IMG/VR virus record: IMGVR_UViG_3300033984_000268
Location: 24,359 to 88,358 of that record
Strand: one strand, 5' to 3'
From: a virus
DNA: 64,000 nucleotides
The translations under genes were made by a program, and so were the position numbers. The notes beneath the pieces were generated by a model. It had not been told where the DNA came from, made no database searches, and saw only the letters and a list, made by a program, of their open reading frames with translations. Shown here piece after piece: positions 1 through 64,000 of the stretch (positions are counted from its first letter, which is position 1; every line of letters starts with the position of its first letter).

Positions 1-3000
1 TAATCTATTAACAACAGGATTGTTTTTAATTTTGAAAAAATTCTTAAACATATTAATAACCAAATTGGTATTGTTGTAAATACCAATTGGAGATGTTTCA
101 AATTTAGTCCACCATTCTGCAGGTATAGCTGAATGAACACTTTTTAATTTTGAAACGTCAGCAATATTTTTTTCAGCATCTGTTATATTGCTAATCTTTG
201 TCGTGTCGTATTTAGAAACTTGTGAAAACTTCGTTACATCTGCAGACAATTCTTCTAGTGCAACATATTGTGCAAAGATTTCAATGTCATCTTTGTTCAC
301 TGTAGAAGAACCGATTCGACCTTCAAGAAAGTTAGTTTCAAAAATAGAATTATTGGACGCTACATTGTTGATACCAAAAAAGGAATGCTTTTCGTATCCA
401 GCATCAAACAATTCTTTTTCATATTCTTTCTTTAAAATATCTAAAGCTTCTTCTCTAATTGCATCTGGTGATAAAGATTTACCGATTGGATTGTTTTCAT
501 TTAATTTTGAATACGTTCCTGATAATTCTTTTTTAATAGTATTATATCTAATCGTTAACGGATTAGAAGAAATATAAATTGCGTCATTAATTGGAACACC
601 TGCCATAACCATAAACAAAAGGTTCGGAGTATTCTCTTTATTACCTTGGATGTTAAACACCCATGCATTTTTACCAACATCGACATAACCGTTAATCAAC
701 TGTGAAATAATATCTGCTGTTAATTTTCCATCTTTTGCATAACGAGAACCAACAGATATTCTTCCATCAATTTCATTGTGATTTAGTTTTAAGGTGTATG
801 CTTTAAAATTATTAATATTCTCTAAAGCTTTTGCTTTTCTAGCACCGTTTGATTTTGGATCGTTGTAAATTTTTATGTCATCATTAAATTTTTCGAGATC
901 TTCTGTTTTAGCTGTATTTAATCTTGAATCAAACGTACTAAACATTGCAAAGAATGTAGATACAACCGCAGCAATACCCAAAGACTCCATACCAACAGAG
1001 TTCTCTTGATGTTTTTGCAAATTGTACAAGTAATCCATTACTGTTGTACGCGAGATTGAATCAGATTTATCAGCATGTATTTTTTCAAGTTTGTCATATT
1101 TACCAGCAGTAATTTTTGTTTCTAAAGCATTCGCTATTGGTAATACATCTCTTGTTGTATTCGGTGTAACCAAATCAACAAAGTTATCTTTAGCTAAAAT
1201 CTTTCTATTAAATAAATCAACCAGTTTATTCTCAAGTCCTTTTACAGAATGACCAACCTTCTTACGTTCTAATTCAGCACCAATTTCTTTTTGAGCTGCT
1301 ATCTGTTTTTTAATTGATGCTTTTTGTTTTTTGAAATTTTCAAATTTCGCACTTAATTCTGTAGAAAGGGTTCCAACATATTGCAAAAATATTCCATCAC
1401 GCAATGTATTGATTGAATCTATTTGTGTACTGATTTTGTCATATTCCGCTTGAAGCAATTCTTTGTATTCATTTGCAGCAGCTTTTCCAAGTTTAGTACC
1501 AAGATAAATTCCTGTTTTTCTTAACTCGTCGTATTGCTCTTTATATTTTTTACGTTCAGGATATAATAAATCTAATGCAGGTTGATACAACTCTGCTTTT
1601 TCAAATGCAACAGTTTGATCTTTAAATAATTTTTCAGACTCATCGTAAACTGCAGATAACTCTTTTTCTAAAGGCGTAATGTTTGATTCATAAAAGTCAG
1701 TGTACTCTGCAGCATAACGATCATAAGCACCAGTATCTCTACCGTAGTAGTTATTCAATTCAGGTTTGCTATTGATAATAGAAATACTTGGATACAAGAA
1801 GAACATTTTATCAATATCGTAATCCGCTCCTGATTTAGCCACAATCTCTGATGGTAAAATTACTTTTGCACCAGAATATTCAGGTAAAAATTCAGCAACC
1901 GTAACCGAGTCTAAAGCATTAGGTCCTTGTGTTGGGATACGAGTTCCAGGAAAGTTTAACAGTGCTTTATGTTTTGCATTCCATTCAGGATCTTTAATCG
2001 ATTCATTTAATCTTTTTAAAGATGCATCGTAATCCATAACACCTTTTTTATTTAAAACACGAATAGATTTTTTATCTGGATGATCTGCATATAATAATTT
2101 TTTGAAATCACCTTGCAATGAAATTTTAACTTCCATTGCAAACGTCAATGAACCATCTTCATCACGACTTTCATAAAACTTTAATCCATTTGTTCCATTA
2201 GCGTCTGCTTCCATGTCTGAACTTTCATACATAGCACCAGACACTTGAACCAAAGCTTCACCATTAACTTTTATTTTACGAAGAGATGAATCAATTAAAG
2301 TAACCACAATTTCTTCGATCTTCTGACTGTTTAATGAATATGATAAATCATCAACTAATCTACCAGAAGCATCCGTTAAAAAAGAAACTTCATGCGGCAA
2401 ATAATCATTTTTAATCATTTCGCGCTTAATGTAATCTGCTAGTTTTGTACTATCTCCTTCATACGTTCCTGTAGCAGGATTGTATTGGTAGTCAATATTC
2501 TCAAGCAAATCTTCTTTTATGTGATCTCTGTACGTTGTTAATATGTCAGTGTACTCTTTATACCATCCATAATTTTTAGATGCAGCAAGGCGTTCTTTTT
2601 CAGTTTTAATAGCCTTCCATTTAGAAATTCTATTAGCATCATCTTTTAAATAATCCATTGGTACACCGTTATCAGCAATACCATGAAGAATCATTTTTTT
2701 CATTTGTGTTGGTAATACTACCTTTTCTTTGTACCCCTCATCAATAAACACTTGATTTTTTAAATGCTTAACTGAAATTATATTTGGAACAAATTGTAAT
2801 TCAGCGTCTATAGACCGATCTTTTTTATAAAACGTATCTGGTTTTTTAACAATTACTTTTTTACCATCAGCATTAGTTACTACATCTACACGTGATAATG
2901 TTGAAAGTTTAGAACCTGATTGCATAGTTGCATAATCAATTCCTTGTTCCATCATTGATTTGTGTAATCCTTCAAGTTTAGTTCCTGCAATTTCATTTGG

Positions 3001-6000
3001 AATCAAAGGAGCTAATGAATACTTATGAAAAGCAGTAAGTCCTAAATTCATTGATTTAAACTTATCTGTTGTACTTAACGGTCCGTAATATTGAAACTTT
3101 TTTACTGGAAACGTAGAACTCATATCAGTTTGTTCAATAGTTTCTCCTTTAACAATTTTTTTATAAAGTGCTTCTTGACCTGAAGACCATTCACCGCAAG
3201 AGATATTTAATAACCTGTATGTATCAAAAGTTATCCAACCTTGACCATCTGCTTCTTCCATATCGTTATATGTAGCAGCAGTTTCTTTACCAAGTTTTTT
3301 TTCAAGTTCTTCTAAATATGATGATGGCACTTTAGACTCATCTAAAATTGCAGTTTTTAAATCGCCAGTATATTGATAATCGCGCTCAATACCCAATTGT
3401 TTAGCGTAACCAAAATTGTTAAATTGTGCATTATTATTTACAAAGTTTTTAAATGATTCATCCGATGCAAATATTTTTCCAGTGGAAATCATACCAGCAT
3501 TACGTTTGTGGAAATCACCACCCTCAATATTGTATAACGCCAAGTCACCTAAAAACAATGATGTGTAATTAGTATTTTGGATAAAGTTATTTACAATGTG
3601 GGCTCTAAAAATTCTACGTTTTGTATCAGAAATTGATTCATCTTCTACAGTTGTACTTTTATATTTCTCAATTAATTCATCTGGAAATACTGTATCTGAT
3701 TTTAATTTATTTAATGTTTCAGCTTTTTTACTAAAGTATGACTTCAAATTAGATTCAATGTTTTTCTTTAATTTAGAACTAAATTGTTTTCTAATATTAA
3801 ATGATTGCAGTTCGTCTATAGAAAGAGAACGAGCTAGCTTCAACAATTCATTTTTAGTATCAACATCTAAAATATCATCAAACAAAAAGAAGCTTTTACC
3901 GCGTTCAAAATACTTAAAATCGATTGCAAAGTTTTCAGGATCAATTAAAATTTCCTGTTCTAATTTTTCTAATCGAACCATTCGAATTAACTCTGCTTCT
4001 AAATGACCAATCATTTCATTACTTAAAATAGAACCAGCGTAGCCATCTGTAAAAATAGCATCAATGTCTTGCGCATTTACAATCAATTCTTTGGTTTTAC
4101 CACCAACAATTGAATTGTTTCTCATTTGATTTGCAAGAACCGTTAATGAAGAAGATTTTGCTTCTGTTCTTGGTATCTCTTGAGCACCATCTAATGTTAA
4201 TAATACATCAGATAAAAATTTTGTTTTTTCATCAGAACCAATTGAAGATATACCTTTATCTTCAGATGTCATATCTATCAATCTACCATCTGAATCAACA
4301 CGTCTTACAGTGTGTATTAATTTGGAACCAGATAAATTCTCAACTGAAATTCTAATACCAGGGTTTCTTTTACCACGCACAGTTGGGTTAAAGTGATCTA
4401 ATTGAAACATATCAACAAACCATTTAGAACCAGCAACAGAAGGATTTTCTAAATAATTAAATTTAGACATCCCTTGCATTGCAATTAATTCATCATAATG
4501 ATTTGCTTTATTTAAAGCCTGTACCTCAACTGTAAGCGATGAGTTTAATACTTTTTCACTTGCCTTCTCGCCATACGCTGTCATCGACATAAACGATGTG
4601 CTATCGCTTGAATACATTGAGTGCAGTTTGATCAAACTATTTATAAATCCAGCTTTTCCAATTTCATCAATTCTCACACCATCTTCATAGTAATAAAAAT
4701 CTTTTGCTAAATCAGATAAACTTCTAATTGCTACACCATTAATTGCATCTTGTTTTTTTATAAGAAAGTCAACAAAATAAGCATATTCACGAGGTTCAAT
4801 TTTTAAATCAGCAGAACCTTCTTTTAGTATCTGTTTAACAATTGGATCATCCGAAATATTAATTCCAAATAATTTTAAAAACTCTACTGGTTCTGCGTAT
4901 GCTCTCAAGGTTGCTGTTGGTGAAAACTGTTTTTGATTTGTTTTAGATAATTTTTTATAATCATCTTTTGAAATAGAACTTCCGCTATCAACAGACGCAT
5001 GCACTTCTTTTAAAAACTTCGAATGATTTTTATTTTCAAAAAAAGATTTAAGGTTTAATGTATATGGTGAAAATTTATTTTCACCTTGTTCTTTACGTTC
5101 ACCAATAATTTCTAATAACGATGTGAAATTATCATTCCAATCATTTTTAATAAATGTTTCGGATGCTGCTGTTCTACCTGAATGCGAAGTTGTACGACTT
5201 TCTACAAAGTTTTCATCTTTTTCTTCATTCGTATATGTAACAGTTTTTTCAATAATTTGTTCTCGTAATAATACGTCCGCTTTATTAAGCGATTGCCAAA
5301 ATGCCAGCCATTGATTCTGTTCTTCAAAGGTTGAAGAAGGTGAACCAGGATTACCAAGTTTAGCAACAAGTTCTTTAATCTGAAAATCGGTAAGACTCGC
5401 AGCAACTAATTTTTGATACATGTCATCGCGATCTAATGTATTCGTTAACAACTTTGCAGTTTTAGCAAGCATCGTTTTAAATGGTGCAAGTTTTGCAAAA
5501 CCTAATGCATTAACTTCTAATGTACCTTTACCATTTTTAGAATAAGAACTGATGGTACTTAAAAGCTGTTTAGTTTGATCATCAACTAATTCTGAAATTG
5601 AAAATTCAGCACCAGTTCTTTCAAAAATAACACGTTCATCATCTTCATATTTTTCTTTTTCAGTATTGACATAACTATACTCATTAATAAACAAAGATGC
5701 CATGTCACCATAAGAGTCTTGTTTAGTTAAGATTGTATCAATAGCATCTAAATTTCCAAAGTTCTGAACAGCTTTATTCAAAGTATCAACCGCAAATTTT
5801 GCTGAAAGATTGTTTGGTTCATCCTCTAATGTTAATTTGTGAATTGCAACTTGTTGTTGTAATCTTTTTTTAACAAAGTCTAAACCCATTTGTGTTAAAA
5901 CAGGATTATTCTGAATTCTAAAAATACCATAGCCATTATATTTATCAACATAAGATTTTTTAAAATCAGCAACAATTGCTTGAGCTTCTTCGTATTCTAA

Positions 6001-8598
6001 TTTATTAGTAATAGGATTAATTGAAGCTAAATGAGTCATAGCAAATATACCATTTTGCGAATTCTCATCTGTATTATCCATAGCATTAACACCTTCGGTA
6101 ACAAATTCAGTAAACAATGCCTGCATTGAGTCCATTACTAAATGTGTTTCTTCTAATGAAAAATTAAGTTCTTTTTGTAATTCAGCTGATTGATATACAG
6201 CATGTGAATCTCTACTGCTAAATTTAGAAACATCAATGTTACCTTCATACAAGTTATTAAACATTGCATTCGTTACACCTTGAACACGATTTAATGCTAT
6301 TGCATCAGATAGACGCATGTTACCAAACAACCCTTTTAAAAGATTAGATATTTTTTCAAAGAATTGTGATACTCTTGCTGAAAGTTTATTTGAATACTTT
6401 CCTTTTGACATAGCAAACTTACGGAACTCTTCAGCCAAATATTCTTCAAGTTCTAATTCATTTGCATTTGCAAAAGCAAGTCTTTTTTCAACACCTTTAA
6501 CTGTTACATCAAAGTATCCAGGTTTGTTTTTTAATTCAGCATACATGTCATTTCTTTCTACCGCAGTAAGTATTCCCATACTATATGCGTGAAATGATTC
6601 GTGGTATAAATCTGTTTTGCTAGAACCCAAATACATATTAATTGAATTACCCACAAACTCTGCTAAAAAGTTTGGACCAAATTCATGAATTTCGTCTGAA
6701 AAATTTACTTTCAGTACACGCAATAATGGATTAGTTTTCATCCATGCATCTGCACGCAATTCTTGTGCTTCAGAAACAGATTCTCTATTTTGAGATGCAA
6801 GTGATTGAAATAAACTTTTTCCTTTATAACTTTCTTTTACAGTATCAAGAACATCTATATTAGCTACAACGTCTTCAACCTGTTCAGTGAATGAAAGGTA
6901 TGGATCAGACGCTTTAAGTTCATTCTGATTGTTTAAATTATATACAGTCGAACCAATTTCAATAGCATTTTCTAATACCGTAGTAAGTTTTGTTTTAATT
7001 ACACCATCTTCAATACCAGTTATAACATGTATTAAACTATCAGGTGTTGATGATGGTTTTAAAACAAAATTTACAACAGGTGATTTTGAAATATAAAGTT
7101 GACCGTTATTGTAATATAATTGTTCAGATGCAGTTGTTTGTTCCAAAGAATCAAAAATCTTTACGTCAGATATATCTCCTTTTTTTGCATAAGGAACTCC
7201 AGTTTTTGTATAAACAAAAGTTCGCAATGCTTCTTTAATATCAGAAAAATTTTCTTCTTTTATTTCAAATAAAACATTTTGAATATAGACATGAGGTAAA
7301 GACTTTTTACCACCTTCTGGTGTAAAGAATTCAGTATATACTTGTTCTTTTGAACGCTGCACCAAACTTGTTAAAAGTTCATTTCTTTTTACTGTAGATT
7401 CAGCCCATACTTTATCATCTTCATTTTCTTTTGTTGTTGTAACAGTTGGTTTAAGATTTACAATTAACTCATATATTGCATCAAACTGCTCATTGGATAT
7501 TTCACTTAAAAGTTTACTATGAATTCTAATTGGTTTGTTAGAACCCTCTGCATTCATTTGTAACCAATAAGCTTTATCTTTTTTACCAATAGAGAATTTT
7601 AATTTAGCCAAGTTTGCTATGGACTTTAATGAATTTCTTTTATTAAGGTTATATACCATAACCCCATGATCACTATTCTTGTAATCAATATCTAAAAGAA
7701 TTGTTTTACCATCTGTAATTCTTTGTTTGATTCGCTCAATTGATTTTAAATAATTGTCAATTTTAGTTTCAATGATACGAGTGGCTTCCTCTATAGGAAC
7801 AGCGTTATTTTCTGCATAGATTGCAGGCAGTTGTTCCGATTGTCTTTGGAATTGATGTTTCTCTGTTTTAATTTTCATTACAGGAGAACTTCCTGTTTCA
7901 GAAACATTTCCAGCTTGATTGAATTTTACAATATTTCCTTTTGCATCAGTAAACAATAAAACTACAGCGCCATCTTTTATTTTAGAATATTCAGAAACAA
8001 CATCTGTTTTTGATAAAACATCCTGGCTTTTAAACGCTCTTAATTTTAAATCTGATGTTGGTGAATTTAAAATAGATAGTTGAACACTTTGTCTGAATTG
8101 AGAAATTCTTTTTTGTTCTGGTGTAGATGGAACATCTGATAACTCTAAATTTAAGTTATAGGTTTTGTTGAACTCTGAAGACATTGCATCAAATCCTTCA
8201 TGTATATTAACAACCGGAGGAAGTTGGTTAACCCCTCCGACCATTTTACCAAGTTGGTTAATGATGTTTGGAAACTCTCCATTTTCATTAACACTAGCTT
8301 CAATGATTCCATCACGTAATGCTTTAATGTTAAGAAATAAATTTTCATTTTTTTTAGTCATTGGCGCATTCATGTGCGCATATAACATTTCAGGTGCAAT
8401 CGTTAAATGCTGTAACACAATCTCTCTAGTCTTTTCTTTTGAAAAACCTAACTGTGGTTCAAAGTCAGACAACGCTTTGTTAAAAAGCATTGTCATCATT
8501 TGTTTTGCAGTAACATTTCCATCATAAAAACTTGGAATCTCTTTCTTAAAATAAGCAGCAAAAAGATTAATTGAATTCGGAGTAATACAAATATTCAT
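1..8598 (-). CDS. Giant virion RNA polymerase protein, crAss-like (partial, C-terminus beyond left edge)
   Basis: One reading frame stays open from an ATG at 8598 to the left edge, giving at least 2866 residues with no stop seen. Two motifs stand out. HESFH (H666, E667, H670) is a zincin-type HExxH metallopeptidase signature. ADYDIDKM (D2259, D2261, D2263) is the DxDxD metal-binding loop of two-barrel RNA polymerases. In crAss-like phages (Cellulophaga phage phi14:2 gp66 is the studied case) such a protein is packaged in the virion, enters the cell with the DNA and transcribes early genes; it is related to eukaryotic RNAi polymerases. A zincin domain in the same chain is known in some crAss-like polyproteins, so processing is plausible but is inference here. 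It is the last gene of the ejection/cargo operon, 1 nt after the 2344-residue gene. The polymerase call is strong from motif, size and context together. Confidence 0.85.
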   Translation of the reverse strand, partial: MNICITPNSINLFAAYFKKEIPSFYDGNVTAKQMMTMLFNKALSDFEPQLGFSKEKTREIVLQHLTIAPEMLYAHMNAPMTKKNENLFLNIKALRDGIIEASVNENGEFPNIINQLGKMVGGVNQLPPVVNIHEGFDAMSSEFNKTYNLNLELSDVPSTPEQKRISQFRQSVQLSILNSPTSDLKLRAFKSQDVLSKTDVVSEYSKIKDGAVVLLFTDAKGNIVKFNQAGNVSETGSSPVMKIKTEKHQFQRQSEQLPAIYAENNAVPIEEATRIIETKIDNYLKSIERIKQRITDGKTILLDIDYKNSDHGVMVYNLNKRNSLKSIANLAKLKFSIGKKDKAYWLQMNAEGSNKPIRIHSKLLSEISNEQFDAIYELIVNLKPTVTTTKENEDDKVWAESTVKRNELLTSLVQRSKEQVYTEFFTPEGGKKSLPHVYIQNVLFEIKEENFSDIKEALRTFVYTKTGVPYAKKGDISDVKIFDSLEQTTASEQLYYNNGQLYISKSPVVNFVLKPSSTPDSLIHVITGIEDGVIKTKLTTVLENAIEIGSTVYNLNNQNELKASDPYLSFTEQVEDVVANIDVLDTVKESYKGKSLFQSLASQNRESVSEAQELRADAWMKTNPLLRVLKVNFSDEIHEFGPNFLAEFVGNSINMYLGSSKTDLYHESFHAYSMGILTAVERNDMYAELKNKPGYFDVTVKGVEKRLAFANANELELEEYLAEEFRKFAMSKGKYSNKLSARVSQFFEKISNLLKGLFGNMRLSDAIALNRVQGVTNAMFNNLYEGNIDVSKFSSRDSHAVYQSAELQKELNFSLEETHLVMDSMQALFTEFVTEGVNAMDNTDENSQNGIFAMTHLASINPITNKLEYEEAQAIVADFKKSYVDKYNGYGIFRIQNNPVLTQMGLDFVKKRLQQQVAIHKLTLEDEPNNLSAKFAVDTLNKAVQNFGNLDAIDTILTKQDSYGDMASLFINEYSYVNTEKEKYEDDERVIFERTGAEFSISELVDDQTKQLLSTISSYSKNGKGTLEVNALGFAKLAPFKTMLAKTAKLLTNTLDRDDMYQKLVAASLTDFQIKELVAKLGNPGSPSSTFEEQNQWLAFWQSLNKADVLLREQIIEKTVTYTNEEKDENFVESRTTSHSGRTAASETFIKNDWNDNFTSLLEIIGERKEQGENKFSPYTLNLKSFFENKNHSKFLKEVHASVDSGSSISKDDYKKLSKTNQKQFSPTATLRAYAEPVEFLKLFGINISDDPIVKQILKEGSADLKIEPREYAYFVDFLIKKQDAINGVAIRSLSDLAKDFYYYEDGVRIDEIGKAGFINSLIKLHSMYSSDSTSFMSMTAYGEKASEKVLNSSLTVEVQALNKANHYDELIAMQGMSKFNYLENPSVAGSKWFVDMFQLDHFNPTVRGKRNPGIRISVENLSGSKLIHTVRRVDSDGRLIDMTSEDKGISSIGSDEKTKFLSDVLLTLDGAQEIPRTEAKSSSLTVLANQMRNNSIVGGKTKELIVNAQDIDAIFTDGYAGSILSNEMIGHLEAELIRMVRLEKLEQEILIDPENFAIDFKYFERGKSFFLFDDILDVDTKNELLKLARSLSIDELQSFNIRKQFSSKLKKNIESNLKSYFSKKAETLNKLKSDTVFPDELIEKYKSTTVEDESISDTKRRIFRAHIVNNFIQNTNYTSLFLGDLALYNIEGGDFHKRNAGMISTGKIFASDESFKNFVNNNAQFNNFGYAKQLGIERDYQYTGDLKTAILDESKVPSSYLEELEKKLGKETAATYNDMEEADGQGWITFDTYRLLNISCGEWSSGQEALYKKIVKGETIEQTDMSSTFPVKKFQYYGPLSTTDKFKSMNLGLTAFHKYSLAPLIPNEIAGTKLEGLHKSMMEQGIDYATMQSGSKLSTLSRVDVVTNADGKKVIVKKPDTFYKKDRSIDAELQFVPNIISVKHLKNQVFIDEGYKEKVVLPTQMKKMILHGIADNGVPMDYLKDDANRISKWKAIKTEKERLAASKNYGWYKEYTDILTTYRDHIKEDLLENIDYQYNPATGTYEGDSTKLADYIKREMIKNDYLPHEVSFLTDASGRLVDDLSYSLNSQKIEEIVVTLIDSSLRKIKVNGEALVQVSGAMYESSDMEADANGTNGLKFYESRDEDGSLTFAMEVKISLQGDFKKLLYADHPDKKSIRVLNKKGVMDYDASLKRLNESIKDPEWNAKHKALLNFPGTRIPTQGPNALDSVTVAEFLPEYSGAKVILPSEIVAKSGADYDIDKMFFLYPSISIINSKPELNNYYGRDTGAYDRYAAEYTDFYESNITPLEKELSAVYDESEKLFKDQTVAFEKAELYQPALDLLYPERKKYKEQYDELRKTGIYLGTKLGKAAANEYKELLQAEYDKISTQIDSINTLRDGIFLQYVGTLSTELSAKFENFKKQKASIKKQIAAQKEIGAELERKKVGHSVKGLENKLVDLFNRKILAKDNFVDLVTPNTTRDVLPIANALETKITAGKYDKLEKIHADKSDSISRTTVMDYLYNLQKHQENSVGMESLGIAAVVSTFFAMFSTFDSRLNTAKTEDLEKFNDDIKIYNDPKSNGARKAKALENINNFKAYTLKLNHNEIDGRISVGSRYAKDGKLTADIISQLINGYVDVGKNAWVFNIQGNKENTPNLLFMVMAGVPINDAIYISSNPLTIRYNTIKKELSGTYSKLNENNPIGKSLSPDAIREEALDILKKEYEKELFDAGYEKHSFFGINNVASNNSIFETNFLEGRIGSSTVNKDDIEIFAQYVALEELSADVTKFSQVSKYDTTKISNITDAEKNIADVSKLKSVHSAIPAEWWTKFETSPIGIYNNTNLVINMFKNFFKIKNNPVVNRL

Positions 8599-8599
8599 A

Positions 8600-11500
8600 T
8601 TATTTACATTGAGTTTTTAAAGTTTCAATAATGGAATCTTCCACAAAAAGATCAGCCGCTACTGATGTGTCAAAGTTACTAAAAACATTTTGAAGCGCAT
8701 CTTTAATAATCTTTCCTTTTTTAGTCGAAGGTTTTGTTTCAAATGATTCCTTTTTTACAGGAACCTCTTCCGCAACCACATCCTTTATATTACTCAAAAA
8801 ATTCAATATATCCAAGTTTTCAAGGTTCGAAGTTTCAACATTAAACACAGAAATTGTATTTTTTGTAGCAGACATTATCTTGTAACGCGCGCCATCTTTC
8901 ATTAATACATCCTCTTTTGAAATTTCATTTGTATAAAATCCTTTTGATAATTTATCATCTACAAGAATGCTTTCAATTGTTGCAATTTGTTTATCAGAAA
9001 ATTTAGAACTTTGTTGTGAAACATATTGATAAACACCAACAGCATAAGCTAAAGATGTAGCCATAGGCCCATTTTTAATTTTAGAAACAAACTCCTTTTG
9101 CAATGGATGTGTTTCGTATGCTTTTTGTGGTTCTTCTTTTACATTTTCTTTAATGAATGCATTAACTAAAACATTTAATTCTTGTTCAACTTTATCTTGC
9201 TCTGTTTTTTCTGCAAGACCTTCCATGAATAAATCACGTTTAGGTTCTTTCTTTGGAGCTTCTTCTTTTTCATACAACCCTTCTGCAACAGCACGATTAT
9301 AAATTATACGTTCTGTTTCAGTTAAGTCTTCTATAGGACCAGTGTAACTACCAGTTTCAATAGTAAACAATTTAGAGTTATAGTATTCTTCCAAATATTT
9401 AAACTCATCCTCAATCATTTTTTGACCTTCTTCTGTAGAAAAGAAATCAATTTCTTCTGGCGTTCTTGGTTCCTCTTCAGTTGACAATACATCTTTCTCT
9501 TCAGTAACAAGTTTGTTTTCAATAATCTTGTTTTCTTTTTTGACTGATGGTAACGCTACAGTTCCTTTCAGTTGTGCTTTTGTACCATGCTCAATCGAAT
9601 ATATTGTACCAATTGGTTTATAACCTTTCTTATTGATTATACGAATACGATATGGATTCTTAACCTCAAGTAATTTTTTGTTTATTTCCGTAGCAATTAC
9701 AGGAACCAACATTCCTTTTCGTTCCAGTTTGAAAAACAAATCAACCAGTTCTTTTGTAGCCAATACTTCATTTTCGCTGAATTTTATATTATCGCTAATA
9801 CGTTTCTTTTCAGCAGTAACCTCACGTTTAAAATCACGCACAGATTTTGCAAAAGCTTCAGCTTCTTGTTTAAAAATCTTTGGATGGTAAATACTAATGA
9901 ATCGACCAAGGGCTTTTCCGATTTTAACGGATACCGTTTTAAGTTTTCCTTTTGCATCTTCTTCCTGGAACTCTAATGTACCAGCAGTTAATGTATCCAA
10001 GTTTGTTGATGTACTTGTAGCTCTTTTCTTTTTACGATCTTTTTTACGTTGGAACTCTTCTTCAGCGTCCAACAGTTCCATAAATTCAGCTTCGTAACGT
10101 GCTTGTGCTTCATCATCAAGTTTTTGTTGTGCTTCCAATTCCACTAGCATTTTCTTTTCAAAAATGAAATGAATTATTCCAGGAACATCTAATGCACGCT
10201 CTTTAAAAGCTTTAATCAAATCTTTACGTTCAGAATCTGTAAGAATTGATGTGTCGATTGTTAATCCAGATTTAGTTAACAAGTGATCCATTAACTCATC
10301 GTCAGACAATACATCTTTTACAGGTTTATCTTTACGTTCTTTACGTTCAGCTTCTACACGTGCAGCATTATCTTTTTGAGCTTGAGTTACAGCTTTTGCA
10401 TTTTGATTGTATTCTACAATAGCATCAATAAAGTCTTTGTGACCATCTTTGATGTATCGATTAATTACATTCATTTCCGACTCTGTTATGTTACCATGCG
10501 ATTTTCCAAACACGTTTGCCATAGCATATTGTAGCGTCAATGGAAATTGTTGATATGGTACGTTTTGATCATATATCAATGAACCATCTGCATTGTAATT
10601 AAAGTCATCTTCACTATATTCGATTGGTTCTAAAGAAGAATCTACAGGAGTATCTGTTACAACATTTGTAGTAGGAGAAACACTAACAGGTAATGCATCT
10701 AATTCTTGTTGTAATTGCTTTCTTTCGATAAGCAGTTTAGTACGTTCGGAGTTAAGCGATGTAATCTCACGACTCTTCGTTATAGTACCACTAGACAACT
10801 TACCAGCTATGTTATTAACCATAGCATCAATATTTCTAATTCGGTTCTGCAAATCAGCTCTTTCTTCAGTAGTATCATTTACTTCTTCAAAAGGCGTTTC
10901 AGTTTCCGTTTCTTCAGTTTCTTCAGTTTCCGTAGTAGGTGCAATGAAATCAGAAATAATCTCAACCGCATCAGGTTTAATGTTAGCATCGGACCAAAAT
11001 TCAAATTGAGTTCGGTCTTTTACTATCATCGTTGCTAACTCATCTACCGTTGTTAAAAAATCAAGTTCATCAACAAAAGCCACTTGTTGATTACCCATCA
11101 TCTTTTTAAACATTCTTTGAAAGAACTCTTTAAGTTTTTGTAAGAAATTACGATTAAGTTTTTGATTTATAACTCTACCAGCTGCAATATCAAACGCTCT
11201 TGCAACTAACTCATGGTGATATTGTCTTGTTCCAAGTTCTTGTTCTGTACCATATACTTGAATTACATATTCACGAATAGAATCATCACTAATAGCATTT
11301 GCTACTAACTGACCATATAAGTCAACATTATTCCTTTCAGCATCAACAAGGAATGGATGCAAGAACATCTCATGCAACATGGTTGTTTCATTCACATTAT
11401 CAGCAACGATGTATGCAGTATTAGTGTTTTCATCATAGAAACCAGCAGTATTAGCATCATCTAATTGAAAGAATATGTTTGAAACAGCTTCTATACCATC

Positions 11501-14500
11501 CTGTAAATTATCTGCATTTCTAGTTAACCAGTCTATCACAGGACCTAATTGACCAGCTTCATACGCAGTCAAGTCTTTTAAGTTCTCAATCAATTCAGAA
11601 ATAGATTCAGACTTATTATACACGTCACGTAACAACTGACTTAATGCAGGTGAATCAAATGATTTTCTTAATTCAATTACTCTGTCATTAACACCGTATC
11701 CACGAACAGCTTCAAATAATATATCAGCAAATTTTTGATGCATTGGATTTTTAAGACTATCTACTATCTTTTTAGCAACGTCTGTTGACGTAACAATTGA
11801 TACATTGGTTCCAAATTGCTTATTCAGCTTTCTGGCCATCTTTTCAAGATCCTTTAATCTCTTTACTTCAGTTTTAGATTTAGCGTTAGTAGAGGTACTT
11901 AATTTACGTTCTTTTTTAGGTTTAGTTTTTTCATCTTCAATCTGTACATCTATAGCTCCTGGTATATCCAATGCTTGAGATGCTATGTTAATACCACGAT
12001 CAAGCATTGTTCCATTAAGCGCAGACTCTTTGCTCAATGATGTCTTAACCATAATCATCATGTTTGTCCATAGAGAACGACGAGAAGAACTAACTTCATC
12101 TTTAACTTGAGCTAAAGTTGCTTGTAATGATTTATTATTTAATACTTCTATTATAAATTCTTCTACATTATTAAACATGGATAGTCCTTCTACATTCGCT
12201 GTAGGAACAGTTTTCAAAAACAACGCTTTGGTTTGTTCCATCATACGTGTAGCAGTAGCTTTCAATGTAGCATTGTCTTCAATGTTTCCGGCAATTTTTT
12301 CTTGAACTATTGCAGAAATAACTAAATTTTCAAACGATACCTGCGCATCTTTAAATTCAGAAGAAGCATATCGAATATCAATGTAAACAACATCTCCTAC
12401 TTTCATTACAGGAGCTTCCGCATTATCAGTAAAAATAAGTTTTGCTTTTGTAGCACTAACTGCTTTTAATAATTCACGTTCAGTGTTTGATAAGTCTTTG
12501 TTGGAAATTAATTTATTTAAAAACGCATCGCCTTCTTTTTCATTCAAATCAATCATCTGATTTAAAGTAAGGCCATATTGTTTAAGAATGTCTTTTGATT
12601 TACGAGTGTCTGTTTTAGAACGTGAATTTTTTCTAGCCAATCCATCTTTACCACCAGTAATAACTTTACCAGTTAAGTTTTTATAGAATCCTTCAACAAC
12701 ACCCTGTGCATATTTTAATTGTGCGTCAGTAGCTTCTTTTTGAGTCGCAATGTCATAAAACCTAGAAGGCATGATTCCTTTTTTCACAAGGTCATCCAGT
12801 TCAGTTAAACTGAAATAAACACCTTTTTCCGCCAACATCTGCATCATCTTGCTTGACTCTTTTCGAACTTGGAATGCTTCTAAAGAGTTACTGATGTGCT
12901 GTGTCTTGTTATCAAGAATATGATTAAGAACTTTTTCCTGTTCAGCAATAAAGTTTCCTGCATACGTTGGATCAGACAAAGTGTTTGCAAGTTTTTTAAA
13001 TGCCTTACCTTCTTTTGTTAGATTAATGTGGTCATATACTGAATCAAATGTACGATTAGCAAGTGCACGTTGTTCTTCTTTTGATAAACCACTTGTTTGA
13101 TCAAATGATGCTAATACGTCAACGTATGCATCAAACATATCATTATGATCACCTTCATTAAATTCACCTACTTCTGCTTTTTCAATTTTATCAACAGATT
13201 CTTTATATTTTTTTAATGCTGCAAGTTTAACAACAGCTTTATCATAGTCACGTTTAGCTGTACCTTTTAAATCTAATCCTTTGCTTCCTTCTACTTGTGT
13301 TTCTAACACTTCAATGTTTGTGTTCAATGAACTAGAATCCAATAATGAATCACGTTCAATTGTAGAAAGATTTAAAGACTTGCTTAATTTTTCATCCATT
13401 GCTTTATTTCTGTCCGCAATAGATTGAATGTTTACATTCGAAACAAGCATTTCTTTTTTAAGATTTTCAAATGCATGGTATCTAACTATATTAGCTCTAT
13501 AGTCCTTATCTGATGGACGTAAATCACTAACCGTAATTGGATTAATCATTTCATTTTGAATCTTGTCATACTGATCTTTATGTTCATTTACACGATCCGC
13601 TTTCTGTACAAGTTTAGCTCTAAAAGCTGCAGCATTTTGTTCAGTAATATCAGTTCTATTAAAAGCTTGATTTAATTCTTGAGGTGTTGCATCTTTAGCC
13701 ATGCCTTTCAAATGTTTTACAAAATCATCTTGCAAATCATTATCAAACATAGTTTGTAGTTGAAGACCAAACGCTTCTTGTTTTAAATCTTCAAGTTCTT
13801 TTGTATTACCGTTTTGAACCGCTTCTAGTATTTTATCCTGGATAGCCTTTTGTGCAAAGACTGGTTTTTTAATTTCCTGTAGGAAGGCGTGTTCATTTTT
13901 GATAAAAGCATTTAATAATTCAGCTTTAGCTTGAATTTGTTTGAACTGCGAATCTTTATCTTTTTTATACTGATCACGATTAAATGCAGCATTGTATAAT
14001 GTTTTGTTACCACCACCTTGAGTAAAATCAAACATTAAACTTTGCGCTGTATTAATTGGGCCCATAAAACCACCTATCAAAGCACCACCCAAAAATGTTT
14101 CCAATCCTGCAGGTTTTCCTTGATTATCAGCATTCATTACCCATTTTCCATTTACTTTAACTTTACCATGAAATAAAGAATTGTATGAACGATCAAAGTC
14201 TTCTGATAAAACATCCCATTGAGAACCACGTAACTGACGTTCTTGCTCTGTCTTACCGTAATAATATTTACTTGTGTTTGAAATCAAGTCTTGACCAAGT
14301 TCTTGCGAACCTTCAGATACACCACTTAATGCAAATTGGCCCCAGTATTCAGCAGCACCACGTCCACCACGTCCACCAAAAGCAACAAGTTTTCCACCAA
14401 TGTATCCTGGTTGACGAGCAACAACATTAAATCCAGCCTTTCCAATTTTATTTAATTTAAAAGCTCTGCTTAAAGCTTTTTCGCTTGTAAACATGTTATC

Positions 14501-15634
14501 AAGACCTAAAGCATTTGTTGCATAAATTAAACCAAAATTTGCTTTATACGTAGATGAATAAACGCTGTTACCACGAGAAGTAATATCATTTAATGCATCT
14601 GTAGAAAGACCTTGTTCTGGATTATCCTTATGCCATTTTTTCATTTCATCGTTAACAAATTCTTGACGAGCCATATTAGCTTCAAGTTTTGCTTCACCAT
14701 GTGACATTGTAAATTTACGAGCATCTCTAACAATAGCACCAACACCAACAGATAAACGTGCAAGACCATTAAGATCTTTTAACTTATCAGCAGTTCTTAA
14801 AAAATCAATTGTGTTAGCTGTAGGATTTATTGCATGAAACGCACCTTTACCTAATTTACTCCAAAAACCACGTGCAGTATTTACATCGGTAAGATGATCA
14901 AATGCACGAAAATATTTATTTGATTGCGAAGATGCTCTCCAGGCTTTACTTATACCATTAAAACCACGTTCTAAATTTTTAGCAGTTCTAGCCATTGCCG
15001 CTGTTCCACCAAGACCACCGCTTAAAAATGTACCAATGGCTAACAATCCTTCTTCTGCAGCAATACCGCCAATAATACCAGCAGTATATCCAGCAGATAA
15101 CATAGCATTACTGGCACTTCCTAATTTACCTTCACGTGTAGAAGAATAGGTTTTCATAATGTCACCAAAGTCTTCATAGTTATCACTAGCTGAAAGGGAA
15201 CCTTCTAAAAAAGTATCCTGTGCACCAATACCGGCAAGTTTTAAAAAACCTGTTCCAGCACGACCAATATCATCCCATCCATCTGTAGCAGCATTAAAAG
15301 CAGTGTTATTATCTTCATACGGATTAAACCCAACTTTACCAAATACATCAGAACCAAAAGACTTTAATCTTTTTAAATCTGTTTGTGTGTATGAAAAGTT
15401 TTGAGATTTTCCAAAAGACTCATTTCGTTTAGGATTTTTTTGTGCAACTAGGCTAGAAGCCTGGTTAAATAATTCTTGATTTTTTTTACGAGAATCAATA
15501 CCTTTCTGAATAAGTTCAAGTTTTTTTGCGTCTTCACCTGATAGTTTTTGTACAGGTTTATTATCAACATATTGAACATCTTTTGCAGATGCTTGATCTA
15601 CACCGCTGTTTTTACCAGTAACTACCTTTGCCAT
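8600..15634 (-). CDS. Giant virion cargo/ejection protein (2344 aa)
   Basis: This 2344-residue protein is immediately upstream of the polymerase giant, with 1 nt between stop and next start. In crAss-like phages the genes before the virion RNA polymerase encode large proteins carried in the capsid and tail and ejected into the cell; the role is assigned from position and size. Visible features are a Gly/Ala-rich hydrophobic stretch near residues 180-215 that could touch a membrane, long charged coiled-coil-like regions, a Thr/Glu-rich run around residues 1560-1580 and many Lys/Glu-rich helices towards the C-terminus. Around residue 1421 is LHEMFLHPF (H1421, E1422, H1426), which looks like a zincin helix but has HExxxH spacing instead of HExxH. 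It may be a degenerate counterpart of the HESFH site in the next protein. I do not recognise a further enzymatic domain. Confidence 0.75.
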   Translation of the reverse strand: MAKVVTGKNSGVDQASAKDVQYVDNKPVQKLSGEDAKKLELIQKGIDSRKKNQELFNQASSLVAQKNPKRNESFGKSQNFSYTQTDLKRLKSFGSDVFGKVGFNPYEDNNTAFNAATDGWDDIGRAGTGFLKLAGIGAQDTFLEGSLSASDNYEDFGDIMKTYSSTREGKLGSASNAMLSAGYTAGIIGGIAAEEGLLAIGTFLSGGLGGTAAMARTAKNLERGFNGISKAWRASSQSNKYFRAFDHLTDVNTARGFWSKLGKGAFHAINPTANTIDFLRTADKLKDLNGLARLSVGVGAIVRDARKFTMSHGEAKLEANMARQEFVNDEMKKWHKDNPEQGLSTDALNDITSRGNSVYSSTYKANFGLIYATNALGLDNMFTSEKALSRAFKLNKIGKAGFNVVARQPGYIGGKLVAFGGRGGRGAAEYWGQFALSGVSEGSQELGQDLISNTSKYYYGKTEQERQLRGSQWDVLSEDFDRSYNSLFHGKVKVNGKWVMNADNQGKPAGLETFLGGALIGGFMGPINTAQSLMFDFTQGGGNKTLYNAAFNRDQYKKDKDSQFKQIQAKAELLNAFIKNEHAFLQEIKKPVFAQKAIQDKILEAVQNGNTKELEDLKQEAFGLQLQTMFDNDLQDDFVKHLKGMAKDATPQELNQAFNRTDITEQNAAAFRAKLVQKADRVNEHKDQYDKIQNEMINPITVSDLRPSDKDYRANIVRYHAFENLKKEMLVSNVNIQSIADRNKAMDEKLSKSLNLSTIERDSLLDSSSLNTNIEVLETQVEGSKGLDLKGTAKRDYDKAVVKLAALKKYKESVDKIEKAEVGEFNEGDHNDMFDAYVDVLASFDQTSGLSKEEQRALANRTFDSVYDHINLTKEGKAFKKLANTLSDPTYAGNFIAEQEKVLNHILDNKTQHISNSLEAFQVRKESSKMMQMLAEKGVYFSLTELDDLVKKGIMPSRFYDIATQKEATDAQLKYAQGVVEGFYKNLTGKVITGGKDGLARKNSRSKTDTRKSKDILKQYGLTLNQMIDLNEKEGDAFLNKLISNKDLSNTERELLKAVSATKAKLIFTDNAEAPVMKVGDVVYIDIRYASSEFKDAQVSFENLVISAIVQEKIAGNIEDNATLKATATRMMEQTKALFLKTVPTANVEGLSMFNNVEEFIIEVLNNKSLQATLAQVKDEVSSSRRSLWTNMMIMVKTSLSKESALNGTMLDRGINIASQALDIPGAIDVQIEDEKTKPKKERKLSTSTNAKSKTEVKRLKDLEKMARKLNKQFGTNVSIVTSTDVAKKIVDSLKNPMHQKFADILFEAVRGYGVNDRVIELRKSFDSPALSQLLRDVYNKSESISELIENLKDLTAYEAGQLGPVIDWLTRNADNLQDGIEAVSNIFFQLDDANTAGFYDENTNTAYIVADNVNETTMLHEMFLHPFLVDAERNNVDLYGQLVANAISDDSIREYVIQVYGTEQELGTRQYHHELVARAFDIAAGRVINQKLNRNFLQKLKEFFQRMFKKMMGNQQVAFVDELDFLTTVDELATMIVKDRTQFEFWSDANIKPDAVEIISDFIAPTTETEETEETETETPFEEVNDTTEERADLQNRIRNIDAMVNNIAGKLSSGTITKSREITSLNSERTKLLIERKQLQQELDALPVSVSPTTNVVTDTPVDSSLEPIEYSEDDFNYNADGSLIYDQNVPYQQFPLTLQYAMANVFGKSHGNITESEMNVINRYIKDGHKDFIDAIVEYNQNAKAVTQAQKDNAARVEAERKERKDKPVKDVLSDDELMDHLLTKSGLTIDTSILTDSERKDLIKAFKERALDVPGIIHFIFEKKMLVELEAQQKLDDEAQARYEAEFMELLDAEEEFQRKKDRKKKRATSTSTNLDTLTAGTLEFQEEDAKGKLKTVSVKIGKALGRFISIYHPKIFKQEAEAFAKSVRDFKREVTAEKKRISDNIKFSENEVLATKELVDLFFKLERKGMLVPVIATEINKKLLEVKNPYRIRIINKKGYKPIGTIYSIEHGTKAQLKGTVALPSVKKENKIIENKLVTEEKDVLSTEEEPRTPEEIDFFSTEEGQKMIEDEFKYLEEYYNSKLFTIETGSYTGPIEDLTETERIIYNRAVAEGLYEKEEAPKKEPKRDLFMEGLAEKTEQDKVEQELNVLVNAFIKENVKEEPQKAYETHPLQKEFVSKIKNGPMATSLAYAVGVYQYVSQQSSKFSDKQIATIESILVDDKLSKGFYTNEISKEDVLMKDGARYKIMSATKNTISVFNVETSNLENLDILNFLSNIKDVVAEEVPVKKESFETKPSTKKGKIIKDALQNVFSNFDTSVAADLFVEDSIIETLKTQCK

Positions 15635-15637
15635 ATC

Positions 15638-18004
15638 TTATTTTTCTTCTTGTTTTTGTAACTCCTTATATTGTTTCAAAGCTTCATAAAAATGTAACTC
15701 TGCATCATCCCATTTTGTTGAAGATACAGGACCTATGTTAAATTCCATTTCTTCAAATGAACCAGGCATGATTAACGAAGGTATTGAAGTTTTACCAACT
15801 AGCATACCATCTTTATTAACTATTTTTGATTGTTTAAAATCACGTGTATTCAATAAAGGTTTTTCACCAGTGTAATTGTATGTAAAATCAGAAGTTGATT
15901 CTTGAGATGCAGCATAATGAGGATCTTTAATTTTTTGCAATTGATCGTTTGGAATAAACATTGCCATTTTTTTACCAGTATCTTCATCTTTAAAAACATA
16001 AGAACTGAACTGACGATTGCCACCAGGATGCGCATAAAATTCAGCTGTTACATTTTCACCAGCAGTTTTAAGAAATGAATGTAATTTTTTTATAGTTTCA
16101 TCATTTTCTTGAAACTCATTTTTAAATGAATTTAATTTTTTGTCAATATTTTGATCGGTGATATAAACACCACCCTGGATATTTAAAACACTATTTTCAG
16201 CAGATTGATTATTAACCATTGATAAAACATTTTGAATGGTTTTAAATTTTTCCATGTTACCTGTTGAGTTTTTATTAGAAAAATCTAATCCTCTTAACGC
16301 AACAACTTGAGATGTATTGTTACCAAATCCACCAATTTTATTTCCATTTTTATCTTCAGATAAAACCATCAATGAATTTTTATATCGTTCAGAAGGATCA
16401 ACATCATTAAACTTTTTAACAAAAATTTTATTTAATCTATCGTATGCTTCATCATATTTTTTTCCATGTCTATTATCATCTTGAGTTATTTTCATACCTA
16501 CAGGTGACCAGTCCGTTCTGCCTTGATATGTATATTTACCATCTTTAAACGTCATTTCATCAAAGTTAATTTTAGCACCTTTATATGCTTTTTTCATTGA
16601 TTCTCTATTCACAGTTTGTTCAAAATCAGCACGAGATCTAACTCTACCATCTTTTGTTAAAAATGAATTAACAAGTGTATTTTGATCAACAAAATCCGAT
16701 AAATCAACATCTAAATTTTCACCATACATTTTTTCTTTTGCTTGGTTTCTTGATGCAGAATCTACTTTAGACCAATTATTAAATAATAAACCTGTACGAA
16801 CCATTCCTTGACGACCTTTTAAAATTTCATCTTTTTGTCTATCAACACCACCTTGATTAAAAGAAGCAGCAACTGAATCAGAATTACCATAAAAGTCATC
16901 GTGATTTAAAGAATCATGATGTTTGTCAAACAAATATTTAGTTCCATAAAAACCTAAACTACCTGCAAGTTTTGTAACAGCGTCACCTTGTTTTGCTAGA
17001 TATGCATATTTAGCTTTTGGATCTTTAATGTTATTTGCTTGTCTTAATATTCCTAATGCAACACCACGATCTTTATTTTTAGAATCTCCTGTAACAGTAC
17101 CGTATTTAGATACATGTGTCAATAAATCTGTAGTATATGCAAATGATTTTTGTGCATTATCTATATCATCTTCATCTATATCTTTACCACCAGCAGCATA
17201 CTTATTTAATATTTTTGATGAGTTAGCTGTCCAAGCACCCATAACTGGTGTAGAATATTTTAAATACGTTTGTTGTATAGCTTTTTCGTGATTAACAATA
17301 GTTTTATATCCTAAATCAAAATTAGTATCAAGTGTAGAACTCATTGCAGGAGCACCAGTTTTTTTATTCCATACACCAGATGGACCATCATGTTCACGAT
17401 CATAATCTTTTTGAGCCATGAATTTATTGTCTTCCGGACGTATAACGTACTTTGAATTGTTTTTAAAATTTTCTGGAGCCAATGTAGTTTTAAAATCTTG
17501 AAACGCGTTATATGCATTAGTGTATGTTGATGCCATGTCACTACCACCATCCTTTAATGCTTTTAGAAATGCAGTATTGTGCTTTTCTAAAGTCTTATAC
17601 TTATCAACAAAATCTTCAGAATATGATTTGTTTTTTTGTTTTAAGTTTGCTAAAACATTTGGAATCCCTACATCTATTTGTTTTAAAAAAGGATTGTTTT
17701 TATTAGGATTAGTTATCTGTTCAGTAATAGCTCTAGAAACAGCATCTGCTTGAGCTTTTTTAGAATTTTCAGCATATACTTTAGAAAATTGACCTTCATA
17801 CATAGAAGCTATAAAACCCATGTCAACATCTTTAGTATTAATACCAAGTTTTTTTATAATTGGTGCATAATCAGTTTCAAACTTTTTAGGTGGTTGAACA
17901 GCCCTAACATTTGCTAATGGATCTTTTAAATTAATTGGTGCTGTTGGAGTTGTAGTAGCAACCGTTTTTGGTGTAGCTCTAACATTTGCTAATGGATCTG
18001 TCAT
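15638..18004 (-). CDS. Large virion cargo/ejection protein (788 aa)
   Basis: This is the fourth gene of the cargo operon, ending 3 nt before the next start. It is a 788-residue, mostly hydrophilic and Lys-rich protein. The N-terminus carries a short duplicated motif, DPLANVRA, at residues 3-10 and again at about 28-35, separated by a Thr/Pro-rich linker; this looks like a docking tag rather than a folded domain. No signal peptide, membrane segment or catalytic motif is apparent. Its place between the muzzle gene and the polymerase giant suggests an internal virion protein ejected with DNA. That is inferred from synteny with crAss-like phages, not from a recognised domain. Confidence 0.7.
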   Translation of the reverse strand: MTDPLANVRATPKTVATTTPTAPINLKDPLANVRAVQPPKKFETDYAPIIKKLGINTKDVDMGFIASMYEGQFSKVYAENSKKAQADAVSRAITEQITNPNKNNPFLKQIDVGIPNVLANLKQKNKSYSEDFVDKYKTLEKHNTAFLKALKDGGSDMASTYTNAYNAFQDFKTTLAPENFKNNSKYVIRPEDNKFMAQKDYDREHDGPSGVWNKKTGAPAMSSTLDTNFDLGYKTIVNHEKAIQQTYLKYSTPVMGAWTANSSKILNKYAAGGKDIDEDDIDNAQKSFAYTTDLLTHVSKYGTVTGDSKNKDRGVALGILRQANNIKDPKAKYAYLAKQGDAVTKLAGSLGFYGTKYLFDKHHDSLNHDDFYGNSDSVAASFNQGGVDRQKDEILKGRQGMVRTGLLFNNWSKVDSASRNQAKEKMYGENLDVDLSDFVDQNTLVNSFLTKDGRVRSRADFEQTVNRESMKKAYKGAKINFDEMTFKDGKYTYQGRTDWSPVGMKITQDDNRHGKKYDEAYDRLNKIFVKKFNDVDPSERYKNSLMVLSEDKNGNKIGGFGNNTSQVVALRGLDFSNKNSTGNMEKFKTIQNVLSMVNNQSAENSVLNIQGGVYITDQNIDKKLNSFKNEFQENDETIKKLHSFLKTAGENVTAEFYAHPGGNRQFSSYVFKDEDTGKKMAMFIPNDQLQKIKDPHYAASQESTSDFTYNYTGEKPLLNTRDFKQSKIVNKDGMLVGKTSIPSLIMPGSFEEMEFNIGPVSSTKWDDAELHFYEALKQYKELQKQEEK

Positions 18005-18028
18005 GATAATATTTTTTAATTATTTTTT

Positions 18029-19810
18029 TTATTTAAGTGTTTTGTAATAATTTTTAGCAAGTTGTAAATAAGTTTGGTTAGAATAATCTGATTGTTTTTT
18101 TGCCCATGTAATGAATAAATCAGTTGATGCATCGGTTGTAGAAACTGATGCAGTTTTTAATTGTTTTTTAATAAATGGTACATAATCCGTTTGAGTATAA
18201 AAACCATTTGACGCTAATTCTGCTGGAGTAACAACATCAGGATAAACATAAGCATCTTGTTGGTCTGCTAAAAATCCATTGTATTTAATTTTTTCTTTTT
18301 TAAGTTGAGAATAATATGAATCTACACCTTTTACAACTAATGTGTTATCAGATTTTCCAGTGTCTTTATAATCTTTAAGCATTACTCCAATTGCTTCTTT
18401 AGTTAATGGATTACCATCGGTTACTGTTGCATTATAAATAAAATCTATTTTTTTAGAATCCGAATTATTTTCCATTAAAGCAATAGCTTCTCTTTGTGAA
18501 TTTAACTCTTCAGACTTATCTTTTGGTGCTTTTGCAGTAGCTTCAGCAGCATCAATTTTCATTTGTTGAATTTCTTTATCGGCAGCAATACGTTTATTTT
18601 CTATTGTAAGTTTTTGTGAAAACTCAATTTCATTTAATTTATATGCATCTACTTCTTTTTTTGTACTATAATCAGAATACGCTAATATTTTTGCAGAATC
18701 TTGAATCTCATCCATCATGAAAGATGCACCAGCTTGTTGATCCAATAAGTTACCGGCTGAAATAATACTCATGTTATTATTACGATTAGCCGATACTTTA
18801 TTTACATACTCTAAATAATCATTTGCTTCTTTACTACTTTGTTGTAAAGCTAAAATTTCTCTATACTCATTATACTTTTGAGAACCTTCTTTAATCTTAC
18901 CTTCATTGATTTGTTTTTCATAAGTGATTACTTTAGAATCAAGTATGTCTTTATCAATTTTTAATGTTGATGCTGCTCTATCAATCTTGTCAGTATAAAC
19001 TTTGTGTTGGCTATTCATATAGCCAACCATAGCGTCATTCTCATCTTTGTATTCACCGTTATTAATCTTACCTCTCATCCAACCTTTTCTTTCAACAAAT
19101 GCTTTTGTAGCATACATCTCTGTAAATTTTGGATCATCTGCTAATGCTTTTGTAAACAATGCAGTTAAAGGATTAATTAATTGTGTACCATTGGTAGTTG
19201 TAACCATGTATTTACCATCTTCTGATAGTTTATCTGTGGACATTTTAAGACCAGAGTCTTTAAAATACTTTAATGCTTTATCAAACACCTTGTTGTATGG
19301 AACATAAGTTACATCACCATAACTCATAGCTTCAGTTGAATTTAACCCTTTAAATTCTTCCATTCTATAGTTTAATGCATCTACACCTTCTTGCCAGAAT
19401 TGACCACCACATTTTTCAGGATCAACACAATTTTTAAATGATTCAGCTTTACCTATTTCATTATTGTAGTTTTTAGTCCAAACCATATCCTTAACAATAT
19501 TTTTGTTAGTGTATATCGATTGGAAAACATTTGCTGCGGCTTGTACGTTTGTATCCAATGAGAAATCAAGACCTCCCATTTTTTTAATATCATGATTGAT
19601 TACTTTAAAAAATTCATCGCGAGCAGCAACATTTTCAGCTCTACTCATGTCTGAATTAAGTATGGAACCATATAAATCATTAATTTTTTTATGACCTGCA
19701 ACATACGCAGACTCTTTTGTTTGCAACATTTGTTGATCAAACGCCAAGTTACTTTGCGTTGGATGCGTCTGTGTTACATAATCTGTTACTCCATTTAAAA
19801 AAGTTGCCAT
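18029..19810 (-). CDS. Virion cargo/ejection protein (593 aa)
   Basis: This 593-residue protein starts at the ATG at 19810 with MATFLNGV and is followed 24 nt later by the 788-residue gene. It is predicted to be largely helical: residues about 270-450 are rich in Glu, Lys, Ala and Gln with heptad-like spacing, consistent with coiled coils. The only striking cysteines are in a CVDPEKCGG segment near residue 125. I recognise no enzymatic motif. The context (third gene of the operon feeding the virion RNA polymerase) supports an internal or ejected structural protein. It could instead be a tail component. Confidence 0.7.
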   Translation of the reverse strand: MATFLNGVTDYVTQTHPTQSNLAFDQQMLQTKESAYVAGHKKINDLYGSILNSDMSRAENVAARDEFFKVINHDIKKMGGLDFSLDTNVQAAANVFQSIYTNKNIVKDMVWTKNYNNEIGKAESFKNCVDPEKCGGQFWQEGVDALNYRMEEFKGLNSTEAMSYGDVTYVPYNKVFDKALKYFKDSGLKMSTDKLSEDGKYMVTTTNGTQLINPLTALFTKALADDPKFTEMYATKAFVERKGWMRGKINNGEYKDENDAMVGYMNSQHKVYTDKIDRAASTLKIDKDILDSKVITYEKQINEGKIKEGSQKYNEYREILALQQSSKEANDYLEYVNKVSANRNNNMSIISAGNLLDQQAGASFMMDEIQDSAKILAYSDYSTKKEVDAYKLNEIEFSQKLTIENKRIAADKEIQQMKIDAAEATAKAPKDKSEELNSQREAIALMENNSDSKKIDFIYNATVTDGNPLTKEAIGVMLKDYKDTGKSDNTLVVKGVDSYYSQLKKEKIKYNGFLADQQDAYVYPDVVTPAELASNGFYTQTDYVPFIKKQLKTASVSTTDASTDLFITWAKKQSDYSNQTYLQLAKNYYKTLK

Positions 19811-19847
19811 CTTGTAATTTTTATAAAGGTATTAATTAAATGTAAAT

Positions 19848-22025
19848 TTAAGAGTTTTTAGTTTTAACTTCATCTGGTTTCAAGATGTCATCTTCCTTAA
19901 ATTTCCAGTCACCACTCATCTGTCCTTTCAAAATAGCTAACACTGTTTTTTCATCAGTACCTGCAGGTAATTTAGATTTTAAATCGCTGTATTTTTGAGC
20001 AACATCTTCAGAACTTGTTTCTCTACCATCTAATGGTTTAGCATTTGCCAAATAGATTTTACCTGTAAGAGGATCAATTTTTTCGTAGTTACTATTGACA
20101 TTTAAGTTGTAACGATTACTTCTTTCAGTATAAGCATTGTTTATTGCTGCAGTAATTGCATCATCTGCTTTTTCATGTGAATTAGCAAAGTTTTGTACAC
20201 GTGTTGCATGTTGAGCCCACAGGTTTGTAGCATCTTGTGCATCTTGTGCATGTTTAGCATTTGCTAACTGCGTGTTTGACTGATTAACTTGATTGTATAA
20301 ACCAATGTTTTTTGTAGAATTATCATCAATTGCACCAGCTGCTTTAGCATAAACTTGAGCGTTAATACTATTTATTGCAGCTTGTGTCGATGCTTGACTT
20401 CCAAACGCACTAGCAGATCTTATTGCACCTGCAGCTAATGTATTTGCTTCTGCAATCTTACGTTCAGGACTATCAAACTGCGGTTCTAATAAATTAAACT
20501 GTGACGCTTTTTGCCATTCAGGAATATTAAGAATATGTCGTTTAGCAGCAAAAGTACGATTCATCGTATTTATATCCTGTATTCTGAATCCATCTGGATT
20601 AATAGATGGTGGAATTGGATCTAAATTTTTGATTGTACCTTTTTTATAAACATCTTCTGGTGCAGGTTTTATTGTAATTGGTGCTTGAGGATTACCTTTA
20701 AACCCTGCAGTTTGTCCTGTAGTAGTATCCGTATAAATACCATCAGCTTTTGATAATGGATACGCTTTATTATTAAAAGTACTTTCATCAGCAATTCCTA
20801 ATTTAGGAGCTTCAAATGGAGATAATACAGTTTGTAATTCTTTACTATATGTATTTTGATTTAACGCTAATTGATGAAATGCAATATACGATGCTTGCTC
20901 TTGTGCAGTTTTATCTGAACCAGGGATTGCTAAATCTTTTTCCAGACCTTTACCTTTTAAAAAGTCGCTTGTATATTTTGATGAATTTTTATCAGTTGCA
21001 TTTTGACCAATTTGTGTATAATCAATTCCATGAGCTCTTAATGCAAGATTTCTTTTTTGCATATCAATGAAGTTATCCATAACTTCTTTTTCAGTACCTG
21101 CAGCAGACCATGTTTTATTTTTAATTGCATTACCATAATCTCTACCATGAATTGTCGAATTAGCCCAAGCATTATTGTATTCAGTAAACAATGCTTTTTT
21201 AAATTCAGGATTTTCTCTAAGGCTTTCAATGTATTGGTATTGTGCTGCAATTTGTTTATTATTATTAAATAATTTTTTCAAATCAGCATCCGAACCTTTC
21301 CATTCAGGAACAACACCGCCACCATCAACATATTTTTTTACACCACCTAATGATAAGAATTGTGAATCACCGCCAAGTGCTGCTTGATGCAATGGACCTC
21401 CAAAGGCTGCTTGTATTGCACCTGTTGCTTGTTGTGCTTGTTCTGCATCAACTGAAAATAATTCTTCTGGCGTAACGTGTGTTTTATCAAACCAAGGATT
21501 GAATATATCAGTCATCCCATCTTTGAAATTCTTTTTAGATTCTTGCCACAATGCTAAACTTGAAAGATTGAATGCTGCATTTTTCATTGTCAATGTAGCA
21601 CTATCTTTTGCAATTTTATCTTGGTATTCATCTTTAAGAATAGCTTTTGCTGTTGCTAATGCATCCAACCATTTTTTAGAAACTTCAGCAGGTGTTTTTT
21701 CACTTTTACCAGTTTCACCAAAGTATTTTAATAACTCTGGATCTTTGATAATCATTTTTTTGTTGTTAGAAAAAATGAAAGAAGAACTTTCACCTTCTTC
21801 TCCAGCAGAAGGCGGATCCATTGGAGTTCCACCTTTAGCGTGTGTCTTACCACCAATAGCTTTTAGTTCAACAAGGTTATCCACATTACGATTGTAATTA
21901 GTCCAAATTGTTTCACCTTTTTCTGCTTCAATGGTAGCCTTTTTTTTATCAATCGGCTTTACCGTCTTATTTAGGTTCCCATCAGCTTGTCTGTTAGGAA
22001 GTCCTACCACTTTGTATTGAGCCAT
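19848..22025 (-). CDS. Cargo/ejection-type structural protein with GG-rich N-terminal motif (725 aa)
   Basis: I place the start at the ATG at 22025 (MAQYKVVG), 1 nt after the upstream stop, which matches other junctions here. A six-codon extension is possible only from a TTG inside the upstream gene. Near the N-terminus it has an EAEKGETIW segment, then IGGKTHAKGGTPMDPP and FIFSNNKKM. This glutamate-plus-GG pattern recurs in large structural proteins of Bacteroidota phages. It is followed by GG-containing linkers (FGGPLHQAALGG, YVDGGGVVPEW) and a long Asn/Ala/Gln-rich helical region. The same GG style appears in the upstream gene, suggesting the two proteins form one assembly. The biochemical role is not known; a capsid- or tail-lumen protein is the best guess. 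Confidence 0.7.
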   Translation of the reverse strand: MAQYKVVGLPNRQADGNLNKTVKPIDKKKATIEAEKGETIWTNYNRNVDNLVELKAIGGKTHAKGGTPMDPPSAGEEGESSSFIFSNNKKMIIKDPELLKYFGETGKSEKTPAEVSKKWLDALATAKAILKDEYQDKIAKDSATLTMKNAAFNLSSLALWQESKKNFKDGMTDIFNPWFDKTHVTPEELFSVDAEQAQQATGAIQAAFGGPLHQAALGGDSQFLSLGGVKKYVDGGGVVPEWKGSDADLKKLFNNNKQIAAQYQYIESLRENPEFKKALFTEYNNAWANSTIHGRDYGNAIKNKTWSAAGTEKEVMDNFIDMQKRNLALRAHGIDYTQIGQNATDKNSSKYTSDFLKGKGLEKDLAIPGSDKTAQEQASYIAFHQLALNQNTYSKELQTVLSPFEAPKLGIADESTFNNKAYPLSKADGIYTDTTTGQTAGFKGNPQAPITIKPAPEDVYKKGTIKNLDPIPPSINPDGFRIQDINTMNRTFAAKRHILNIPEWQKASQFNLLEPQFDSPERKIAEANTLAAGAIRSASAFGSQASTQAAINSINAQVYAKAAGAIDDNSTKNIGLYNQVNQSNTQLANAKHAQDAQDATNLWAQHATRVQNFANSHEKADDAITAAINNAYTERSNRYNLNVNSNYEKIDPLTGKIYLANAKPLDGRETSSEDVAQKYSDLKSKLPAGTDEKTVLAILKGQMSGDWKFKEDDILKPDEVKTKNS

Positions 22026-22026
22026 A

Positions 22027-24888
22027 TTATCTATTTCTTTCAAGTTTAATTCCAGCTGCTTCTAAAGCGACCACATCTGCATCAGTTATATCATAAGCAC
22101 CGCCAAGGTCATATACTTTTCCACCATATTCAAATGTCGTAGGCCCACCCATAGCTGAAATAACTTCACTGTTCCATCCATCAAAACGCGGTGTATCAAT
22201 AGCTCCATAAGTATTACCCATGTTATTAACTTGGTCACCTCTGTTAATACCACCTTCGTTTTCACCCCATTGATTAAAATTACCAGCATCATTCATACCA
22301 GTACGAGTTGTATTCATTGCTGAATTCATTGCCATATTTTTATCTGGTGTATTTCTATACATTTGATCAGACCAATTGCCAAAGCGTTCCATACCATCAT
22401 TTGCAGCTTCATAAGCATCACCCCAACTTATTTTTAATTTACTTTTACCAGTAACTTTTCCTTTACCTGATTTAGCTGCTTGATTTGGATCAATAGTTAT
22501 ATTGTCATTTTTTTGCATACTTGCAGGCAATGTTGCATTAATTTTATTACCAGCTTCATCTACAACAGGTGCACCTGAATTCCAAACCATACTATTTGGA
22601 TTTGGTGCTAATCCTTCTACAGGAATCATTCCTGTTCCATCAATCGCTTTAGGAAGAAATCCGTATTCATTTTTATACGTCACGCCACCTAAAGCCATTT
22701 TTAAAACTTGAAGAGCATTTTGAATATCATTATCAGAAGGCCCACCCATAGCTTTTTGACCAGTATATGGATTTGCGGCATCTAATGCTTTTTGTCTTTC
22801 TTCTTCTGCTTTTACATCATCTAATTTTTTTTGATACTCATTAGCATTTTCAGTTGGTGTATCGTGAAAAGCTCTATATACACGTCCTTTTTGAGCATAC
22901 GCTTCATCTGCTTTAGTTAACACAGCCGCTTTATCTGTTTTTACTTTAGCTTCAGCCGCAGCAGTTGCAGCATCTGTTGCAGTTTTGATTTTAGCATTAG
23001 CATCAAACTGTGCAAAGTTTTGATAATCATTTGCAAATTTAGCACTAGGATGTTCTGCAGAAACTTTATTTACATCATTTGCAAAATAAGAACCAGCTAA
23101 AGCAGCACCAGTTGTTTTTCCTAACACACCATCAACAACTTTGAATTTATTATCAGTTTGATATTTTTTAATTCCGGTTGTAAGTGCATCATCCCAAACA
23201 CCAGTTTCAGGTAATTTTAATGTAGCTTGAATTGCTTTTACATCATCTGCAGGCAAAGGATTTTTTTGATCCCAATTTTGTGTACTCCAGGTGTCATGAT
23301 CAACTTTTGTTCTATCTACTTTATAATCTGCAAACGTACCTTTCATCGGATCATATTGCAAATTAGTATAATCATCTGTGTATTGTTTATATTTAGTATC
23401 TTCATCATTAGCTTGATCTGCTGTAATAAAGTTGTTTGGATTATACTTACTTGCTTGTAACGGATTACCCATTTTATCAAACTTCAATGTTTGATCACCT
23501 ACCTTTTTTTCAGTTATTCCTGGTGCAGTTCCTGGCGCAGCTGGTATTGAACCTGGCGCGTTTCCAGTATTACCTGCAGTACTCCAATCTAAATCAAATG
23601 CTACTTTCTGTCTACCGAAAATACCTTTCTTTGCTTCTCCATGGGTAACAGTAAATTTAGCATTAGGATCATTTGTCAATGGCATTCCGCTTGAATTAAC
23701 TTTCATATCACCATGATCCCATCCTGAATTACTCATAAGTCGTCCAAAAGGAGATGCTTGTAATTTAGCAAGGTTTTGTTGTTCAGGTGTATTATTAAAG
23801 TATTGAGGTTGACTTGCACCAGTAGTAGTAGTTGCAGCATCTTGTACAAACTTACCACCAATCCACTTTCCTGATGCACCCTCTGCTATTGAAGGTGCAG
23901 CATCCGCAACAAATTTTCCACCAATCCATTTACCAGAAGATCCTTCTGCAACTGGAGCAGTCCACTTTGAAGATAAATCTTTTATATTTAATTGCTTTGC
24001 AGCATCTTTTTCATTAGCATTATACTCGTACATTGCAACTTGATATTCAGCTGCTGTTTTATAATCATTTGGATTAGGACCACCGCCTGCAAATTTTGGC
24101 GCAGACTTTCCTTTTAATGATGGAAACTCATTTTCAAAATCATTAAGTAATGCATTCTTTTTAATGCTTTTTACAAAAGCAGCTTGTCTATCTTGAATAA
24201 AACTATTAGATGTAGGATCAACTTCAGGCATACCACCACCTAATGCTTTTTGTATTAAAGCACGAGCGTTACCACCAAAACGAGCAACTGGTGCTTGTTG
24301 TTGACCACCTTGTAATTGTTGTAAAACATAAGTACCAACTTGTTCATCAACGTCACCATTTTTAACAGCAGCCATTAATTCTTGTTGAACTTGTTCTGCA
24401 GTAGCTCCTTTTTCCATCATAGCTTGAACTTGTGCAGTCAGTTGATCCGCTTGCGTTTGCAAATCTGGAGCACCCCCTTGAGCCATACCTGGCATAGGTG
24501 GAGCACCTTGCTGTTGCTGTTGCATCATAGCCATTTCTTCAGGAGATGGTTGTCCACCTTGAGGTGCACCTTCTGCTGCTTCTTCTTGAGGATTAGATGC
24601 TTGACCTTCCATTTGCTCTTCACCTTGTCCTTGAGCTTGTTGACCACCTTGCATAGCTTGTTGAATAGCAGCTTGTGCTTCTTCAGGTTGCATACCCATT
24701 TGAGTAAATACTTGCATGATTGCTTCTGGTGGCATTTGTTCTTGTAACAATTTTTGAGCTACTTCAACAGGTTGTGCACCTTGCTGTAACATTTGCTGAA
24801 CCATTTGCATTACTTGTTGCATTTGTCCATCTTGACTTGCTTGACCTGCTTGAGGATTTGCTTGAGCGTTTGCTTCTGGATTTTCCAT
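22027..24888 (-). CDS. Virion protein with Gln-rich N-terminus and peptidoglycan-binding domain (953 aa)
   Basis: This is the first gene of the cargo operon, preceded by a terminator and a TTTTGTATATTA promoter-like box. The first 200 residues are extremely Gln-, Met- and Pro-rich and of low complexity. Residues about 310-350 hold two copies of an SGKWIGGKFV motif. Around residues 545-600 is a recognisable PG_binding_1-type repeat (pattern IQATLKLPETGVWDD ... GIKKYQ ... VDGVLGKTTGAAL), a fold that grips peptidoglycan. GG-containing linkers (ALGGG, AMGGPSD) are scattered through the rest. The wall-binding domain in a gene heading the ejection operon suggests help in crossing or anchoring to the host cell wall. 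No lytic catalytic motif is evident. The domain call is good; the exact role is inferred. Confidence 0.75.
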   Translation of the reverse strand: MENPEANAQANPQAGQASQDGQMQQVMQMVQQMLQQGAQPVEVAQKLLQEQMPPEAIMQVFTQMGMQPEEAQAAIQQAMQGGQQAQGQGEEQMEGQASNPQEEAAEGAPQGGQPSPEEMAMMQQQQQGAPPMPGMAQGGAPDLQTQADQLTAQVQAMMEKGATAEQVQQELMAAVKNGDVDEQVGTYVLQQLQGGQQQAPVARFGGNARALIQKALGGGMPEVDPTSNSFIQDRQAAFVKSIKKNALLNDFENEFPSLKGKSAPKFAGGGPNPNDYKTAAEYQVAMYEYNANEKDAAKQLNIKDLSSKWTAPVAEGSSGKWIGGKFVADAAPSIAEGASGKWIGGKFVQDAATTTTGASQPQYFNNTPEQQNLAKLQASPFGRLMSNSGWDHGDMKVNSSGMPLTNDPNAKFTVTHGEAKKGIFGRQKVAFDLDWSTAGNTGNAPGSIPAAPGTAPGITEKKVGDQTLKFDKMGNPLQASKYNPNNFITADQANDEDTKYKQYTDDYTNLQYDPMKGTFADYKVDRTKVDHDTWSTQNWDQKNPLPADDVKAIQATLKLPETGVWDDALTTGIKKYQTDNKFKVVDGVLGKTTGAALAGSYFANDVNKVSAEHPSAKFANDYQNFAQFDANAKIKTATDAATAAAEAKVKTDKAAVLTKADEAYAQKGRVYRAFHDTPTENANEYQKKLDDVKAEEERQKALDAANPYTGQKAMGGPSDNDIQNALQVLKMALGGVTYKNEYGFLPKAIDGTGMIPVEGLAPNPNSMVWNSGAPVVDEAGNKINATLPASMQKNDNITIDPNQAAKSGKGKVTGKSKLKISWGDAYEAANDGMERFGNWSDQMYRNTPDKNMAMNSAMNTTRTGMNDAGNFNQWGENEGGINRGDQVNNMGNTYGAIDTPRFDGWNSEVISAMGGPTTFEYGGKVYDLGGAYDITDADVVALEAAGIKLERNR

Positions 24889-24906
24889 GTTTATAAACTT
24901 ATATTT

Positions 24907-24918
24907 TAATATACAAAA
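24907..24918 (-). promoter_or_regulatory. Promoter-like box TTTTGTATATTA upstream of cargo operon
   Basis: Read on the minus strand, TTTTGTATATTA lies just downstream of the terminator of the muzzle gene and about 20 nt before the ATG at 24888. The identical 12-mer occurs at 45011 and 63055, and a variant at 51126. Each is in an intergenic gap at the head of a transcription unit. Repetition and placement suggest a phage promoter; no experiment supports it. Confidence 0.5.
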
Positions 24919-24925
24919 AATAATT

Positions 24926-24954
24926 AAGAAAAGGTAACTATAAAAAAGTTACCT
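24926..24954 (-). terminator. Intrinsic terminator after the muzzle gene
   Basis: On the minus strand an 8-bp stem, AGGTAACT/AGTTACCT, with a T-rich loop is followed by TTTTCTT. The stop codon of the 1664-residue gene lies inside the stem. It separates the tail-assembly unit from the cargo operon. Confidence 0.8.
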
Positions 24955-27900
24955 CTCCGATACTAATAAATTACCTAACGCTAAACTAACTAGCATTTCA
25001 ACATTTCCGCTTTTAATTTTACGCAATATAACTTTGTTTTCAAAGTGTCTGAATTTTTTTCGTTGCAGTTCATTTTTTTGATAATCTAAATTATTAATGT
25101 TTAGACTGCGAATATAACCATTCTCTTCTGTTTTCCATATAGTTTCATGTGCACCAGAAAATTCACCACGATCTTTAGTAATATCCCAGAACTGATTAAA
25201 ACGACATTTTTGTTCTTCTTTTGAATAAAGAATATCAATGTAATTCAAATGAACTTTTGGAAAGTTAACAATGTCCGCTAAACTGTTTTTTGGATTCAAT
25301 TTTAGTTTTAATAATCCTGAACATTGTTCCGAGTTATAAATTATAGCTTCATCAAAACCATGATCTAATACCTGATGACGATCAAAACAATTATTGTCAT
25401 AAATGAATGACTCTAAATAGAATTCAACATTACGTAAAGTAGATACAGCAAACTTACTATTCATTTGGAACTCTACTTCAAATGGATAATCTACGCCATA
25501 GAAATTACAATAACTTTGACAAGTTGTATTATGTTTCCATATACTTCCTTTCTTTGTTGTTAAGAATGAATTTCTACCAGTAAATGATAAATCTGGATGC
25601 CAGTCATGATATGAAATAAACTCGGCTGCTTTTGGATCAAATGAAAGTGTCCACGAACATTCTTTAAAGTACATTGGATCTTGAACGGTTGTTGGATATT
25701 TACCATTCACTAAAAAATTTCCTTTACCTACATATACAATTGTCGTTCCTGTAGGAAGATCTTTTCTCAAATGGTAATCTTTCTTACAGAAGTACAGTAA
25801 CATATACTCGTTATCATACGTAGTTTGACATCCAATTCCAGCTACAGGATTATCATTAAGATCATACGTAGGGAAATCTTCTAATAACTTATATGGTAAA
25901 TATAAATTCAACCAGAACTTATTGTTTTTTAATGAAATTTCTTTCAATCCACCAGCGTATGAAAATATCTTACCTTGATTTAAGTTAATCCAATATAAAC
26001 CAAATGGTGTATTAACTACAGACAATCTACTTTGACATGATCCGTATTCCATTGATTTATCTGCATTAACAATATTTTGAATATCACGTGCAAGTAATGA
26101 ACCATCTCCAATAGTTAATTCATCACCATTAGAAGTTTGTAATGTATTAACACCAGGCAATCTTCCAGGAGCTGTATTATTAAATAAAATTAATGCACCT
26201 GTTTGATCAATAGCTTTTATTGCAACTATTTCACTTTTAAAATCTTTATTATTTAATGGAAGGAATACACTCCAGTTATCAGCTTTGTATTCTGTTAACT
26301 GCGGTAACGACCATAACAATCTACGTGGCCTGTATGTATAACAGGATGAATACAATAGCGGATCATAATCATTTAATTGAATAGTGTTCCATGAAAATTT
26401 AGTAAAAGGTAAATATGAAACAGCAAGACTTCTATCCATTTTATAATAGTTGTCTGTTTTAATAATGTTCATGTCAAAAATTGTTTTCAAATCAGAAACA
26501 ATTGGATAATGTTTTTGAACAACTAAATCACCATAATCTCTATAATCTAAATTGTATTCAGACTCACAATAAAAATCTTTTACACCTGAATTAAATAAAT
26601 AGATGTATGCATTTTTAACTACTAGCCAACCACGAGGACCAGGTACTCTATCAAAACAATGTTTATCAGATGGTGTTACAATACTATTCCAAAATGAAGT
26701 AACAGTATTTCCATCAACAGCAGCATAAATTGCATTCGGTAAACTTTGAATAAACTCACCAAAATCAAATGGTTCGGTGTCCATCCAGAAAGCTGTACTC
26801 TCAAACATCTGATAATTTTTATAATTAAATTCAGCACCATCCGGTTCGCCATTTAACCATCTTTGAAAATAAAAGAATGTATTTTTTTCAGAATATCTTC
26901 CAATGTATGTATCACCACCAAAAATTATTCCTGTAGATGTATTAAAAATAGTAACTCCTCCTTGTTGTATGTAAGCATCAGTGTAATTGCTTTGTGTTGG
27001 TAATTGTTTAACACCAAACAGTTGACTATACTGATTTCTTAATCTTGTTTTGATAGCAGTATAGTGTGATGATGCCGCGCGCGCGTATGTATTAAATACA
27101 CCGCCTGATGTAAGAGATGATGCTTTTTGTCCACGCGATGTATCAAGAATAGTTGGATTATCTATTAATTGATTAGTATTTAATACAACCATCTCTTGAC
27201 GGTTTAAATGATTTATGACATGTGTAGTTAAAAAATCATGGACACCATCATTAAGGTATCTAATAGTGCCAATATCCTTTCTTCTGTTAGTTGCTTTAGG
27301 ACTAGCGAAATTTTCATAACCACACACCGCTTGAAATTGTAATGCATGTTGTCTATATTTATTTAAAGCTTTGACCATTGTTAACAATGCATCTGCTCCT
27401 TCACCTGTATAATGTGTAAACATTTGTATTGCTGAAACAGCGCGTAATAAACCAGGACTACGATTTTGATCTTTATAAGTTATAGTTTGATTACCTGAAT
27501 TTACCGCAGATCCTGAAACAGCACCAGCAATCTGACCAACTAATTTTTTAGCAAAGTTTACATCATAGTTAGCAGACAAAAACCCCCAAGATTGACCAGT
27601 GATACCATCAAGAAATGAAGTCACATTTTCAGCAAGATTAAGTCCAGCTTCGGCACCAATAGAAATACCTGCTGTAATTTTACCTGCAACTACACCTACT
27701 GCATTTGTTGATGTACCAATAGTTACTGGTGCTTGATCAAAATATTGATTACCACTCCATTCAACATCTTTTGTACCATTAATTTTACTAATAGCAAATC
27801 CAATACCGTAAATTATTCCTATACCAAAAGCAAGATCTGTTACAAATTTATGTTTAGGATGATTACGAGGTTCTACAAAAGAACCATTAGAAATACCCCA

Positions 27901-29943
27901 TTGTTCACCATAAATTTTTAATTCATCATCAACCAAAAATGGTTTTGAAAACATTGTATCTGGTGAATGAAATGTAAATTTATCTTTTACATATCGATTA
28001 TTCGGAACATAGTTTTTAATATTTCCTTCTGCACCAAAAACAACATTCTCATACGATGTGTTAACAGGATTGCCTGAACCATCTTTTCCTATAGAAATAA
28101 AAGGATCTGGTGTCAAATCATTGAATGGATAATTAGCATATAATCCAGTACGAGAAGAACCGTTTAAAACTTTTGGTATATCATACTCAAACATGTTATT
28201 AATTAGTCCTTTGTACAATACAGTTTTATTTCCATTACGACTTCCACGTAAAATTTCATAACCAACAATGTTTTTAATTGGTACACCGTTATTATCTACA
28301 GGCGGCCTAACATTTTTAAATGCAACACCCATTACACGAATAGTTCTTGTACCACTTTTGTAATGATTAGTTAAATCATTAAAACCAATTCCAATTGTAT
28401 TTTCTGGAAATTTATGATGTCTAATTGGTTTACCACATAAATCAAACTTAGAACTTCCAACATCTGACCACGTGTGTGCTGAAGAGTTCCATCTTGATGG
28501 ATGTTTATCATCATAAAATTCCGATGACTCATGGTAACCCATTCTACCTTCAGCAACTAAAGTACCACCATCATCTGTAGGTACACCTAAAAAAGCTGTA
28601 ACCCATGCGGTATTGTAAACCTCAAATACTTTTGGACTATATCCAGATTCAATAATATTTGGTGTAGCTGGACACACAGCGTTTTCTAATAACGAACTAC
28701 CTGCAGATGAAGAATCGGATGGTAATATATAATTACTTGCAGCACGTCCAGGAATATGGTATGAACTTGTTTTATCACCTGTATTGTAAATCCATCGAAT
28801 AAAGAAAGGATAATTCTCATCTCGCATGTATCCTACATTTGTTCCACCATTTTTATAATAAGTATCAGGATACTCTACTAATTGCCAAAAAGATTCTATT
28901 TGGTTTGCTAATGGTTGGTAATTAAAATCAAATTTTTCTGTAGGACCGACGCGCATTAAGTAATTACCATTTTCATAAATAGCATCAGACTTATCAGGAA
29001 CAGCTGTAACTAAAAAAAGTTCTTTTTCATCTGGTACATCTGGTAATTCTGGTGATAAAAAATCAATTGTAATAAAAGTTTGGTTTGTACTATATTGACC
29101 AAAGATTTTTGATATAGTTTTATCCGCTATAGTAGATGTAACTACAACTTCATATTGTTCAAATCTTGTATCAAGATCAGATAAAGTTAATTCTAAAGCA
29201 CTGTTTACATTTTCATGTGTGTACAATGAAACTACATTTGACATTACACAATAATCTGTTTTCTTTAATCCATTAACCAAATAATAAATCTGAAAAAAGT
29301 AACTTCCGTTTTTAATGCTTCCTGAACTAGGACCTTTCTTTATTTTTAATTTTGGCGTTTTAATAAATGATTCTAATCTAATCTTATCGCAATCTAAAAT
29401 TTTGCGTCCTAAAGCGTCTAGTTTATCAACACATGTAATACATCCACCAGGTAAAGAACCATTGCTGTCAGTACATACCTGCACCCATGGAATATTTTGA
29501 ATATCCATAGTTCTATCAGCATTTAAACCATCAGCCCAATATGCTTTAAATGAACAATCAAAGGTAGGTCTTACAACACCTTTTATTAAATTAGTTTGTT
29601 TAAATGCAAGACATCCATTATTTACCAATCTTGTATATGTACATGTACCTTCTACAAACCTTCCAATTTCTGATTGAAAGTTATTCGTAGAAAATATCAA
29701 CCATTCATCATTCACAATATGCAATGCACCAATAATAGTATATGGAGCTTCATCACATCTTATGTTAGAAAACTCATTACTTAATTTTCCTAAATCTCCT
29801 TTGTGTGAATTGTTAATAGCGTTACGAGCATACGTCCATGCATTTTCAGGTAGATGGAAATCATTAATGTCCGATACAAATCCAGATTCAAAAGTTTGAG
29901 ATTCTTGACTTGATTGATTTATTTTTCTTTGTTTCTTTGCCAT
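24949..29943 (-). CDS. Tail stabilisation / muzzle protein, P22 gp10-like (1664 aa)
   Basis: This very large tail protein starts MAKKQRKINQ. The N-terminal segment ESGFVSDINDFHLPENAW, followed by ARNA and LSNEFSN, matches the signature of phage gp10-like stabilisation proteins (a 'loaded with N, D, then ArN...NE.G' pattern). It continues with WLIFSTN-type beta strands expected of a propeller. In crAss-like phages this gene is conserved and its product closes the tail as the muzzle or nozzle. At 1664 residues it is longer than P22 gp10 (about 470), as is usual in crAss-like phages. It is the last gene of a unit with three smaller genes, two of them adaptor-like, and ends in a terminator. Family assignment is from pattern recognition; the tail-tip role is family knowledge. 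Confidence 0.8.
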   Translation of the reverse strand: MAKKQRKINQSSQESQTFESGFVSDINDFHLPENAWTYARNAINNSHKGDLGKLSNEFSNIRCDEAPYTIIGALHIVNDEWLIFSTNNFQSEIGRFVEGTCTYTRLVNNGCLAFKQTNLIKGVVRPTFDCSFKAYWADGLNADRTMDIQNIPWVQVCTDSNGSLPGGCITCVDKLDALGRKILDCDKIRLESFIKTPKLKIKKGPSSGSIKNGSYFFQIYYLVNGLKKTDYCVMSNVVSLYTHENVNSALELTLSDLDTRFEQYEVVVTSTIADKTISKIFGQYSTNQTFITIDFLSPELPDVPDEKELFLVTAVPDKSDAIYENGNYLMRVGPTEKFDFNYQPLANQIESFWQLVEYPDTYYKNGGTNVGYMRDENYPFFIRWIYNTGDKTSSYHIPGRAASNYILPSDSSSAGSSLLENAVCPATPNIIESGYSPKVFEVYNTAWVTAFLGVPTDDGGTLVAEGRMGYHESSEFYDDKHPSRWNSSAHTWSDVGSSKFDLCGKPIRHHKFPENTIGIGFNDLTNHYKSGTRTIRVMGVAFKNVRPPVDNNGVPIKNIVGYEILRGSRNGNKTVLYKGLINNMFEYDIPKVLNGSSRTGLYANYPFNDLTPDPFISIGKDGSGNPVNTSYENVVFGAEGNIKNYVPNNRYVKDKFTFHSPDTMFSKPFLVDDELKIYGEQWGISNGSFVEPRNHPKHKFVTDLAFGIGIIYGIGFAISKINGTKDVEWSGNQYFDQAPVTIGTSTNAVGVVAGKITAGISIGAEAGLNLAENVTSFLDGITGQSWGFLSANYDVNFAKKLVGQIAGAVSGSAVNSGNQTITYKDQNRSPGLLRAVSAIQMFTHYTGEGADALLTMVKALNKYRQHALQFQAVCGYENFASPKATNRRKDIGTIRYLNDGVHDFLTTHVINHLNRQEMVVLNTNQLIDNPTILDTSRGQKASSLTSGGVFNTYARAASSHYTAIKTRLRNQYSQLFGVKQLPTQSNYTDAYIQQGGVTIFNTSTGIIFGGDTYIGRYSEKNTFFYFQRWLNGEPDGAEFNYKNYQMFESTAFWMDTEPFDFGEFIQSLPNAIYAAVDGNTVTSFWNSIVTPSDKHCFDRVPGPRGWLVVKNAYIYLFNSGVKDFYCESEYNLDYRDYGDLVVQKHYPIVSDLKTIFDMNIIKTDNYYKMDRSLAVSYLPFTKFSWNTIQLNDYDPLLYSSCYTYRPRRLLWSLPQLTEYKADNWSVFLPLNNKDFKSEIVAIKAIDQTGALILFNNTAPGRLPGVNTLQTSNGDELTIGDGSLLARDIQNIVNADKSMEYGSCQSRLSVVNTPFGLYWINLNQGKIFSYAGGLKEISLKNNKFWLNLYLPYKLLEDFPTYDLNDNPVAGIGCQTTYDNEYMLLYFCKKDYHLRKDLPTGTTIVYVGKGNFLVNGKYPTTVQDPMYFKECSWTLSFDPKAAEFISYHDWHPDLSFTGRNSFLTTKKGSIWKHNTTCQSYCNFYGVDYPFEVEFQMNSKFAVSTLRNVEFYLESFIYDNNCFDRHQVLDHGFDEAIIYNSEQCSGLLKLKLNPKNSLADIVNFPKVHLNYIDILYSKEEQKCRFNQFWDITKDRGEFSGAHETIWKTEENGYIRSLNINNLDYQKNELQRKKFRHFENKVILRKIKSGNVEMLVSLALGNLLVSER

Positions 29944-29945
29944 CT

Positions 29946-30887
29946 TTAATAACTTTTAAACATGTTCCAATAATTATGATATTGAGCTTTACGATTAGTT
30001 TCCCATATCTTTCTTAACTCTCCAAAGTCTGGTGTATTAACTAATGTATTTGCATTGTTACGAGCAGCTTTAAATCTTTGTTCAACAATTTGAAATTGCA
30101 TTTGTGTAACTGCTTCACCATTCATAACAGCATTTTCAAGCACACGTTGTTTGATTGCATACTCATAATACTCATTCAACATATCATGATCAGGAACCAA
30201 TAAGTTTCCTTCATCATCTTCAAGCATTCCTTGATAGTTCAAATACAATTTTCCTGTAGGAAAAGAAGTGTAAAGAAATCCATTTTTAATATACGCTGTT
30301 GTGCTAGACATCCATTTTTTATTTGGACAATCTAAATCAACTACATTTCCATTATCAACAATTTTTATTGCATGAAATTCAGTCCATGTTCTTGTTTCAT
30401 ATTTAAGTTTTTGAACAAGCATCATTGATTGACCTGTGCAACTTAATGTTACAGAACAAGAAGTATTGCAACCACATGTTTGTGGAACTTGTCCACATGA
30501 ATTACACAGACCTGCTTGAGGATTAACAACTGGTTGTGCACATATATGAACTTCACCTGGGGGTGGTGTGTATAATCCGCCTACAGGAATGTATTCAGTG
30601 TGTGTTCCTTGAATTACAGGCTCTGTTACTTTATGATGACTTATTACCAAAGCAAAATTTAATACATTAAAATTGTTTGGAAGTTTTGCTTTTCCTTTTT
30701 CAATTTCAAGCACTGTTTCATGTGTTTTAAAAACCTTTAACCCAAGGTCGTAATTAACACGCTTTGCAATTTTAATAAATTCTTGAGGATTGATTAAACC
30801 ATCTAAATCAAAATTTCTAAAATCAGTTTGAATCTCTGCCAATAACTGGTCGTAAGTTCTATACTTTAACTCTGTGTGTGCTGCCAT
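29946..30887 (-). CDS. Tail adaptor/ring-type structural protein with Cys-rich insertion (313 aa)
   Basis: This 313-residue protein ends 2 nt before the muzzle gene and begins 1 nt after the stop of the 221-residue gene. The N-terminus (TYDQLLAEIQTDFRNFD, then VNYDLGLKVFKTHETVLEI) is helical, as in connector proteins. About residues 115-155 form a Cys-rich insertion with C..CNSCGQ....CGCNTSC...C spacing that could bind zinc or form disulfides. The conserved position between ring-like proteins and the muzzle in crAss-like genomes suggests it is one of the stacked tail-ring proteins. The ring assignment is inference from synteny; the Cys-rich insertion is seen directly. Confidence 0.65.
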   Translation of the reverse strand: MAAHTELKYRTYDQLLAEIQTDFRNFDLDGLINPQEFIKIAKRVNYDLGLKVFKTHETVLEIEKGKAKLPNNFNVLNFALVISHHKVTEPVIQGTHTEYIPVGGLYTPPPGEVHICAQPVVNPQAGLCNSCGQVPQTCGCNTSCSVTLSCTGQSMMLVQKLKYETRTWTEFHAIKIVDNGNVVDLDCPNKKWMSSTTAYIKNGFLYTSFPTGKLYLNYQGMLEDDEGNLLVPDHDMLNEYYEYAIKQRVLENAVMNGEAVTQMQFQIVEQRFKAARNNANTLVNTPDFGELRKIWETNRKAQYHNYWNMFKSY

Positions 30888-30888
30888 T

Positions 30889-31554
30889 TTATCTGATTAT
30901 GTTTTGTTTATCATCTGATTGATCTACTGGAATTTTTGCCAATGTCATTAATTCTTGTGTACTCATTTGTTCCATTTCTGCAAATAAATAATCTGGAAGA
31001 TTAAATGCTTTTTCTTGCATGATTGTGCAATCATCTTTATCACAATATCCATCTAACGAATCTTCCCACATTGCTTCAACCATTACAGCTTCCCATTCAA
31101 TATCTGGAAAATATAAATACCCATTATTAAACCAAAAATAATTAGTCTTGTTGTATTTAAAATTAGTTGAACGAACCATAGCAACATAAACAGTTGATGA
31201 AACTTGTTGAAACGTATCACTAAAATCTATTGGTCCTATGTTTCTAAAAATTGGTCCGTTGCTTCCGCTAAATACTTTTGGTAGTTTTTCTTTTGTTCTT
31301 CGAATTGTACAACCAGTTTTAATACCAGCGCAGTTTGCTTCAATTTTATCAACTTCAATTAATTCAACAAAAGGAAGTGTTTCAAATAAAGAATCATAAA
31401 CCATAAGTTTACGTTCATTATCCTGTCTTCGAATTAATGCTTTAGAGTACTTTAAAAGTATATTGTATATCAAACGATCTGTAAGAAATGCATCTTCATT
31501 TACCGCTTTAAATACGTTTCTTATTCTGGACGTTGCTTCTTGTATTGTTGTCAT
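30889..31554 (-). CDS. Tail adaptor/ring-type structural protein (221 aa)
   Basis: This 221-residue protein, starting MTTIQEATSRIRN, has a helical N-terminus containing DAFLTDRLIYNILLKYSKAL, then a beta-rich middle and an acidic C-terminus. That layout is typical of head-tail connector or tail-tube-ring proteins of podoviruses. It is the second gene of the tail-assembly unit and is directly followed by the 313-residue gene. Four or five cysteines (CAGIKTGC, CDKDDC) are paired. It probably forms part of the tail ring stack in crAss-like phages; I cannot say which ring. Confidence 0.6.
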   Translation of the reverse strand: MTTIQEATSRIRNVFKAVNEDAFLTDRLIYNILLKYSKALIRRQDNERKLMVYDSLFETLPFVELIEVDKIEANCAGIKTGCTIRRTKEKLPKVFSGSNGPIFRNIGPIDFSDTFQQVSSTVYVAMVRSTNFKYNKTNYFWFNNGYLYFPDIEWEAVMVEAMWEDSLDGYCDKDDCTIMQEKAFNLPDYLFAEMEQMSTQELMTLAKIPVDQSDDKQNIIR

Positions 31555-31563
31555 AATACTTAT

Positions 31564-32043
31564 TTAAAAATTGTAACTCAATGTTAAACACCGTTGCCAA
31601 TGTTTTCTGAAATACTTACTTGCTGTTCTTTTAAATTCAAGTACCGGAGTAAATGAAAATAAGTTATTATTCTTTATTACATTTCGAACTGAACCGGTGG
31701 AATAAACAATTCTCATGTAGTGTCCATCTGTTTCCCAATTCTTATGATATACTGTTATCCCAACTTCTTTAGAACGCTTGTAATCTACTAATTTCTTTTT
31801 TGGTTTACCTGCATTATTAATACAAATCATACCTATGTTTTCTGGAAGCACTACACCATAAGTATTATTCATAGTTTCTGCTACCATATTTTTATTAAAT
31901 GTTCTTGCAATCTTTATTAAATCATGCATGGTAATATCACTATATTCAGGATGCAATTTTTTAAATTCTTTAACTTCTGCATACTCAATTACTTTTCCTT
32001 TTTGTTCTGTTACCCTTGCTTTTTTTAAATCTGGTATTTGCAT
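31564..32043 (-). CDS. Conserved crAss-like structural-block protein (159 aa)
   Basis: This 159-residue basic protein is the first gene of the tail-assembly unit, behind two terminators and a TAnnTTTG box. The C-terminal half, with TDGHYMRIVYSTGSVRN, then NNLFSFTP and FKRTASKYFRKHW, resembles a small protein family that recurs in crAss-like tail modules and whose function I do not know. No membrane segment, signal peptide or catalytic motif is seen. A minor tail or assembly role is inferred from position only. Confidence 0.6.
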   Translation of the reverse strand: MQIPDLKKARVTEQKGKVIEYAEVKEFKKLHPEYSDITMHDLIKIARTFNKNMVAETMNNTYGVVLPENIGMICINNAGKPKKKLVDYKRSKEVGITVYHKNWETDGHYMRIVYSTGSVRNVIKNNNLFSFTPVLEFKRTASKYFRKHWQRCLTLSYNF

Positions 32044-32068
32044 AACTTATAATATAAGAATTTTAAGT

Positions 32069-32076
32069 CAAAAATA
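32069..32076 (-). promoter_or_regulatory. TAnnTTTG promoter-like box (TATTTTTG)
   Basis: On the minus strand TATTTTTG matches the Bacteroidota -7 consensus TAnnTTTG. It sits between two terminators and the ATG at 32043. A clear -33 TTTG at the expected distance is not visible. Confidence 0.45.
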
Positions 32077-32090
32077 CAAATTAAAAAGCA

Positions 32091-32118
32091 AAAAGAAACC
32101 CTCTATTGCTAGAGGGTT
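32091..32118 (-). terminator. Intrinsic terminator, second of a tandem pair
   Basis: On the minus strand, AACCCTCTA/TAGAGGGTT is a perfect 9-bp stem with a GCAA tetraloop, followed by TCTTTTT. It backs up the terminator at 32133, fully separating the fibre module from the tail-assembly unit. Confidence 0.9.
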
Positions 32119-32132
32119 CAAATACAAAGAGT

Positions 32133-32163
32133 AAAAATTGGCCCCGGATTATCCCAGGACCAA
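32133..32163 (-). terminator. Intrinsic terminator after the fibre module, first of a tandem pair
   Basis: On the minus strand a 10-bp stem with two G-T wobbles (TTGGTCCTGG against CCGGGGCCAA, loop GATAAT) is followed by five Ts. It lies about 40 nt downstream of the collar-fibre stop. Confidence 0.85.
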
Positions 32164-32204
32164 CTCTAGTCAGCCACATTAAACCAACCTCTCTGTGACA
32201 ATCA

Positions 32205-33941
32205 TTAATATTTTATAATGTATCGCATTGTAATACTTTTTTGTCTATTATCTCCTGATGCTGTACCTGTAATTGTTCCGGCACCTGTTCCAGTGATTGG
32301 TCCAGATCCAGTTCCTGACATTGTACCTGTTGCAGCAGTTGTACCTCCTGTACCTGCATTACCTATTGTTCCTGAAAATGTATGGGTGTGATCTATTTGT
32401 TGTTGAGTATCACCACCATTAAAATTACCATCTGCTCCAATTAAAACTCTAGTATAATCACCAGTTCTTGCAGTTACAGGACTAGCATCACCTGATGTAC
32501 CATTTGTAGTAGCGGTCATCAATTGTGCTCTACCACCTCCAATCGACACACCAGTAAGACTATGTGTATGTTCAGGTAAATTTCCAATACCAATTGTAAC
32601 AGATGCTGTACCTGTTACAGTAACAGAAGCATTTCCTGCTAATGTTGCTATAGTTGCAGTTCCAACAACAGTTCCAACAGAAGCATTATCCCCAACTTCA
32701 TTTCCAGTATTTGCAGCTGTTCCACCATAAGGAATTTTATCAATTAAATTTGGAACCGAAAATGTATTTGGGGGTACTGGATTCAAATTATATTCTGTTC
32801 CAATTACACTAAATAAATCACCATACGTTACTGTAGAAACTATTTGACCATCGCATAATAACCATCCAACTGGAACAGTAACACCTACAGCACCAGCCCA
32901 TGGAATAATACCACCTACAGGAAATAAACCTGCACCTGCGCCTTGAGCTGTTGAGTTGCCGCCAGTATTATTTGGTATTGCATCTTGTCCTGGAATATTA
33001 TATGATGCACTTATTTCTGTATTAGCAGCCGGAATACTTCCATTTGCATGAACTAATGTAACTACGTATATATGTGTATTTCCAGAAACTCCTAAACCAT
33101 CTACTTTATAAATACCAAAGTTTGCAGAATTTTGAGCATCAACCAATTGTATAATGCTGTTTTTTACAATTCCTTGAGCCCATTGTAGTCCACCATTTAT
33201 AGCACCTACAGCACCACCATATCCATTTATTGTAGTATGGCTAATTGCTATTTGTGTAACAGCAGTGTAAGTTGCTGCACCACTAACACCTACTGTACCA
33301 GCAACCGCACCATCACCTTTCTTAAAGAGAACTGAATTAGCACCCATGTTTCCTTGAATACCCAATAAACCAGGTGCACCAGCAGAACCAGGAGTTCCCT
33401 GATCTCCTTTAGGAAGAGTAAAGTTTAATGCATACGGATTGGTTCCAGTAACTGCTACTGCAGGTGTTGGTCCTTGTGTAACAACGCCAATAGTTATTGT
33501 AGGTGCAGGTCCAGTTTGACCTGGCGCGCCATTTTGACCAGGATTTCCTTGCTGTCCTTGTTGACCAGGATTTCCTTGTTGACCTTGTGCTCCTGGAGTT
33601 CCACTTCCAACACCTGCTGGTCCTGGAGGTCCTGCCGGTCCTTGAAAACCACGAGGTCCTCTTAATCCTGTTCCACCAGCACCACCATTAGCTCCACCAG
33701 CTCCGTTAGCACCATTACCACCAGCACCGCCATTGTTACCATTAACACCGCCAAAACCATTAGCACCGTTAGTACCATTTCCACCAAAACCATTTGAGCC
33801 ATTGGTTCCATTACCACCACTTGATCCATTACTGCCAAAACCATTGCCACCAAAACTATTGCTTCCATTGCCGCTACTTGAATTATTGCCACTGTTTTGA
33901 CAAGAACCTTTACAACTTTTAACTTTACATTTTATACACAT
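32205..33941 (-). CDS. Collagen-like fibre with Tail Collar (microcystin-dependent) domain (578 aa)
   Basis: The N-terminus is short and Cys-rich (MCIKCKVKSCKGSC), then comes a Gly/Asn/Ser-rich stretch to about residue 95 and a collagen-like run of Gly-X-Y triplets to about residue 150. Residues about 340-405 hold a phage Tail Collar domain: VGGIIPWAG, then GWLLCDGQ, then FSVPNLIDK. After this come GNLPEHTHSLTG and a Gly/Thr-rich C-terminus ending KSITMRYIIKY, the usual ending of this family. Collar-domain proteins are trimeric fibres exposed on virions. It is the last gene of the fibre module and is followed by two terminators. A receptor-binding or appendage fibre is likely; the receptor is unknown. 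Confidence 0.85.
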   Translation of the reverse strand: MCIKCKVKSCKGSCQNSGNNSSSGNGSNSFGGNGFGSNGSSGGNGTNGSNGFGGNGTNGANGFGGVNGNNGGAGGNGANGAGGANGGAGGTGLRGPRGFQGPAGPPGPAGVGSGTPGAQGQQGNPGQQGQQGNPGQNGAPGQTGPAPTITIGVVTQGPTPAVAVTGTNPYALNFTLPKGDQGTPGSAGAPGLLGIQGNMGANSVLFKKGDGAVAGTVGVSGAATYTAVTQIAISHTTINGYGGAVGAINGGLQWAQGIVKNSIIQLVDAQNSANFGIYKVDGLGVSGNTHIYVVTLVHANGSIPAANTEISASYNIPGQDAIPNNTGGNSTAQGAGAGLFPVGGIIPWAGAVGVTVPVGWLLCDGQIVSTVTYGDLFSVIGTEYNLNPVPPNTFSVPNLIDKIPYGGTAANTGNEVGDNASVGTVVGTATIATLAGNASVTVTGTASVTIGIGNLPEHTHSLTGVSIGGGRAQLMTATTNGTSGDASPVTARTGDYTRVLIGADGNFNGGDTQQQIDHTHTFSGTIGNAGTGGTTAATGTMSGTGSGPITGTGAGTITGTASGDNRQKSITMRYIIKY

Positions 33942-33952
33942 AATTTTTTATT

Positions 33953-35974
33953 TTAAATTGAAAGAGGTTTTTGAGGTGAAGCAGATGAAGTTGAAGTTGC
34001 AGGTGTATTTAAAGTTCCATTATTATTTACAAATTTTCCAATACCTGTAACAAAGTTATATTCTAAAACATTTATTCTTTTTGATGCTTTTGGAGTTAAT
34101 GATTCTTGACCAGTTCCATTATAATATAAATCACCACCCATTGTTGAACCGTAAGAACCTGCTGCAGTACCAGCATTTAAATTATTACAAACAATAACCG
34201 GTGGCGTTGTTAATATTGTTTCAACACCACCTACAACTTGAAATACAAAATTAGATAAATTAACTGCAGTTATAGGATTAGCTACAGTATTTGTATAAAA
34301 TTTAGCAGTCATACCTACAGGATATCTACTTGGAGTTTGTTGACTGGTATGCCACCAAGCTCTCATTTCTACAGCAAATGATTCTATAAAAGTAGAAATT
34401 TGTGTAGCTGTATTTGTTCCTACATTTGTACCAGCTAAACCAAATCTTGCTCTAATTTCTTTTACATTTATTAATATTGATTCTGCACCTATACCTGTAT
34501 TATCCCCTGAATGCAAAAGAACAGATTCTTGAGTTAAAGGAATACTACCATTTTTAAAGTAACCGTTTAAATTACTAACACCATCTCTTTTATATTTTGG
34601 AAAAACACCACCACCAGCAGCACCAGTATTAGTATGATGTCTAGCAGAATAACCGTAGTAATGTGAATCAAGTAAAGGATTATTTTCATCAGGTCCAGCA
34701 TAAAGTCTAGTATGTGTATCTAAATCTCTACCTTGAACATCATCTTTAACTACTTTTGTTACACCATTAAGAGTATAAGGTGTAAGATATATATCACCCC
34801 CATTTCCATCAGGCCAAGTATCTGTTGGATCTTTTAAAAATTTATAAGTAAGAACAATATAATCTGCTTGAATTTCAAATTGAACTTCTGTTGAAGGTAC
34901 TCCCGGAACAGGAACACCACCATTCTCAATACAATCTACAGCTATTCTACAAACAGGCACACCACCACATACATCTAATTCACCATTTGCGCAAGTGTAT
35001 TCACTTGGTAATGTTCCAGGAGGTGCTGTTGATATACCTATTAAGTTTTTAGATGAAAAATATATATATGGATTAAGATTAGCTTCAATATTTGTAGCTG
35101 ATAATAATGTTGATTGAAAAGTTGCTAAAGGTATATCATATATTTCAGCAACAACTGATGCTTTTGAAGTGGCTTGTGTTGTTGCATTTTTACCAGTTAA
35201 TTTTATAACATGATTACCTGCAGGCAATGTAATAGGAAAAGCATGTAAATGATAAAAACAAAGTGTATCAGCAGGAGCTGTAAAACCATCAAATATTGTT
35301 ATAAATGGACCAACCCCCCCAATTGTATTTAATGCTACTTCTAATTTTACATAGTTATCTCCAGCAATAGCACAAATATATTCTTTGGCAGTTCCTATAT
35401 TAAAACAAACATTAAATCCAAATTCTTCACCTGCAACAACTTTTGAAGTATCAGTTCTATTCCAAACACCAGCATTATTTAAACGACCTAATGCTAAATT
35501 ACCTGAATTACCTGATGGAAAATCTCTACCCCATAAATCACTTTGAGTTGTACTTAATATAGGTATTGCTACTGACGCAGAATCTTTAACAACTGAACCA
35601 ACATATGTTAAAGGAAGTACAAATGCAGGTGTAGTTAAGTCACCTAAACTTTTAAATAATTTTATACCTAATTTATTATAAGAAGTTTCCGTTAAAGCTT
35701 TTTTAATAATTTGTGGAACACCAGGAAACAAAGGAGATTGAAGAACTTCACATGCACCTGTTAATGCATTTGATGTACTACCTTCAGGACATGTACATAT
35801 ACATGTCATTGGTTTCCAAGTAGGCCAACCAGCAGTATAAGTACCATCATGATAACGAAGATCTCTTACTTTTGGATCAAGTAATTGCCATCCAAGTTGT
35901 CTATCTTTAAAATAAATATCATGGTAACATGGATCTAACCAATTTTGACCATCAAAAATTTTATAATTTCCCAT
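33953..35974 (-). CDS. Probable tail fibre/adhesin protein (673 aa)
   Basis: This 673-residue protein opens with a compact segment (KIFDGQNWLDPCYHDIYF) ending in a CICTCPEGS Cys cluster near residue 58-62. It then has long beta-rich, Thr/Gly-rich regions typical of fibres. A later part contains CRIAVDCIENGGVP and an IVLTYKF ... GRDLDTHTRLY block around residues 360-430 that looks like a discrete beta domain. It lies between two collagen-like fibre genes. I do not recognise a named domain. Adhesin or fibre is inferred from composition and neighbours. Confidence 0.6.
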   Translation of the reverse strand: MGNYKIFDGQNWLDPCYHDIYFKDRQLGWQLLDPKVRDLRYHDGTYTAGWPTWKPMTCICTCPEGSTSNALTGACEVLQSPLFPGVPQIIKKALTETSYNKLGIKLFKSLGDLTTPAFVLPLTYVGSVVKDSASVAIPILSTTQSDLWGRDFPSGNSGNLALGRLNNAGVWNRTDTSKVVAGEEFGFNVCFNIGTAKEYICAIAGDNYVKLEVALNTIGGVGPFITIFDGFTAPADTLCFYHLHAFPITLPAGNHVIKLTGKNATTQATSKASVVAEIYDIPLATFQSTLLSATNIEANLNPYIYFSSKNLIGISTAPPGTLPSEYTCANGELDVCGGVPVCRIAVDCIENGGVPVPGVPSTEVQFEIQADYIVLTYKFLKDPTDTWPDGNGGDIYLTPYTLNGVTKVVKDDVQGRDLDTHTRLYAGPDENNPLLDSHYYGYSARHHTNTGAAGGGVFPKYKRDGVSNLNGYFKNGSIPLTQESVLLHSGDNTGIGAESILINVKEIRARFGLAGTNVGTNTATQISTFIESFAVEMRAWWHTSQQTPSRYPVGMTAKFYTNTVANPITAVNLSNFVFQVVGGVETILTTPPVIVCNNLNAGTAAGSYGSTMGGDLYYNGTGQESLTPKASKRINVLEYNFVTGIGKFVNNNGTLNTPATSTSSASPQKPLSI

Positions 35975-35976
35975 AC

Positions 35977-36639
35977 TTATTGTTTAATCCAAATATCTCC
36001 AGGGCGTAATTTGTTAGCAACATACGTTCCACCTGCAGCAGTTGTGTCGATAAAGTTAGTAGTAAAACCTGGAATACCAGCATAAATATTTTGAAAAACT
36101 ATATCTGTTGGTTCACCATTAGGTCCACCACCAGCAAAATTTTGCGCTGTACTATAGATACCTACAAATACTGCTACACCTCTACCATCTAAACCATTGC
36201 AACCATTATTAAGATTAGCCTGACTTATAATGCTACCGTCGGTTCCTTTTTTATTAACAACCGTTATACCACCATTACAACCACCTGTATATGGTGCAAG
36301 TTCAACAAAGTTTCCATTTTTACCAGTATCACCTGGTAATCCTGGGTTACCTGTAGTTCCAGGTGGGCCTTGTAACCCACTAAGACCATTAACACCAGCA
36401 GGACCGCTTGGCCCTAATGGCCCAGCTGTTCCATCTTTTCCAGGATCACCTTTTGGTCCTGTCGAACCAGCTTCACCCTTATCTCCTTTATCTCCTTTTG
36501 TACCACCTGAACCTTGAGCTCCAGTAAAACCTCGTTCTCCTTGCTCACCTTTATCGCCTTGGTCACCTTTAAAGCCGCGTGGTCCACGTACTCCTTTAGG
36601 AACAGGTGAACATAAACTATTTTTTTCGCAATCGCTCAT
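35977..36639 (-). CDS. Collagen-like fibre protein (220 aa)
   Basis: Residues about 15-110 form a nearly uninterrupted series of Gly-X-Y triplets with charged X/Y positions (GFKGDQGDKGEQGERG), the sequence pattern of a trimeric collagen helix. The C-terminal 110 residues are a small globular, Gly/Asn-rich tip ending GDIWIKQ. The N-terminus has two cysteines (MSDCEKNSLC). It lies 2 nt upstream of the 673-residue fibre gene. Collagen-like stalks in phages usually form shafts that present a tip domain. Which particle structure it belongs to is not decidable here. Confidence 0.8.
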   Translation of the reverse strand: MSDCEKNSLCSPVPKGVRGPRGFKGDQGDKGEQGERGFTGAQGSGGTKGDKGDKGEAGSTGPKGDPGKDGTAGPLGPSGPAGVNGLSGLQGPPGTTGNPGLPGDTGKNGNFVELAPYTGGCNGGITVVNKKGTDGSIISQANLNNGCNGLDGRGVAVFVGIYSTAQNFAGGGPNGEPTDIVFQNIYAGIPGFTTNFIDTTAAGGTYVANKLRPGDIWIKQ

Positions 36640-36657
36640 GACTAATTTTTTTCAAAG

Positions 36658-37251
36658 TTAATAATGTATTTTAATATTCGGTCTGTTTGATAACAATGTA
36701 CCTACACCTGTAACAGGTGCAGTAGCACTTGCTTTTGTTATAACTGTATTTGCAACAGTAGAACCATCATTTCCACCAGAATCTCCTTGATATACACCCC
36801 ATTGATTTTCCCAAACTAACATAAGATTTTTTACACCATCGTAAACAAAAGGAGTATCAAGTATAAATTGATACCATACATTGTTGTTTGGTATTCCAAA
36901 TGTAAAAGCAGCTTTAACAGTAGCTAATCCAGTAAGAGTTAATCCTGCAAATGACATGTCTGGACTTGCACTAAAAACAGCTTGATCAACCATTGCTAGT
37001 TTAAGTTCTTGATTAGGAAAAGATCTAGGTGTTGCATAACTTCTAAAATACAAACTTACAGCTGTAATAGTTTTAGGACCACCTAATTCAGCTGCTGTCC
37101 AAATAACAGCAGTCTTACCATATTTATCCGAACCATTTAATATTAAATTATAAACACGTGTAGAACCTGTACCAATTTGTAAAACCCCTCCGGTAACTGG
37201 AGGGGTTACACTAACATCTCTGTGTCTTAATATTCCTATATGACTTTGCAT
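36658..37251 (-). CDS. Fibre/tip protein resembling a flavobacterial extracellular beta-sandwich domain (197 aa)
   Basis: This 197-residue protein has the pattern of a beta domain common in secreted Flavobacteriia proteins: QIGTGSTRVYNLI near the start, then WTAAELGG and ITAVSLYF, then WYQFILDTPFVYDGVKNLML followed by a Gly/Asp-rich loop. In hosts this domain sits in large secreted adhesins and enzymes. Here almost the whole gene is that one domain, set among collagen-like fibres, so it may be an exchangeable tip or binding module. Resemblance is by eye and sugar or protein binding is inference. It could have been acquired from a host. Confidence 0.65.
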   Translation of the reverse strand: MQSHIGILRHRDVSVTPPVTGGVLQIGTGSTRVYNLILNGSDKYGKTAVIWTAAELGGPKTITAVSLYFRSYATPRSFPNQELKLAMVDQAVFSASPDMSFAGLTLTGLATVKAAFTFGIPNNNVWYQFILDTPFVYDGVKNLMLVWENQWGVYQGDSGGNDGSTVANTVITKASATAPVTGVGTLLSNRPNIKIHY

Positions 37252-37253
37252 AA

Positions 37254-38696
37254 TTATACTTTTAAATCACCACCTAAAAACCAAACTCCAGCTGAATTAA
37301 GTGTCATTGTTCCAAATGAATATTGTACTCTTAATCTTTTTTCAGCACCAGTTGAATTAAGTATTTCTGTTTGAGCTGGTGATACTCCACTTGTTCCTCC
37401 AACAAAAGTTACTTCACCAGTACCTTGTCTAATAATAGTACATGTAAATCCAACAGGCGGAAGTGCATCTAAAAATACACCTGTTTTTGTAGCAATCGTA
37501 ATAGCAGTACTTGTATTAATATAAATAATACTATTGTTATGCCAAGGTCTTAATACAAAAACACTACCGCTATTAACAGTATATACTTCAGGAATTGATT
37601 CACAAAGCCAACCATAAGTATATGAATACGTTGCTGTTATTGGATTATAAATAGTTGTTTTTAAACTATATGTATAAACAGCATTTCTATCTGTATTATA
37701 AACTTGATACCCAACAGCAACAGTTAATGCAAGCATTTCTGCATTTGTTTTACTTGGTAATATATAAGGATTAGTTAATTGAAAACCAGGAATTGGCCAT
37801 ATTCCAGCACCCTTTGGTCCATACATCATGTATGTATTTGTATTTAAATAGAAATCTCCATTTACTCCTAAAGAGTTACTTGGAACAGTTGTTCCATTTA
37901 AAACTGTTTTTCCATCTGCACCATTTAAACCATTGGTTCCATTAGTACCATTCGTACCATTTATACCAGCGGATCCAGTTGCACCAGCACTACCTGTAGG
38001 ACCAGCAGGACCAGTAGGGCCTGTGGGTCCTGTTAAACCAATTGGACCAGTAGGGCCAGTTGCGCCAGTAATACCTTGAGGTCCAGTAGGGCCAGTTGCA
38101 CCACCTGTACTTAATAAAGCCCATTGTGCACCATTTGCTGTTGGATTAACTCCAGTTACAGGTCCATTCCATACCCAATAAGAAGCTCCGTTGTATAAAG
38201 CTGTATCATTAGTAACATAAGTTGTACCAGCAGCATAATCACCTTTCCAAACTAATCCACCTGGAGAAAGTCCAGGATTACCTTGAATACCGGTTGCACC
38301 AGTCAATCCAGTTGCACCTGTTGGGCCAGCAGGACCTGTTGGACCTTGTGAACCGTTGGTACCATTAGTGCCACGCATAGATGTAGCAGTACCCCATACA
38401 CCTGCAGTTTTAGGTCCGTATAAATCTAACGTAACAGTATTAATGTAAAAATCTCCATTATTACCTAATGCATTAGAAGGTACAACAATACCATTTAAAG
38501 TTGATTTTCCATCAGCTCCTGTTGGACCAGTTGCTCCATCTACTGGAAGACCAAAAACTTCTTGCCATGCTAAATTTCTCCATACATAATACTTATCATC
38601 AACATCTACATAATATGCAACATGTGGCAAAGTTCCTAATGCTGGTCTATTAATAGCCAACGGAACAACAATAATTTGAAAACTTGAATTTGACAT
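37254..38696 (-). CDS. Collagen-like fibre with duplicated domain and carbohydrate-binding-like module (480 aa)
   Basis: The domain order is: N-terminal segment (to about 50), a [10 protein letters not shown]... NGDFYIN ... LYGPK block, a first run of GPTGPAG triplets (about 108-142), a module beginning [14 protein letters not shown] and ending near W190 that resembles CBM5/12-type carbohydrate-binding repeats, a second GPTGPTG run (about 196-260), then a second copy of the NGDFYLN ... MYGPKGAG block and a beta-rich C-terminus. The two GADGK blocks are clear internal duplicates. This is a modular trimeric fibre, probably a surface-binding appendage. The carbohydrate target is inference. Confidence 0.8.
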
Positions 38697-38706
38697 ATCT
38701 TAATAA

Positions 38707-39990
38707 TTAATCTGTTATATTAGCAATTTGTTCAGAATCTACAGAATCATAATACGATAACCTTAATCCACTAGCACTGTTCATAAACAGTTTTTTATTA
38801 TAATTTGCATAAACGTGTAATGCAAGCGTAAAATCTGTATTTGCTACATCAATTTCTATCGATGTATTTTTAAATGTATTTATAGTAATGTTATTTTGAA
38901 ATAATAAACCTATTACATTAATCATTGAATTAATTTTATTAAAACTAAATAATCCAGCGAATGATACATTTGTGCAAGAACCAGTAAATAAATTTGAACT
39001 AAATTCACTAGAAAATGATAGATTGTACACATGATCTAAAAAAGTTCCGTTTTGAGAATCAGATTTAAATGTTACATTATCTGCTGATTTTGCAAAAACT
39101 ATATTAGGTAAATCAAACGTGTTAACGAGAGATGATGCACCAGCTGCTATACTTGTATTTCTAACTACATGAAGTCCGCTAAAATTAAATGTAGGAAATA
39201 ATTGACTACCTAAACCTAAATCATAATATGATGAAAATACACCTAATGCATCTGCATATCTTTTAAATTTAACACGTCTGTGATCATAATCTGTTTCATT
39301 TCCATATTCATCTTTACGATAAAGAATGCGTCCTTTAGTAGCAAAACCACCAACAGGTGTTGTATATTCAAGTTGATAATGAATAATATCTTTTGGGTAT
39401 GCAACATCAAATGCTTCAAGTTGTAATTGATTTGAACTTAATGCAAATACAATTAATGGACTTACTATTTCAGTTTGCAATGTTGTTGGAAGAGCACGTG
39501 TAACAGGAGTTGCATATTCAGGTAAATCATACATTGTAGCAAAGTCTGTTATTCTATAATACTCACCACGTTGCAAAGTATTATTTATTTTTAAATTTAA
39601 TAAATTCGCATGTGTAATATCAACAATAGTTGCACCAGTAGGTGATGGTAAATTTGAAAATAAATTTTGAAAATAATCGACTACGCTTTCTAATGATATA
39701 TTAATATCATCTCCTTCATTATAGATAGTTACGCCACCTACAATTTTATCTTCTGGTGTATGTGTTTTTTCACAGTAGTAGTCTGTTATTGATCCAAATA
39801 TTTTTGCAAGTGAATCTCCTTTAGAATAGATCTTATCTAAACCACAAAATTTATTTTCACCAACGTGTAATACACATTCAGATGAAACAACTTCTGCACA
39901 AGGTTGTGGTGTTGCACACACAACTGGATTACATTCTGCACATGGTACAGATGGAGTTGGTGTGCTTTGATTACATGATGAACATCCCAT
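38707..39990 (-). CDS. Cys-rich fibre/appendage protein (427 aa)
   Basis: The first 45 residues are Cys/Pro-rich (CSSCNQS, CAECNPVVC). They are followed by a KGDSLAKIFGSITDYYC segment shared in style with other fibre proteins of Bacteroidota phages. Residues about 145-245 carry a module with RGEYYRITDFATMYD, then YPKDIIHYQLEY, GRILYRKDEYGNETDYDHRRVKFKRY-like order, which I recognise as a recurrent fibre domain. The rest is beta-rich and ends with ANITD. It sits between the collagen-like fibre and the tandem CCPDC paralogues. Fibre role is inferred from domain style and context. Confidence 0.65.
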   Translation of the reverse strand: MGCSSCNQSTPTPSVPCAECNPVVCATPQPCAEVVSSECVLHVGENKFCGLDKIYSKGDSLAKIFGSITDYYCEKTHTPEDKIVGGVTIYNEGDDINISLESVVDYFQNLFSNLPSPTGATIVDITHANLLNLKINNTLQRGEYYRITDFATMYDLPEYATPVTRALPTTLQTEIVSPLIVFALSSNQLQLEAFDVAYPKDIIHYQLEYTTPVGGFATKGRILYRKDEYGNETDYDHRRVKFKRYADALGVFSSYYDLGLGSQLFPTFNFSGLHVVRNTSIAAGASSLVNTFDLPNIVFAKSADNVTFKSDSQNGTFLDHVYNLSFSSEFSSNLFTGSCTNVSFAGLFSFNKINSMINVIGLLFQNNITINTFKNTSIEIDVANTDFTLALHVYANYNKKLFMNSASGLRLSYYDSVDSEQIANITD

Positions 39991-40010
39991 AATTTTATTA
40001 TTTAATTTTA

Positions 40011-40727
40011 TTAACTTCTGTTGTAAAAACCTGTTAAGTATGAATAATATTGATTGGTTGTCATAATTGTCATATCACATCCATCGCATTTTACAACTAT
40101 ACCTCTTTGAAATAATTGTATAAAAAACGCACTTAACTCTAATTTACTTAATGCAGGTGAAATTGTTTTTAAAAAATTAAGCATTATGCCTAATCCACTT
40201 TTTCCACCAAAAGTTGATGCTTCAACTAATCCATTTTGTATTACAGTATCATCTGCACCAGTTAATTTAACTAATTCTTGAATTGAAGAAACAAAATCAT
40301 TTGAACAACAAGTTGGCGTTTTATCATAAATTATATTATCTTCAATTTGAGATTCAGTTGGTTTAAATTGATTAAAATAATCACCGCGAATCTCCATAGG
40401 TAGTTGATAATTAACACAACATCTATATTTTAAATTTTTATTAAAAGGAGTAGCTTCAGGAACACCATAAGGTAATGTGTTACCTAAACCATTTATTTCA
40501 ATTAAATCATTAAAACGATATGCTGTACCTAAAAAATAAAAACCATTTTTTGAATCACAATCAGGACAACAAAAGTTCGAACTAGATGTAATAGAAATTC
40601 CAGCATCTAAAACTGTATCTAAACTTACAGAAATTGAAACACCATCGGAAACTTTTCCAAATACTTCTTTAATTAAAAACACCAATGGGTTTATGCATGG
40701 TGTTGGTATATTACAATCTACTGACAT
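40011..40727 (-). CDS. CCPDC-motif appendage protein, paralogue A (238 aa)
   Basis: This 238-residue protein is a tandem paralogue of its upstream neighbour. Both have a short Cys-containing N-terminus (CNIPTPCINPL), then CCPDC plus an NGFYFLG motif (YGFYFLG in the neighbour), two further CC pairs and a C-terminal KCDGCDMTI motif (GIVVKC shared by both). The even spacing of CC and CxxC pairs suggests zinc sites or disulfides. I do not recognise the family. It lies in the Cys-rich part of the fibre module, so it may be a virion appendage. Confidence 0.65.
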   Translation of the reverse strand: MSVDCNIPTPCINPLVFLIKEVFGKVSDGVSISVSLDTVLDAGISITSSSNFCCPDCDSKNGFYFLGTAYRFNDLIEINGLGNTLPYGVPEATPFNKNLKYRCCVNYQLPMEIRGDYFNQFKPTESQIEDNIIYDKTPTCCSNDFVSSIQELVKLTGADDTVIQNGLVEASTFGGKSGLGIMLNFLKTISPALSKLELSAFFIQLFQRGIVVKCDGCDMTIMTTNQYYSYLTGFYNRS

Positions 40728-40737
40728 AATTTTTTAT

Positions 40738-41445
40738 TTAAGAACATGTTTTATCATTATAACCGTTTGCTACAGCCCAAGCATTAAAAGTGTTTGTACT
40801 AGCGATTATAATACCACAATCAAAACATTTAACTACTATACCTAACGTATCAAATAATGCTGTAAATATTGCACTCCATTCTATTTCAGTTATACCTGAA
40901 TATTTTGCAGATATAGATGTTACTAATGTTCCTATAGAAGAAGCGTTTTTTATTGTGTTAAATTCAATTAATCCCATTGATGAAAACAATGCAGGATTAT
41001 TTATCATTTGTCCAAGAATTGCTACATCAGATGTAAAACTGGTATTACAACATTCTGGTTTAATTTTAATATTAGCACTATATATTGCATGAGTTGGTCT
41101 GTCTGCATAAATATTTAAACAACATGGTGCTTTACATGAAATCGAAGTTGTATTAAATTTAAAAGTTACAGACAATGCATTAAATTTAGCTAAACCGCCT
41201 AAAAAATAAAATCCATACCTATCATTACAATCTGGACAACAAAGGCCAGAATCATTTGATGTAATAATACCATTGTTCAATAGCGTTGTAGCTTTTGCAA
41301 TAAAATTATCAAGATCATGATCAACATCAGAGTTATAAATTTGATCTATCAAATACTCTAATGGATGTTTGCAAACAACACAAGAACTTGGAGTTACTGG
41401 AGTGTTACAACACACTGGACTATTTATATTGATTGAATTTCCCAT
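40738..41445 (-). CDS. CCPDC-motif appendage protein, paralogue B (235 aa)
   Basis: This 235-residue tandem paralogue of the next gene has an N-terminal Cys cluster (VCCNTPVTPSSCVVC), a central CCPDCNDRYGFYFLGG motif, then CCLN and CCN pairs and GIVVKCFDCG near the C-terminus. Identity with its paralogue is modest overall but the CCPDC, GFYFLG and GIVVKC anchors align in order, so duplication is old. The gene begins immediately at the end of the 173-residue gene (1-nt overlap). Function is unknown; a virion surface or appendage role is inferred from context. Confidence 0.65.
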   Translation of the reverse strand: MGNSININSPVCCNTPVTPSSCVVCKHPLEYLIDQIYNSDVDHDLDNFIAKATTLLNNGIITSNDSGLCCPDCNDRYGFYFLGGLAKFNALSVTFKFNTTSISCKAPCCLNIYADRPTHAIYSANIKIKPECCNTSFTSDVAILGQMINNPALFSSMGLIEFNTIKNASSIGTLVTSISAKYSGITEIEWSAIFTALFDTLGIVVKCFDCGIIIASTNTFNAWAVANGYNDKTCS

Positions 41446-41966
41446 TATCCTGTAATTAATGCATCAACTTTAGTTTGTAAATCTAAAATTGAAACTTGCA
41501 TGTTAGCAATAGTTTGATTTTGATTTTGAAGAGTTGTATAAAAGTCACAAACTTTTAATCCAATTAAAGTAACATAATTATTAATTTGTGTTACAGTACC
41601 ACCAGCTTGCGCTTCAAAACAACCAGCTACAACAACTTCACAATCAGGACAACCTGATGCAACAGTTCCAGTAGATGTAGGTGATGCACCGCCAGATTTA
41701 ATTGTACATAATTCATCTAAAATTGCTTGAATTAAATCGATGAATGTTTTTAAGTCGCAAGTATCTGCAATACAAGACGCATCATAATTTGAAACATCTG
41801 TATATGTTAACAACAAACAAATCTTTTCTGCAAATTGTGCCAATACTTCACTAATAGTATCCCCATTACATAATTGTAAAAAAGGAATATCAGGTCCTTG
41901 CCATACTACACAATTGCTTGATGTAGTGACGCATCCTGTTGGTTTTGTATTTGTCGGTCTTCCCAT
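41445..41966 (-). CDS. Cys-rich protein with C-terminal coiled coil (173 aa)
   Basis: This 173-residue protein begins with TKPTGCVTTSSNCVVW and a CNGDTISEVLAQFAEKIC segment resembling the GDSL-type fibre linker of the 427-residue protein. In the middle is a CPDCEVVVAGC cluster. The last 40 residues (with IANMQVSILDLQTKV) have heptad-like hydrophobics typical of a trimeric coiled coil. This suggests a short trimeric stalk or base for the following Cys-rich paralogues. No catalytic motif is visible. Confidence 0.6.
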   Translation of the reverse strand: MGRPTNTKPTGCVTTSSNCVVWQGPDIPFLQLCNGDTISEVLAQFAEKICLLLTYTDVSNYDASCIADTCDLKTFIDLIQAILDELCTIKSGGASPTSTGTVASGCPDCEVVVAGCFEAQAGGTVTQINNYVTLIGLKVCDFYTTLQNQNQTIANMQVSILDLQTKVDALITG

Positions 41967-42002
41967 ACTATAATATAATTAATTTTTTAATAAAAAGCAA
42001 AT

Positions 42003-42641
42003 CTATGGACAACAAATAGAGTTGTCAGTAATTAAATCCAACTTCAAAACTTCCATGTCAATTTTTGCGGATGTGAAATCTGAAGGACAACAAAATTTAA
42101 TTCCAAATTTTAATGTCTGAATTTCTTTAAAAATGACATCTGCAAAAGTACACATAATTGTTTCGACTTTTTCAGGATCTAGTTTATTGTAATCTGGTTC
42201 AGCATAAATAATTTTTTTAGTAACTACCATGCCAGGTTCTTCATATACTGGATCAGGAAGACATTCTGCACAAGTTCCAACAGTTTCTACCTCAACAAAG
42301 TATTCAGCAAAAGGAATGACAGATATACCATCAACTAAACAACCTTCTTCTAACTTGAAACAACCGCAAACAACATTACCACTTTCATCAGTAATAGATG
42401 TAATAACTTTTTCAAGTAAATCATCTGGGTGTACTCCATTAGTTGTACCACTAAAAGAAAATATTGTGGGTTTGCCGCCAACATTACAAGGTTCATTATC
42501 ACAACATTGAACGAGTTGATAATATTCATTGTTATCAGTATTAGTTGTTTCGTCACTAAAAGTGTAATATGTACCAGTGTAGTCCTCTAAATCAAAATAA
42601 AGAAACCTTGGTTGAAACCCTGTAAGTATATCAAGTATCAT
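42003..42641 (-). CDS. Cys-rich structural-module protein (212 aa)
   Basis: This 212-residue protein starts MILDILTGFQPRFLYFDLEDY; its start codon overlaps the stop of the upstream 56-residue gene (TAATG). It has QCCDNEPC, CGCFK, CAECLPD, FCCPSD and a terminal CCP, again the CC/CxxC style of this cluster. The remaining sequence looks beta-rich. I do not recognise the family. Its place in the Cys-rich cluster suggests a virion appendage or assembly protein. Confidence 0.6.
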   Translation of the reverse strand: MILDILTGFQPRFLYFDLEDYTGTYYTFSDETTNTDNNEYYQLVQCCDNEPCNVGGKPTIFSFSGTTNGVHPDDLLEKVITSITDESGNVVCGCFKLEEGCLVDGISVIPFAEYFVEVETVGTCAECLPDPVYEEPGMVVTKKIIYAEPDYNKLDPEKVETIMCTFADVIFKEIQTLKFGIKFCCPSDFTSAKIDMEVLKLDLITDNSICCP

Positions 42642-42811
42642 TATTGTTTGGTTTTAACAGTTGGTACAACTGGCTGTGCAGGTTGTACTGGAGTATTTTG
42701 AGAATTGTACAAATTAACGCATACAGAACAACATTGTGCTCCGTTTAATGCTACTACTAAATAAGAACCACCGCAAGTACAAGTACCGCAATTTGAACAT
42801 GAAACTGCCAT
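42641..42811 (-). CDS. Small Cys-rich protein (56 aa)
   Basis: A 56-residue gene reads MAVSCSNCGTCTCGGSYLVV and continues with QCCSVC before a Pro/Gln/Val-rich tail. The CxxCxxCxC plus CCxxC arrangement is that of a zinc-binding knuckle. It fills the gap between its neighbours with a TAATG overlap at its 3' end and a 2-nt gap at its 5' end, which argues it is real. Its function is unknown. Confidence 0.65.
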   Translation of the reverse strand: MAVSCSNCGTCTCGGSYLVVALNGAQCCSVCVNLYNSQNTPVQPAQPVVPTVKTKQ

Positions 42812-42813
42812 AA

Positions 42814-43374
42814 TTAAAATATTTTACATGAAAAAGCATCTAATAATTTTTTAGCATAGTTAAATATAACCATACCTTTTTCTGCATCTAAGCAATATTC
42901 AACACTTGCTTTTGCTGCATCTATATATCCACTGATGCGCATTAAGTCTTTAAACTTTGCATCTGTTTCCGCACCTGGTTCACAAGCACCTAATTGTAAT
43001 TTACATAACTCTGCTTTCAGTTGTTTTTTGATTGCAGTTGTGCGTAAATGATTATACTCTACGTACAATTGTTCATTTGGTGATATAGAATATTTAATTA
43101 CATAAACCCCATCAGGAAGTTCACTAAATAAAACACCGCAGTTTGTACCTTGTAGTTTTAATTCACATGCAGTTAGATTAAAGATAAATCCTTTTTGTAC
43201 TACTATAGGAACAGTGGTAGTGTTAAATTCCACACAATCTTTAAACCCAGGAACTAACACTTGAAGTGTAGGGCAAAGGTAGGGCATAATTGGTTCATAC
43301 CAACTTGTATCTTCAATTCGAAGGATGCAATCCGTTTGAATATCAGGAATATTTAAACTTAATTTATTTGTCAT
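42814..43374 (-). CDS. Conserved structural-block protein (186 aa)
   Basis: I start this gene at the ATG at 43374 (MTNKLSLNIPDIQ). The frame extends 14 codons further, to an ATG at 43416, but that extension would translate the terminator hairpin and the promoter-like box, so it is not credible. The 186-residue product has ELPDGVYVIKYSISPNEQ followed by YVEYNHLRTT, a pattern I recognise from a conserved family of Bacteroidota phage structural clusters with no known function. Nine cysteines are spread through the protein. It heads the Cys-rich/fibre unit, behind a TAACTTTG box. Confidence 0.65.
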   Translation of the reverse strand: MTNKLSLNIPDIQTDCILRIEDTSWYEPIMPYLCPTLQVLVPGFKDCVEFNTTTVPIVVQKGFIFNLTACELKLQGTNCGVLFSELPDGVYVIKYSISPNEQLYVEYNHLRTTAIKKQLKAELCKLQLGACEPGAETDAKFKDLMRISGYIDAAKASVEYCLDAEKGMVIFNYAKKLLDAFSCKIF

Positions 43375-43379
43375 AACGT

Positions 43380-43387
43380 CAAAGTTA
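43380..43387 (-). promoter_or_regulatory. TAnnTTTG promoter-like box (TAACTTTG)
   Basis: On the minus strand TAACTTTG matches the Bacteroidota -7 consensus. It lies between the terminator of the 506-residue gene and the ATG at 43374, so any transcript would have almost no leader. Confidence 0.45.
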
Positions 43388-43426
43388 AAAAAAAAGGAGA
43401 ATAGAGAAACCTCCATCCTCCTTTTT
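43386..43426 (-). terminator. Intrinsic terminator after the 506-residue structural gene
   Basis: On the minus strand AAAAAGGAG pairs with CTCCTTTTT around an 18-nt loop and is followed by a run of Ts, about 24 nt after the stop of the 506-residue gene. Confidence 0.85.
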
Positions 43427-43449
43427 ATGAAGAAACTTAATTGTAATTC

Positions 43450-44970
43450 TTACAATGCAGCAGCAGTAAATGTTGCATGAGCAAATGTTTCTAAAGCAAC
43501 ACCTTGTCCAGCAGCAGTTAACCATGCAGCCATAAATGTTTCGAAATCTGTAGCAGCTCCAGAAGCAGTTGGTACATAGATAACCAATGAATATTGATCA
43601 TCATCATAAACACTTGATGGATTATTACGACGAGGAACTACGTGTTGAATTACGTAACGTGTGTATAACACATTAGGAATTGCAGTAAACAATTGATCTC
43701 CTTGATTAATTTGACGCAATCTTACATCATCATGGAAATGATTTTGTAAATAAGACTCATCTAAGATAACGTCTTTCAATACAGTTCTACCAAAACCTTG
43801 ACCAGCAAATCCAGCAAATTCTTCTTGAACACAAATACCTTTGAAGTCACATGGAAGACCAGTTAAATCTGTCAAAGATGCTTTGATTCTTACAATCTCT
43901 CTTTCTTGGAAATCAGATTTTTGGAAAGAACAAGTTCCAAATTCAGTATCGATGTAAGCACCAACTAAACGTAAACCAGCAACTTTACCAGCAACGTGAG
44001 CTACAGGAACGTATGCATCCATTAATGCCAAAGTATCTAATTTAACACCAGCTTCAGTATAAACGATAGGTTGGATAAAGTCTTTCAAGAATACATCATT
44101 CATGATTTGTTTAGCCCAATCAATCATTACTGTTGTAGAATCAACAGCAGAAGGAACCGCACCATTTGCACAACATCCTGTGTAAGCAGCTAATGTTCTA
44201 TAAGCATCATGATTTAACAATCTTAACACTGGAGAACCATACAAGTCTAATCTCAAGTTATATGTTTCACCACATAAGAAATCAAAGTTTGCACAAGAAG
44301 GAGCAACAGTCAATGTGATTGTTGGAGCAGTTGTTGCTGTATAGCCAGCAAGAGCATTTGTAGGTATTGTTAATACGTTGGTAGAAACATACGCACCATT
44401 TCCTCTATCGCGCACAACAACTGCAGTAATAATACCACCAGCAACAGTAACGTCAACAGTTAATCCAGTACCAGCACCACCAGTTGTTGGTAAGTCTTGG
44501 AATGTACCATTCGTAGTGATTGTACCACCAGTTGTGATTGCAGCAACAATGTTATCTAAATTTGTTGCACCAATATGAACAATATTTTGTTCAGCTGCAG
44601 CACCAACAACTTTAAAGAATTTGTTAATGTGCAAAGGATTAATCAATTTTGATTTGTTTGCTTCATTGTATCCACCATGGAAAGGACCGATTTTGTCATC
44701 TTTCATTAACGAACTAGCCGCTAAATGTAATGGAACCGCTCTACCACCAACAACACCTGTTAAAACAGATTTGAAAGTTTTTGGATCAAAGAAACCATAA
44801 GCTCCTGCGCCTAATCCATAGGGAGCAGCAGATTTTGATAAACTTCTTGTGTGAACACCAGCTTCGATTACGAAACCGTTGTTTAATGCTACAGTCGTGT
44901 TAGCAACTGATGCTTGAGTACCCTTTGAGCCTACAAAAGACTTGCGAAAGGATGAATTGAAATAACTCAT
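43450..44970 (-). CDS. Abundant-looking structural protein (506 aa), possible second shell or appendage protein
   Basis: This 506-residue protein starts MSYFNSSFRKSFVG and is the only gene of its own unit: a TTTTGTATATTA box at 45011 upstream, a strong terminator downstream. It is Ala/Gly/Val-rich, with segments such as AAPYGLGAGAYGFFDPKTF, GPFHGGYNEANKSK and FCGEEFAGFAGQGFGRT-like Gly runs (FAGFAGQGFGRT), consistent with a stable, repeating assembly. A single-gene unit with promoter and terminator suggests high, separate expression. It is not obviously the capsid protein, which fits the 538-residue gene better by order. A decoration protein, appendage shaft or sheath-like protein are open options. 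Confidence 0.65.
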   Translation of the reverse strand: MSYFNSSFRKSFVGSKGTQASVANTTVALNNGFVIEAGVHTRSLSKSAAPYGLGAGAYGFFDPKTFKSVLTGVVGGRAVPLHLAASSLMKDDKIGPFHGGYNEANKSKLINPLHINKFFKVVGAAAEQNIVHIGATNLDNIVAAITTGGTITTNGTFQDLPTTGGAGTGLTVDVTVAGGIITAVVVRDRGNGAYVSTNVLTIPTNALAGYTATTAPTITLTVAPSCANFDFLCGETYNLRLDLYGSPVLRLLNHDAYRTLAAYTGCCANGAVPSAVDSTTVMIDWAKQIMNDVFLKDFIQPIVYTEAGVKLDTLALMDAYVPVAHVAGKVAGLRLVGAYIDTEFGTCSFQKSDFQEREIVRIKASLTDLTGLPCDFKGICVQEEFAGFAGQGFGRTVLKDVILDESYLQNHFHDDVRLRQINQGDQLFTAIPNVLYTRYVIQHVVPRRNNPSSVYDDDQYSLVIYVPTASGAATDFETFMAAWLTAAGQGVALETFAHATFTAAAL

Positions 44971-45010
44971 TTTTTACAGTTTTTAATTATTAAATAATAC
45001 ATTAAGTAAA

Positions 45011-45022
45011 TAATATACAAAA
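45011..45022 (-). promoter_or_regulatory. Promoter-like box TTTTGTATATTA upstream of the 506-residue gene
   Basis: The same 12-mer as at 24907 and 63055, read on the minus strand, about 40 nt before the ATG at 44970 and just after the end of a small Lys-rich gene. Confidence 0.5.
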
Positions 45023-45047
45023 TGTTTTTCAAAAATGCAAGACTTTC

Positions 45048-45191
45048 TTAACATTTATTTTTTGATGATCCGCCCATTGATTTTTTAGGCATTGCTTTTT
45101 TTGCTCCAGCCTTTGCTGGTGCGGCTTTCTTCGCCCATGGTGGAACCCATGCTCCTTTTGCAGGTGCGGCTTTTTTCTTTGCTACTGCCAT
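45048..45191 (-). CDS. Tiny Lys/Ala-rich, histone H1-like protein (47 aa)
   Basis: A 47-residue gene starts MAVAKKKAAPAKGAW and contains two AAPAK repeats and many KK pairs, ending SSKNKC. This composition resembles the tails of histone H1 or HU-type proteins. It begins 27 nt after the ring-protein stop. It is the last of five tiny basic genes in this stretch. A DNA-condensing or packaging accessory is plausible but inferred from composition only. Confidence 0.6.
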   Translation of the reverse strand: MAVAKKKAAPAKGAWVPPWAKKAAPAKAGAKKAMPKKSMGGSSKNKC

Positions 45192-45218
45192 TTTTATTTA
45201 TATTTATTGATTACACGA

Positions 45219-45920
45219 TTAATTATTTTGCTCTACTGATTGTTCAGCAATTTGATTTGCTGTAATGCTTTCAATATCTCCTGTGATGATTTTTACACAT
45301 TCATCAATTAGTAATTCAATTACATCATCTTTAAATTCACATTCAACTTCTTCTAAAGAAGGTTGTGTGGTGTAAGGATCCACTGTTCCTAAAATTTGAA
45401 TTCTTCTTGGTTGTTTAAAGTATGTTAGCACTATGTCCTGAACATCAAATTTATTGTTGGTATATATTTTAATTACATTACCACCCATTGTACAAAAAGT
45501 TTCAGCCCATTGAAAGTTTGGATTTTTATTTACATCACGTAATAATTCATCCACGTTTCCTTCTTCAGCTAAATAAATCATAGCAGGTCTTGGTTCACAA
45601 CAGTCTGCTTTCATTTTAGCACTTATCCTTTTCCACTGGAAATAATCTTTAGGAAAAGAGTTTGATGCATAGTACCCATCTTTCTTTCCAAACTGCATAG
45701 AAAGAGTTGTAAGTAATACTTGAATATCATCTATACGTCTATTTGAAGATTCATTTCCAGTTTTTGTAAGATTGGTTCCTTGAATTTGTCTTCGACACCA
45801 ACCAACCATACCTTTGTTAAATGCTTCTACGATTTGCCAGTCCATGATGTTATCATAGTCATTACTAGCAAGTTTATTCATTCGCTGTTTAACCTTTACT
45901 TTGATTACTGAATTTTTCAT
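45219..45920 (-). CDS. Tail ring / head-tail connector protein, P22 gp4-like (233 aa)
   Basis: This 233-residue protein opens with VKQRMNKLASNDYDNI and continues WQIVEAFNKGMVGWCRRQI, then NRRIDDIQVLLT. I recognise this N-terminus as the crAss-like ring protein family previously linked to P22 gp4 (the first ring under the portal). The C-terminus is acidic (EQSVEQNN). The ATG overlaps the stop of a 55-residue gene by ATGA. It is some distance downstream of portal and capsid genes, as in other crAss-like genomes. The role at the portal ring is family knowledge applied by similarity of pattern. Confidence 0.75.
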   Translation of the reverse strand: MKNSVIKVKVKQRMNKLASNDYDNIMDWQIVEAFNKGMVGWCRRQIQGTNLTKTGNESSNRRIDDIQVLLTTLSMQFGKKDGYYASNSFPKDYFQWKRISAKMKADCCEPRPAMIYLAEEGNVDELLRDVNKNPNFQWAETFCTMGGNVIKIYTNNKFDVQDIVLTYFKQPRRIQILGTVDPYTTQPSLEEVECEFKDDVIELLIDECVKIITGDIESITANQIAEQSVEQNN

Positions 45921-46084
45921 CCTTTAACCTTTTTTAAATTTGGATTTTTCTTTTTTGCAGCAGGTGATGATTTACGTGCAGATGATGCTAATATTGCACC
46001 AGCACTTTCCATTGATACACCTTGTTTAGATGCAATGTTTTTTTGTGCTGCTTTAAAACCCATTCCTTTTTTAACTTTTGCCAT
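45917..46084 (-). CDS. Tiny Lys/Ala-rich basic protein (55 aa)
   Basis: A 55-residue gene (MAKVKKGMGFKAAQKNIASK...) overlaps the start of the ring-protein gene by ATGA and follows the 93-residue gene with a TAATG junction. It has a short amphipathic helix (FKAAQKNIASKQGVSMESAGAILAS) before a Lys/Pro-rich tail. The tight junctions support translation. Function is unknown; DNA binding is possible from charge. Confidence 0.65.
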   Translation of the reverse strand: MAKVKKGMGFKAAQKNIASKQGVSMESAGAILASSARKSSPAAKKKNPNLKKVKG

Positions 46085-46365
46085 TACTTTTTCTTTTTAT
46101 GTGCGCTATCTTTCATAATTTTACCGTTAGGCATTACATGGCTTCCTTTAGGCACTTTAGGATTATCTTTATGCCATTTCTTACTAGCAGATTCACCATG
46201 TTTAATTGTTTTAGATCCAGCTTTTTTAGTTAGATTAATTGTATCTGACTTTCCATTACTTGAACTAGGATGGTTCACCATAATATCACCAACCTTACCT
46301 TTACCGCTTTTAGTGGTTTTTTTATAAACTCTGTGTTTTTCACCACCAGTTGTTATTGTTGCCAT
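46084..46365 (-). CDS. Small basic Ser/Lys-rich protein (93 aa)
   Basis: This 93-residue basic, low-complexity protein ends AHKKKK. Its segments HRVYKKTTKSGKGKVGDI and KKWHKDNPKVPKGSHVMPNG look like a small phage structural family, but I cannot name it. Its start is 2 nt downstream of the previous stop and its end overlaps the next start (TAATG). It belongs to the run of five basic proteins after the capsid region. Confidence 0.6.
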   Translation of the reverse strand: MATITTGGEKHRVYKKTTKSGKGKVGDIMVNHPSSSNGKSDTINLTKKAGSKTIKHGESASKKWHKDNPKVPKGSHVMPNGKIMKDSAHKKKK

Positions 46366-46367
46366 AA

Positions 46368-46493
46368 CTATTTCTTTTTAGAAGCAGGTTTTTTTATATT
46401 ACGACCAATCATCATTCCTGCTTGAAAAGATTTTTTAACCTTTTCTGCACACTCTGATTTCTTTGAACTTGTGGTAGTTTTTGTCTTTGCCAT
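46368..46493 (-). CDS. Tiny Lys-rich protein (41 aa)
   Basis: A 41-residue gene (MAKTKTTTSSKKSECAEKVKK...) has TAATG overlap with the stop of the 95-residue gene and ends ASKKK. It is extremely basic, with one cysteine and a short helix QAGMMIGRN. Tight coupling to neighbours supports it being real. Function is unknown. Confidence 0.6.
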   Translation of the reverse strand: MAKTKTTTSSKKSECAEKVKKSFQAGMMIGRNIKKPASKKK

Positions 46494-46780
46494 TACTTTT
46501 TCTTTTTATGTGTATTTGCAAAATTTCTTGCTGCTTCTTTACTACCAAATCCCCATGCTTTTAATGCAAGTTTTAATCTTGTAGGTTCACCATTTGGTTT
46601 CTTTTCTGGACCAGCCATACCACCAAACCTTGCTGCAAAACTAACCCTTCTTGGATTAGTTCCTGATTTAACAGGTGCTTTAAGGTTAGAGCCTTCCGCT
46701 TTCGCAGAAGCTCTACCTTTAGCATTTAATCCACCATTAGGATTCTTTCCTTCTTTTCTTGTCCAAGCTGGAGTAGCCAT
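46493..46780 (-). CDS. DUF6321-like small basic protein (95 aa)
   Basis: The sequence pattern (PAWTRKEGKNPNGGLNAKGRASA, then PVKSGTNPRRVSFAARFGGM, ending AHKKKK-like NTHKKKK) matches what I recognise as the DUF6321 family, found in diverse phages and giant-virus-associated elements, of unknown role. It is Arg/Lys-rich with conserved Trp and Gly residues. It is the first of five tiny basic genes. A DNA-associated virion protein is a reasonable guess but is not shown. Confidence 0.65.
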   Translation of the reverse strand: MATPAWTRKEGKNPNGGLNAKGRASAKAEGSNLKAPVKSGTNPRRVSFAARFGGMAGPEKKPNGEPTRLKLALKAWGFGSKEAARNFANTHKKKK

Positions 46781-46786
46781 ATCAAT

Positions 46787-47782
46787 TTATTTAGCCCATA
46801 ATGCTTCAACTCTGGCCATCAATTTGTCCAGGATGTCTTCATTTAATGGATTATTTAAAAATTCTAAAACATCCGCACTGTTTCTTCCAAGCATTATGTT
46901 TTCAGTTTCTTCATATAAAACACCATCCGCTTTAACGATAATGTATTTATGGAAAGATGCATCTTTAATAATTGCTTTCAATTTAAGTACATCATGTGAC
47001 ATTTCTGCATGTTCAATAAACAATGAAGCACAACGCTTTTTATCACTGTCGTATGACAATCCTTGTATATATGAATCCAAGTTAGAATAAACTGTATCAG
47101 GCAATGTTCTATTGCTATACTGAATACTATCTTTAACAATGTTTTTAGCAATGTAATATAGTTTTCTTGGATCTTCATCAGACAAAGTATTCAATAAAGC
47201 CAAAGCTTTATTTTTCAATTTAACTGAAGAAACTTTATTAGCCATAGTATCGATTTGTCTATCTAAATACCATTTCTTTTTATTTCTTTTACAGTCTTCC
47301 CAACTTGTTGCCACTAATGAAAAACCACCATTTTCAATTCCTTTGATGATAAGTAAATGGTCAAGGTTATTTGCAGGATCTAAATAAACGTCATCGTTTC
47401 CTAATTTCAATAACACTTTGCTCCAAATTTCAGAATTGTTTGGTCCAAACATTTCTACCTTACTCCAAAAGTCTTTGTCGTCAACATCAATATGATTAAA
47501 CGCTCTTTCTCTTTCAAGCATAGCAACCGTTTCTCTAATGTCTTTAATAACAGCTTTCTTTTTAGCTTCATCAGTGATTTGTTTAATCTCTGGTGCAAAC
47601 TCATACAATCCGTTCAAATAACGAATCTTACCGTTTTGTTCTATTGCTGCAAGTGGTTCCACTTGAAACGTGTTGGGGAAAACTACATAGTTATAGTTCT
47701 CTAAACCCATATTCTCTACATCAGGATCGCTAAATGGTTTGATAGCGATTTTTCCCAATGCTCCTAAATTTTTTGTACTCAT
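46787..47782 (-). CDS. Conserved capsid-region protein (331 aa)
   Basis: This 331-residue protein starts MSTKNLGALGKIAIKPFSDPDVENMGLENY and is mostly alpha-helical, with a central region rich in charged residues and a C-terminus ending LMARVEALWAK. It follows the capsid gene block in a unit with its own TAnnTTTG box and precedes the basic-protein cluster and ring protein. A protein in this position is conserved in crAss-like genomes, and it may be a capsid-associated or maturation protein. I do not recognise a domain, and no protease motif is visible. Confidence 0.6.
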   Translation of the reverse strand: MSTKNLGALGKIAIKPFSDPDVENMGLENYNYVVFPNTFQVEPLAAIEQNGKIRYLNGLYEFAPEIKQITDEAKKKAVIKDIRETVAMLERERAFNHIDVDDKDFWSKVEMFGPNNSEIWSKVLLKLGNDDVYLDPANNLDHLLIIKGIENGGFSLVATSWEDCKRNKKKWYLDRQIDTMANKVSSVKLKNKALALLNTLSDEDPRKLYYIAKNIVKDSIQYSNRTLPDTVYSNLDSYIQGLSYDSDKKRCASLFIEHAEMSHDVLKLKAIIKDASFHKYIIVKADGVLYEETENIMLGRNSADVLEFLNNPLNEDILDKLMARVEALWAK

Positions 47783-47807
47783 GTTCGTTGGTTTAATTTT
47801 GTACTGA

Positions 47808-47815
47808 CAAATTTA
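47808..47815 (-). promoter_or_regulatory. TAnnTTTG promoter-like box (TAAATTTG)
   Basis: TAAATTTG on the minus strand matches the Bacteroidota -7 consensus and lies just after the terminator of the 88-residue gene, about 25 nt before the ATG at 47782. No good -33 element is seen because the terminator occupies that position. Confidence 0.5.
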
Positions 47816-47816
47816 A

Positions 47817-47845
47817 TAAAAAACAGCTTCCGAAGAAGCTGCTTT
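47817..47845 (-). terminator. Intrinsic terminator after the 88-residue gene
   Basis: On the minus strand a stem CAGCTTC/GAAGCTG closed by a TTCG tetraloop is followed by GTTTTTT. This is one of the clearest terminators in the window. Confidence 0.9.
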
Positions 47846-47850
47846 GCAAT

Positions 47851-48117
47851 TTATGATAATGCTGCGATTATCAAATTTAATTTTGTTTCAATCAAAACTA
47901 AATTTGCATTAACCGTAGTAATAGTTTGTGCAACTGTTGCACCTGTTGCTACAGGAGTTAAAGTTACTGCACCAGCTGCTTTTACAGCTCCATTTGCAGC
48001 ATTAATTTGATCCATTAAGCTGTTCAAATGTGCTAATCTTGCGAATTCAAATGTTTCGAAATCTGCAGTTTTTAAAACAGTTGGCGTTTTTAACGCGTTT
48101 AATTTTACTAAAGACAT
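47851..48117 (-). CDS. Small coiled-coil protein after the capsid gene (88 aa)
   Basis: This 88-residue protein begins MSLVKLNALKTPTVLKTADFETFEFARL. Its C-terminal 30 residues (VAQTITTVNANLVLIETKLN...) have heptad-like hydrophobics, suggesting a small trimer or dimer. It is flanked by terminators on both sides (48131 and 47817), implying a separate transcript or partial readthrough from the capsid gene; no clear promoter is visible. A capsid decoration or head-fibre component is plausible from position, not proven. Confidence 0.6.
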   Translation of the reverse strand: MSLVKLNALKTPTVLKTADFETFEFARLAHLNSLMDQINAANGAVKAAGAVTLTPVATGATVAQTITTVNANLVLIETKLNLIIAALS

Positions 48118-48130
48118 AATAATTAAGTTT

Positions 48131-48162
48131 AAAAAAAAGGAACTGGTGGTTACCAGCTCCTT
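48131..48162 (-). terminator. Intrinsic terminator after the capsid gene
   Basis: On the minus strand AAGGAGCTGGT pairs with ACCAGTTCCTT (one G-T wobble, loop AACC) and is followed by TTTTTT. It starts about 20 nt after the stop of the 538-residue gene. Confidence 0.9.
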
Positions 48163-48181
48163 CTTTTAGTGAATATTCTAA

Positions 48182-49798
48182 TTATAAAGAACCACCTGTT
48201 AAAGGATTTCTCATAACGATTTTCAATACTTTAGTAGGATCTTCTACTTTGATCGCAGGCATTGCTTGCGTCATGTAGATTTGGTATCCATTGAAGTTAC
48301 CAGAAGATTGGAACCCTTGAGTTCTTCCTAGGTAATCCATAGTACCATTCACGTATCTCCACTGAAGGTCTTTATTCCAAGCTGATTTTAACAACTTGAT
48401 GTTATCATTACCATTTTCAGTGATGTCGAAAATAATGAATGAATAAGAAGACAATCTATGACCATCGATGATTGGGTTTTCGATTTCGTTGTTTTGCAAG
48501 TTATCGAAAGCAGGGTTCAATACAAACTTGATGTTTGCTAAGAAAGGAATCATGTACTCTGTGAAAGAGAATCCGAAACCTAAATCCATCCCTTGGTTCT
48601 TAACAGCTCCAAGTTCTTTAGCATTCATAACCAAACCAGAAGACATTGCTTCACGTTTGATAGCTTCATTGATTAATCTCATACCACCCATACCAGTTTG
48701 TACGATCAACTGACGTTGAGAGTCTGGTCCTTGGAAGTCAACTTTACCATTGTAGAAGTTGAAGATTTCAGAACGGAAGATGTCTAAACGGAAATCAGCT
48801 TTGTTGTAAACATGTTTGAAAGACAAATCTAATTGTTTCCAAAGTCCAACTGATAAACGTAAATCATCTGGTCCATCTTGCTTGATACGACCACCTTTAC
48901 CCCACATAAGGTAAGTTTCGATGTCATAAGCAATTTTAGAAAGGTGAGCTGCTTCTAATTTCGTGATGAAAGAACGAACAAGATTTCCATTCTCTTGTGC
49001 TTTTTTCACGTAATCAACACCTCTTTCTTTTACCATACCTTCTAATGTATTGATAGAAGGATCCATAGTTGTATCAAAGTTTTTCCAGATTTCAGTTACA
49101 GGAACTGAACCATCTACTTTCATACCACCTTTCTCCATCAATTTAACTTTAGAAGAGATTGTGTAATGCACGTGTGCATCTGAATTTCCTACGTAGTTGT
49201 AGAACTCACGAGTTGAGTGAGTCATAGAAAGATCAGAATATCTTTCACCGTACTCACCACGAGCAGAACCTACTCTAAAGAAATACGTGTTGTTCGTCAA
49301 GAAACGGTTATCAAATACACCTTCAGAATCATTGTTTGGCATTTGAACTGTATAGATTACACCATCACCTAAATCAAGGATGTCCTCGTCAGTGATATAT
49401 AACTCTTTACCATTGAACTTATCATAAGTGATTATATCACCATGACCAAAAGTTCTTTTGTTCATTTTGATTTTAAACGGTGTACCATCTAAACCTTTGC
49501 TCGTGTTGTTTGGATCTAAATCCTCAACAATGAACGGAAGTTCTTCAGAAACTGGTGTGCTCCATTTATACTCACCTCTTGGGTGTTGAACCTCAATTAC
49601 GTTCTTACCGTTGAATGAAGACATTTGATATAAAGGCATCTCAACTTTTTTAACTTGAGCCCATAATTCAATAGGACCTAAATCATCAGGTTGTGCGTCT
49701 TTCATCAAGTTCATTAAGTGGTAAGAATCCACATGAGAGCTCGCTGTGTAATGGTTGTCACGAAGGAACATACCATTATTTAAAACTGGTGTACTCAT
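48182..49798 (-). CDS. Major capsid protein (538 aa)
   Basis: This 538-residue protein is the second gene after the portal unit and follows the putative scaffold, the usual crAss-like order, and it ends in a strong terminator. Its length is close to other crAss-like capsid proteins. The mix of beta-rich N-terminal part (VKKVEMPLYQMSSFNG, then VEQHPRGEYKWSTP-like order) and helical central part is compatible with an HK97-type capsid fold, with the segment around residues 80-130 a candidate E-loop. It lacks the Cys and collagen features of neighbouring appendage proteins. I rate this as the capsid protein by position, size and composition; I have not compared it with a structure. Confidence 0.75.
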   Translation of the reverse strand: MSTPVLNNGMFLRDNHYTASSHVDSYHLMNLMKDAQPDDLGPIELWAQVKKVEMPLYQMSSFNGKNVIEVQHPRGEYKWSTPVSEELPFIVEDLDPNNTSKGLDGTPFKIKMNKRTFGHGDIITYDKFNGKELYITDEDILDLGDGVIYTVQMPNNDSEGVFDNRFLTNNTYFFRVGSARGEYGERYSDLSMTHSTREFYNYVGNSDAHVHYTISSKVKLMEKGGMKVDGSVPVTEIWKNFDTTMDPSINTLEGMVKERGVDYVKKAQENGNLVRSFITKLEAAHLSKIAYDIETYLMWGKGGRIKQDGPDDLRLSVGLWKQLDLSFKHVYNKADFRLDIFRSEIFNFYNGKVDFQGPDSQRQLIVQTGMGGMRLINEAIKREAMSSGLVMNAKELGAVKNQGMDLGFGFSFTEYMIPFLANIKFVLNPAFDNLQNNEIENPIIDGHRLSSYSFIIFDITENGNDNIKLLKSAWNKDLQWRYVNGTMDYLGRTQGFQSSGNFNGYQIYMTQAMPAIKVEDPTKVLKIVMRNPLTGGSL

Positions 49799-49824
49799 TT
49801 ATTTGTTATTTATTAATTACTAAT

Positions 49825-51096
49825 TTATCTTGCAAAAATGTTTCTTGCACTTTTCTTCAACGTACCACGTTGGTTACTTCCTTCTTTGGTATCAGTTACT
49901 GAAGATGAACCTTGTCTTGAAGCTTCTTCTGTCTTTAACATCCTTACCGTTTTTGCATTGGCATCTTTGCTACCTATTTGTTTTATGTTGTTACGGTAAT
50001 CATCTGGATCTGCTAACAACCATAGTGCTTCTGCAACTAATGATGGATTTGCATTTTTTCCAAATTGGTGCTGCTCTAACAAATATCCTAAAGCATTTGT
50101 AGGTTTCCCTTCTGCAGTTTGATATTTACTTGAATCAACTAAACCGTAGTACAACATGTTTTGAACTTTAGAATTTAATGGAATCCCATTAAGCTCTGTA
50201 GTGTTCAGTGTTTTGTATATTGTATTCGTGTACTCTTTTTGAGTTTCCTCTTTTCTAATTTTTGATGCTTGTTGATCTTTCAATCTTTTTTCAACAACCT
50301 CTGCTTGTTTTGAATCTAACTTCGGTTTGTATCTTTCAGCAAATTTTTGAAGATCCCCTCTATCTTTTAGGATATTAATTTCATCTTCAATTTCTTCTGT
50401 TGTATCAAAAGTTTGAGAAGCTTGATACCATTGTCTGATAATATCTTCTTGATCTTTTTCAACTGTAACATCTAAATCAAAAGTTTCTTGAACCTTTGCA
50501 AGTTGTGCAAAAATTGATTTTGTATCCTGGCCACCATTTAATGCATAATGTACAGCCGCTTGAACTTCTTCAGGTAATTGTTTGAATAGTTCAACTGGTG
50601 CATTCTGTGCAGCACTGGAAACCTGTGAAGAAATGTTTGCTTGAATCAATTCCTTGAAATCAGCTAACGTATAATCTTCTAAAGATTTATCATCATCAAA
50701 TGCTTGCAACGTACCGTCTTCGATAAGACTTTTTGCTGCTTCAATCATTGCATCTTTACTTAACGTAGGTCTTCCACCTTTGTTAACAGGAGCTTCGTCT
50801 TCATCTTCTTCATCATCAGATAAATTAGAATCTACTGCACTCGCAACTGCATTTTTTAATTGATCATTGCTTGCATCTTTTAATGCTTCAGGTGTAGCAC
50901 TATCAATGTCATTGTCAAGGAACGATGTGTCAACATTGCCTGAATTTAAAACCGAAGGTTTGGTACTTGTACCAGTTACAATCGATGCGGAATCAATTCC
51001 TAATAATTCATCCAAGTTATCAAAATCAACTTCCTCTACCGTTGTAGTGGAAGCGTTTGCTGCTGCATCTGCAGCTGCTCTTTCTTCTTCTGTCAT
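49825..51096 (-). CDS. Putative scaffolding protein (423 aa)
   Basis: This 423-residue protein lies directly between portal and capsid genes. It is acidic and low in hydrophobic residues at the N-terminus (AAADAAANASTTTVEEVDFDNL; a DDEEDEDEAP run near residue 100), then helical with coiled-coil-like regions, and ends in a short basic tail (GTLKKSARNIFAR). An acidic, largely helical protein with a basic C-terminal tail placed upstream of the capsid gene is the usual profile of a scaffold. No protease motif is evident. The TTTTGTATATTA-like box and the portal terminator precede it. Confidence 0.6.
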   Translation of the reverse strand: MTEEERAAADAAANASTTTVEEVDFDNLDELLGIDSASIVTGTSTKPSVLNSGNVDTSFLDNDIDSATPEALKDASNDQLKNAVASAVDSNLSDDEEDEDEAPVNKGGRPTLSKDAMIEAAKSLIEDGTLQAFDDDKSLEDYTLADFKELIQANISSQVSSAAQNAPVELFKQLPEEVQAAVHYALNGGQDTKSIFAQLAKVQETFDLDVTVEKDQEDIIRQWYQASQTFDTTEEIEDEINILKDRGDLQKFAERYKPKLDSKQAEVVEKRLKDQQASKIRKEETQKEYTNTIYKTLNTTELNGIPLNSKVQNMLYYGLVDSSKYQTAEGKPTNALGYLLEQHQFGKNANPSLVAEALWLLADPDDYRNNIKQIGSKDANAKTVRMLKTEEASRQGSSSVTDTKEGSNQRGTLKKSARNIFAR

Positions 51097-51125
51097 AATG
51101 TGTTGGTTTTATTACTGACTATAAT

Positions 51126-51139
51126 TAATATACGCAAAA
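51126..51139 (-). promoter_or_regulatory. Promoter-like box, variant TTTTGCGTATATTA
   Basis: On the minus strand TTTTGCGTATATTA differs from the repeated TTTTGTATATTA box by a CG insertion. It lies about 30 nt before the ATG at 51096, downstream of the portal terminator. It is the weakest member of the group. Confidence 0.35.
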
Positions 51140-51209
51140 ATATTGGTTTTTAAATATAATATGTTTAACTATTTTTAAGTACACTTTAGTTTTGAAACAT
51201 ACTATAGTT

Positions 51210-51241
51210 AAAACCTAACAAATCATTACTTGTTAGGTTTT
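51210..51241 (-). terminator. Intrinsic terminator at the end of the portal gene
   Basis: On the minus strand AAAACCTAACAA pairs with TTGTTAGGTTTT, a perfect 12-bp stem with an 8-nt loop, ending in TTTT. The last codons and stop of the portal gene lie in the hairpin. The U-tract is short, so efficiency is uncertain. Confidence 0.75.
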
Positions 51242-53961
51242 TTCTGATCAAATTTATTCTTGTTTTCACGTGCGATTGCAAAATCCATTTGTTTGTTTCT
51301 GCTATCAGTTGCTAGTTTTTCACGTTCTAAATCAAGCTTTTGTTGAGCAATGTTGTTTCTATTGTTTTCTTTTTCTTGATTAAACCCCATTGTCTGTTGG
51401 TATTCATCTGAAGATTTAATTTCTTTCATTGCATCAGTATAATCTGATTCTTGATTTTGATTAATATCTTGTTGAGCTCCATATCCAGAAGATTTAATTT
51501 CAGCTTCCAATAAACGATTTCTACGATCTTTTTCTTTCTCTCTGGATTCATGATCCATAAGCATTTGTTTTTCTTGCTGTCTTGCTTGGATTTCAGCTTC
51601 TTGTTGTTGTTGTGCTTGTTGCGCTTCTTCTTGACGACGAGCATCTGCTTTTTGTTCAATTGCTTTTAATGCATTGTTGATTGTTCCTAAAGAGTCCGAC
51701 TGCATAAGTTTACCTAAATCGTAAACAGAAGCACCAGTTGTATTATTAGAAATAAATAATTGTTTTAACTGTTCAAGGATTGCACGATTATTTGCATTTG
51801 TATTACAGAATACATTTAAGTCGATTAGTAATAAATCTGTACCATTGATTTCAAAATTTGCTCTTTCGTCTTGTGCAATCATTCCTTGCAAACGAACTGA
51901 TGATTTTGTTGAATGATAATATTGTGCAAGGTTAGTACGCATCTCGTGTACACGCGGCATTAATTGATCACAGTGTTGTGCAAAGTATGTTTCAGTTTGT
52001 GCAAATGAACCAGTCATTGCTTGTTCTACACCAGTTGCTGTATTTATCTGACCAAGTTGTTGGCCCATACGTTGAGGATTTAACCCTACAACTTCCATTG
52101 CTTGTTGTTTGAAATAATTAGCAAGTTGAATACGTGACATCAATCTTTGTGATTGTTCCATGTTTAAAACTTGGTAATGTTGGAAGTTGGTTGCACTTTC
52201 TGTATTAGCAATACTTGGATCTAATGGAAGCATTGAAAAATCTTTCATTGCTACGTATGCTTTAGCCAAGTTACCTTTCCCCCAGTCTTCACCCATAGAA
52301 TGTTTTGGTAATGCATTTTGGTCAAGTACAACAACGGTTCCAATCTCATCAATAAGAATGTCAGAGATTTGGTTGTTAACGACGTTAAATCCAATTTGTG
52401 CAGGTTTCATTAAATCAACTAATGAAATTGATTTAGTATTTCTATCTGAAAACACACGACCTTCGATTGGAAGTTTACATCCGTATAATGTTTGATCACC
52501 TTTAAATTGAAAACGTAATGGTCCAGGAGTTCTTCTACCAACACCAATATAAATAGGATCGAAATCACTATCTTGATTTGTGTTAAAGATTGTACGGTTG
52601 TTACCTATCTTAACCCCACCAATAGTTTGGTTAATCCAAATCCATTCAATGTGGTCACCAAATACTAAATTATTTTCAGTTTTATTTTCAGTGAAGGTGG
52701 TGTTATATATTGGTTGATCAACAACTAAATAATGCTCATCTACAATTGATGTTATTACTGCACCATCTGCATCAATCTTTGTTAAGTGTCCTATCTTTCT
52801 TTGTGTTTTCCAATACACTGTAGAAACACGTAGCATTTCTGAATTATGCAAAAGCCCTGTATGTTCACTTTCTCCAATAATCCAAGATACAACGTCATGC
52901 GCATCGTATGCATTATCCATGTAAGTAAGATGGCGTTTCATATCAACACCTGTTTTTCTATTTTCGTCAACCGAAAGATCAGAGTCATACAAAGAACCAT
53001 CGTTTGGAACACCATCAATCATATAACGAGCAGAACGTGCAGGATGCAACAATTCAAGTGTTTCTAATTGATCGGCTGTCATTAAATAACCATATTTATC
53101 TACAACATCTGCTATAGTTAACATGTCAATCCAACCAGCCCAGTTTGCTTGTGAGATGTATTGTGTGCTTGGTGATTTATGGTAAAATGTTAATGCTGGG
53201 TTCAACAATTCAATGTTGTAGTCATCTTCCAACATTTTAAAATGCCAAAATTCACAATCAGCAATCAATGAATCTCTAAAAGCAACTTCTTCCATTTCAT
53301 CCATACGGAATCGATTGACATCAATTGCATGTTGTTTAGAAGCCCATTGCTCACCCAACGTCTGATATTTTTTAGAATAAAAATCTTCAATTCCTGGAAG
53401 TTTTTTTAATGCTTCTGGATCAAGTTGTTGCTGCGCTTCTTCAGAATTAGGATCCATTCCCATTTCTAGCATTTGAGCCATTAACTTTTGTTGTGCATGT
53501 TCAATCAATACAGAACTTATATCCTGTACTTTTTTATCCATGATTTCATTAAAAGAATACTCATCTATAGCACGATAATCAATGCGTGTATTTCTTTTTG
53601 CAAATTCACTAACAAGTGTATTGATTACATTAGGTATGATTGGATAGAATTTTAATTCCATTGCGCTATCGCGATCTTCAGTAAGAACTTCCAACATCTC
53701 TGTCATGTCATTCTCTACAGTAGGAATGTAATCAGACTTGTCGATTGTACCTTTAGCCAACTTATAATTTTTCATTATACGTCGAGCCTTGCTAGAAATT
53801 TGTTTAATTCCTTGCCATTCTAACCAATCCATGTTATGCCTGTACCACTCATCATCTTTTTCATCAGCAGGTAAAAACTGTATTGGTTGGGTAAATACAC
53901 CAAATTTACTTTTTTTGGTTTTTTTACCTTTCTTAATGTCCATTGCGTTTATTAACTCCAT
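51226..53961 (-). CDS. Portal protein (911 aa)
   Basis: This 911-residue protein directly follows the large terminase (1-nt gap), the position of the crAss-like portal. It begins with a Lys-rich segment (MDIKKGKKTKK), has a long helical and beta mixed core (for example YHKSPSTQYISQANWAGW), and ends with a Gln/Glu/Lys-rich coiled-coil region and a KKPNK tail. crAss-like portals are unusually large, and 911 residues fits. The C-terminal coiled coil resembles a barrel extension. Role: dodecameric DNA gate at one capsid vertex, docking the terminase and the tail rings. Confidence 0.8.
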   Translation of the reverse strand: MELINAMDIKKGKKTKKSKFGVFTQPIQFLPADEKDDEWYRHNMDWLEWQGIKQISSKARRIMKNYKLAKGTIDKSDYIPTVENDMTEMLEVLTEDRDSAMELKFYPIIPNVINTLVSEFAKRNTRIDYRAIDEYSFNEIMDKKVQDISSVLIEHAQQKLMAQMLEMGMDPNSEEAQQQLDPEALKKLPGIEDFYSKKYQTLGEQWASKQHAIDVNRFRMDEMEEVAFRDSLIADCEFWHFKMLEDDYNIELLNPALTFYHKSPSTQYISQANWAGWIDMLTIADVVDKYGYLMTADQLETLELLHPARSARYMIDGVPNDGSLYDSDLSVDENRKTGVDMKRHLTYMDNAYDAHDVVSWIIGESEHTGLLHNSEMLRVSTVYWKTQRKIGHLTKIDADGAVITSIVDEHYLVVDQPIYNTTFTENKTENNLVFGDHIEWIWINQTIGGVKIGNNRTIFNTNQDSDFDPIYIGVGRRTPGPLRFQFKGDQTLYGCKLPIEGRVFSDRNTKSISLVDLMKPAQIGFNVVNNQISDILIDEIGTVVVLDQNALPKHSMGEDWGKGNLAKAYVAMKDFSMLPLDPSIANTESATNFQHYQVLNMEQSQRLMSRIQLANYFKQQAMEVVGLNPQRMGQQLGQINTATGVEQAMTGSFAQTETYFAQHCDQLMPRVHEMRTNLAQYYHSTKSSVRLQGMIAQDERANFEINGTDLLLIDLNVFCNTNANNRAILEQLKQLFISNNTTGASVYDLGKLMQSDSLGTINNALKAIEQKADARRQEEAQQAQQQQEAEIQARQQEKQMLMDHESREKEKDRRNRLLEAEIKSSGYGAQQDINQNQESDYTDAMKEIKSSDEYQQTMGFNQEKENNRNNIAQQKLDLEREKLATDSRNKQMDFAIARENKNKFDQKKPNK

Positions 53962-53962
53962 G

Positions 53963-56188
53963 CTATTTTAAATTTTTGAATGGGTTTCTACTTTTAGTAA
54001 AGCTACTACTTTGTTTGTTCATTCCGATATTTTTAAAAGGACTTCTATTTAATTTATACAAATTTTCTGAATTTTCCAAATATTGAGCGTCTTCATATTC
54101 AACTCTTTTCTTTAAACCGCGATTTGATTCCTGAATTTTAACAAAGGTAATCAATGCACCCAAAGAAATCAACCTATCGACGTTTACTCCTGGTTGATAT
54201 TGTTCCATCTCTACCATGGCCATAATATCAGGTATTCTGCTGATACCAAAATACTTTTTGTACACTTTACCGTTCTCATCAACTTCCTCATCCAGTTCTT
54301 CTTTTAAGAACTCAATTAGGTAACTTAACATAACTGTTTTAAACAGAGTCGATACGTTTCTCCAACCATATTGTTGGAATTGAGTTTTTGATGCCTGTAC
54401 TTCTTTAGAAAGAACCATTTGAGATGATGGAACCAAATACTTCTGTTTGCGTTTGAATTGCATGTACTGAATAAATAATGGTACGTTGTTCTCAACTATT
54501 GTCCACGCTTGATACCATTCAATTAATATTTCCAGACGCTCATGGGTTTTATTAATGTCATCGAAACGACCACACCAACAAGCAACAATTTTATCGCCTT
54601 CAATGTGTACTTCAACTTCACCATTCTCTTTTACTCGTTGTACTTGTACAGGATTTTTATAAATGTAAATAGAACATAACGATTCTGATGTAACAGTTTT
54701 ACCTTCACCAACTGGATCGACAGATGCAAAATATGTTGTACAGAAATCTTTTTCTTCGTCGGGTTCTTCCCATATCTGAATTACACCAGTCTTATCTTCT
54801 GCTGCTTTTGGTATTGGAAAGTCTTTGATCGGTGGTTTGTTTGTTAACGATGCAACAATTCCACCAAGAGTATCATATTCTAATTTATATGATTTATATG
54901 GGTAATCACCCTCTTCAATATCGCGCTTATTGCTTTTAATTAATTGTGTTGGAAATATACTTTCGCCACGAAAAGCAAAGGCTTCTTCTAAATTAGTTGG
55001 ATGTTGTGAAATACGAATTTGATATTGTTCTGGATCCAAATCTTTTTTCCATTGAATACGTTTTTCTTTAATCGCATCAAGGGCTTCTTCAACTTTACTA
55101 TTTCCAAACTCATCAATGAACGGTGGCATTGACCATTGTTCAGGAATAAATAATCCTGTTTCAGCAGTAACGCCTTTGTCATTAATCCATTTATTTTTTA
55201 TACCATAAAAGCCATTTCCCTTTGGTTTGTACATGAATTTTTTCAATGGTTCACATTGTTTCAAATCACCTACTGATCCTGCAGCAATAAAGTATCCAGT
55301 AGTAATATCTCCAGACTCCATCGCTGGACGCATGAACTCGTATGTATTATCCATTGATTTAGCAATTCCAGCTTCTTCATAAAAGAATAAAGTACATAAA
55401 CCCCCTACCCCTGCTGTATCTGATTGTTCAAATGATAATGATTGAAGTACACCCTTTCTTCCTTTTTCAGTCTTACGTCCATTCTCAACGTACTCAATCT
55501 TTTGCTGCCATTCTCCAACACCACCTGGATTCATTGGACGATACCAAGCAGTATGTTTATTCAAGAAAATTCTATACGATTGTAAAATTTTCCATGTACC
55601 AGTTACACCTGTGATGTAGGCGGATAATGATGCTCCAATTTTTAGTATTGGTGATTGTTCGAACCAAAGTACATTTAGCAATTTTGCAGCGTGATATAAT
55701 GAAGAACCAAACTGACGTTTCTTTAAAACAACGCCATGTTCGTAATTTAATTCACCTATCCATTCATACAACGCCATGTGCATTTGTGAATCCCAAATGT
55801 CCGTAAAGTCATCTGTCTTTTTAACCTTGTCTGGTATTTGTAAAAAGTTAATCCAGAAATAGTAATCACGTGGTAAATACCATTGTTTAGTTCCTACTTT
55901 AAAAAATACTCCTTTCCGAGATTTTAATTTTTGCTCATCCCAATAATTAATAAAATCTCGACTTCCTTCTAATGCTTTGGTATAATAACCATGTTTCCTA
56001 AAGTGATTTCCTGGTTCCTGAAAGATTTGAATTGTTTCGTCAAATTCATATTCACCGGGTTCTTTAAAATAATTTGTTTCCAAATCATTTTTAAATTCCT
56101 CTCTTGACTTATACGATACAAATCCCCATACTCCATTATCATAACAGGGTATTTCTTTGTATATAGGACCTAATTTATCACTTGCCAT
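53963..56188 (-). CDS. terL: Terminase large subunit, TerL (741 aa)
   Basis: This 741-residue packaging motor has an N-terminal ATPase part with a Walker A-like VVLKKRQFGSS (residues 153-163) and a Walker B-type LCTLFFYEEAG with the acidic pair E271/E272. A C-terminal RNase H-fold nuclease follows, with FASVDPVGEG (D491), TIVENN (E566) and a later acidic ISRIPDIMAM segment as candidate metal ligands. It lies immediately upstream of the portal. The N-terminal region (about 100 residues before the ATPase) is longer than in typical TerL, as in crAss-like phages. Confidence in the family is high. Confidence 0.92.
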   Translation of the reverse strand: MASDKLGPIYKEIPCYDNGVWGFVSYKSREEFKNDLETNYFKEPGEYEFDETIQIFQEPGNHFRKHGYYTKALEGSRDFINYWDEQKLKSRKGVFFKVGTKQWYLPRDYYFWINFLQIPDKVKKTDDFTDIWDSQMHMALYEWIGELNYEHGVVLKKRQFGSSLYHAAKLLNVLWFEQSPILKIGASLSAYITGVTGTWKILQSYRIFLNKHTAWYRPMNPGGVGEWQQKIEYVENGRKTEKGRKGVLQSLSFEQSDTAGVGGLCTLFFYEEAGIAKSMDNTYEFMRPAMESGDITTGYFIAAGSVGDLKQCEPLKKFMYKPKGNGFYGIKNKWINDKGVTAETGLFIPEQWSMPPFIDEFGNSKVEEALDAIKEKRIQWKKDLDPEQYQIRISQHPTNLEEAFAFRGESIFPTQLIKSNKRDIEEGDYPYKSYKLEYDTLGGIVASLTNKPPIKDFPIPKAAEDKTGVIQIWEEPDEEKDFCTTYFASVDPVGEGKTVTSESLCSIYIYKNPVQVQRVKENGEVEVHIEGDKIVACWCGRFDDINKTHERLEILIEWYQAWTIVENNVPLFIQYMQFKRKQKYLVPSSQMVLSKEVQASKTQFQQYGWRNVSTLFKTVMLSYLIEFLKEELDEEVDENGKVYKKYFGISRIPDIMAMVEMEQYQPGVNVDRLISLGALITFVKIQESNRGLKKRVEYEDAQYLENSENLYKLNRSPFKNIGMNKQSSSFTKSRNPFKNLK

Positions 56189-56198
56189 ATTTTAAGTA

Positions 56199-56711
56199 TT
56201 AATCATCATAAGATAATCGACTACCACCTCTTGCTCTTGATGATTGCTCTTCTTCCAGATCTTTGGCTACACCTTTAAATGATTTTCGAATACCATCAAA
56301 GTTTTTTGCAGCTTGTATGATTGCAGAAAGGTTACCATCTCTACCATCAGTAATAGTTTGAGTATTCATGTAATTAGCAAGTTCTTCAAGCATATTTGCA
56401 ATACCGTTGTATGCACGTACTGTTGGCGTTTCATACAATCTATTTGCTTTCTGCATTGCTTTTATAATCAACGGATCTTCTGTATCAAAGTCAGCTTTAA
56501 TATCTTTTAAAATCTCTCTATCCAGTCCATCTTGCGGTCTATTGAAGTATGGATTTTCTTCACTGCGACAAGACATGTAAAACAAGTAGCAGAAAACCTT
56601 TATGTGGTTTTCTGGAAAATTATCAATAATGTTCTTGAACTCTGCAATTGTATAACAATGCTCTGTAGGAAGAAGTGTTTTGTCTTTAATTTCGAATAAC
56701 TTAATGGCCAT
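56199..56711 (-). CDS. Conserved protein upstream of terL, possible small terminase (170 aa)
   Basis: This 170-residue, mainly helical protein lies 10 nt before terL and overlaps the nuclease gene by 11 nt. It begins MAIKLFEIKDKTLLP and ends with an Arg/Ser/Gly tail followed by DD. Helices around YETPTVRAYNGIANMLEELANY and the preceding segment could mediate oligomerisation. Small terminases often sit just upstream of terL, but crAss-like ones are not well established. No helix-turn-helix is obvious. Role is a hypothesis from position. Confidence 0.5.
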   Translation of the reverse strand: MAIKLFEIKDKTLLPTEHCYTIAEFKNIIDNFPENHIKVFCYLFYMSCRSEENPYFNRPQDGLDREILKDIKADFDTEDPLIIKAMQKANRLYETPTVRAYNGIANMLEELANYMNTQTITDGRDGNLSAIIQAAKNFDGIRKSFKGVAKDLEEEQSSRARGGSRLSYDD

Positions 56712-57543
56712 TTTTTAATATTTTTTCGCGGTTTAACTGTACATATTTGAACATAGCAATTACTTCTTTTTCCAAGTATGGTATGTTATATGGTGTGATG
56801 CTTTTAACCATTGCATTTCCTTCTTTATCTAATTTTGCAATTGGATACCCATGCTTATCTAAACCAGCAAGTTCAAATTCAACATGATCAATTCGCATCA
56901 AACCAGGTTCTAAATTATAATTATGTTTTAACATCATGTACATATATGTACTTAATTGTAATGCATAATCATTAAAATTGCAATCATCCAAATGAGATAA
57001 CGGACCAAGCATTTTTTTAGTTTTGCCTGTGCGTGCATTTTTAAAACCTTCAGTGTCAATTTTCTTATTGGTTTTGTAATCATACAAATCAATTACATCC
57101 GCAACAACTTCAACTCTATCTGCTTGTCCACAAATACCAACAGACATTAAATAAATTAAATGTTCTGGATGTATGCCCTCAATTAATTGTTGTGCTGGTG
57201 CAATCTTAACATTGCCTTCCATTAACGGATTGATAATCGTTAAATCAATTCCTCTACGCGTAATAGTATTACAATTCAATGTATCTTTTTCACGTTGATC
57301 GTGATACCAGGAGCCAACTGTTACAGCACGTGTATTTTCAGCTTTCCAAATACCACGAATTTCTTCAGGCGTTTTACCAACATACTTTGGATTCTTTCCT
57401 TTGGAACATGCAATTGATATAGCAATTTCATCAAAAGGTTCTTTAAAGTAATGTATTAATCTTGTGACACTAATCCAATCTATTGGTTCTGTTCCTTCAG
57501 CACTTACGTACTTATGATCATCTGCATAAAATTTAATTGCCAT
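56701..57543 (-). CDS. PD-(D/E)XK (RecB/Cas4-type) nuclease (280 aa)
   Basis: The motif order is that of the PD-(D/E)XK superfamily: a GSWYHDQRE segment with H81, then GICGQADRVEV with D142, and IDLYDYKTNKK with D155 and K157, which give the usual acidic pair plus lysine. A Q/Y motif helix follows near residues 192-200 (NDYALQLSTYMY). This family includes RecB, Cas4 and phage exonucleases. In crAss-like genomes such nucleases accompany packaging genes; a role in processing concatemers or repair is inferred. It lies between a small gene pair and the terminase genes with short overlaps, suggesting co-translation. Confidence 0.8.
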   Translation of the reverse strand: MAIKFYADDHKYVSAEGTEPIDWISVTRLIHYFKEPFDEIAISIACSKGKNPKYVGKTPEEIRGIWKAENTRAVTVGSWYHDQREKDTLNCNTITRRGIDLTIINPLMEGNVKIAPAQQLIEGIHPEHLIYLMSVGICGQADRVEVVADVIDLYDYKTNKKIDTEGFKNARTGKTKKMLGPLSHLDDCNFNDYALQLSTYMYMMLKHNYNLEPGLMRIDHVEFELAGLDKHGYPIAKLDKEGNAMVKSITPYNIPYLEKEVIAMFKYVQLNREKILKNGH

Positions 57544-57546
57544 AGT

Positions 57547-57831
57547 TTATATTTTTAATCCTAAAACGATTCCTTCTGCTAATTTTTGAACATCTTCATC
57601 ATCAGAATCTAACATTCCAAATAATTGTACACGTCTGGTTGCAGTCACTACACCTAAATCACTTGCTGCTTTTAAATGCTCGCGTATTGGACTTTGACGT
57701 ATTGCTTTGTTTACCATAGCATGTCCTCTTTCACCTGTCCTAACGGTAATTGTTCTTTGAGAGTCTAGTTTGTTGCTATGAAAATCCAGCAGTTTTTTCC
57801 AACTATCTTCTAAATCAAAATCTTGTGTCAT
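57547..57831 (-). CDS. Small helical protein, paralogue of upstream gene (94 aa)
   Basis: This 94-residue protein has a C-terminal half (SDLGVVTATRRVQLFGMLDSDDEDVQKL) that matches the upstream gene (DILALGFIKSNQYFQLKSMLNSSD...) in the order of L-x-L-G, Q-L-x-x-M-L, S/D-S-x-D. The N-termini are unrelated. The genes overlap by ATGA and are probably translated together. The shared helical domain suggests homodimer or heterodimer formation. The function is unknown. Confidence 0.6.
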   Translation of the reverse strand: MTQDFDLEDSWKKLLDFHSNKLDSQRTITVRTGERGHAMVNKAIRQSPIREHLKAASDLGVVTATRRVQLFGMLDSDDEDVQKLAEGIVLGLKI

Positions 57832-58124
57832 ACTACTTGTAAATGTTTAGTTATTATCTTACGAGCCATTTCTGCAGATTCTCTATCAGAACTATTTAGC
57901 ATTGACTTCAGTTGAAAATACTGATTACTTTTAATAAATCCTAATGCAAGGATGTCACCAAGATTTTCGAAAATTGTATCTGCTTTTAATTCAGTAATTG
58001 ATGCACTTGAACCAATATCATTAAAAACCATCCCTGTACCATTATGTACTGAAAGTAAATCATTTGCAGTCATTCCATTTGGAATAGAATTCAAATCAAT
58101 CATGGTTGGATCATTCTGGAACAT
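57828..58124 (-). CDS. Small helical protein, paralogue of downstream gene (98 aa)
   Basis: This 98-residue protein begins MFQNDPTMIDLNSIPNG; a second in-frame ATG at 58103 is also possible and would leave the 3' end of the upstream gene without overlap. Its last 40 residues share a helical domain with the next gene. It overlaps the Cys-rich protein gene by 14 nt. The function is unknown; its conserved position between IHF-like and nuclease genes suggests packaging or DNA processing. Confidence 0.6.
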   Translation of the reverse strand: MFQNDPTMIDLNSIPNGMTANDLLSVHNGTGMVFNDIGSSASITELKADTIFENLGDILALGFIKSNQYFQLKSMLNSSDRESAEMARKIITKHLQVV

Positions 58125-58428
58125 CTTCTCTTAATTTTTGTTGTAACATATATTCTTCTTCGAATGTAAGAATTGCTTTCCATCTTGGTTCTTCCAATGG
58201 ACAAGATGCAGACAATGATCTCCATTTTAATTTCATTGAGCAACCACAATCGCCACAGCAAGGACCAGTTCCAGGTACTGCACATTTTCCATCAAATAAT
58301 ATACAACCTTCGCAAAACTTTTTACGTTCTGCAGCAATTTCTTCTATGTGATCAACTTTGAATATATTATTCTTTATCCCCTCCAGGATTTGCCCTTTTG
58401 CTTTCCAAATTTTTATTACGCTTTTCAT
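58111..58428 (-). CDS. Cys-rich zinc-binding-type protein (105 aa)
   Basis: This 105-residue protein has a cluster of eight cysteines: C39, C42, C49, C57, C58, C61, C63 and C76, in a CxxC-C-CCxxCxC-C order that predicts two zinc sites. Flanking helices carry the pattern ILEGIKNNIFKVDHIEEIA and PRWKAILTFEEEY. I recognise this as a family common in Bacteroidota phages, of unknown function. Its start overlaps the IHF-like gene by 62 nt, an unusually long overlap. Confidence 0.7.
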   Translation of the reverse strand: MKSVIKIWKAKGQILEGIKNNIFKVDHIEEIAAERKKFCEGCILFDGKCAVPGTGPCCGDCGCSMKLKWRSLSASCPLEEPRWKAILTFEEEYMLQQKLREDVPE

Positions 58429-58762
58429 ACAATGGTTCGTAGTATTTATTACAATTTTCTAATGCTTCTTCTTTTTGAGTTAGTTGTTCCTGCGTGAACT
58501 TAAACCTAATGACTTTTTTAAAGTCTTCCTGTTCATTACTTGACAGAAGTTTTTTAAGTCCTGTAATGTCACGTTTTAATTTAACTCGACTCAATCTTAA
58601 TGTTCCAAGTCCATGAAGAAAGATTGTAGTGTGTTTCATTGCTTCAATCTTTTTTCTTACAGTAGAGTAGTAGAAATCCACTACATCTTGTGTTAGACTT
58701 TCAGATACCCCAAGGTCATCTGCAGTTTTCTTTATTAATGTTCTACCCTTTGTTGGTTTCAA
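58367..58762 (-). CDS. IHF/HU-like DNA-binding protein (131 aa), TTG start
   Basis: Residues about 6-60 follow the bacterial HU/IHF pattern: LIKKTADDLGVSESLTQDVVD, then STVRKKIEAM, then TTIFLHGLGTLRLSRVKLK, equivalent to the I-L-GFGTF-beta-arm part of HU. After this there is an extra 60-residue Lys/Glu-rich tail. crAss-like phages conserve an IHF-like gene near the packaging genes. No in-frame ATG is usable: the frame opens with TTG at 58762, inside the end of the upstream gene, so TTG initiation is the best start. Role: DNA bending during replication, packaging or transcription, inferred from family. Confidence 0.8.
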   Translation of the reverse strand: MKPTKGRTLIKKTADDLGVSESLTQDVVDFYYSTVRKKIEAMKHTTIFLHGLGTLRLSRVKLKRDITGLKKLLSSNEQEDFKKVIRFKFTQEQLTQKEEALENCNKYYEPLYEKRNKNLESKRANPGGDKE

Positions 58763-59114
58763 AATGAAATACTTTAAGGTTTAACAATATGTTCCCAGTT
58801 GTAAGTATGTTCAACTCTTCAGTTAATGAAACAAGTTTGTTACCAAGTCCACTACGTTTAACTAATTTTTCTTTAACGCACTTGGTAATAAAATTTCTGG
58901 TAGTTTGCATATTACCAAAAATGTCTTCTGTAACAACTTGTTCGCAAAAATCAGACATATTTATTTCACCATACAAACCAAGTAAAGCCAGACAATCTTG
59001 TTGTGCTGGACTTAACCTAATTTTATTTACGAAACAATATTCATTAATCTGAAATCGAATGATGTCATACAATGATAAAGGGATTTGTCTATTTATAACA
59101 AGTGCCTTTGCCAT
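58743..59114 (-). CDS. Winged-helix-like conserved protein (123 aa)
   Basis: This 123-residue protein contains LSPAQQDCLALLGLYGEINMSDFC and then FGNMQTTRNFITKCVKEKLVKRSG, which have the helix-turn-helix then wing order of small DNA-binding proteins. I recognise it as a conserved small protein of crAss-like genomes. It lies between the coiled-coil gene and the IHF-like gene and its 3' end encloses the TTG start of the latter (20-nt overlap). DNA binding or transcriptional role is a moderate guess. Confidence 0.6.
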   Translation of the reverse strand: MAKALVINRQIPLSLYDIIRFQINEYCFVNKIRLSPAQQDCLALLGLYGEINMSDFCEQVVTEDIFGNMQTTRNFITKCVKEKLVKRSGLGNKLVSLTEELNILTTGNILLNLKVFHFETNKG

Positions 59115-59116
59115 AA

Positions 59117-59377
59117 CTATTCAGCTTTTTTTTCTGGTTCATCACTATCTGCATTGGCTTCATTTTCTTGAAGTTGCATGTTGATTTGCATAAACTCAAT
59201 ACGAGATTTGAATCCATCTAAACGCGCTATTTCAATGCGAGATTTACATTCTTCATACTCTGTTTGCAAACGCAATAAAGGAAGTTGATCTTCGAAAAAA
59301 GCAATCTGTTTTGCTTTTAATTCAGCAATTTGCTCTGGTGTGTAACTTGCTTCTTTTTGGTTGGAATTTTCTGACAT
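59117..59377 (-). CDS. Small coiled-coil protein (86 aa)
   Basis: This 86-residue acidic protein starts MSENSNQKEASYTPEQIAEL and is dominated by helix-forming Glu, Gln, Leu and Arg with a coiled-coil core (FEDQLPLLRLQTEYEECKSR) and an acidic tail. It is the first gene of the packaging operon, behind a TATATTTG box. It is a recurrent small protein in crAss-like genomes; no function is known. Confidence 0.65.
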   Translation of the reverse strand: MSENSNQKEASYTPEQIAELKAKQIAFFEDQLPLLRLQTEYEECKSRIEIARLDGFKSRIEFMQINMQLQENEANADSDEPEKKAE

Positions 59378-59398
59378 AATATTTATTATTTATTGTCA

Positions 59399-59406
59399 CA
59401 AATATA
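59399..59406 (-). promoter_or_regulatory. TAnnTTTG promoter-like box (TATATTTG)
   Basis: TATATTTG on the minus strand exactly fits the Bacteroidota -7 consensus, about 22 nt before the ATG at 59377. A T-rich segment lies roughly 20 nt upstream where a -33 TTTG would be. It would drive the packaging operon. Confidence 0.55.
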
Positions 59407-59440
59407 ACACTAAATAGATAACTAAAAAATGTTTAACCAT

Positions 59441-59467
59441 AAAAAAAGCTTCTGGTGAAAGAAGCTG
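59441..59467 (-). terminator. Intrinsic terminator after the lysis unit
   Basis: On the minus strand AGCTTCT/AGAAGCT with a TTCACC loop is followed by a run of seven Ts. It lies about 30 nt after the stop of the 97-residue gene. Confidence 0.9.
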
Positions 59468-59495
59468 TCTTTTTTAACTATGTCATTAAGAGATG

Positions 59496-59789
59496 TTATT
59501 TCAATCTACCGTTGTTTCCTTTACCGTTTCTAGCTCTATTTTTGTTTGCTGGTTCACTAACTAATTTTCCAGATTTGGTATGTGATTTATCTTTACCATC
59601 TCCGTTACCATAAGTACCATCTTTACGATTAGCCTTATTTAAAGTTTCTCTATACTTGACGCGAGAAGGTTTCGAATGATACTCTTTGTTATATTCATTC
59701 TTCTTTTTTCTAGCTTCTGGATGAGAAGCAAAATATTTTGCCGATTCACTTTTTCCTGTAGATTTACCGGCTAGACTATTGCGTGCCAT
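59496..59789 (-). CDS. Conserved small basic phage protein (97 aa)
   Basis: This 97-residue, very basic protein has the pattern ARNSLAGKSTGKSESAKYFASHPEA, then SRVKYRETLNKANRKDGTYGNGDGKDKSHTKSGKLV-type order, which I recognise as a family present in many unrelated phages. Its composition (Lys, Arg, Asn, Gly) and conserved K/R-H-N residues suggest nucleic acid or virion association, but the role is unknown. It ends the lysis unit, 1 nt after the endolysin start region (its ATG lies just downstream of the endolysin stop). Confidence 0.65.
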   Translation of the reverse strand: MARNSLAGKSTGKSESAKYFASHPEARKKKNEYNKEYHSKPSRVKYRETLNKANRKDGTYGNGDGKDKSHTKSGKLVSEPANKNRARNGKGNNGRLK

Positions 59790-59790
59790 G

Positions 59791-60381
59791 TTACCATTCT
59801 TTTAGTAATACATAAGTAATTCTGCGTTGATTTTTAATCATATTGATTAATTGCATGTGTTTTTGTTTGTCATTTACAACCTGACAACCAGCAGACCAAT
59901 TACCAATGTTTTCTTGAAGTCCTTTGAAATCTGTATCATACGTTGCTGCATGGAAATTAATTCCATACAAACCTTTAATTGGAGCACCAAGTTCTTCTGA
60001 TTTACCATCTCTGTCACCATCTCTATGTACCAAGATGTTTCCTACTTGTTTTAAAGCTGGCATTTTACCTTGATGTAAACCATAAGCCCAAAGATCATAA
60101 TAAATTTCATCAGACTTTACTACAGCAGCTCCTACTTTATTGTATTTCAAAAAACCGTCCTTTAGTATAGGAGCACCTGGGTTAGTTGTTCCAGTAGTCA
60201 TTGTAATAAATTCACTATCTCTAAATAAATAAAATTTATCATCGTATTTATTTGTTTCATCTTCAAGACTACGAACACCTACTAACCAGTATCCTGCAGG
60301 AAGAGTTTTAAATGATGCTAATCCTTTTACTCGTTCCAATATTTCCGTATTGGTTAACGACCTTACGTTTGATTTACTCAT
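59791..60381 (-). CDS. Endolysin candidate, L,D-transpeptidase (YkuD)-like fold (196 aa)
   Basis: The C-terminal half carries the YkuD-like pattern: GINFHAATYD (H144), then IGNWSAGCQVV with S163 and C166, the HxnSxGC signature of cysteine-dependent peptidoglycan enzymes. N-terminal half (LVGVRSLEDETNKY... ILKDGFLKYN) is beta-rich. In phages such proteins act as endolysins or peptidoglycan-modifying enzymes. Neighbours are two membrane proteins directly upstream, as in a holin-endolysin cassette. No signal peptide is seen, so export would need the holin. The activity (hydrolysis versus transpeptidation) cannot be read from the sequence. Confidence 0.7.
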   Translation of the reverse strand: MSKSNVRSLTNTEILERVKGLASFKTLPAGYWLVGVRSLEDETNKYDDKFYLFRDSEFITMTTGTTNPGAPILKDGFLKYNKVGAAVVKSDEIYYDLWAYGLHQGKMPALKQVGNILVHRDGDRDGKSEELGAPIKGLYGINFHAATYDTDFKGLQENIGNWSAGCQVVNDKQKHMQLINMIKNQRRITYVLLKEW

Positions 60382-60698
60382 TATGGTCTATTAGCTCTTA
60401 ATTGTACATTTACGAGTTGCCCTACAGTATCTGAAAGCTCGCCTATTTTACTAGCCATATTTTTAATTTCTTGTTGTGTAGTTTCAGTTACTAATTGGTA
60501 CTTCAATCTTCCCTCTTGTTCAACTAATTCTATCTTACCTTTTAACTTTCCAAGCTCTTCTGACATTTTAGAATAATTATGCGCTTGTTCTGTTATTGAA
60601 GATTTTACATCTCCATGCAAGGTTCTTAAAAAATATCCAATTATACCAAAGATAATTAGTAAAAGAGGAATGGATACAGCTATTATATTATTGAACAT
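60381..60698 (-). CDS. Membrane-anchored coiled-coil protein, holin or spanin-like (105 aa)
   Basis: This 105-residue protein has one N-terminal hydrophobic segment (residues about 5-22, IAVSIPLLLIIFGIIGYF) followed by a long, charged coiled-coil-like region. Its start is 5 nt after the upstream holin-like gene stop and its stop overlaps the endolysin start by 1 nt. Such N-in membrane plus coiled-coil proteins are seen in lysis cassettes. Whether it is a holin, an inner-membrane spanin or a regulator is open. Confidence 0.6.
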   Translation of the reverse strand: MFNNIIAVSIPLLLIIFGIIGYFLRTLHGDVKSSITEQAHNYSKMSEELGKLKGKIELVEQEGRLKYQLVTETTQQEIKNMASKIGELSDTVGQLVNVQLRANRP

Positions 60699-60703
60699 GT
60701 CTA

Positions 60704-60925
60704 TTATTTTTCCAAGTTATCACTATTTTCTACTGTTAGTTGTGATAAAACTCCTATAACCGAACCAGCTGTTATTAAATAAGCACCTGCAGCGGCTAAT
60801 CCAATTGGTGGAGCTACCATTATCAAACCTAACCCTCCTACAAATATACCAATTTTTTGTACACTTTTCCAAAATTTTGGAGTAGGTTCCGACCATCTTT
60901 TTTTAATTTCTCTAGTTGTTTTCAT
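60704..60925 (-). CDS. Putative holin (73 aa)
   Basis: This 73-residue protein has two hydrophobic stretches (about residues 23-36 and 40-60, rich in Gly, Ala, Ile, Val) separated by PP, with a basic N-terminus (TREIKKRW) and a short acidic C-terminus. This is the class II holin layout. It sits upstream of another membrane protein and the endolysin-like gene. Function is inferred. Confidence 0.65.
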   Translation of the reverse strand: MKTTREIKKRWSEPTPKFWKSVQKIGIFVGGLGLIMVAPPIGLAAAGAYLITAGSVIGVLSQLTVENSDNLEK

Positions 60926-60949
60926 ATTATTTATTTTTAAAATTTATTA

Positions 60950-61324
60950 CTAAGGTTGGTAGTTTTGTAAAATATAATCTGAAATTGTTGTTTCGATTTT
61001 ACCATACAATTCTTCACCAATTGAAATAGGATTAATTTCTTGAAGTTTTCTTAATGCTGTTTTCCATTGACCTAATGTAATTTCAGTTCTAACTGGAACT
61101 AGCAATTCTTCAATTTGTTCAAACTCAACACTTGTAACAATACCATTTAATTTTTTTAATCTTAAATCTGCAGCAAAAGCCAAAAATGTTTTTTCTCCAT
61201 CAATTTTTCGACTAAGATATTTTTCAGTTTCAAATCTAATAATATCTAAATCTGTATATTGAATTTGATCACTACTAATTAGTTGACCATCTTGATATAC
61301 TTCTATGTTTTCTGTTTGAGTCAT
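60950..61324 (-). CDS. Small fibre-module partner, possible assembly chaperone (124 aa)
   Basis: This 124-residue protein (MTQTENIEVYQDGQL...) has a beta-rich start then a helical part with LGQWKTALRKLQEI near residue 82. I recognise this as a family that follows tail-fibre genes in flavobacterial phages. It is 10 nt downstream of the 482-residue fibre gene and upstream of the holin. A fibre chaperone or attachment role is a reasonable guess from position; no motif proves it. Confidence 0.55.
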   Translation of the reverse strand: MTQTENIEVYQDGQLISSDQIQYTDLDIIRFETEKYLSRKIDGEKTFLAFAADLRLKKLNGIVTSVEFEQIEELLVPVRTEITLGQWKTALRKLQEINPISIGEELYGKIETTISDYILQNYQP

Positions 61325-61334
61325 ATCTTTAGTT

Positions 61335-62783
61335 TTATCTAAGTCCTATTAATAATTGGTTAACTGTATAACCAGCTACAGTTGCACTTTGTGTAAAACC
61401 TACACCACCTGTTGCTGGTAAACTTGCAGGCAATCCTGTTGGCGCAGTATATAGAGTAGTTGCTATAAACATACCTAATTTAACAAGAGCTGTTGAAGAT
61501 GTCATACCAATCCAAGATGAAAGAACATCACTTGTAGAATAAATATTTAATGAAGTAGAGTTAGTAGAATAACTTCTAAAAGCAATAAAATAAATATTAT
61601 CTACTGTTGATCCTAATGTATAAGGAGTAGCCAATACAGCTTCTTTAATACCAGTTGATAATACAGAAACTTTACCAAACTGAACTTCTAATGTACCAGG
61701 TATTAACTCTCCATTTGCATTTGTTGTTGAATTATAAATACCAATTTCTATTTCTGCTGTACCAAGTCCTCCTGAACCTGCGGAATTTACTCTAAATGCT
61801 GCTGCTCTTACAGGCGAACCTTCTTTAAGTGATATAGGATAATAATGAGTTGATTCACCAGCAAATGTAGTAGAAGAAACTACTGTACTACCTACAGCAG
61901 AAGCTGAACGATAAGTATTTATACCTGTAGCCATTTTAAAAGGCAAACTTCTTGTTGTACCTAAAATAGAACCAGATTTTTCTCCACTTCCTCCAGTTAT
62001 TGTTTTATTTTTCCATAGACCGCTAGCTAAATCAAAAGCTAATACTTGATCATTTGTAGGATTTACTATAAGAATATCGTGTAATTCATCAATTTCAAAT
62101 CCATTTTGAACTCTAACAAATATTTCACCATTGTTTGTATTTGCTCTTGTTACAATACCAATGAATACCATGTGATTTGGTGCTACTGGTTTATTTGCTA
62201 AACCAAATAATAAATTTCCATCATCACCTAACCAAACAGGATCTCCTGCATTTGCACCATTTGTATTTAATCCTGCTTGCAATCCTTCTGTAATAACTTC
62301 GCCTATGTAGTTTAATGCACCTGTAGATGTAACTAATCCCATTGTTTTAGAAGAAGTACCTTCAGTAGAATAATCAGCTTTAGATACAATCATGTTTGTA
62401 CCATCAGCACTACTTACATATACTGCTTGTCCAATGGTTAAAGCAACTCCGTATTTTACAATGTGTTTAACATTTGCTGTAGGAAGTGCTGTAGGTTTAT
62501 TTAAGATTTGAGCATCACCTGAAGTAGCATTCCAATCTGGGTTTACATTTACTTCTGCACCTGCTGCAATGCCTGCCAACTTAGTTTTTTCTGTAGCCGA
62601 CATCAACCCTGCATTTGTAGCATCTGCTAATAAAATAGTAGCATCAGTTCCTGAATCAGAAACAACTATACCATTGTTCACTCCTGGAACAAAGGATAGA
62701 TTGGCAGAACCACCACCACCACCACCTGTCGATGCTTCGTAGTAATCTAGTTCACCAGTGTCTGGGTTAATTTTCCAAGCCAT
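61335..62783 (-). CDS. Tail-fibre-like protein (482 aa)
   Basis: This 482-residue protein starts MAWKINPDTGELDYYEAS, then has the linker TNAGLMSATEKTKLAGIAAGAEVNV plus DWNATSGDAQILNKP, recurrent in phage fibres. Residues about 105-215 (IVKYGVALTIGQAVYV ... GDPVWLGDDGNLLFG) form a beta domain seen in fibre and decoration proteins. The C-terminus (KVSVLSTGIKEAVLATPYT ... IYFIAFRSY) resembles a jelly-roll or beta-sandwich tip. It heads the lysis-associated unit after a TTTTGTATATTA box. Role: fibre or appendage. Confidence 0.75.
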   Translation of the reverse strand: MAWKINPDTGELDYYEASTGGGGGGSANLSFVPGVNNGIVVSDSGTDATILLADATNAGLMSATEKTKLAGIAAGAEVNVNPDWNATSGDAQILNKPTALPTANVKHIVKYGVALTIGQAVYVSSADGTNMIVSKADYSTEGTSSKTMGLVTSTGALNYIGEVITEGLQAGLNTNGANAGDPVWLGDDGNLLFGLANKPVAPNHMVFIGIVTRANTNNGEIFVRVQNGFEIDELHDILIVNPTNDQVLAFDLASGLWKNKTITGGSGEKSGSILGTTRSLPFKMATGINTYRSASAVGSTVVSSTTFAGESTHYYPISLKEGSPVRAAAFRVNSAGSGGLGTAEIEIGIYNSTTNANGELIPGTLEVQFGKVSVLSTGIKEAVLATPYTLGSTVDNIYFIAFRSYSTNSTSLNIYSTSDVLSSWIGMTSSTALVKLGMFIATTLYTAPTGLPASLPATGGVGFTQSATVAGYTVNQLLIGLR

Positions 62784-62785
62784 AA

Positions 62786-63031
62786 TTAAGAAAGTATTAT
62801 TGATGTAATACGAGAACCTTCAACTGCAGGGTTTTCATAACTGATAGTTTGTGTTACAACTTCAATTCCTTTTGGTGTTGAACCTGTATGTACTATAATA
62901 GTAATGTTACTTGTTGCTCCGCTGTACGTAAATTCTTTTTTATAATCTAAAGCATTTTTAATGCGTCCTAGTTTTGATGAACCACCGTTAATCAACTGAA
63001 CCATTCTATTTTGATAATCTTCGTTTGTCAT
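62786..63031 (-). CDS. Small conserved fibre-module protein (81 aa)
   Basis: I start this gene at the ATG at 63031 (MTNEDYQNRMVQL). A longer frame begins at a TTG at 63097, inside the intergenic region that holds the promoter-like box and near the terminator, so it is rejected. The 81-residue product has LINGGSSKLGRIKNALDYKKEF then a beta-rich half. Similar short proteins precede fibre genes in flavobacterial phages. Function is not known. Confidence 0.6.
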   Translation of the reverse strand: MTNEDYQNRMVQLINGGSSKLGRIKNALDYKKEFTYSGATSNITIIVHTGSTPKGIEVVTQTISYENPAVEGSRITSIILS

Positions 63032-63054
63032 AATGTAATGTTTACATGTTATTA

Positions 63055-63066
63055 TAATATACAAAA
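63055..63066 (-). promoter_or_regulatory. Promoter-like box TTTTGTATATTA upstream of the fibre/lysis unit
   Basis: The 12-mer identical to those at 24907 and 45011, on the minus strand, about 25 nt before the ATG at 63031 and just after the terminator at 63095. Confidence 0.5.
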
Positions 63067-63094
63067 AAATAATTGCTTCGGCAACAAATTTAAA

Positions 63095-63126
63095 CAAAAA
63101 ATCCCTTACAATTTAATGCAAGGGAT
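63095..63126 (-). terminator. Intrinsic terminator after the GroES-like gene
   Basis: On the minus strand ATCCCTT/AAGGGAT with a 12-nt loop, followed by TTTTTG. It lies about 20 nt after the stop of the 93-residue gene. Confidence 0.85.
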
Positions 63127-63144
63127 CTTCTATAGGAATAAGTC

Positions 63145-63426
63145 TTAATGTTTTCCAATACAATGTGATTCTTGAACCACAAAATAAACCTTATCGTTCA
63201 GTTCAAACTGATCTGCATACGATAATTGTTTTGGTGTAATTAACACATGATCGCCTGGTTTGCAGAATGTAACCTCTGGTCCAACTGAATCTACCTTTAA
63301 TTTATTCCAAGACTTTCTAAATTCAGCTTCTTTAGCTGCTTGTGCATCTGCTAATAATTCAATAGCTCCAGCTTTTTTTTCTAATGTAGGCATCTCAATG
63401 ATTACCAATTTCCCTGCGTATTCCAT
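63145..63426 (-). CDS. GroES-like co-chaperonin homologue (93 aa)
   Basis: The 93-residue protein follows the GroES pattern: KLVIIEMPTLEKKAGAIELL (equivalent to the RV-IVK-x-x-K-S-x-GGI-x-L start), then KVDSVGPEVTFCKPGDHVLI (GEVxAVG...VKxGDxVxF), and VYFVVQESHCIGKH (xxxMxExDILAI). Phage GroES homologues replace host GroES to fold a large capsid protein (T4 gp31 is the classic case). The mobile-loop region is not typical here, and an unrelated GroES-like fold is possible. It overlaps no gene, with a 6-nt gap to the upstream partial gene and a terminator after it. Confidence 0.6.
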   Translation of the reverse strand: MEYAGKLVIIEMPTLEKKAGAIELLADAQAAKEAEFRKSWNKLKVDSVGPEVTFCKPGDHVLITPKQLSYADQFELNDKVYFVVQESHCIGKH

Positions 63427-63432
63427 CTTATT

Positions 63433-64000
63433 TTATTTTGTGGTTAATTCTTTTAACCTTGTTAATACATCTTTTCCGGTGTGTCCATCAAAAGGATACA
63501 ACGCTTTTTCCACTGTCGGTATTTTAAACAAAGGCCAATCCTCAATTGGATAATGGTTTGTTATTTGACCTGTAGGAAGAATTGCCACTACGACAAACCA
63601 CTTCCCATCAAAGCATGGTTCGCCATCATGGTGTTTCAAAGACTTATGTACATTGTACTTTGGTCTTAATGGATTCATTCCGTTTCTATCAAATTCACCT
63701 GGAACCGACTCTTGTTGTTTAGCCCACTCGTTGAATAATGCAGCATTGTACATTTTTCTGAACTCGTACAACTCATTGAACGTATGATAACCATCAGATA
63801 CATCACCAAGATCACCTGCAACATTGTACGTCTTTTCAAAGATGTCTGGCTTGCATGGGTAAAACTCACCATTAATTCCCTGGATAATGTAATCACCTTT
63901 TGATGCTCTCATTGTTCCCTCTAACGTGGAAATAAAAAGACCATCTCCTTTGAACTCACCTTTATCATTTCCATCAAAGAACTCTTCGATCTCAACTTTG
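63433..64000 (-). CDS. Conserved phage protein, 3' part only (partial, start beyond right edge)
   Basis: The frame runs from the right edge to a stop at 63433 and stays open upstream of the ATG at 63912, so that ATG is not the start. The visible 188 residues include [18 protein letters not shown], then [16 protein letters not shown], a pattern I recognise from small conserved phage proteins of unknown role that recur in many genomes. The C-terminal half contains [26 protein letters not shown] and a [16 protein letters not shown] segment. The left part of the protein is missing, so length cannot be compared. Confidence 0.7.

What the first reader, a model, noticed from the sequence alone, without database searches (positions are those of the whole stretch)
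1..8598. Giant open frame combining HExxH zincin and DxDxD RNA polymerase motifs
A single protein of at least 2866 residues carries HESFH (H666-H670) and the DYDID catalytic loop (D2259/D2261/D2263). It is the last gene of an ejection/cargo operon. The frame has no stop inside the window, so total size is unknown. The pairing suggests a self-processing virion polymerase polyprotein in an apparently environmental crAss-like phage.
Basis: partly seen in the sequence, partly recalled or inferred. Interest (0 to 1): 0.8.

Follow-up and report, generated by a model that had tools for sequence, protein, structure and literature searches.

The report
Giant virion polymerase with end cysteines
This is the RNA polymerase that a crAss-like phage packs in its particle, joined to a predicted zinc protease; across the whole phage order such giant proteins contain almost no cysteine except one at each end that faces a neighbouring piece, which suggests (not yet shown) that the pieces are hooked end to end by disulfide bonds for delivery into the bacterium.

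Summary
The giant frame is real: 3840 aa (G000:C1:21434-32956, minus strand). It is not the last gene; a 2024-aa gene follows. The phage belongs to Crassvirales (capsid protein PF23898, 4.9e-26). The DYDID half is a crAss-type virion RNA polymerase (profile hit to PDB 6VR4, 1.8e-44). HESFH lies in a real zincin-like domain: HExxH plus E719 are invariant in 50 homologues, and the predicted core fold is confident. Zincin next to this polymerase is already annotated in p-crAssphage, and N4 virion polymerase carries one, so the pairing is not new. Self-processing is possible but unproven.

The unexpected result is a terminal-cysteine rule. The cargo chain A (zincin), B (polymerase), C is cut into genes at different places in different lineages. 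At each cut the upstream piece ends in Cys and the downstream piece begins with Cys; where pieces are fused, those Cys are absent; interiors are almost Cys-free (0.019%). N-terminal Cys versus fusion state: 34/0 against 0/28. Polymerase C-terminal Cys versus next-gene N-terminal Cys: 64/0/0/4. Genomes fetched afterwards obeyed it. I infer that disulfides replace the peptide bond at each cut, linking ejected cargo head to tail. No report of this was found.

The parts
1..8598 (-). Window part of the giant cargo gene (residues 1-2866 of 3840; continues to G000:C1:21434)
8587..8589 (-). Cys4 codon of the giant protein (MNIC...): junction cysteine facing the upstream piece
8606..8608 (-). Only Cys codon of the upstream 2344-aa protein (...TLKTQCK, penultimate residue): partner junction cysteine
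8600..15634 (-). Upstream piece of the cargo chain (part of A), 2344 aa, one Cys in all
6394..6726 (-). Zincin-like domain core, residues 625-735
   Evidence: alignment A4 of 50 homologues; AlphaFold2 models, core pLDDT above 90
6589..6603 (-). HESFH, residues 666-670 (predicted zinc ligands H666, H670; base E667)
6442..6444 (-). E719, predicted third zinc ligand, invariant in 50 homologues
259..3651 (-). RNA polymerase core, residues 1650-2780, homologous to phi14:2 gp66
   Evidence: profile A3 to PDB 6vr4_A, E 1.8e-44; blastp 1.4e-23
1810..1824 (-). DYDID catalytic motif, residues 2259-2263
48182..49798 (-). Crassvirus major capsid protein (placement of the phage)
   Evidence: PF23898, E 4.9e-26

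Best explanation
The gene encodes the central piece (B, with the end of A) of a crAss-like phage's ejected transcription cargo: a two-barrel virion RNA polymerase preceded by a zincin-like protease domain. SHOWN: homology of both domains; and an order-wide rule that the ancestral A-B-C chain is either continuous polypeptide or cut into genes, with a cysteine in the last residues of the upstream piece and another at about residues 3-5 of the downstream piece at every cut, none at outer ends, and almost none inside. In this phage the chain is 2344-aa piece (...QCK) | giant (MNIC ... KEC) | 2024-aa piece (MSC...). INFERRED: in the oxidised particle each facing pair forms an intermolecular disulfide, so that the pieces leave the capsid through the narrow tail in series as one continuous strand; the reducing host cytoplasm then separates them and the polymerase transcribes early genes. 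Cysteine is removed elsewhere to avoid wrong crosslinks. The zincin more likely acts during or after delivery (cutting the chain or a host or envelope target) than in virion maturation.
For: RNAP. Zincin: invariant H, E, H, E, A, F across 50 sequences, mostly 15-50% identical to this one; fold helix-three strands-HExxH helix-helix-hairpin-Glu helix, pLDDT 91.6. Cys rule: window, phi14:2 gp67/66/65 and crAss001 gp47/50/49. In 79 genomes, polymerase N-terminal Cys 34/34 when A is a separate piece and 0/28 when A is fused (Fisher 2.9e-18); polymerase C-terminal Cys and next-gene N-terminal Cys agree in 68 of 68; upstream C-terminal Cys and polymerase N-terminal Cys agree in 52 of 55. Where the first downstream protein itself ends in Cys (6 cases), the next gene starts with Cys in all 5 that can be read; where the upstream protein starts with Cys (2), the gene before ends with Cys in both. 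Triple fusions of about 4,900 aa (L015, L017, L019, L021) hold no Cys at all. Interior Cys 83 in 438,245 aa. Cys is the only fixed residue at these ends. It holds when A is on the opposite strand (crAss001, DAC15, cr128_1, L136, L137) and in TAG-recoded phages. Genomes fetched afterwards obeyed. It exposed a probable start misannotation in crAss002 gp33. crAss001 virions do contain inter-protein disulfides, and cargo must pass constrictions under 50 A (PMC10172136). Independent pairs on the tree: 4 of 4 concordant.
Against: No experiment shows the disulfide. Sequence pairing cannot tell a disulfide from a shared metal site or from each Cys binding a third party. Only about 6 independent changes of the N-terminal Cys on the tree; 4 independent pairs cannot reach significance. 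Three genomes (L092, L095, L099) have the upstream Cys 24-77 residues from the end. Gut members carry extra internal Cys. In Intestiviridae the C1-like protein also has a near-terminal Cys without an obvious partner. Disulfide formation would need oxidation after lysis or inside the capsid. No thioredoxin or glutaredoxin was found in this genome, though the host supplies them.
Confidence: 0.66

Rival explanations
1. Self-processing polyprotein: the zincin cuts the giant protein, probably near its own C-terminal side, to release the polymerase, in the virion or after ejection.
For: Active site intact in all 50 RNAP-fused copies while the paralogous domain in the downstream protein has often lost HExxH. 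Spacing HExxH to DxDxD is 1465 +/- 123 aa, and polymerase genes without a zincin begin at about that place. Upstream genes of those lineages lack the domain. P1 DdrB is processed and carries a zincin (PMC5512222).
Against: Association with fusion is not significant after allowing for kinship. crAss001, cr128_1 and p-crAssphage keep the zincin at the C-terminal side of a separate gene. crAss001 gel bands agree with full-size proteins. N4 vRNAP with its zincin is packaged uncut. No cleavage site identified.
Confidence: 0.25
2. The terminal cysteines of neighbouring pieces jointly bind a metal ion, or are docking residues of a non-covalent interface, rather than forming a disulfide.
For: Same pairing data; the N-terminal ends of the downstream proteins share a loose C-[PIV]-N-x-[NSH]-x-P pattern, which could be a docking motif.
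Against: Usually only one Cys per end and no second conserved ligand such as His or Cys nearby; Cys is the only fixed residue.
Confidence: 0.15
3. Each terminal Cys attaches its protein separately to something else (portal, C1 protein, another copy of itself) and the pairing is a by-product.
For: C1-like proteins in Intestiviridae also end in or near Cys.
Against: Outer ends (start of A, end of C) lack Cys, and fusion removes exactly the two Cys that would face each other.
Confidence: 0.1
4. Nucleotide-level artefact, for example signals around gene starts that happen to encode Cys.
For: TGT codons dominate (89 TGT to 9 TGC at N ends, 82 to 20 at C ends).
Against: Both codons are used, at varying distance from the gene end; the rule holds when A and B are on opposite strands and in recoded genomes.
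Confidence: 0.02

Closest known systems
crAss-like virion RNA polymerase, phi14:2 gp66 (PDB 6VR4) and crAss001 gp50
   Same: Homologous polymerase core with DxDxD, same neighbours and order, giant size
   Different: Here fused to about 800 further N-terminal residues including a zincin and to a long C-terminal extension; 3840 against 2180 and 2412 aa
p-crAssphage gp45 'RNAP associated protein fused to zincin protease' and gp44 (BK010471)
   Same: Zincin directly upstream of the polymerase in the same cargo block, already annotated as such
   Different: There the zincin is in a separate gene and the polymerase is fused to the downstream piece instead
Phage N4 virion RNAP (gp50) and polyvalent proteins with zincin MPTase domains (PMC5512222)
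   Same: Giant injected protein combining RNA polymerase and a HExxH metallopeptidase
   Different: N4 uses a T7-type single-subunit polymerase and the zincin is C-terminal; no Pfam zincin family matched here
P23-45 gp96 tape-measure-fused virion RNAP (PMC10770324)
   Same: Two-barrel RNAP fused into a giant ejected virion protein
   Different: Tape measure of a long tail; different layout
Disulfide-stabilised phage virions (crAss001 tail and portal vertex, PMC10172136; phage Milano tail, PMC10811340)
   Same: Inter-protein disulfides formed in phage particles
   Different: Those stabilise the shell and tail; the proposed ones would link ejected cargo end to end and be undone in the host

Membership tests
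Crassvirales (crAss-like phages) | Crassvirus major capsid protein | tested here: met
   PF23898, E 4.9e-26, window 48182-49798
crAss-type virion RNA polymerase | Sequence homology to phi14:2 gp66 over the polymerase core | tested here: met
   Profile hit to 6vr4_A, E 1.8e-44, several collinear stretches
crAss-type virion RNA polymerase | DxDxD catalytic motif | tested here: met
   D2259/D2261/D2263, invariant in the aligned relatives
crAss-type virion RNA polymerase | Presence in the virion and transcription activity | not testable with these tools
   Shown for phi14:2 and crAss001 relatives (PMC7886860, PMC6235969), not for this uncultured phage
Zincin-like metallopeptidase (clan, not a named family) | HExxH plus downstream Glu ligand | tested here: met
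   Invariant H666, E667, H670, E719 in 50 sequences
Zincin-like metallopeptidase (clan, not a named family) | Core fold: helix, three-stranded sheet, HExxH helix, Glu helix | tested here: inconclusive
   Predicted elements match the order given in PMC5512222 at pLDDT 91.6, but Foldseek gave no significant match; several top weak hits are SPRTN, PprI and selecase
MPTase-PolyVal and other Pfam zincin families | Match to a curated family model | tested here: not met
   No zincin Pfam family matched any of 50 members
Self-processing polyprotein | Cleavage into defined mature products by its own protease | not testable with these tools
   No proteomics of this phage; crAss001 bands argue against cleavage of gp47/gp50 in the virion
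Disulfide-linked cargo chain (proposed here) | Cys on both sides of every gene break and on no fused or outer end | tested here: met
   soft exceptions L092, L095, L099
Disulfide-linked cargo chain (proposed here) | Actual disulfide in the virion | not testable with these tools
   Needs non-reducing gel or crosslink mass spectrometry

The most novel reading that the evidence does not exclude
Throughout Crassvirales the ejected transcription proteins travel as one covalent strand: wherever evolution cut the gene, a disulfide between a C-terminal and an N-terminal cysteine took the place of the peptide bond, to be reduced in the host cytoplasm after threading through the tail. This would be an order-wide, redox-released, head-to-tail chain of giant proteins.
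Probability: 0.62. Interest if true: 0.9.

Novelty: new variant of a known kind. Interest (0 to 1): 0.78.

Why it matters
How very large folded enzymes are pushed out of a phage particle in the right order and released as separate working proteins is an open question in Crassvirales, which are among the most abundant phages of the human gut. A physical link between the pieces that breaks by itself in the reducing cytoplasm would explain ordered delivery, the near absence of cysteine in hundreds of kilodaltons of protein, and why the same chain can be cut into genes at different places without loss of function. It can be tested on cultured phages (crAss001, phi14:2, DAC15) with a gel run with and without reducing agent. 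The zincin result also shows that polymerase-protease pairing occurs in crAss-like as well as N4-like virion polymerases.

Tried and rejected
Pfam and PHROG scans of the giant and its neighbours gave no meaningful hits. The PDB sequence search with the single giant protein gave only a chance hit. The zincin profile touched Pro-Pro endopeptidase only at E 0.029 with 8 sequences and nothing with 50: not claimed as homology. Foldseek of the zincin model was not significant, first with a floppy tail, then with the trimmed core. The co-occurrence of zincin and fusion looked strong (46/4/2/16) but does not survive a test on independent pairs, so I did not use it as proof of self-processing. I considered that conserved end cysteines come from overlapping gene-start signals and rejected it because of opposite-strand cases. 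Intein or trans-splicing was rejected: nothing intein-like was seen at the ends (inspection, not a dedicated search). Native chemical ligation was rejected because the Cys is at position 3-5, not 1 or 2. A thioredoxin in this genome was sought and not found. A search of viral contigs with the Rudgehvirus jaberico polymerase returned nothing. Literature searches for disulfide or cysteine with crAss cargo found no report; subscription papers, including the full phi14:2 RNAP paper, were not readable, so a prior mention cannot be excluded.

Full report
WHAT IS THERE. The window is part of an 88,358-base IMG/VR virus record. The frame on the minus strand that starts at 8598 and leaves the window at 1 was followed into the rest of the record: it ends at G000:C1:21434 and encodes 3840 aa without interruption. 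The gene is not the last of its block: a 2024-aa gene follows 1 bp later on the same strand, then genes of the opposite strand. The capsid protein (window 48182-49798) matches the Crassvirus capsid family at 4.9e-26.

POLYMERASE. Blastp to phi14:2 gp66 gives 1.4e-23, and a five-sequence profile of residues 1650-2780 hits 6vr4_A (the gp66 crystal structure) at 1.8e-44 in collinear stretches that include the DxDxD loop. Shuffled copies of the protein contain a D.D.D motif 59% of the time, so the homology, not the motif, is the evidence.

ZINCIN. Homologues of residues 600-860 were found in cr108_1, cr10_1, cr4_1 (TAG read as Gln) and crAss001 gp47, and in about 45 further viral contigs. In an alignment of 50 sequences, mostly 15-50% identical to this one, the only invariant columns are H666, E667, H670, E719, A722 and F725. 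AlphaFold2 gives a confident core (pLDDT 91.6): helix, three strands, HExxH helix, helix, hairpin, Glu-bearing helix, the order described for zincin MPTase domains of polyvalent proteins (PMC5512222). Foldseek found no significant match, although its weak top hits include HExxH proteins (SPRTN, PprI, selecase). No Pfam zincin family matched. A related domain sits near the N-terminus of the downstream protein, intact in this phage (HEFGH) but without HExxH in many relatives.

LAYOUT ACROSS THE ORDER. In 81 polymerase genes dereplicated at 90%, the zincin, when fused, lies 1465 +/- 123 aa before DxDxD. In lineages with a free-standing polymerase gene, that gene starts at the corresponding place (DxDxD at 1365-1605 from the ORF start; profile alignment), and their upstream genes lack the zincin, with crAss001 as an exception. 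The p-crAssphage record already names its gp45 'RNAP associated protein fused to zincin protease', and N4 virion RNAP carries a zincin.

THE TERMINAL CYSTEINES. Aligning the C-terminal ends of the giants showed one invariant column: a cysteine at or near the last residue. In this phage the upstream 2344-aa protein has a single Cys, its penultimate residue (...KTQCK); the giant has three in 3840 aa, at 4, 1801 and 3840 (last); the 2024-aa downstream protein has one, at position 3 (MSC). The same holds for phi14:2 gp67 (...NTIC), gp66 (MAC ... QECK), gp65 (MSC), and for crAss001 gp47 (...RCNS), gp50 (MSKRC ... ICGANTLYEL), gp49 (MAKKC), even though gp47 lies on the other strand.

THE RULE AND ITS TESTS. 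Call the ancestral chain A (with zincin), B (polymerase), C (with second zincin). Where two consecutive segments are separate genes, the upstream one ends in Cys (usually 0-6 residues from the end) and the downstream one starts with Cys (residues 3-6, nearly all 3-5). Where they are fused, neither Cys is present. Polymerase N-terminal Cys: 34 of 34 genes with fewer than 2600 residues before DxDxD, 0 of 28 with more (Fisher 2.9e-18; the 2600 cut was set after seeing the bimodal lengths). Polymerase C-terminal Cys agrees with next-gene N-terminal Cys in all 68 pairs (64 both, 4 neither). Upstream C-terminal Cys agrees with polymerase N-terminal Cys in 52 of 55; in the three exceptions the upstream Cys is 24-77 residues from the end. 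In genomes where C is itself cut, the first C-piece has Cys at both ends and the next begins with Cys (5 of 5 readable); where A is cut, the same in 2 of 2. Triple fusions L015, L017, L019 and L021 (about 4,900 aa) have no cysteine at all. The interior of chain proteins has 83 Cys in 438,245 residues (0.019%) against 0.19% in other ORFs of 250 aa or more on the same loci (that control set includes non-genic frames, so it is rough). At the ends, Cys is the only fixed residue.

NEW GENOMES. Genomes fetched after the rule was formed obey it: p-crAssphage, jaberico, cr11_1, DAC15, Fpv1, cr111_1, cr128_1, then Dulem virus 41, cr50_1, cr1_1, cr118_1, cr109_1 and cr4_1 (TAG-recoded; cr4_1 had been fetched earlier for its zincin), cr126_1, cr3_1 and loci L136, L137. 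crAss002 gp33 breaks it as annotated, but its frame contains MSCTPSNPK at residue 33, a likely true start. On the polymerase tree the N-terminal Cys changes 6 times and the C-terminal one 4 times; the 4 independent pairs all agree, which is too few for significance.

MECHANISM. Shown: the pairing rule, its independence of strand and genetic code, and Cys depletion. From the literature: these proteins are virion components in crAss001 and phi14:2 (PMC6235969, PMC7886860); crAss001 virions hold inter-protein disulfides in tail and portal vertex, and cargo must pass constrictions under 50 A, partly unfolded (PMC10172136). Inferred: one Cys on each side of each cut makes an intermolecular disulfide in place of the peptide bond, so that the cargo is threaded out in series and separates in the reducing cytoplasm. 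A metal site or separate anchoring is possible but explains the fusion data less well. I put the disulfide chain at about 0.62.

ZINCIN ROLE. The intact site in all RNAP-fused copies implies selected activity. Cutting inside the virion would undo the continuity that the cysteines seem to protect, and crAss001 and N4 argue against cutting before ejection, so action during or after delivery is favoured. This remains inference.

LIMITS. Gene ends rest on first-ATG calls; phylogenetic independence is limited; the full phi14:2 polymerase paper and other subscription papers could not be read, so an earlier mention of the cysteines cannot be excluded.

Noticed in passing
L007:17389-17680 (cr108_1): The polymerase gene of cr108_1 is interrupted exactly inside the DxDxD motif: one ORF ends ...AKAGSD and the next, about 290 bases on, begins with YDIDKMY, suggesting a self-splicing intron inserted in the active-site codons.
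   Followed up: partly
L009:8258-11671, L010:19526-22327, L026:13388-17884, L031:13523-17176: The C-terminal part of the giant is a variable enzyme module: AlkB-like 2OG-Fe(II) oxygenase (PF13532) in L009 and L010, AAA_33 P-loop in L026, DUF7831 in L031; this phage has a pattern resembling a SLOG nucleotide-binding domain (guess, no Pfam hit).
   Followed up: partly
L081:14525-19513, L049:13897-18702, L066:14182-19701 and others: The zincin-like domain of the downstream cargo protein has lost HExxH in a large group of relatives while the polymerase-fused copy never has, suggesting a second, non-catalytic role such as packaging.
   Followed up: partly
L132:15088-27825 (crAss002 gp33): Annotated start is probably 32 codons too early; an in-frame MSCTPSNPK restores the N-terminal cysteine motif.
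   Followed up: yes
L131:4588-7161 (p-crAssphage gp47), L132:4393-6066, L133:3950-6223: C1-like cargo proteins of Intestiviridae also have a single Cys 1-10 residues from the C-terminus with no evident partner.
   Followed up: no
L034:6416-7135: A P-loop (GTSGSGKST) follows the zincin directly in L034, apparently an inserted nucleotide-binding domain between zincin and polymerase.
   Followed up: no
L131:29978-31245, L129:28304-28573, L130:10974-11219: Several gut crAss-like phages encode thioredoxin-like proteins close to the cargo block; none was detected in this genome.
   Followed up: partly
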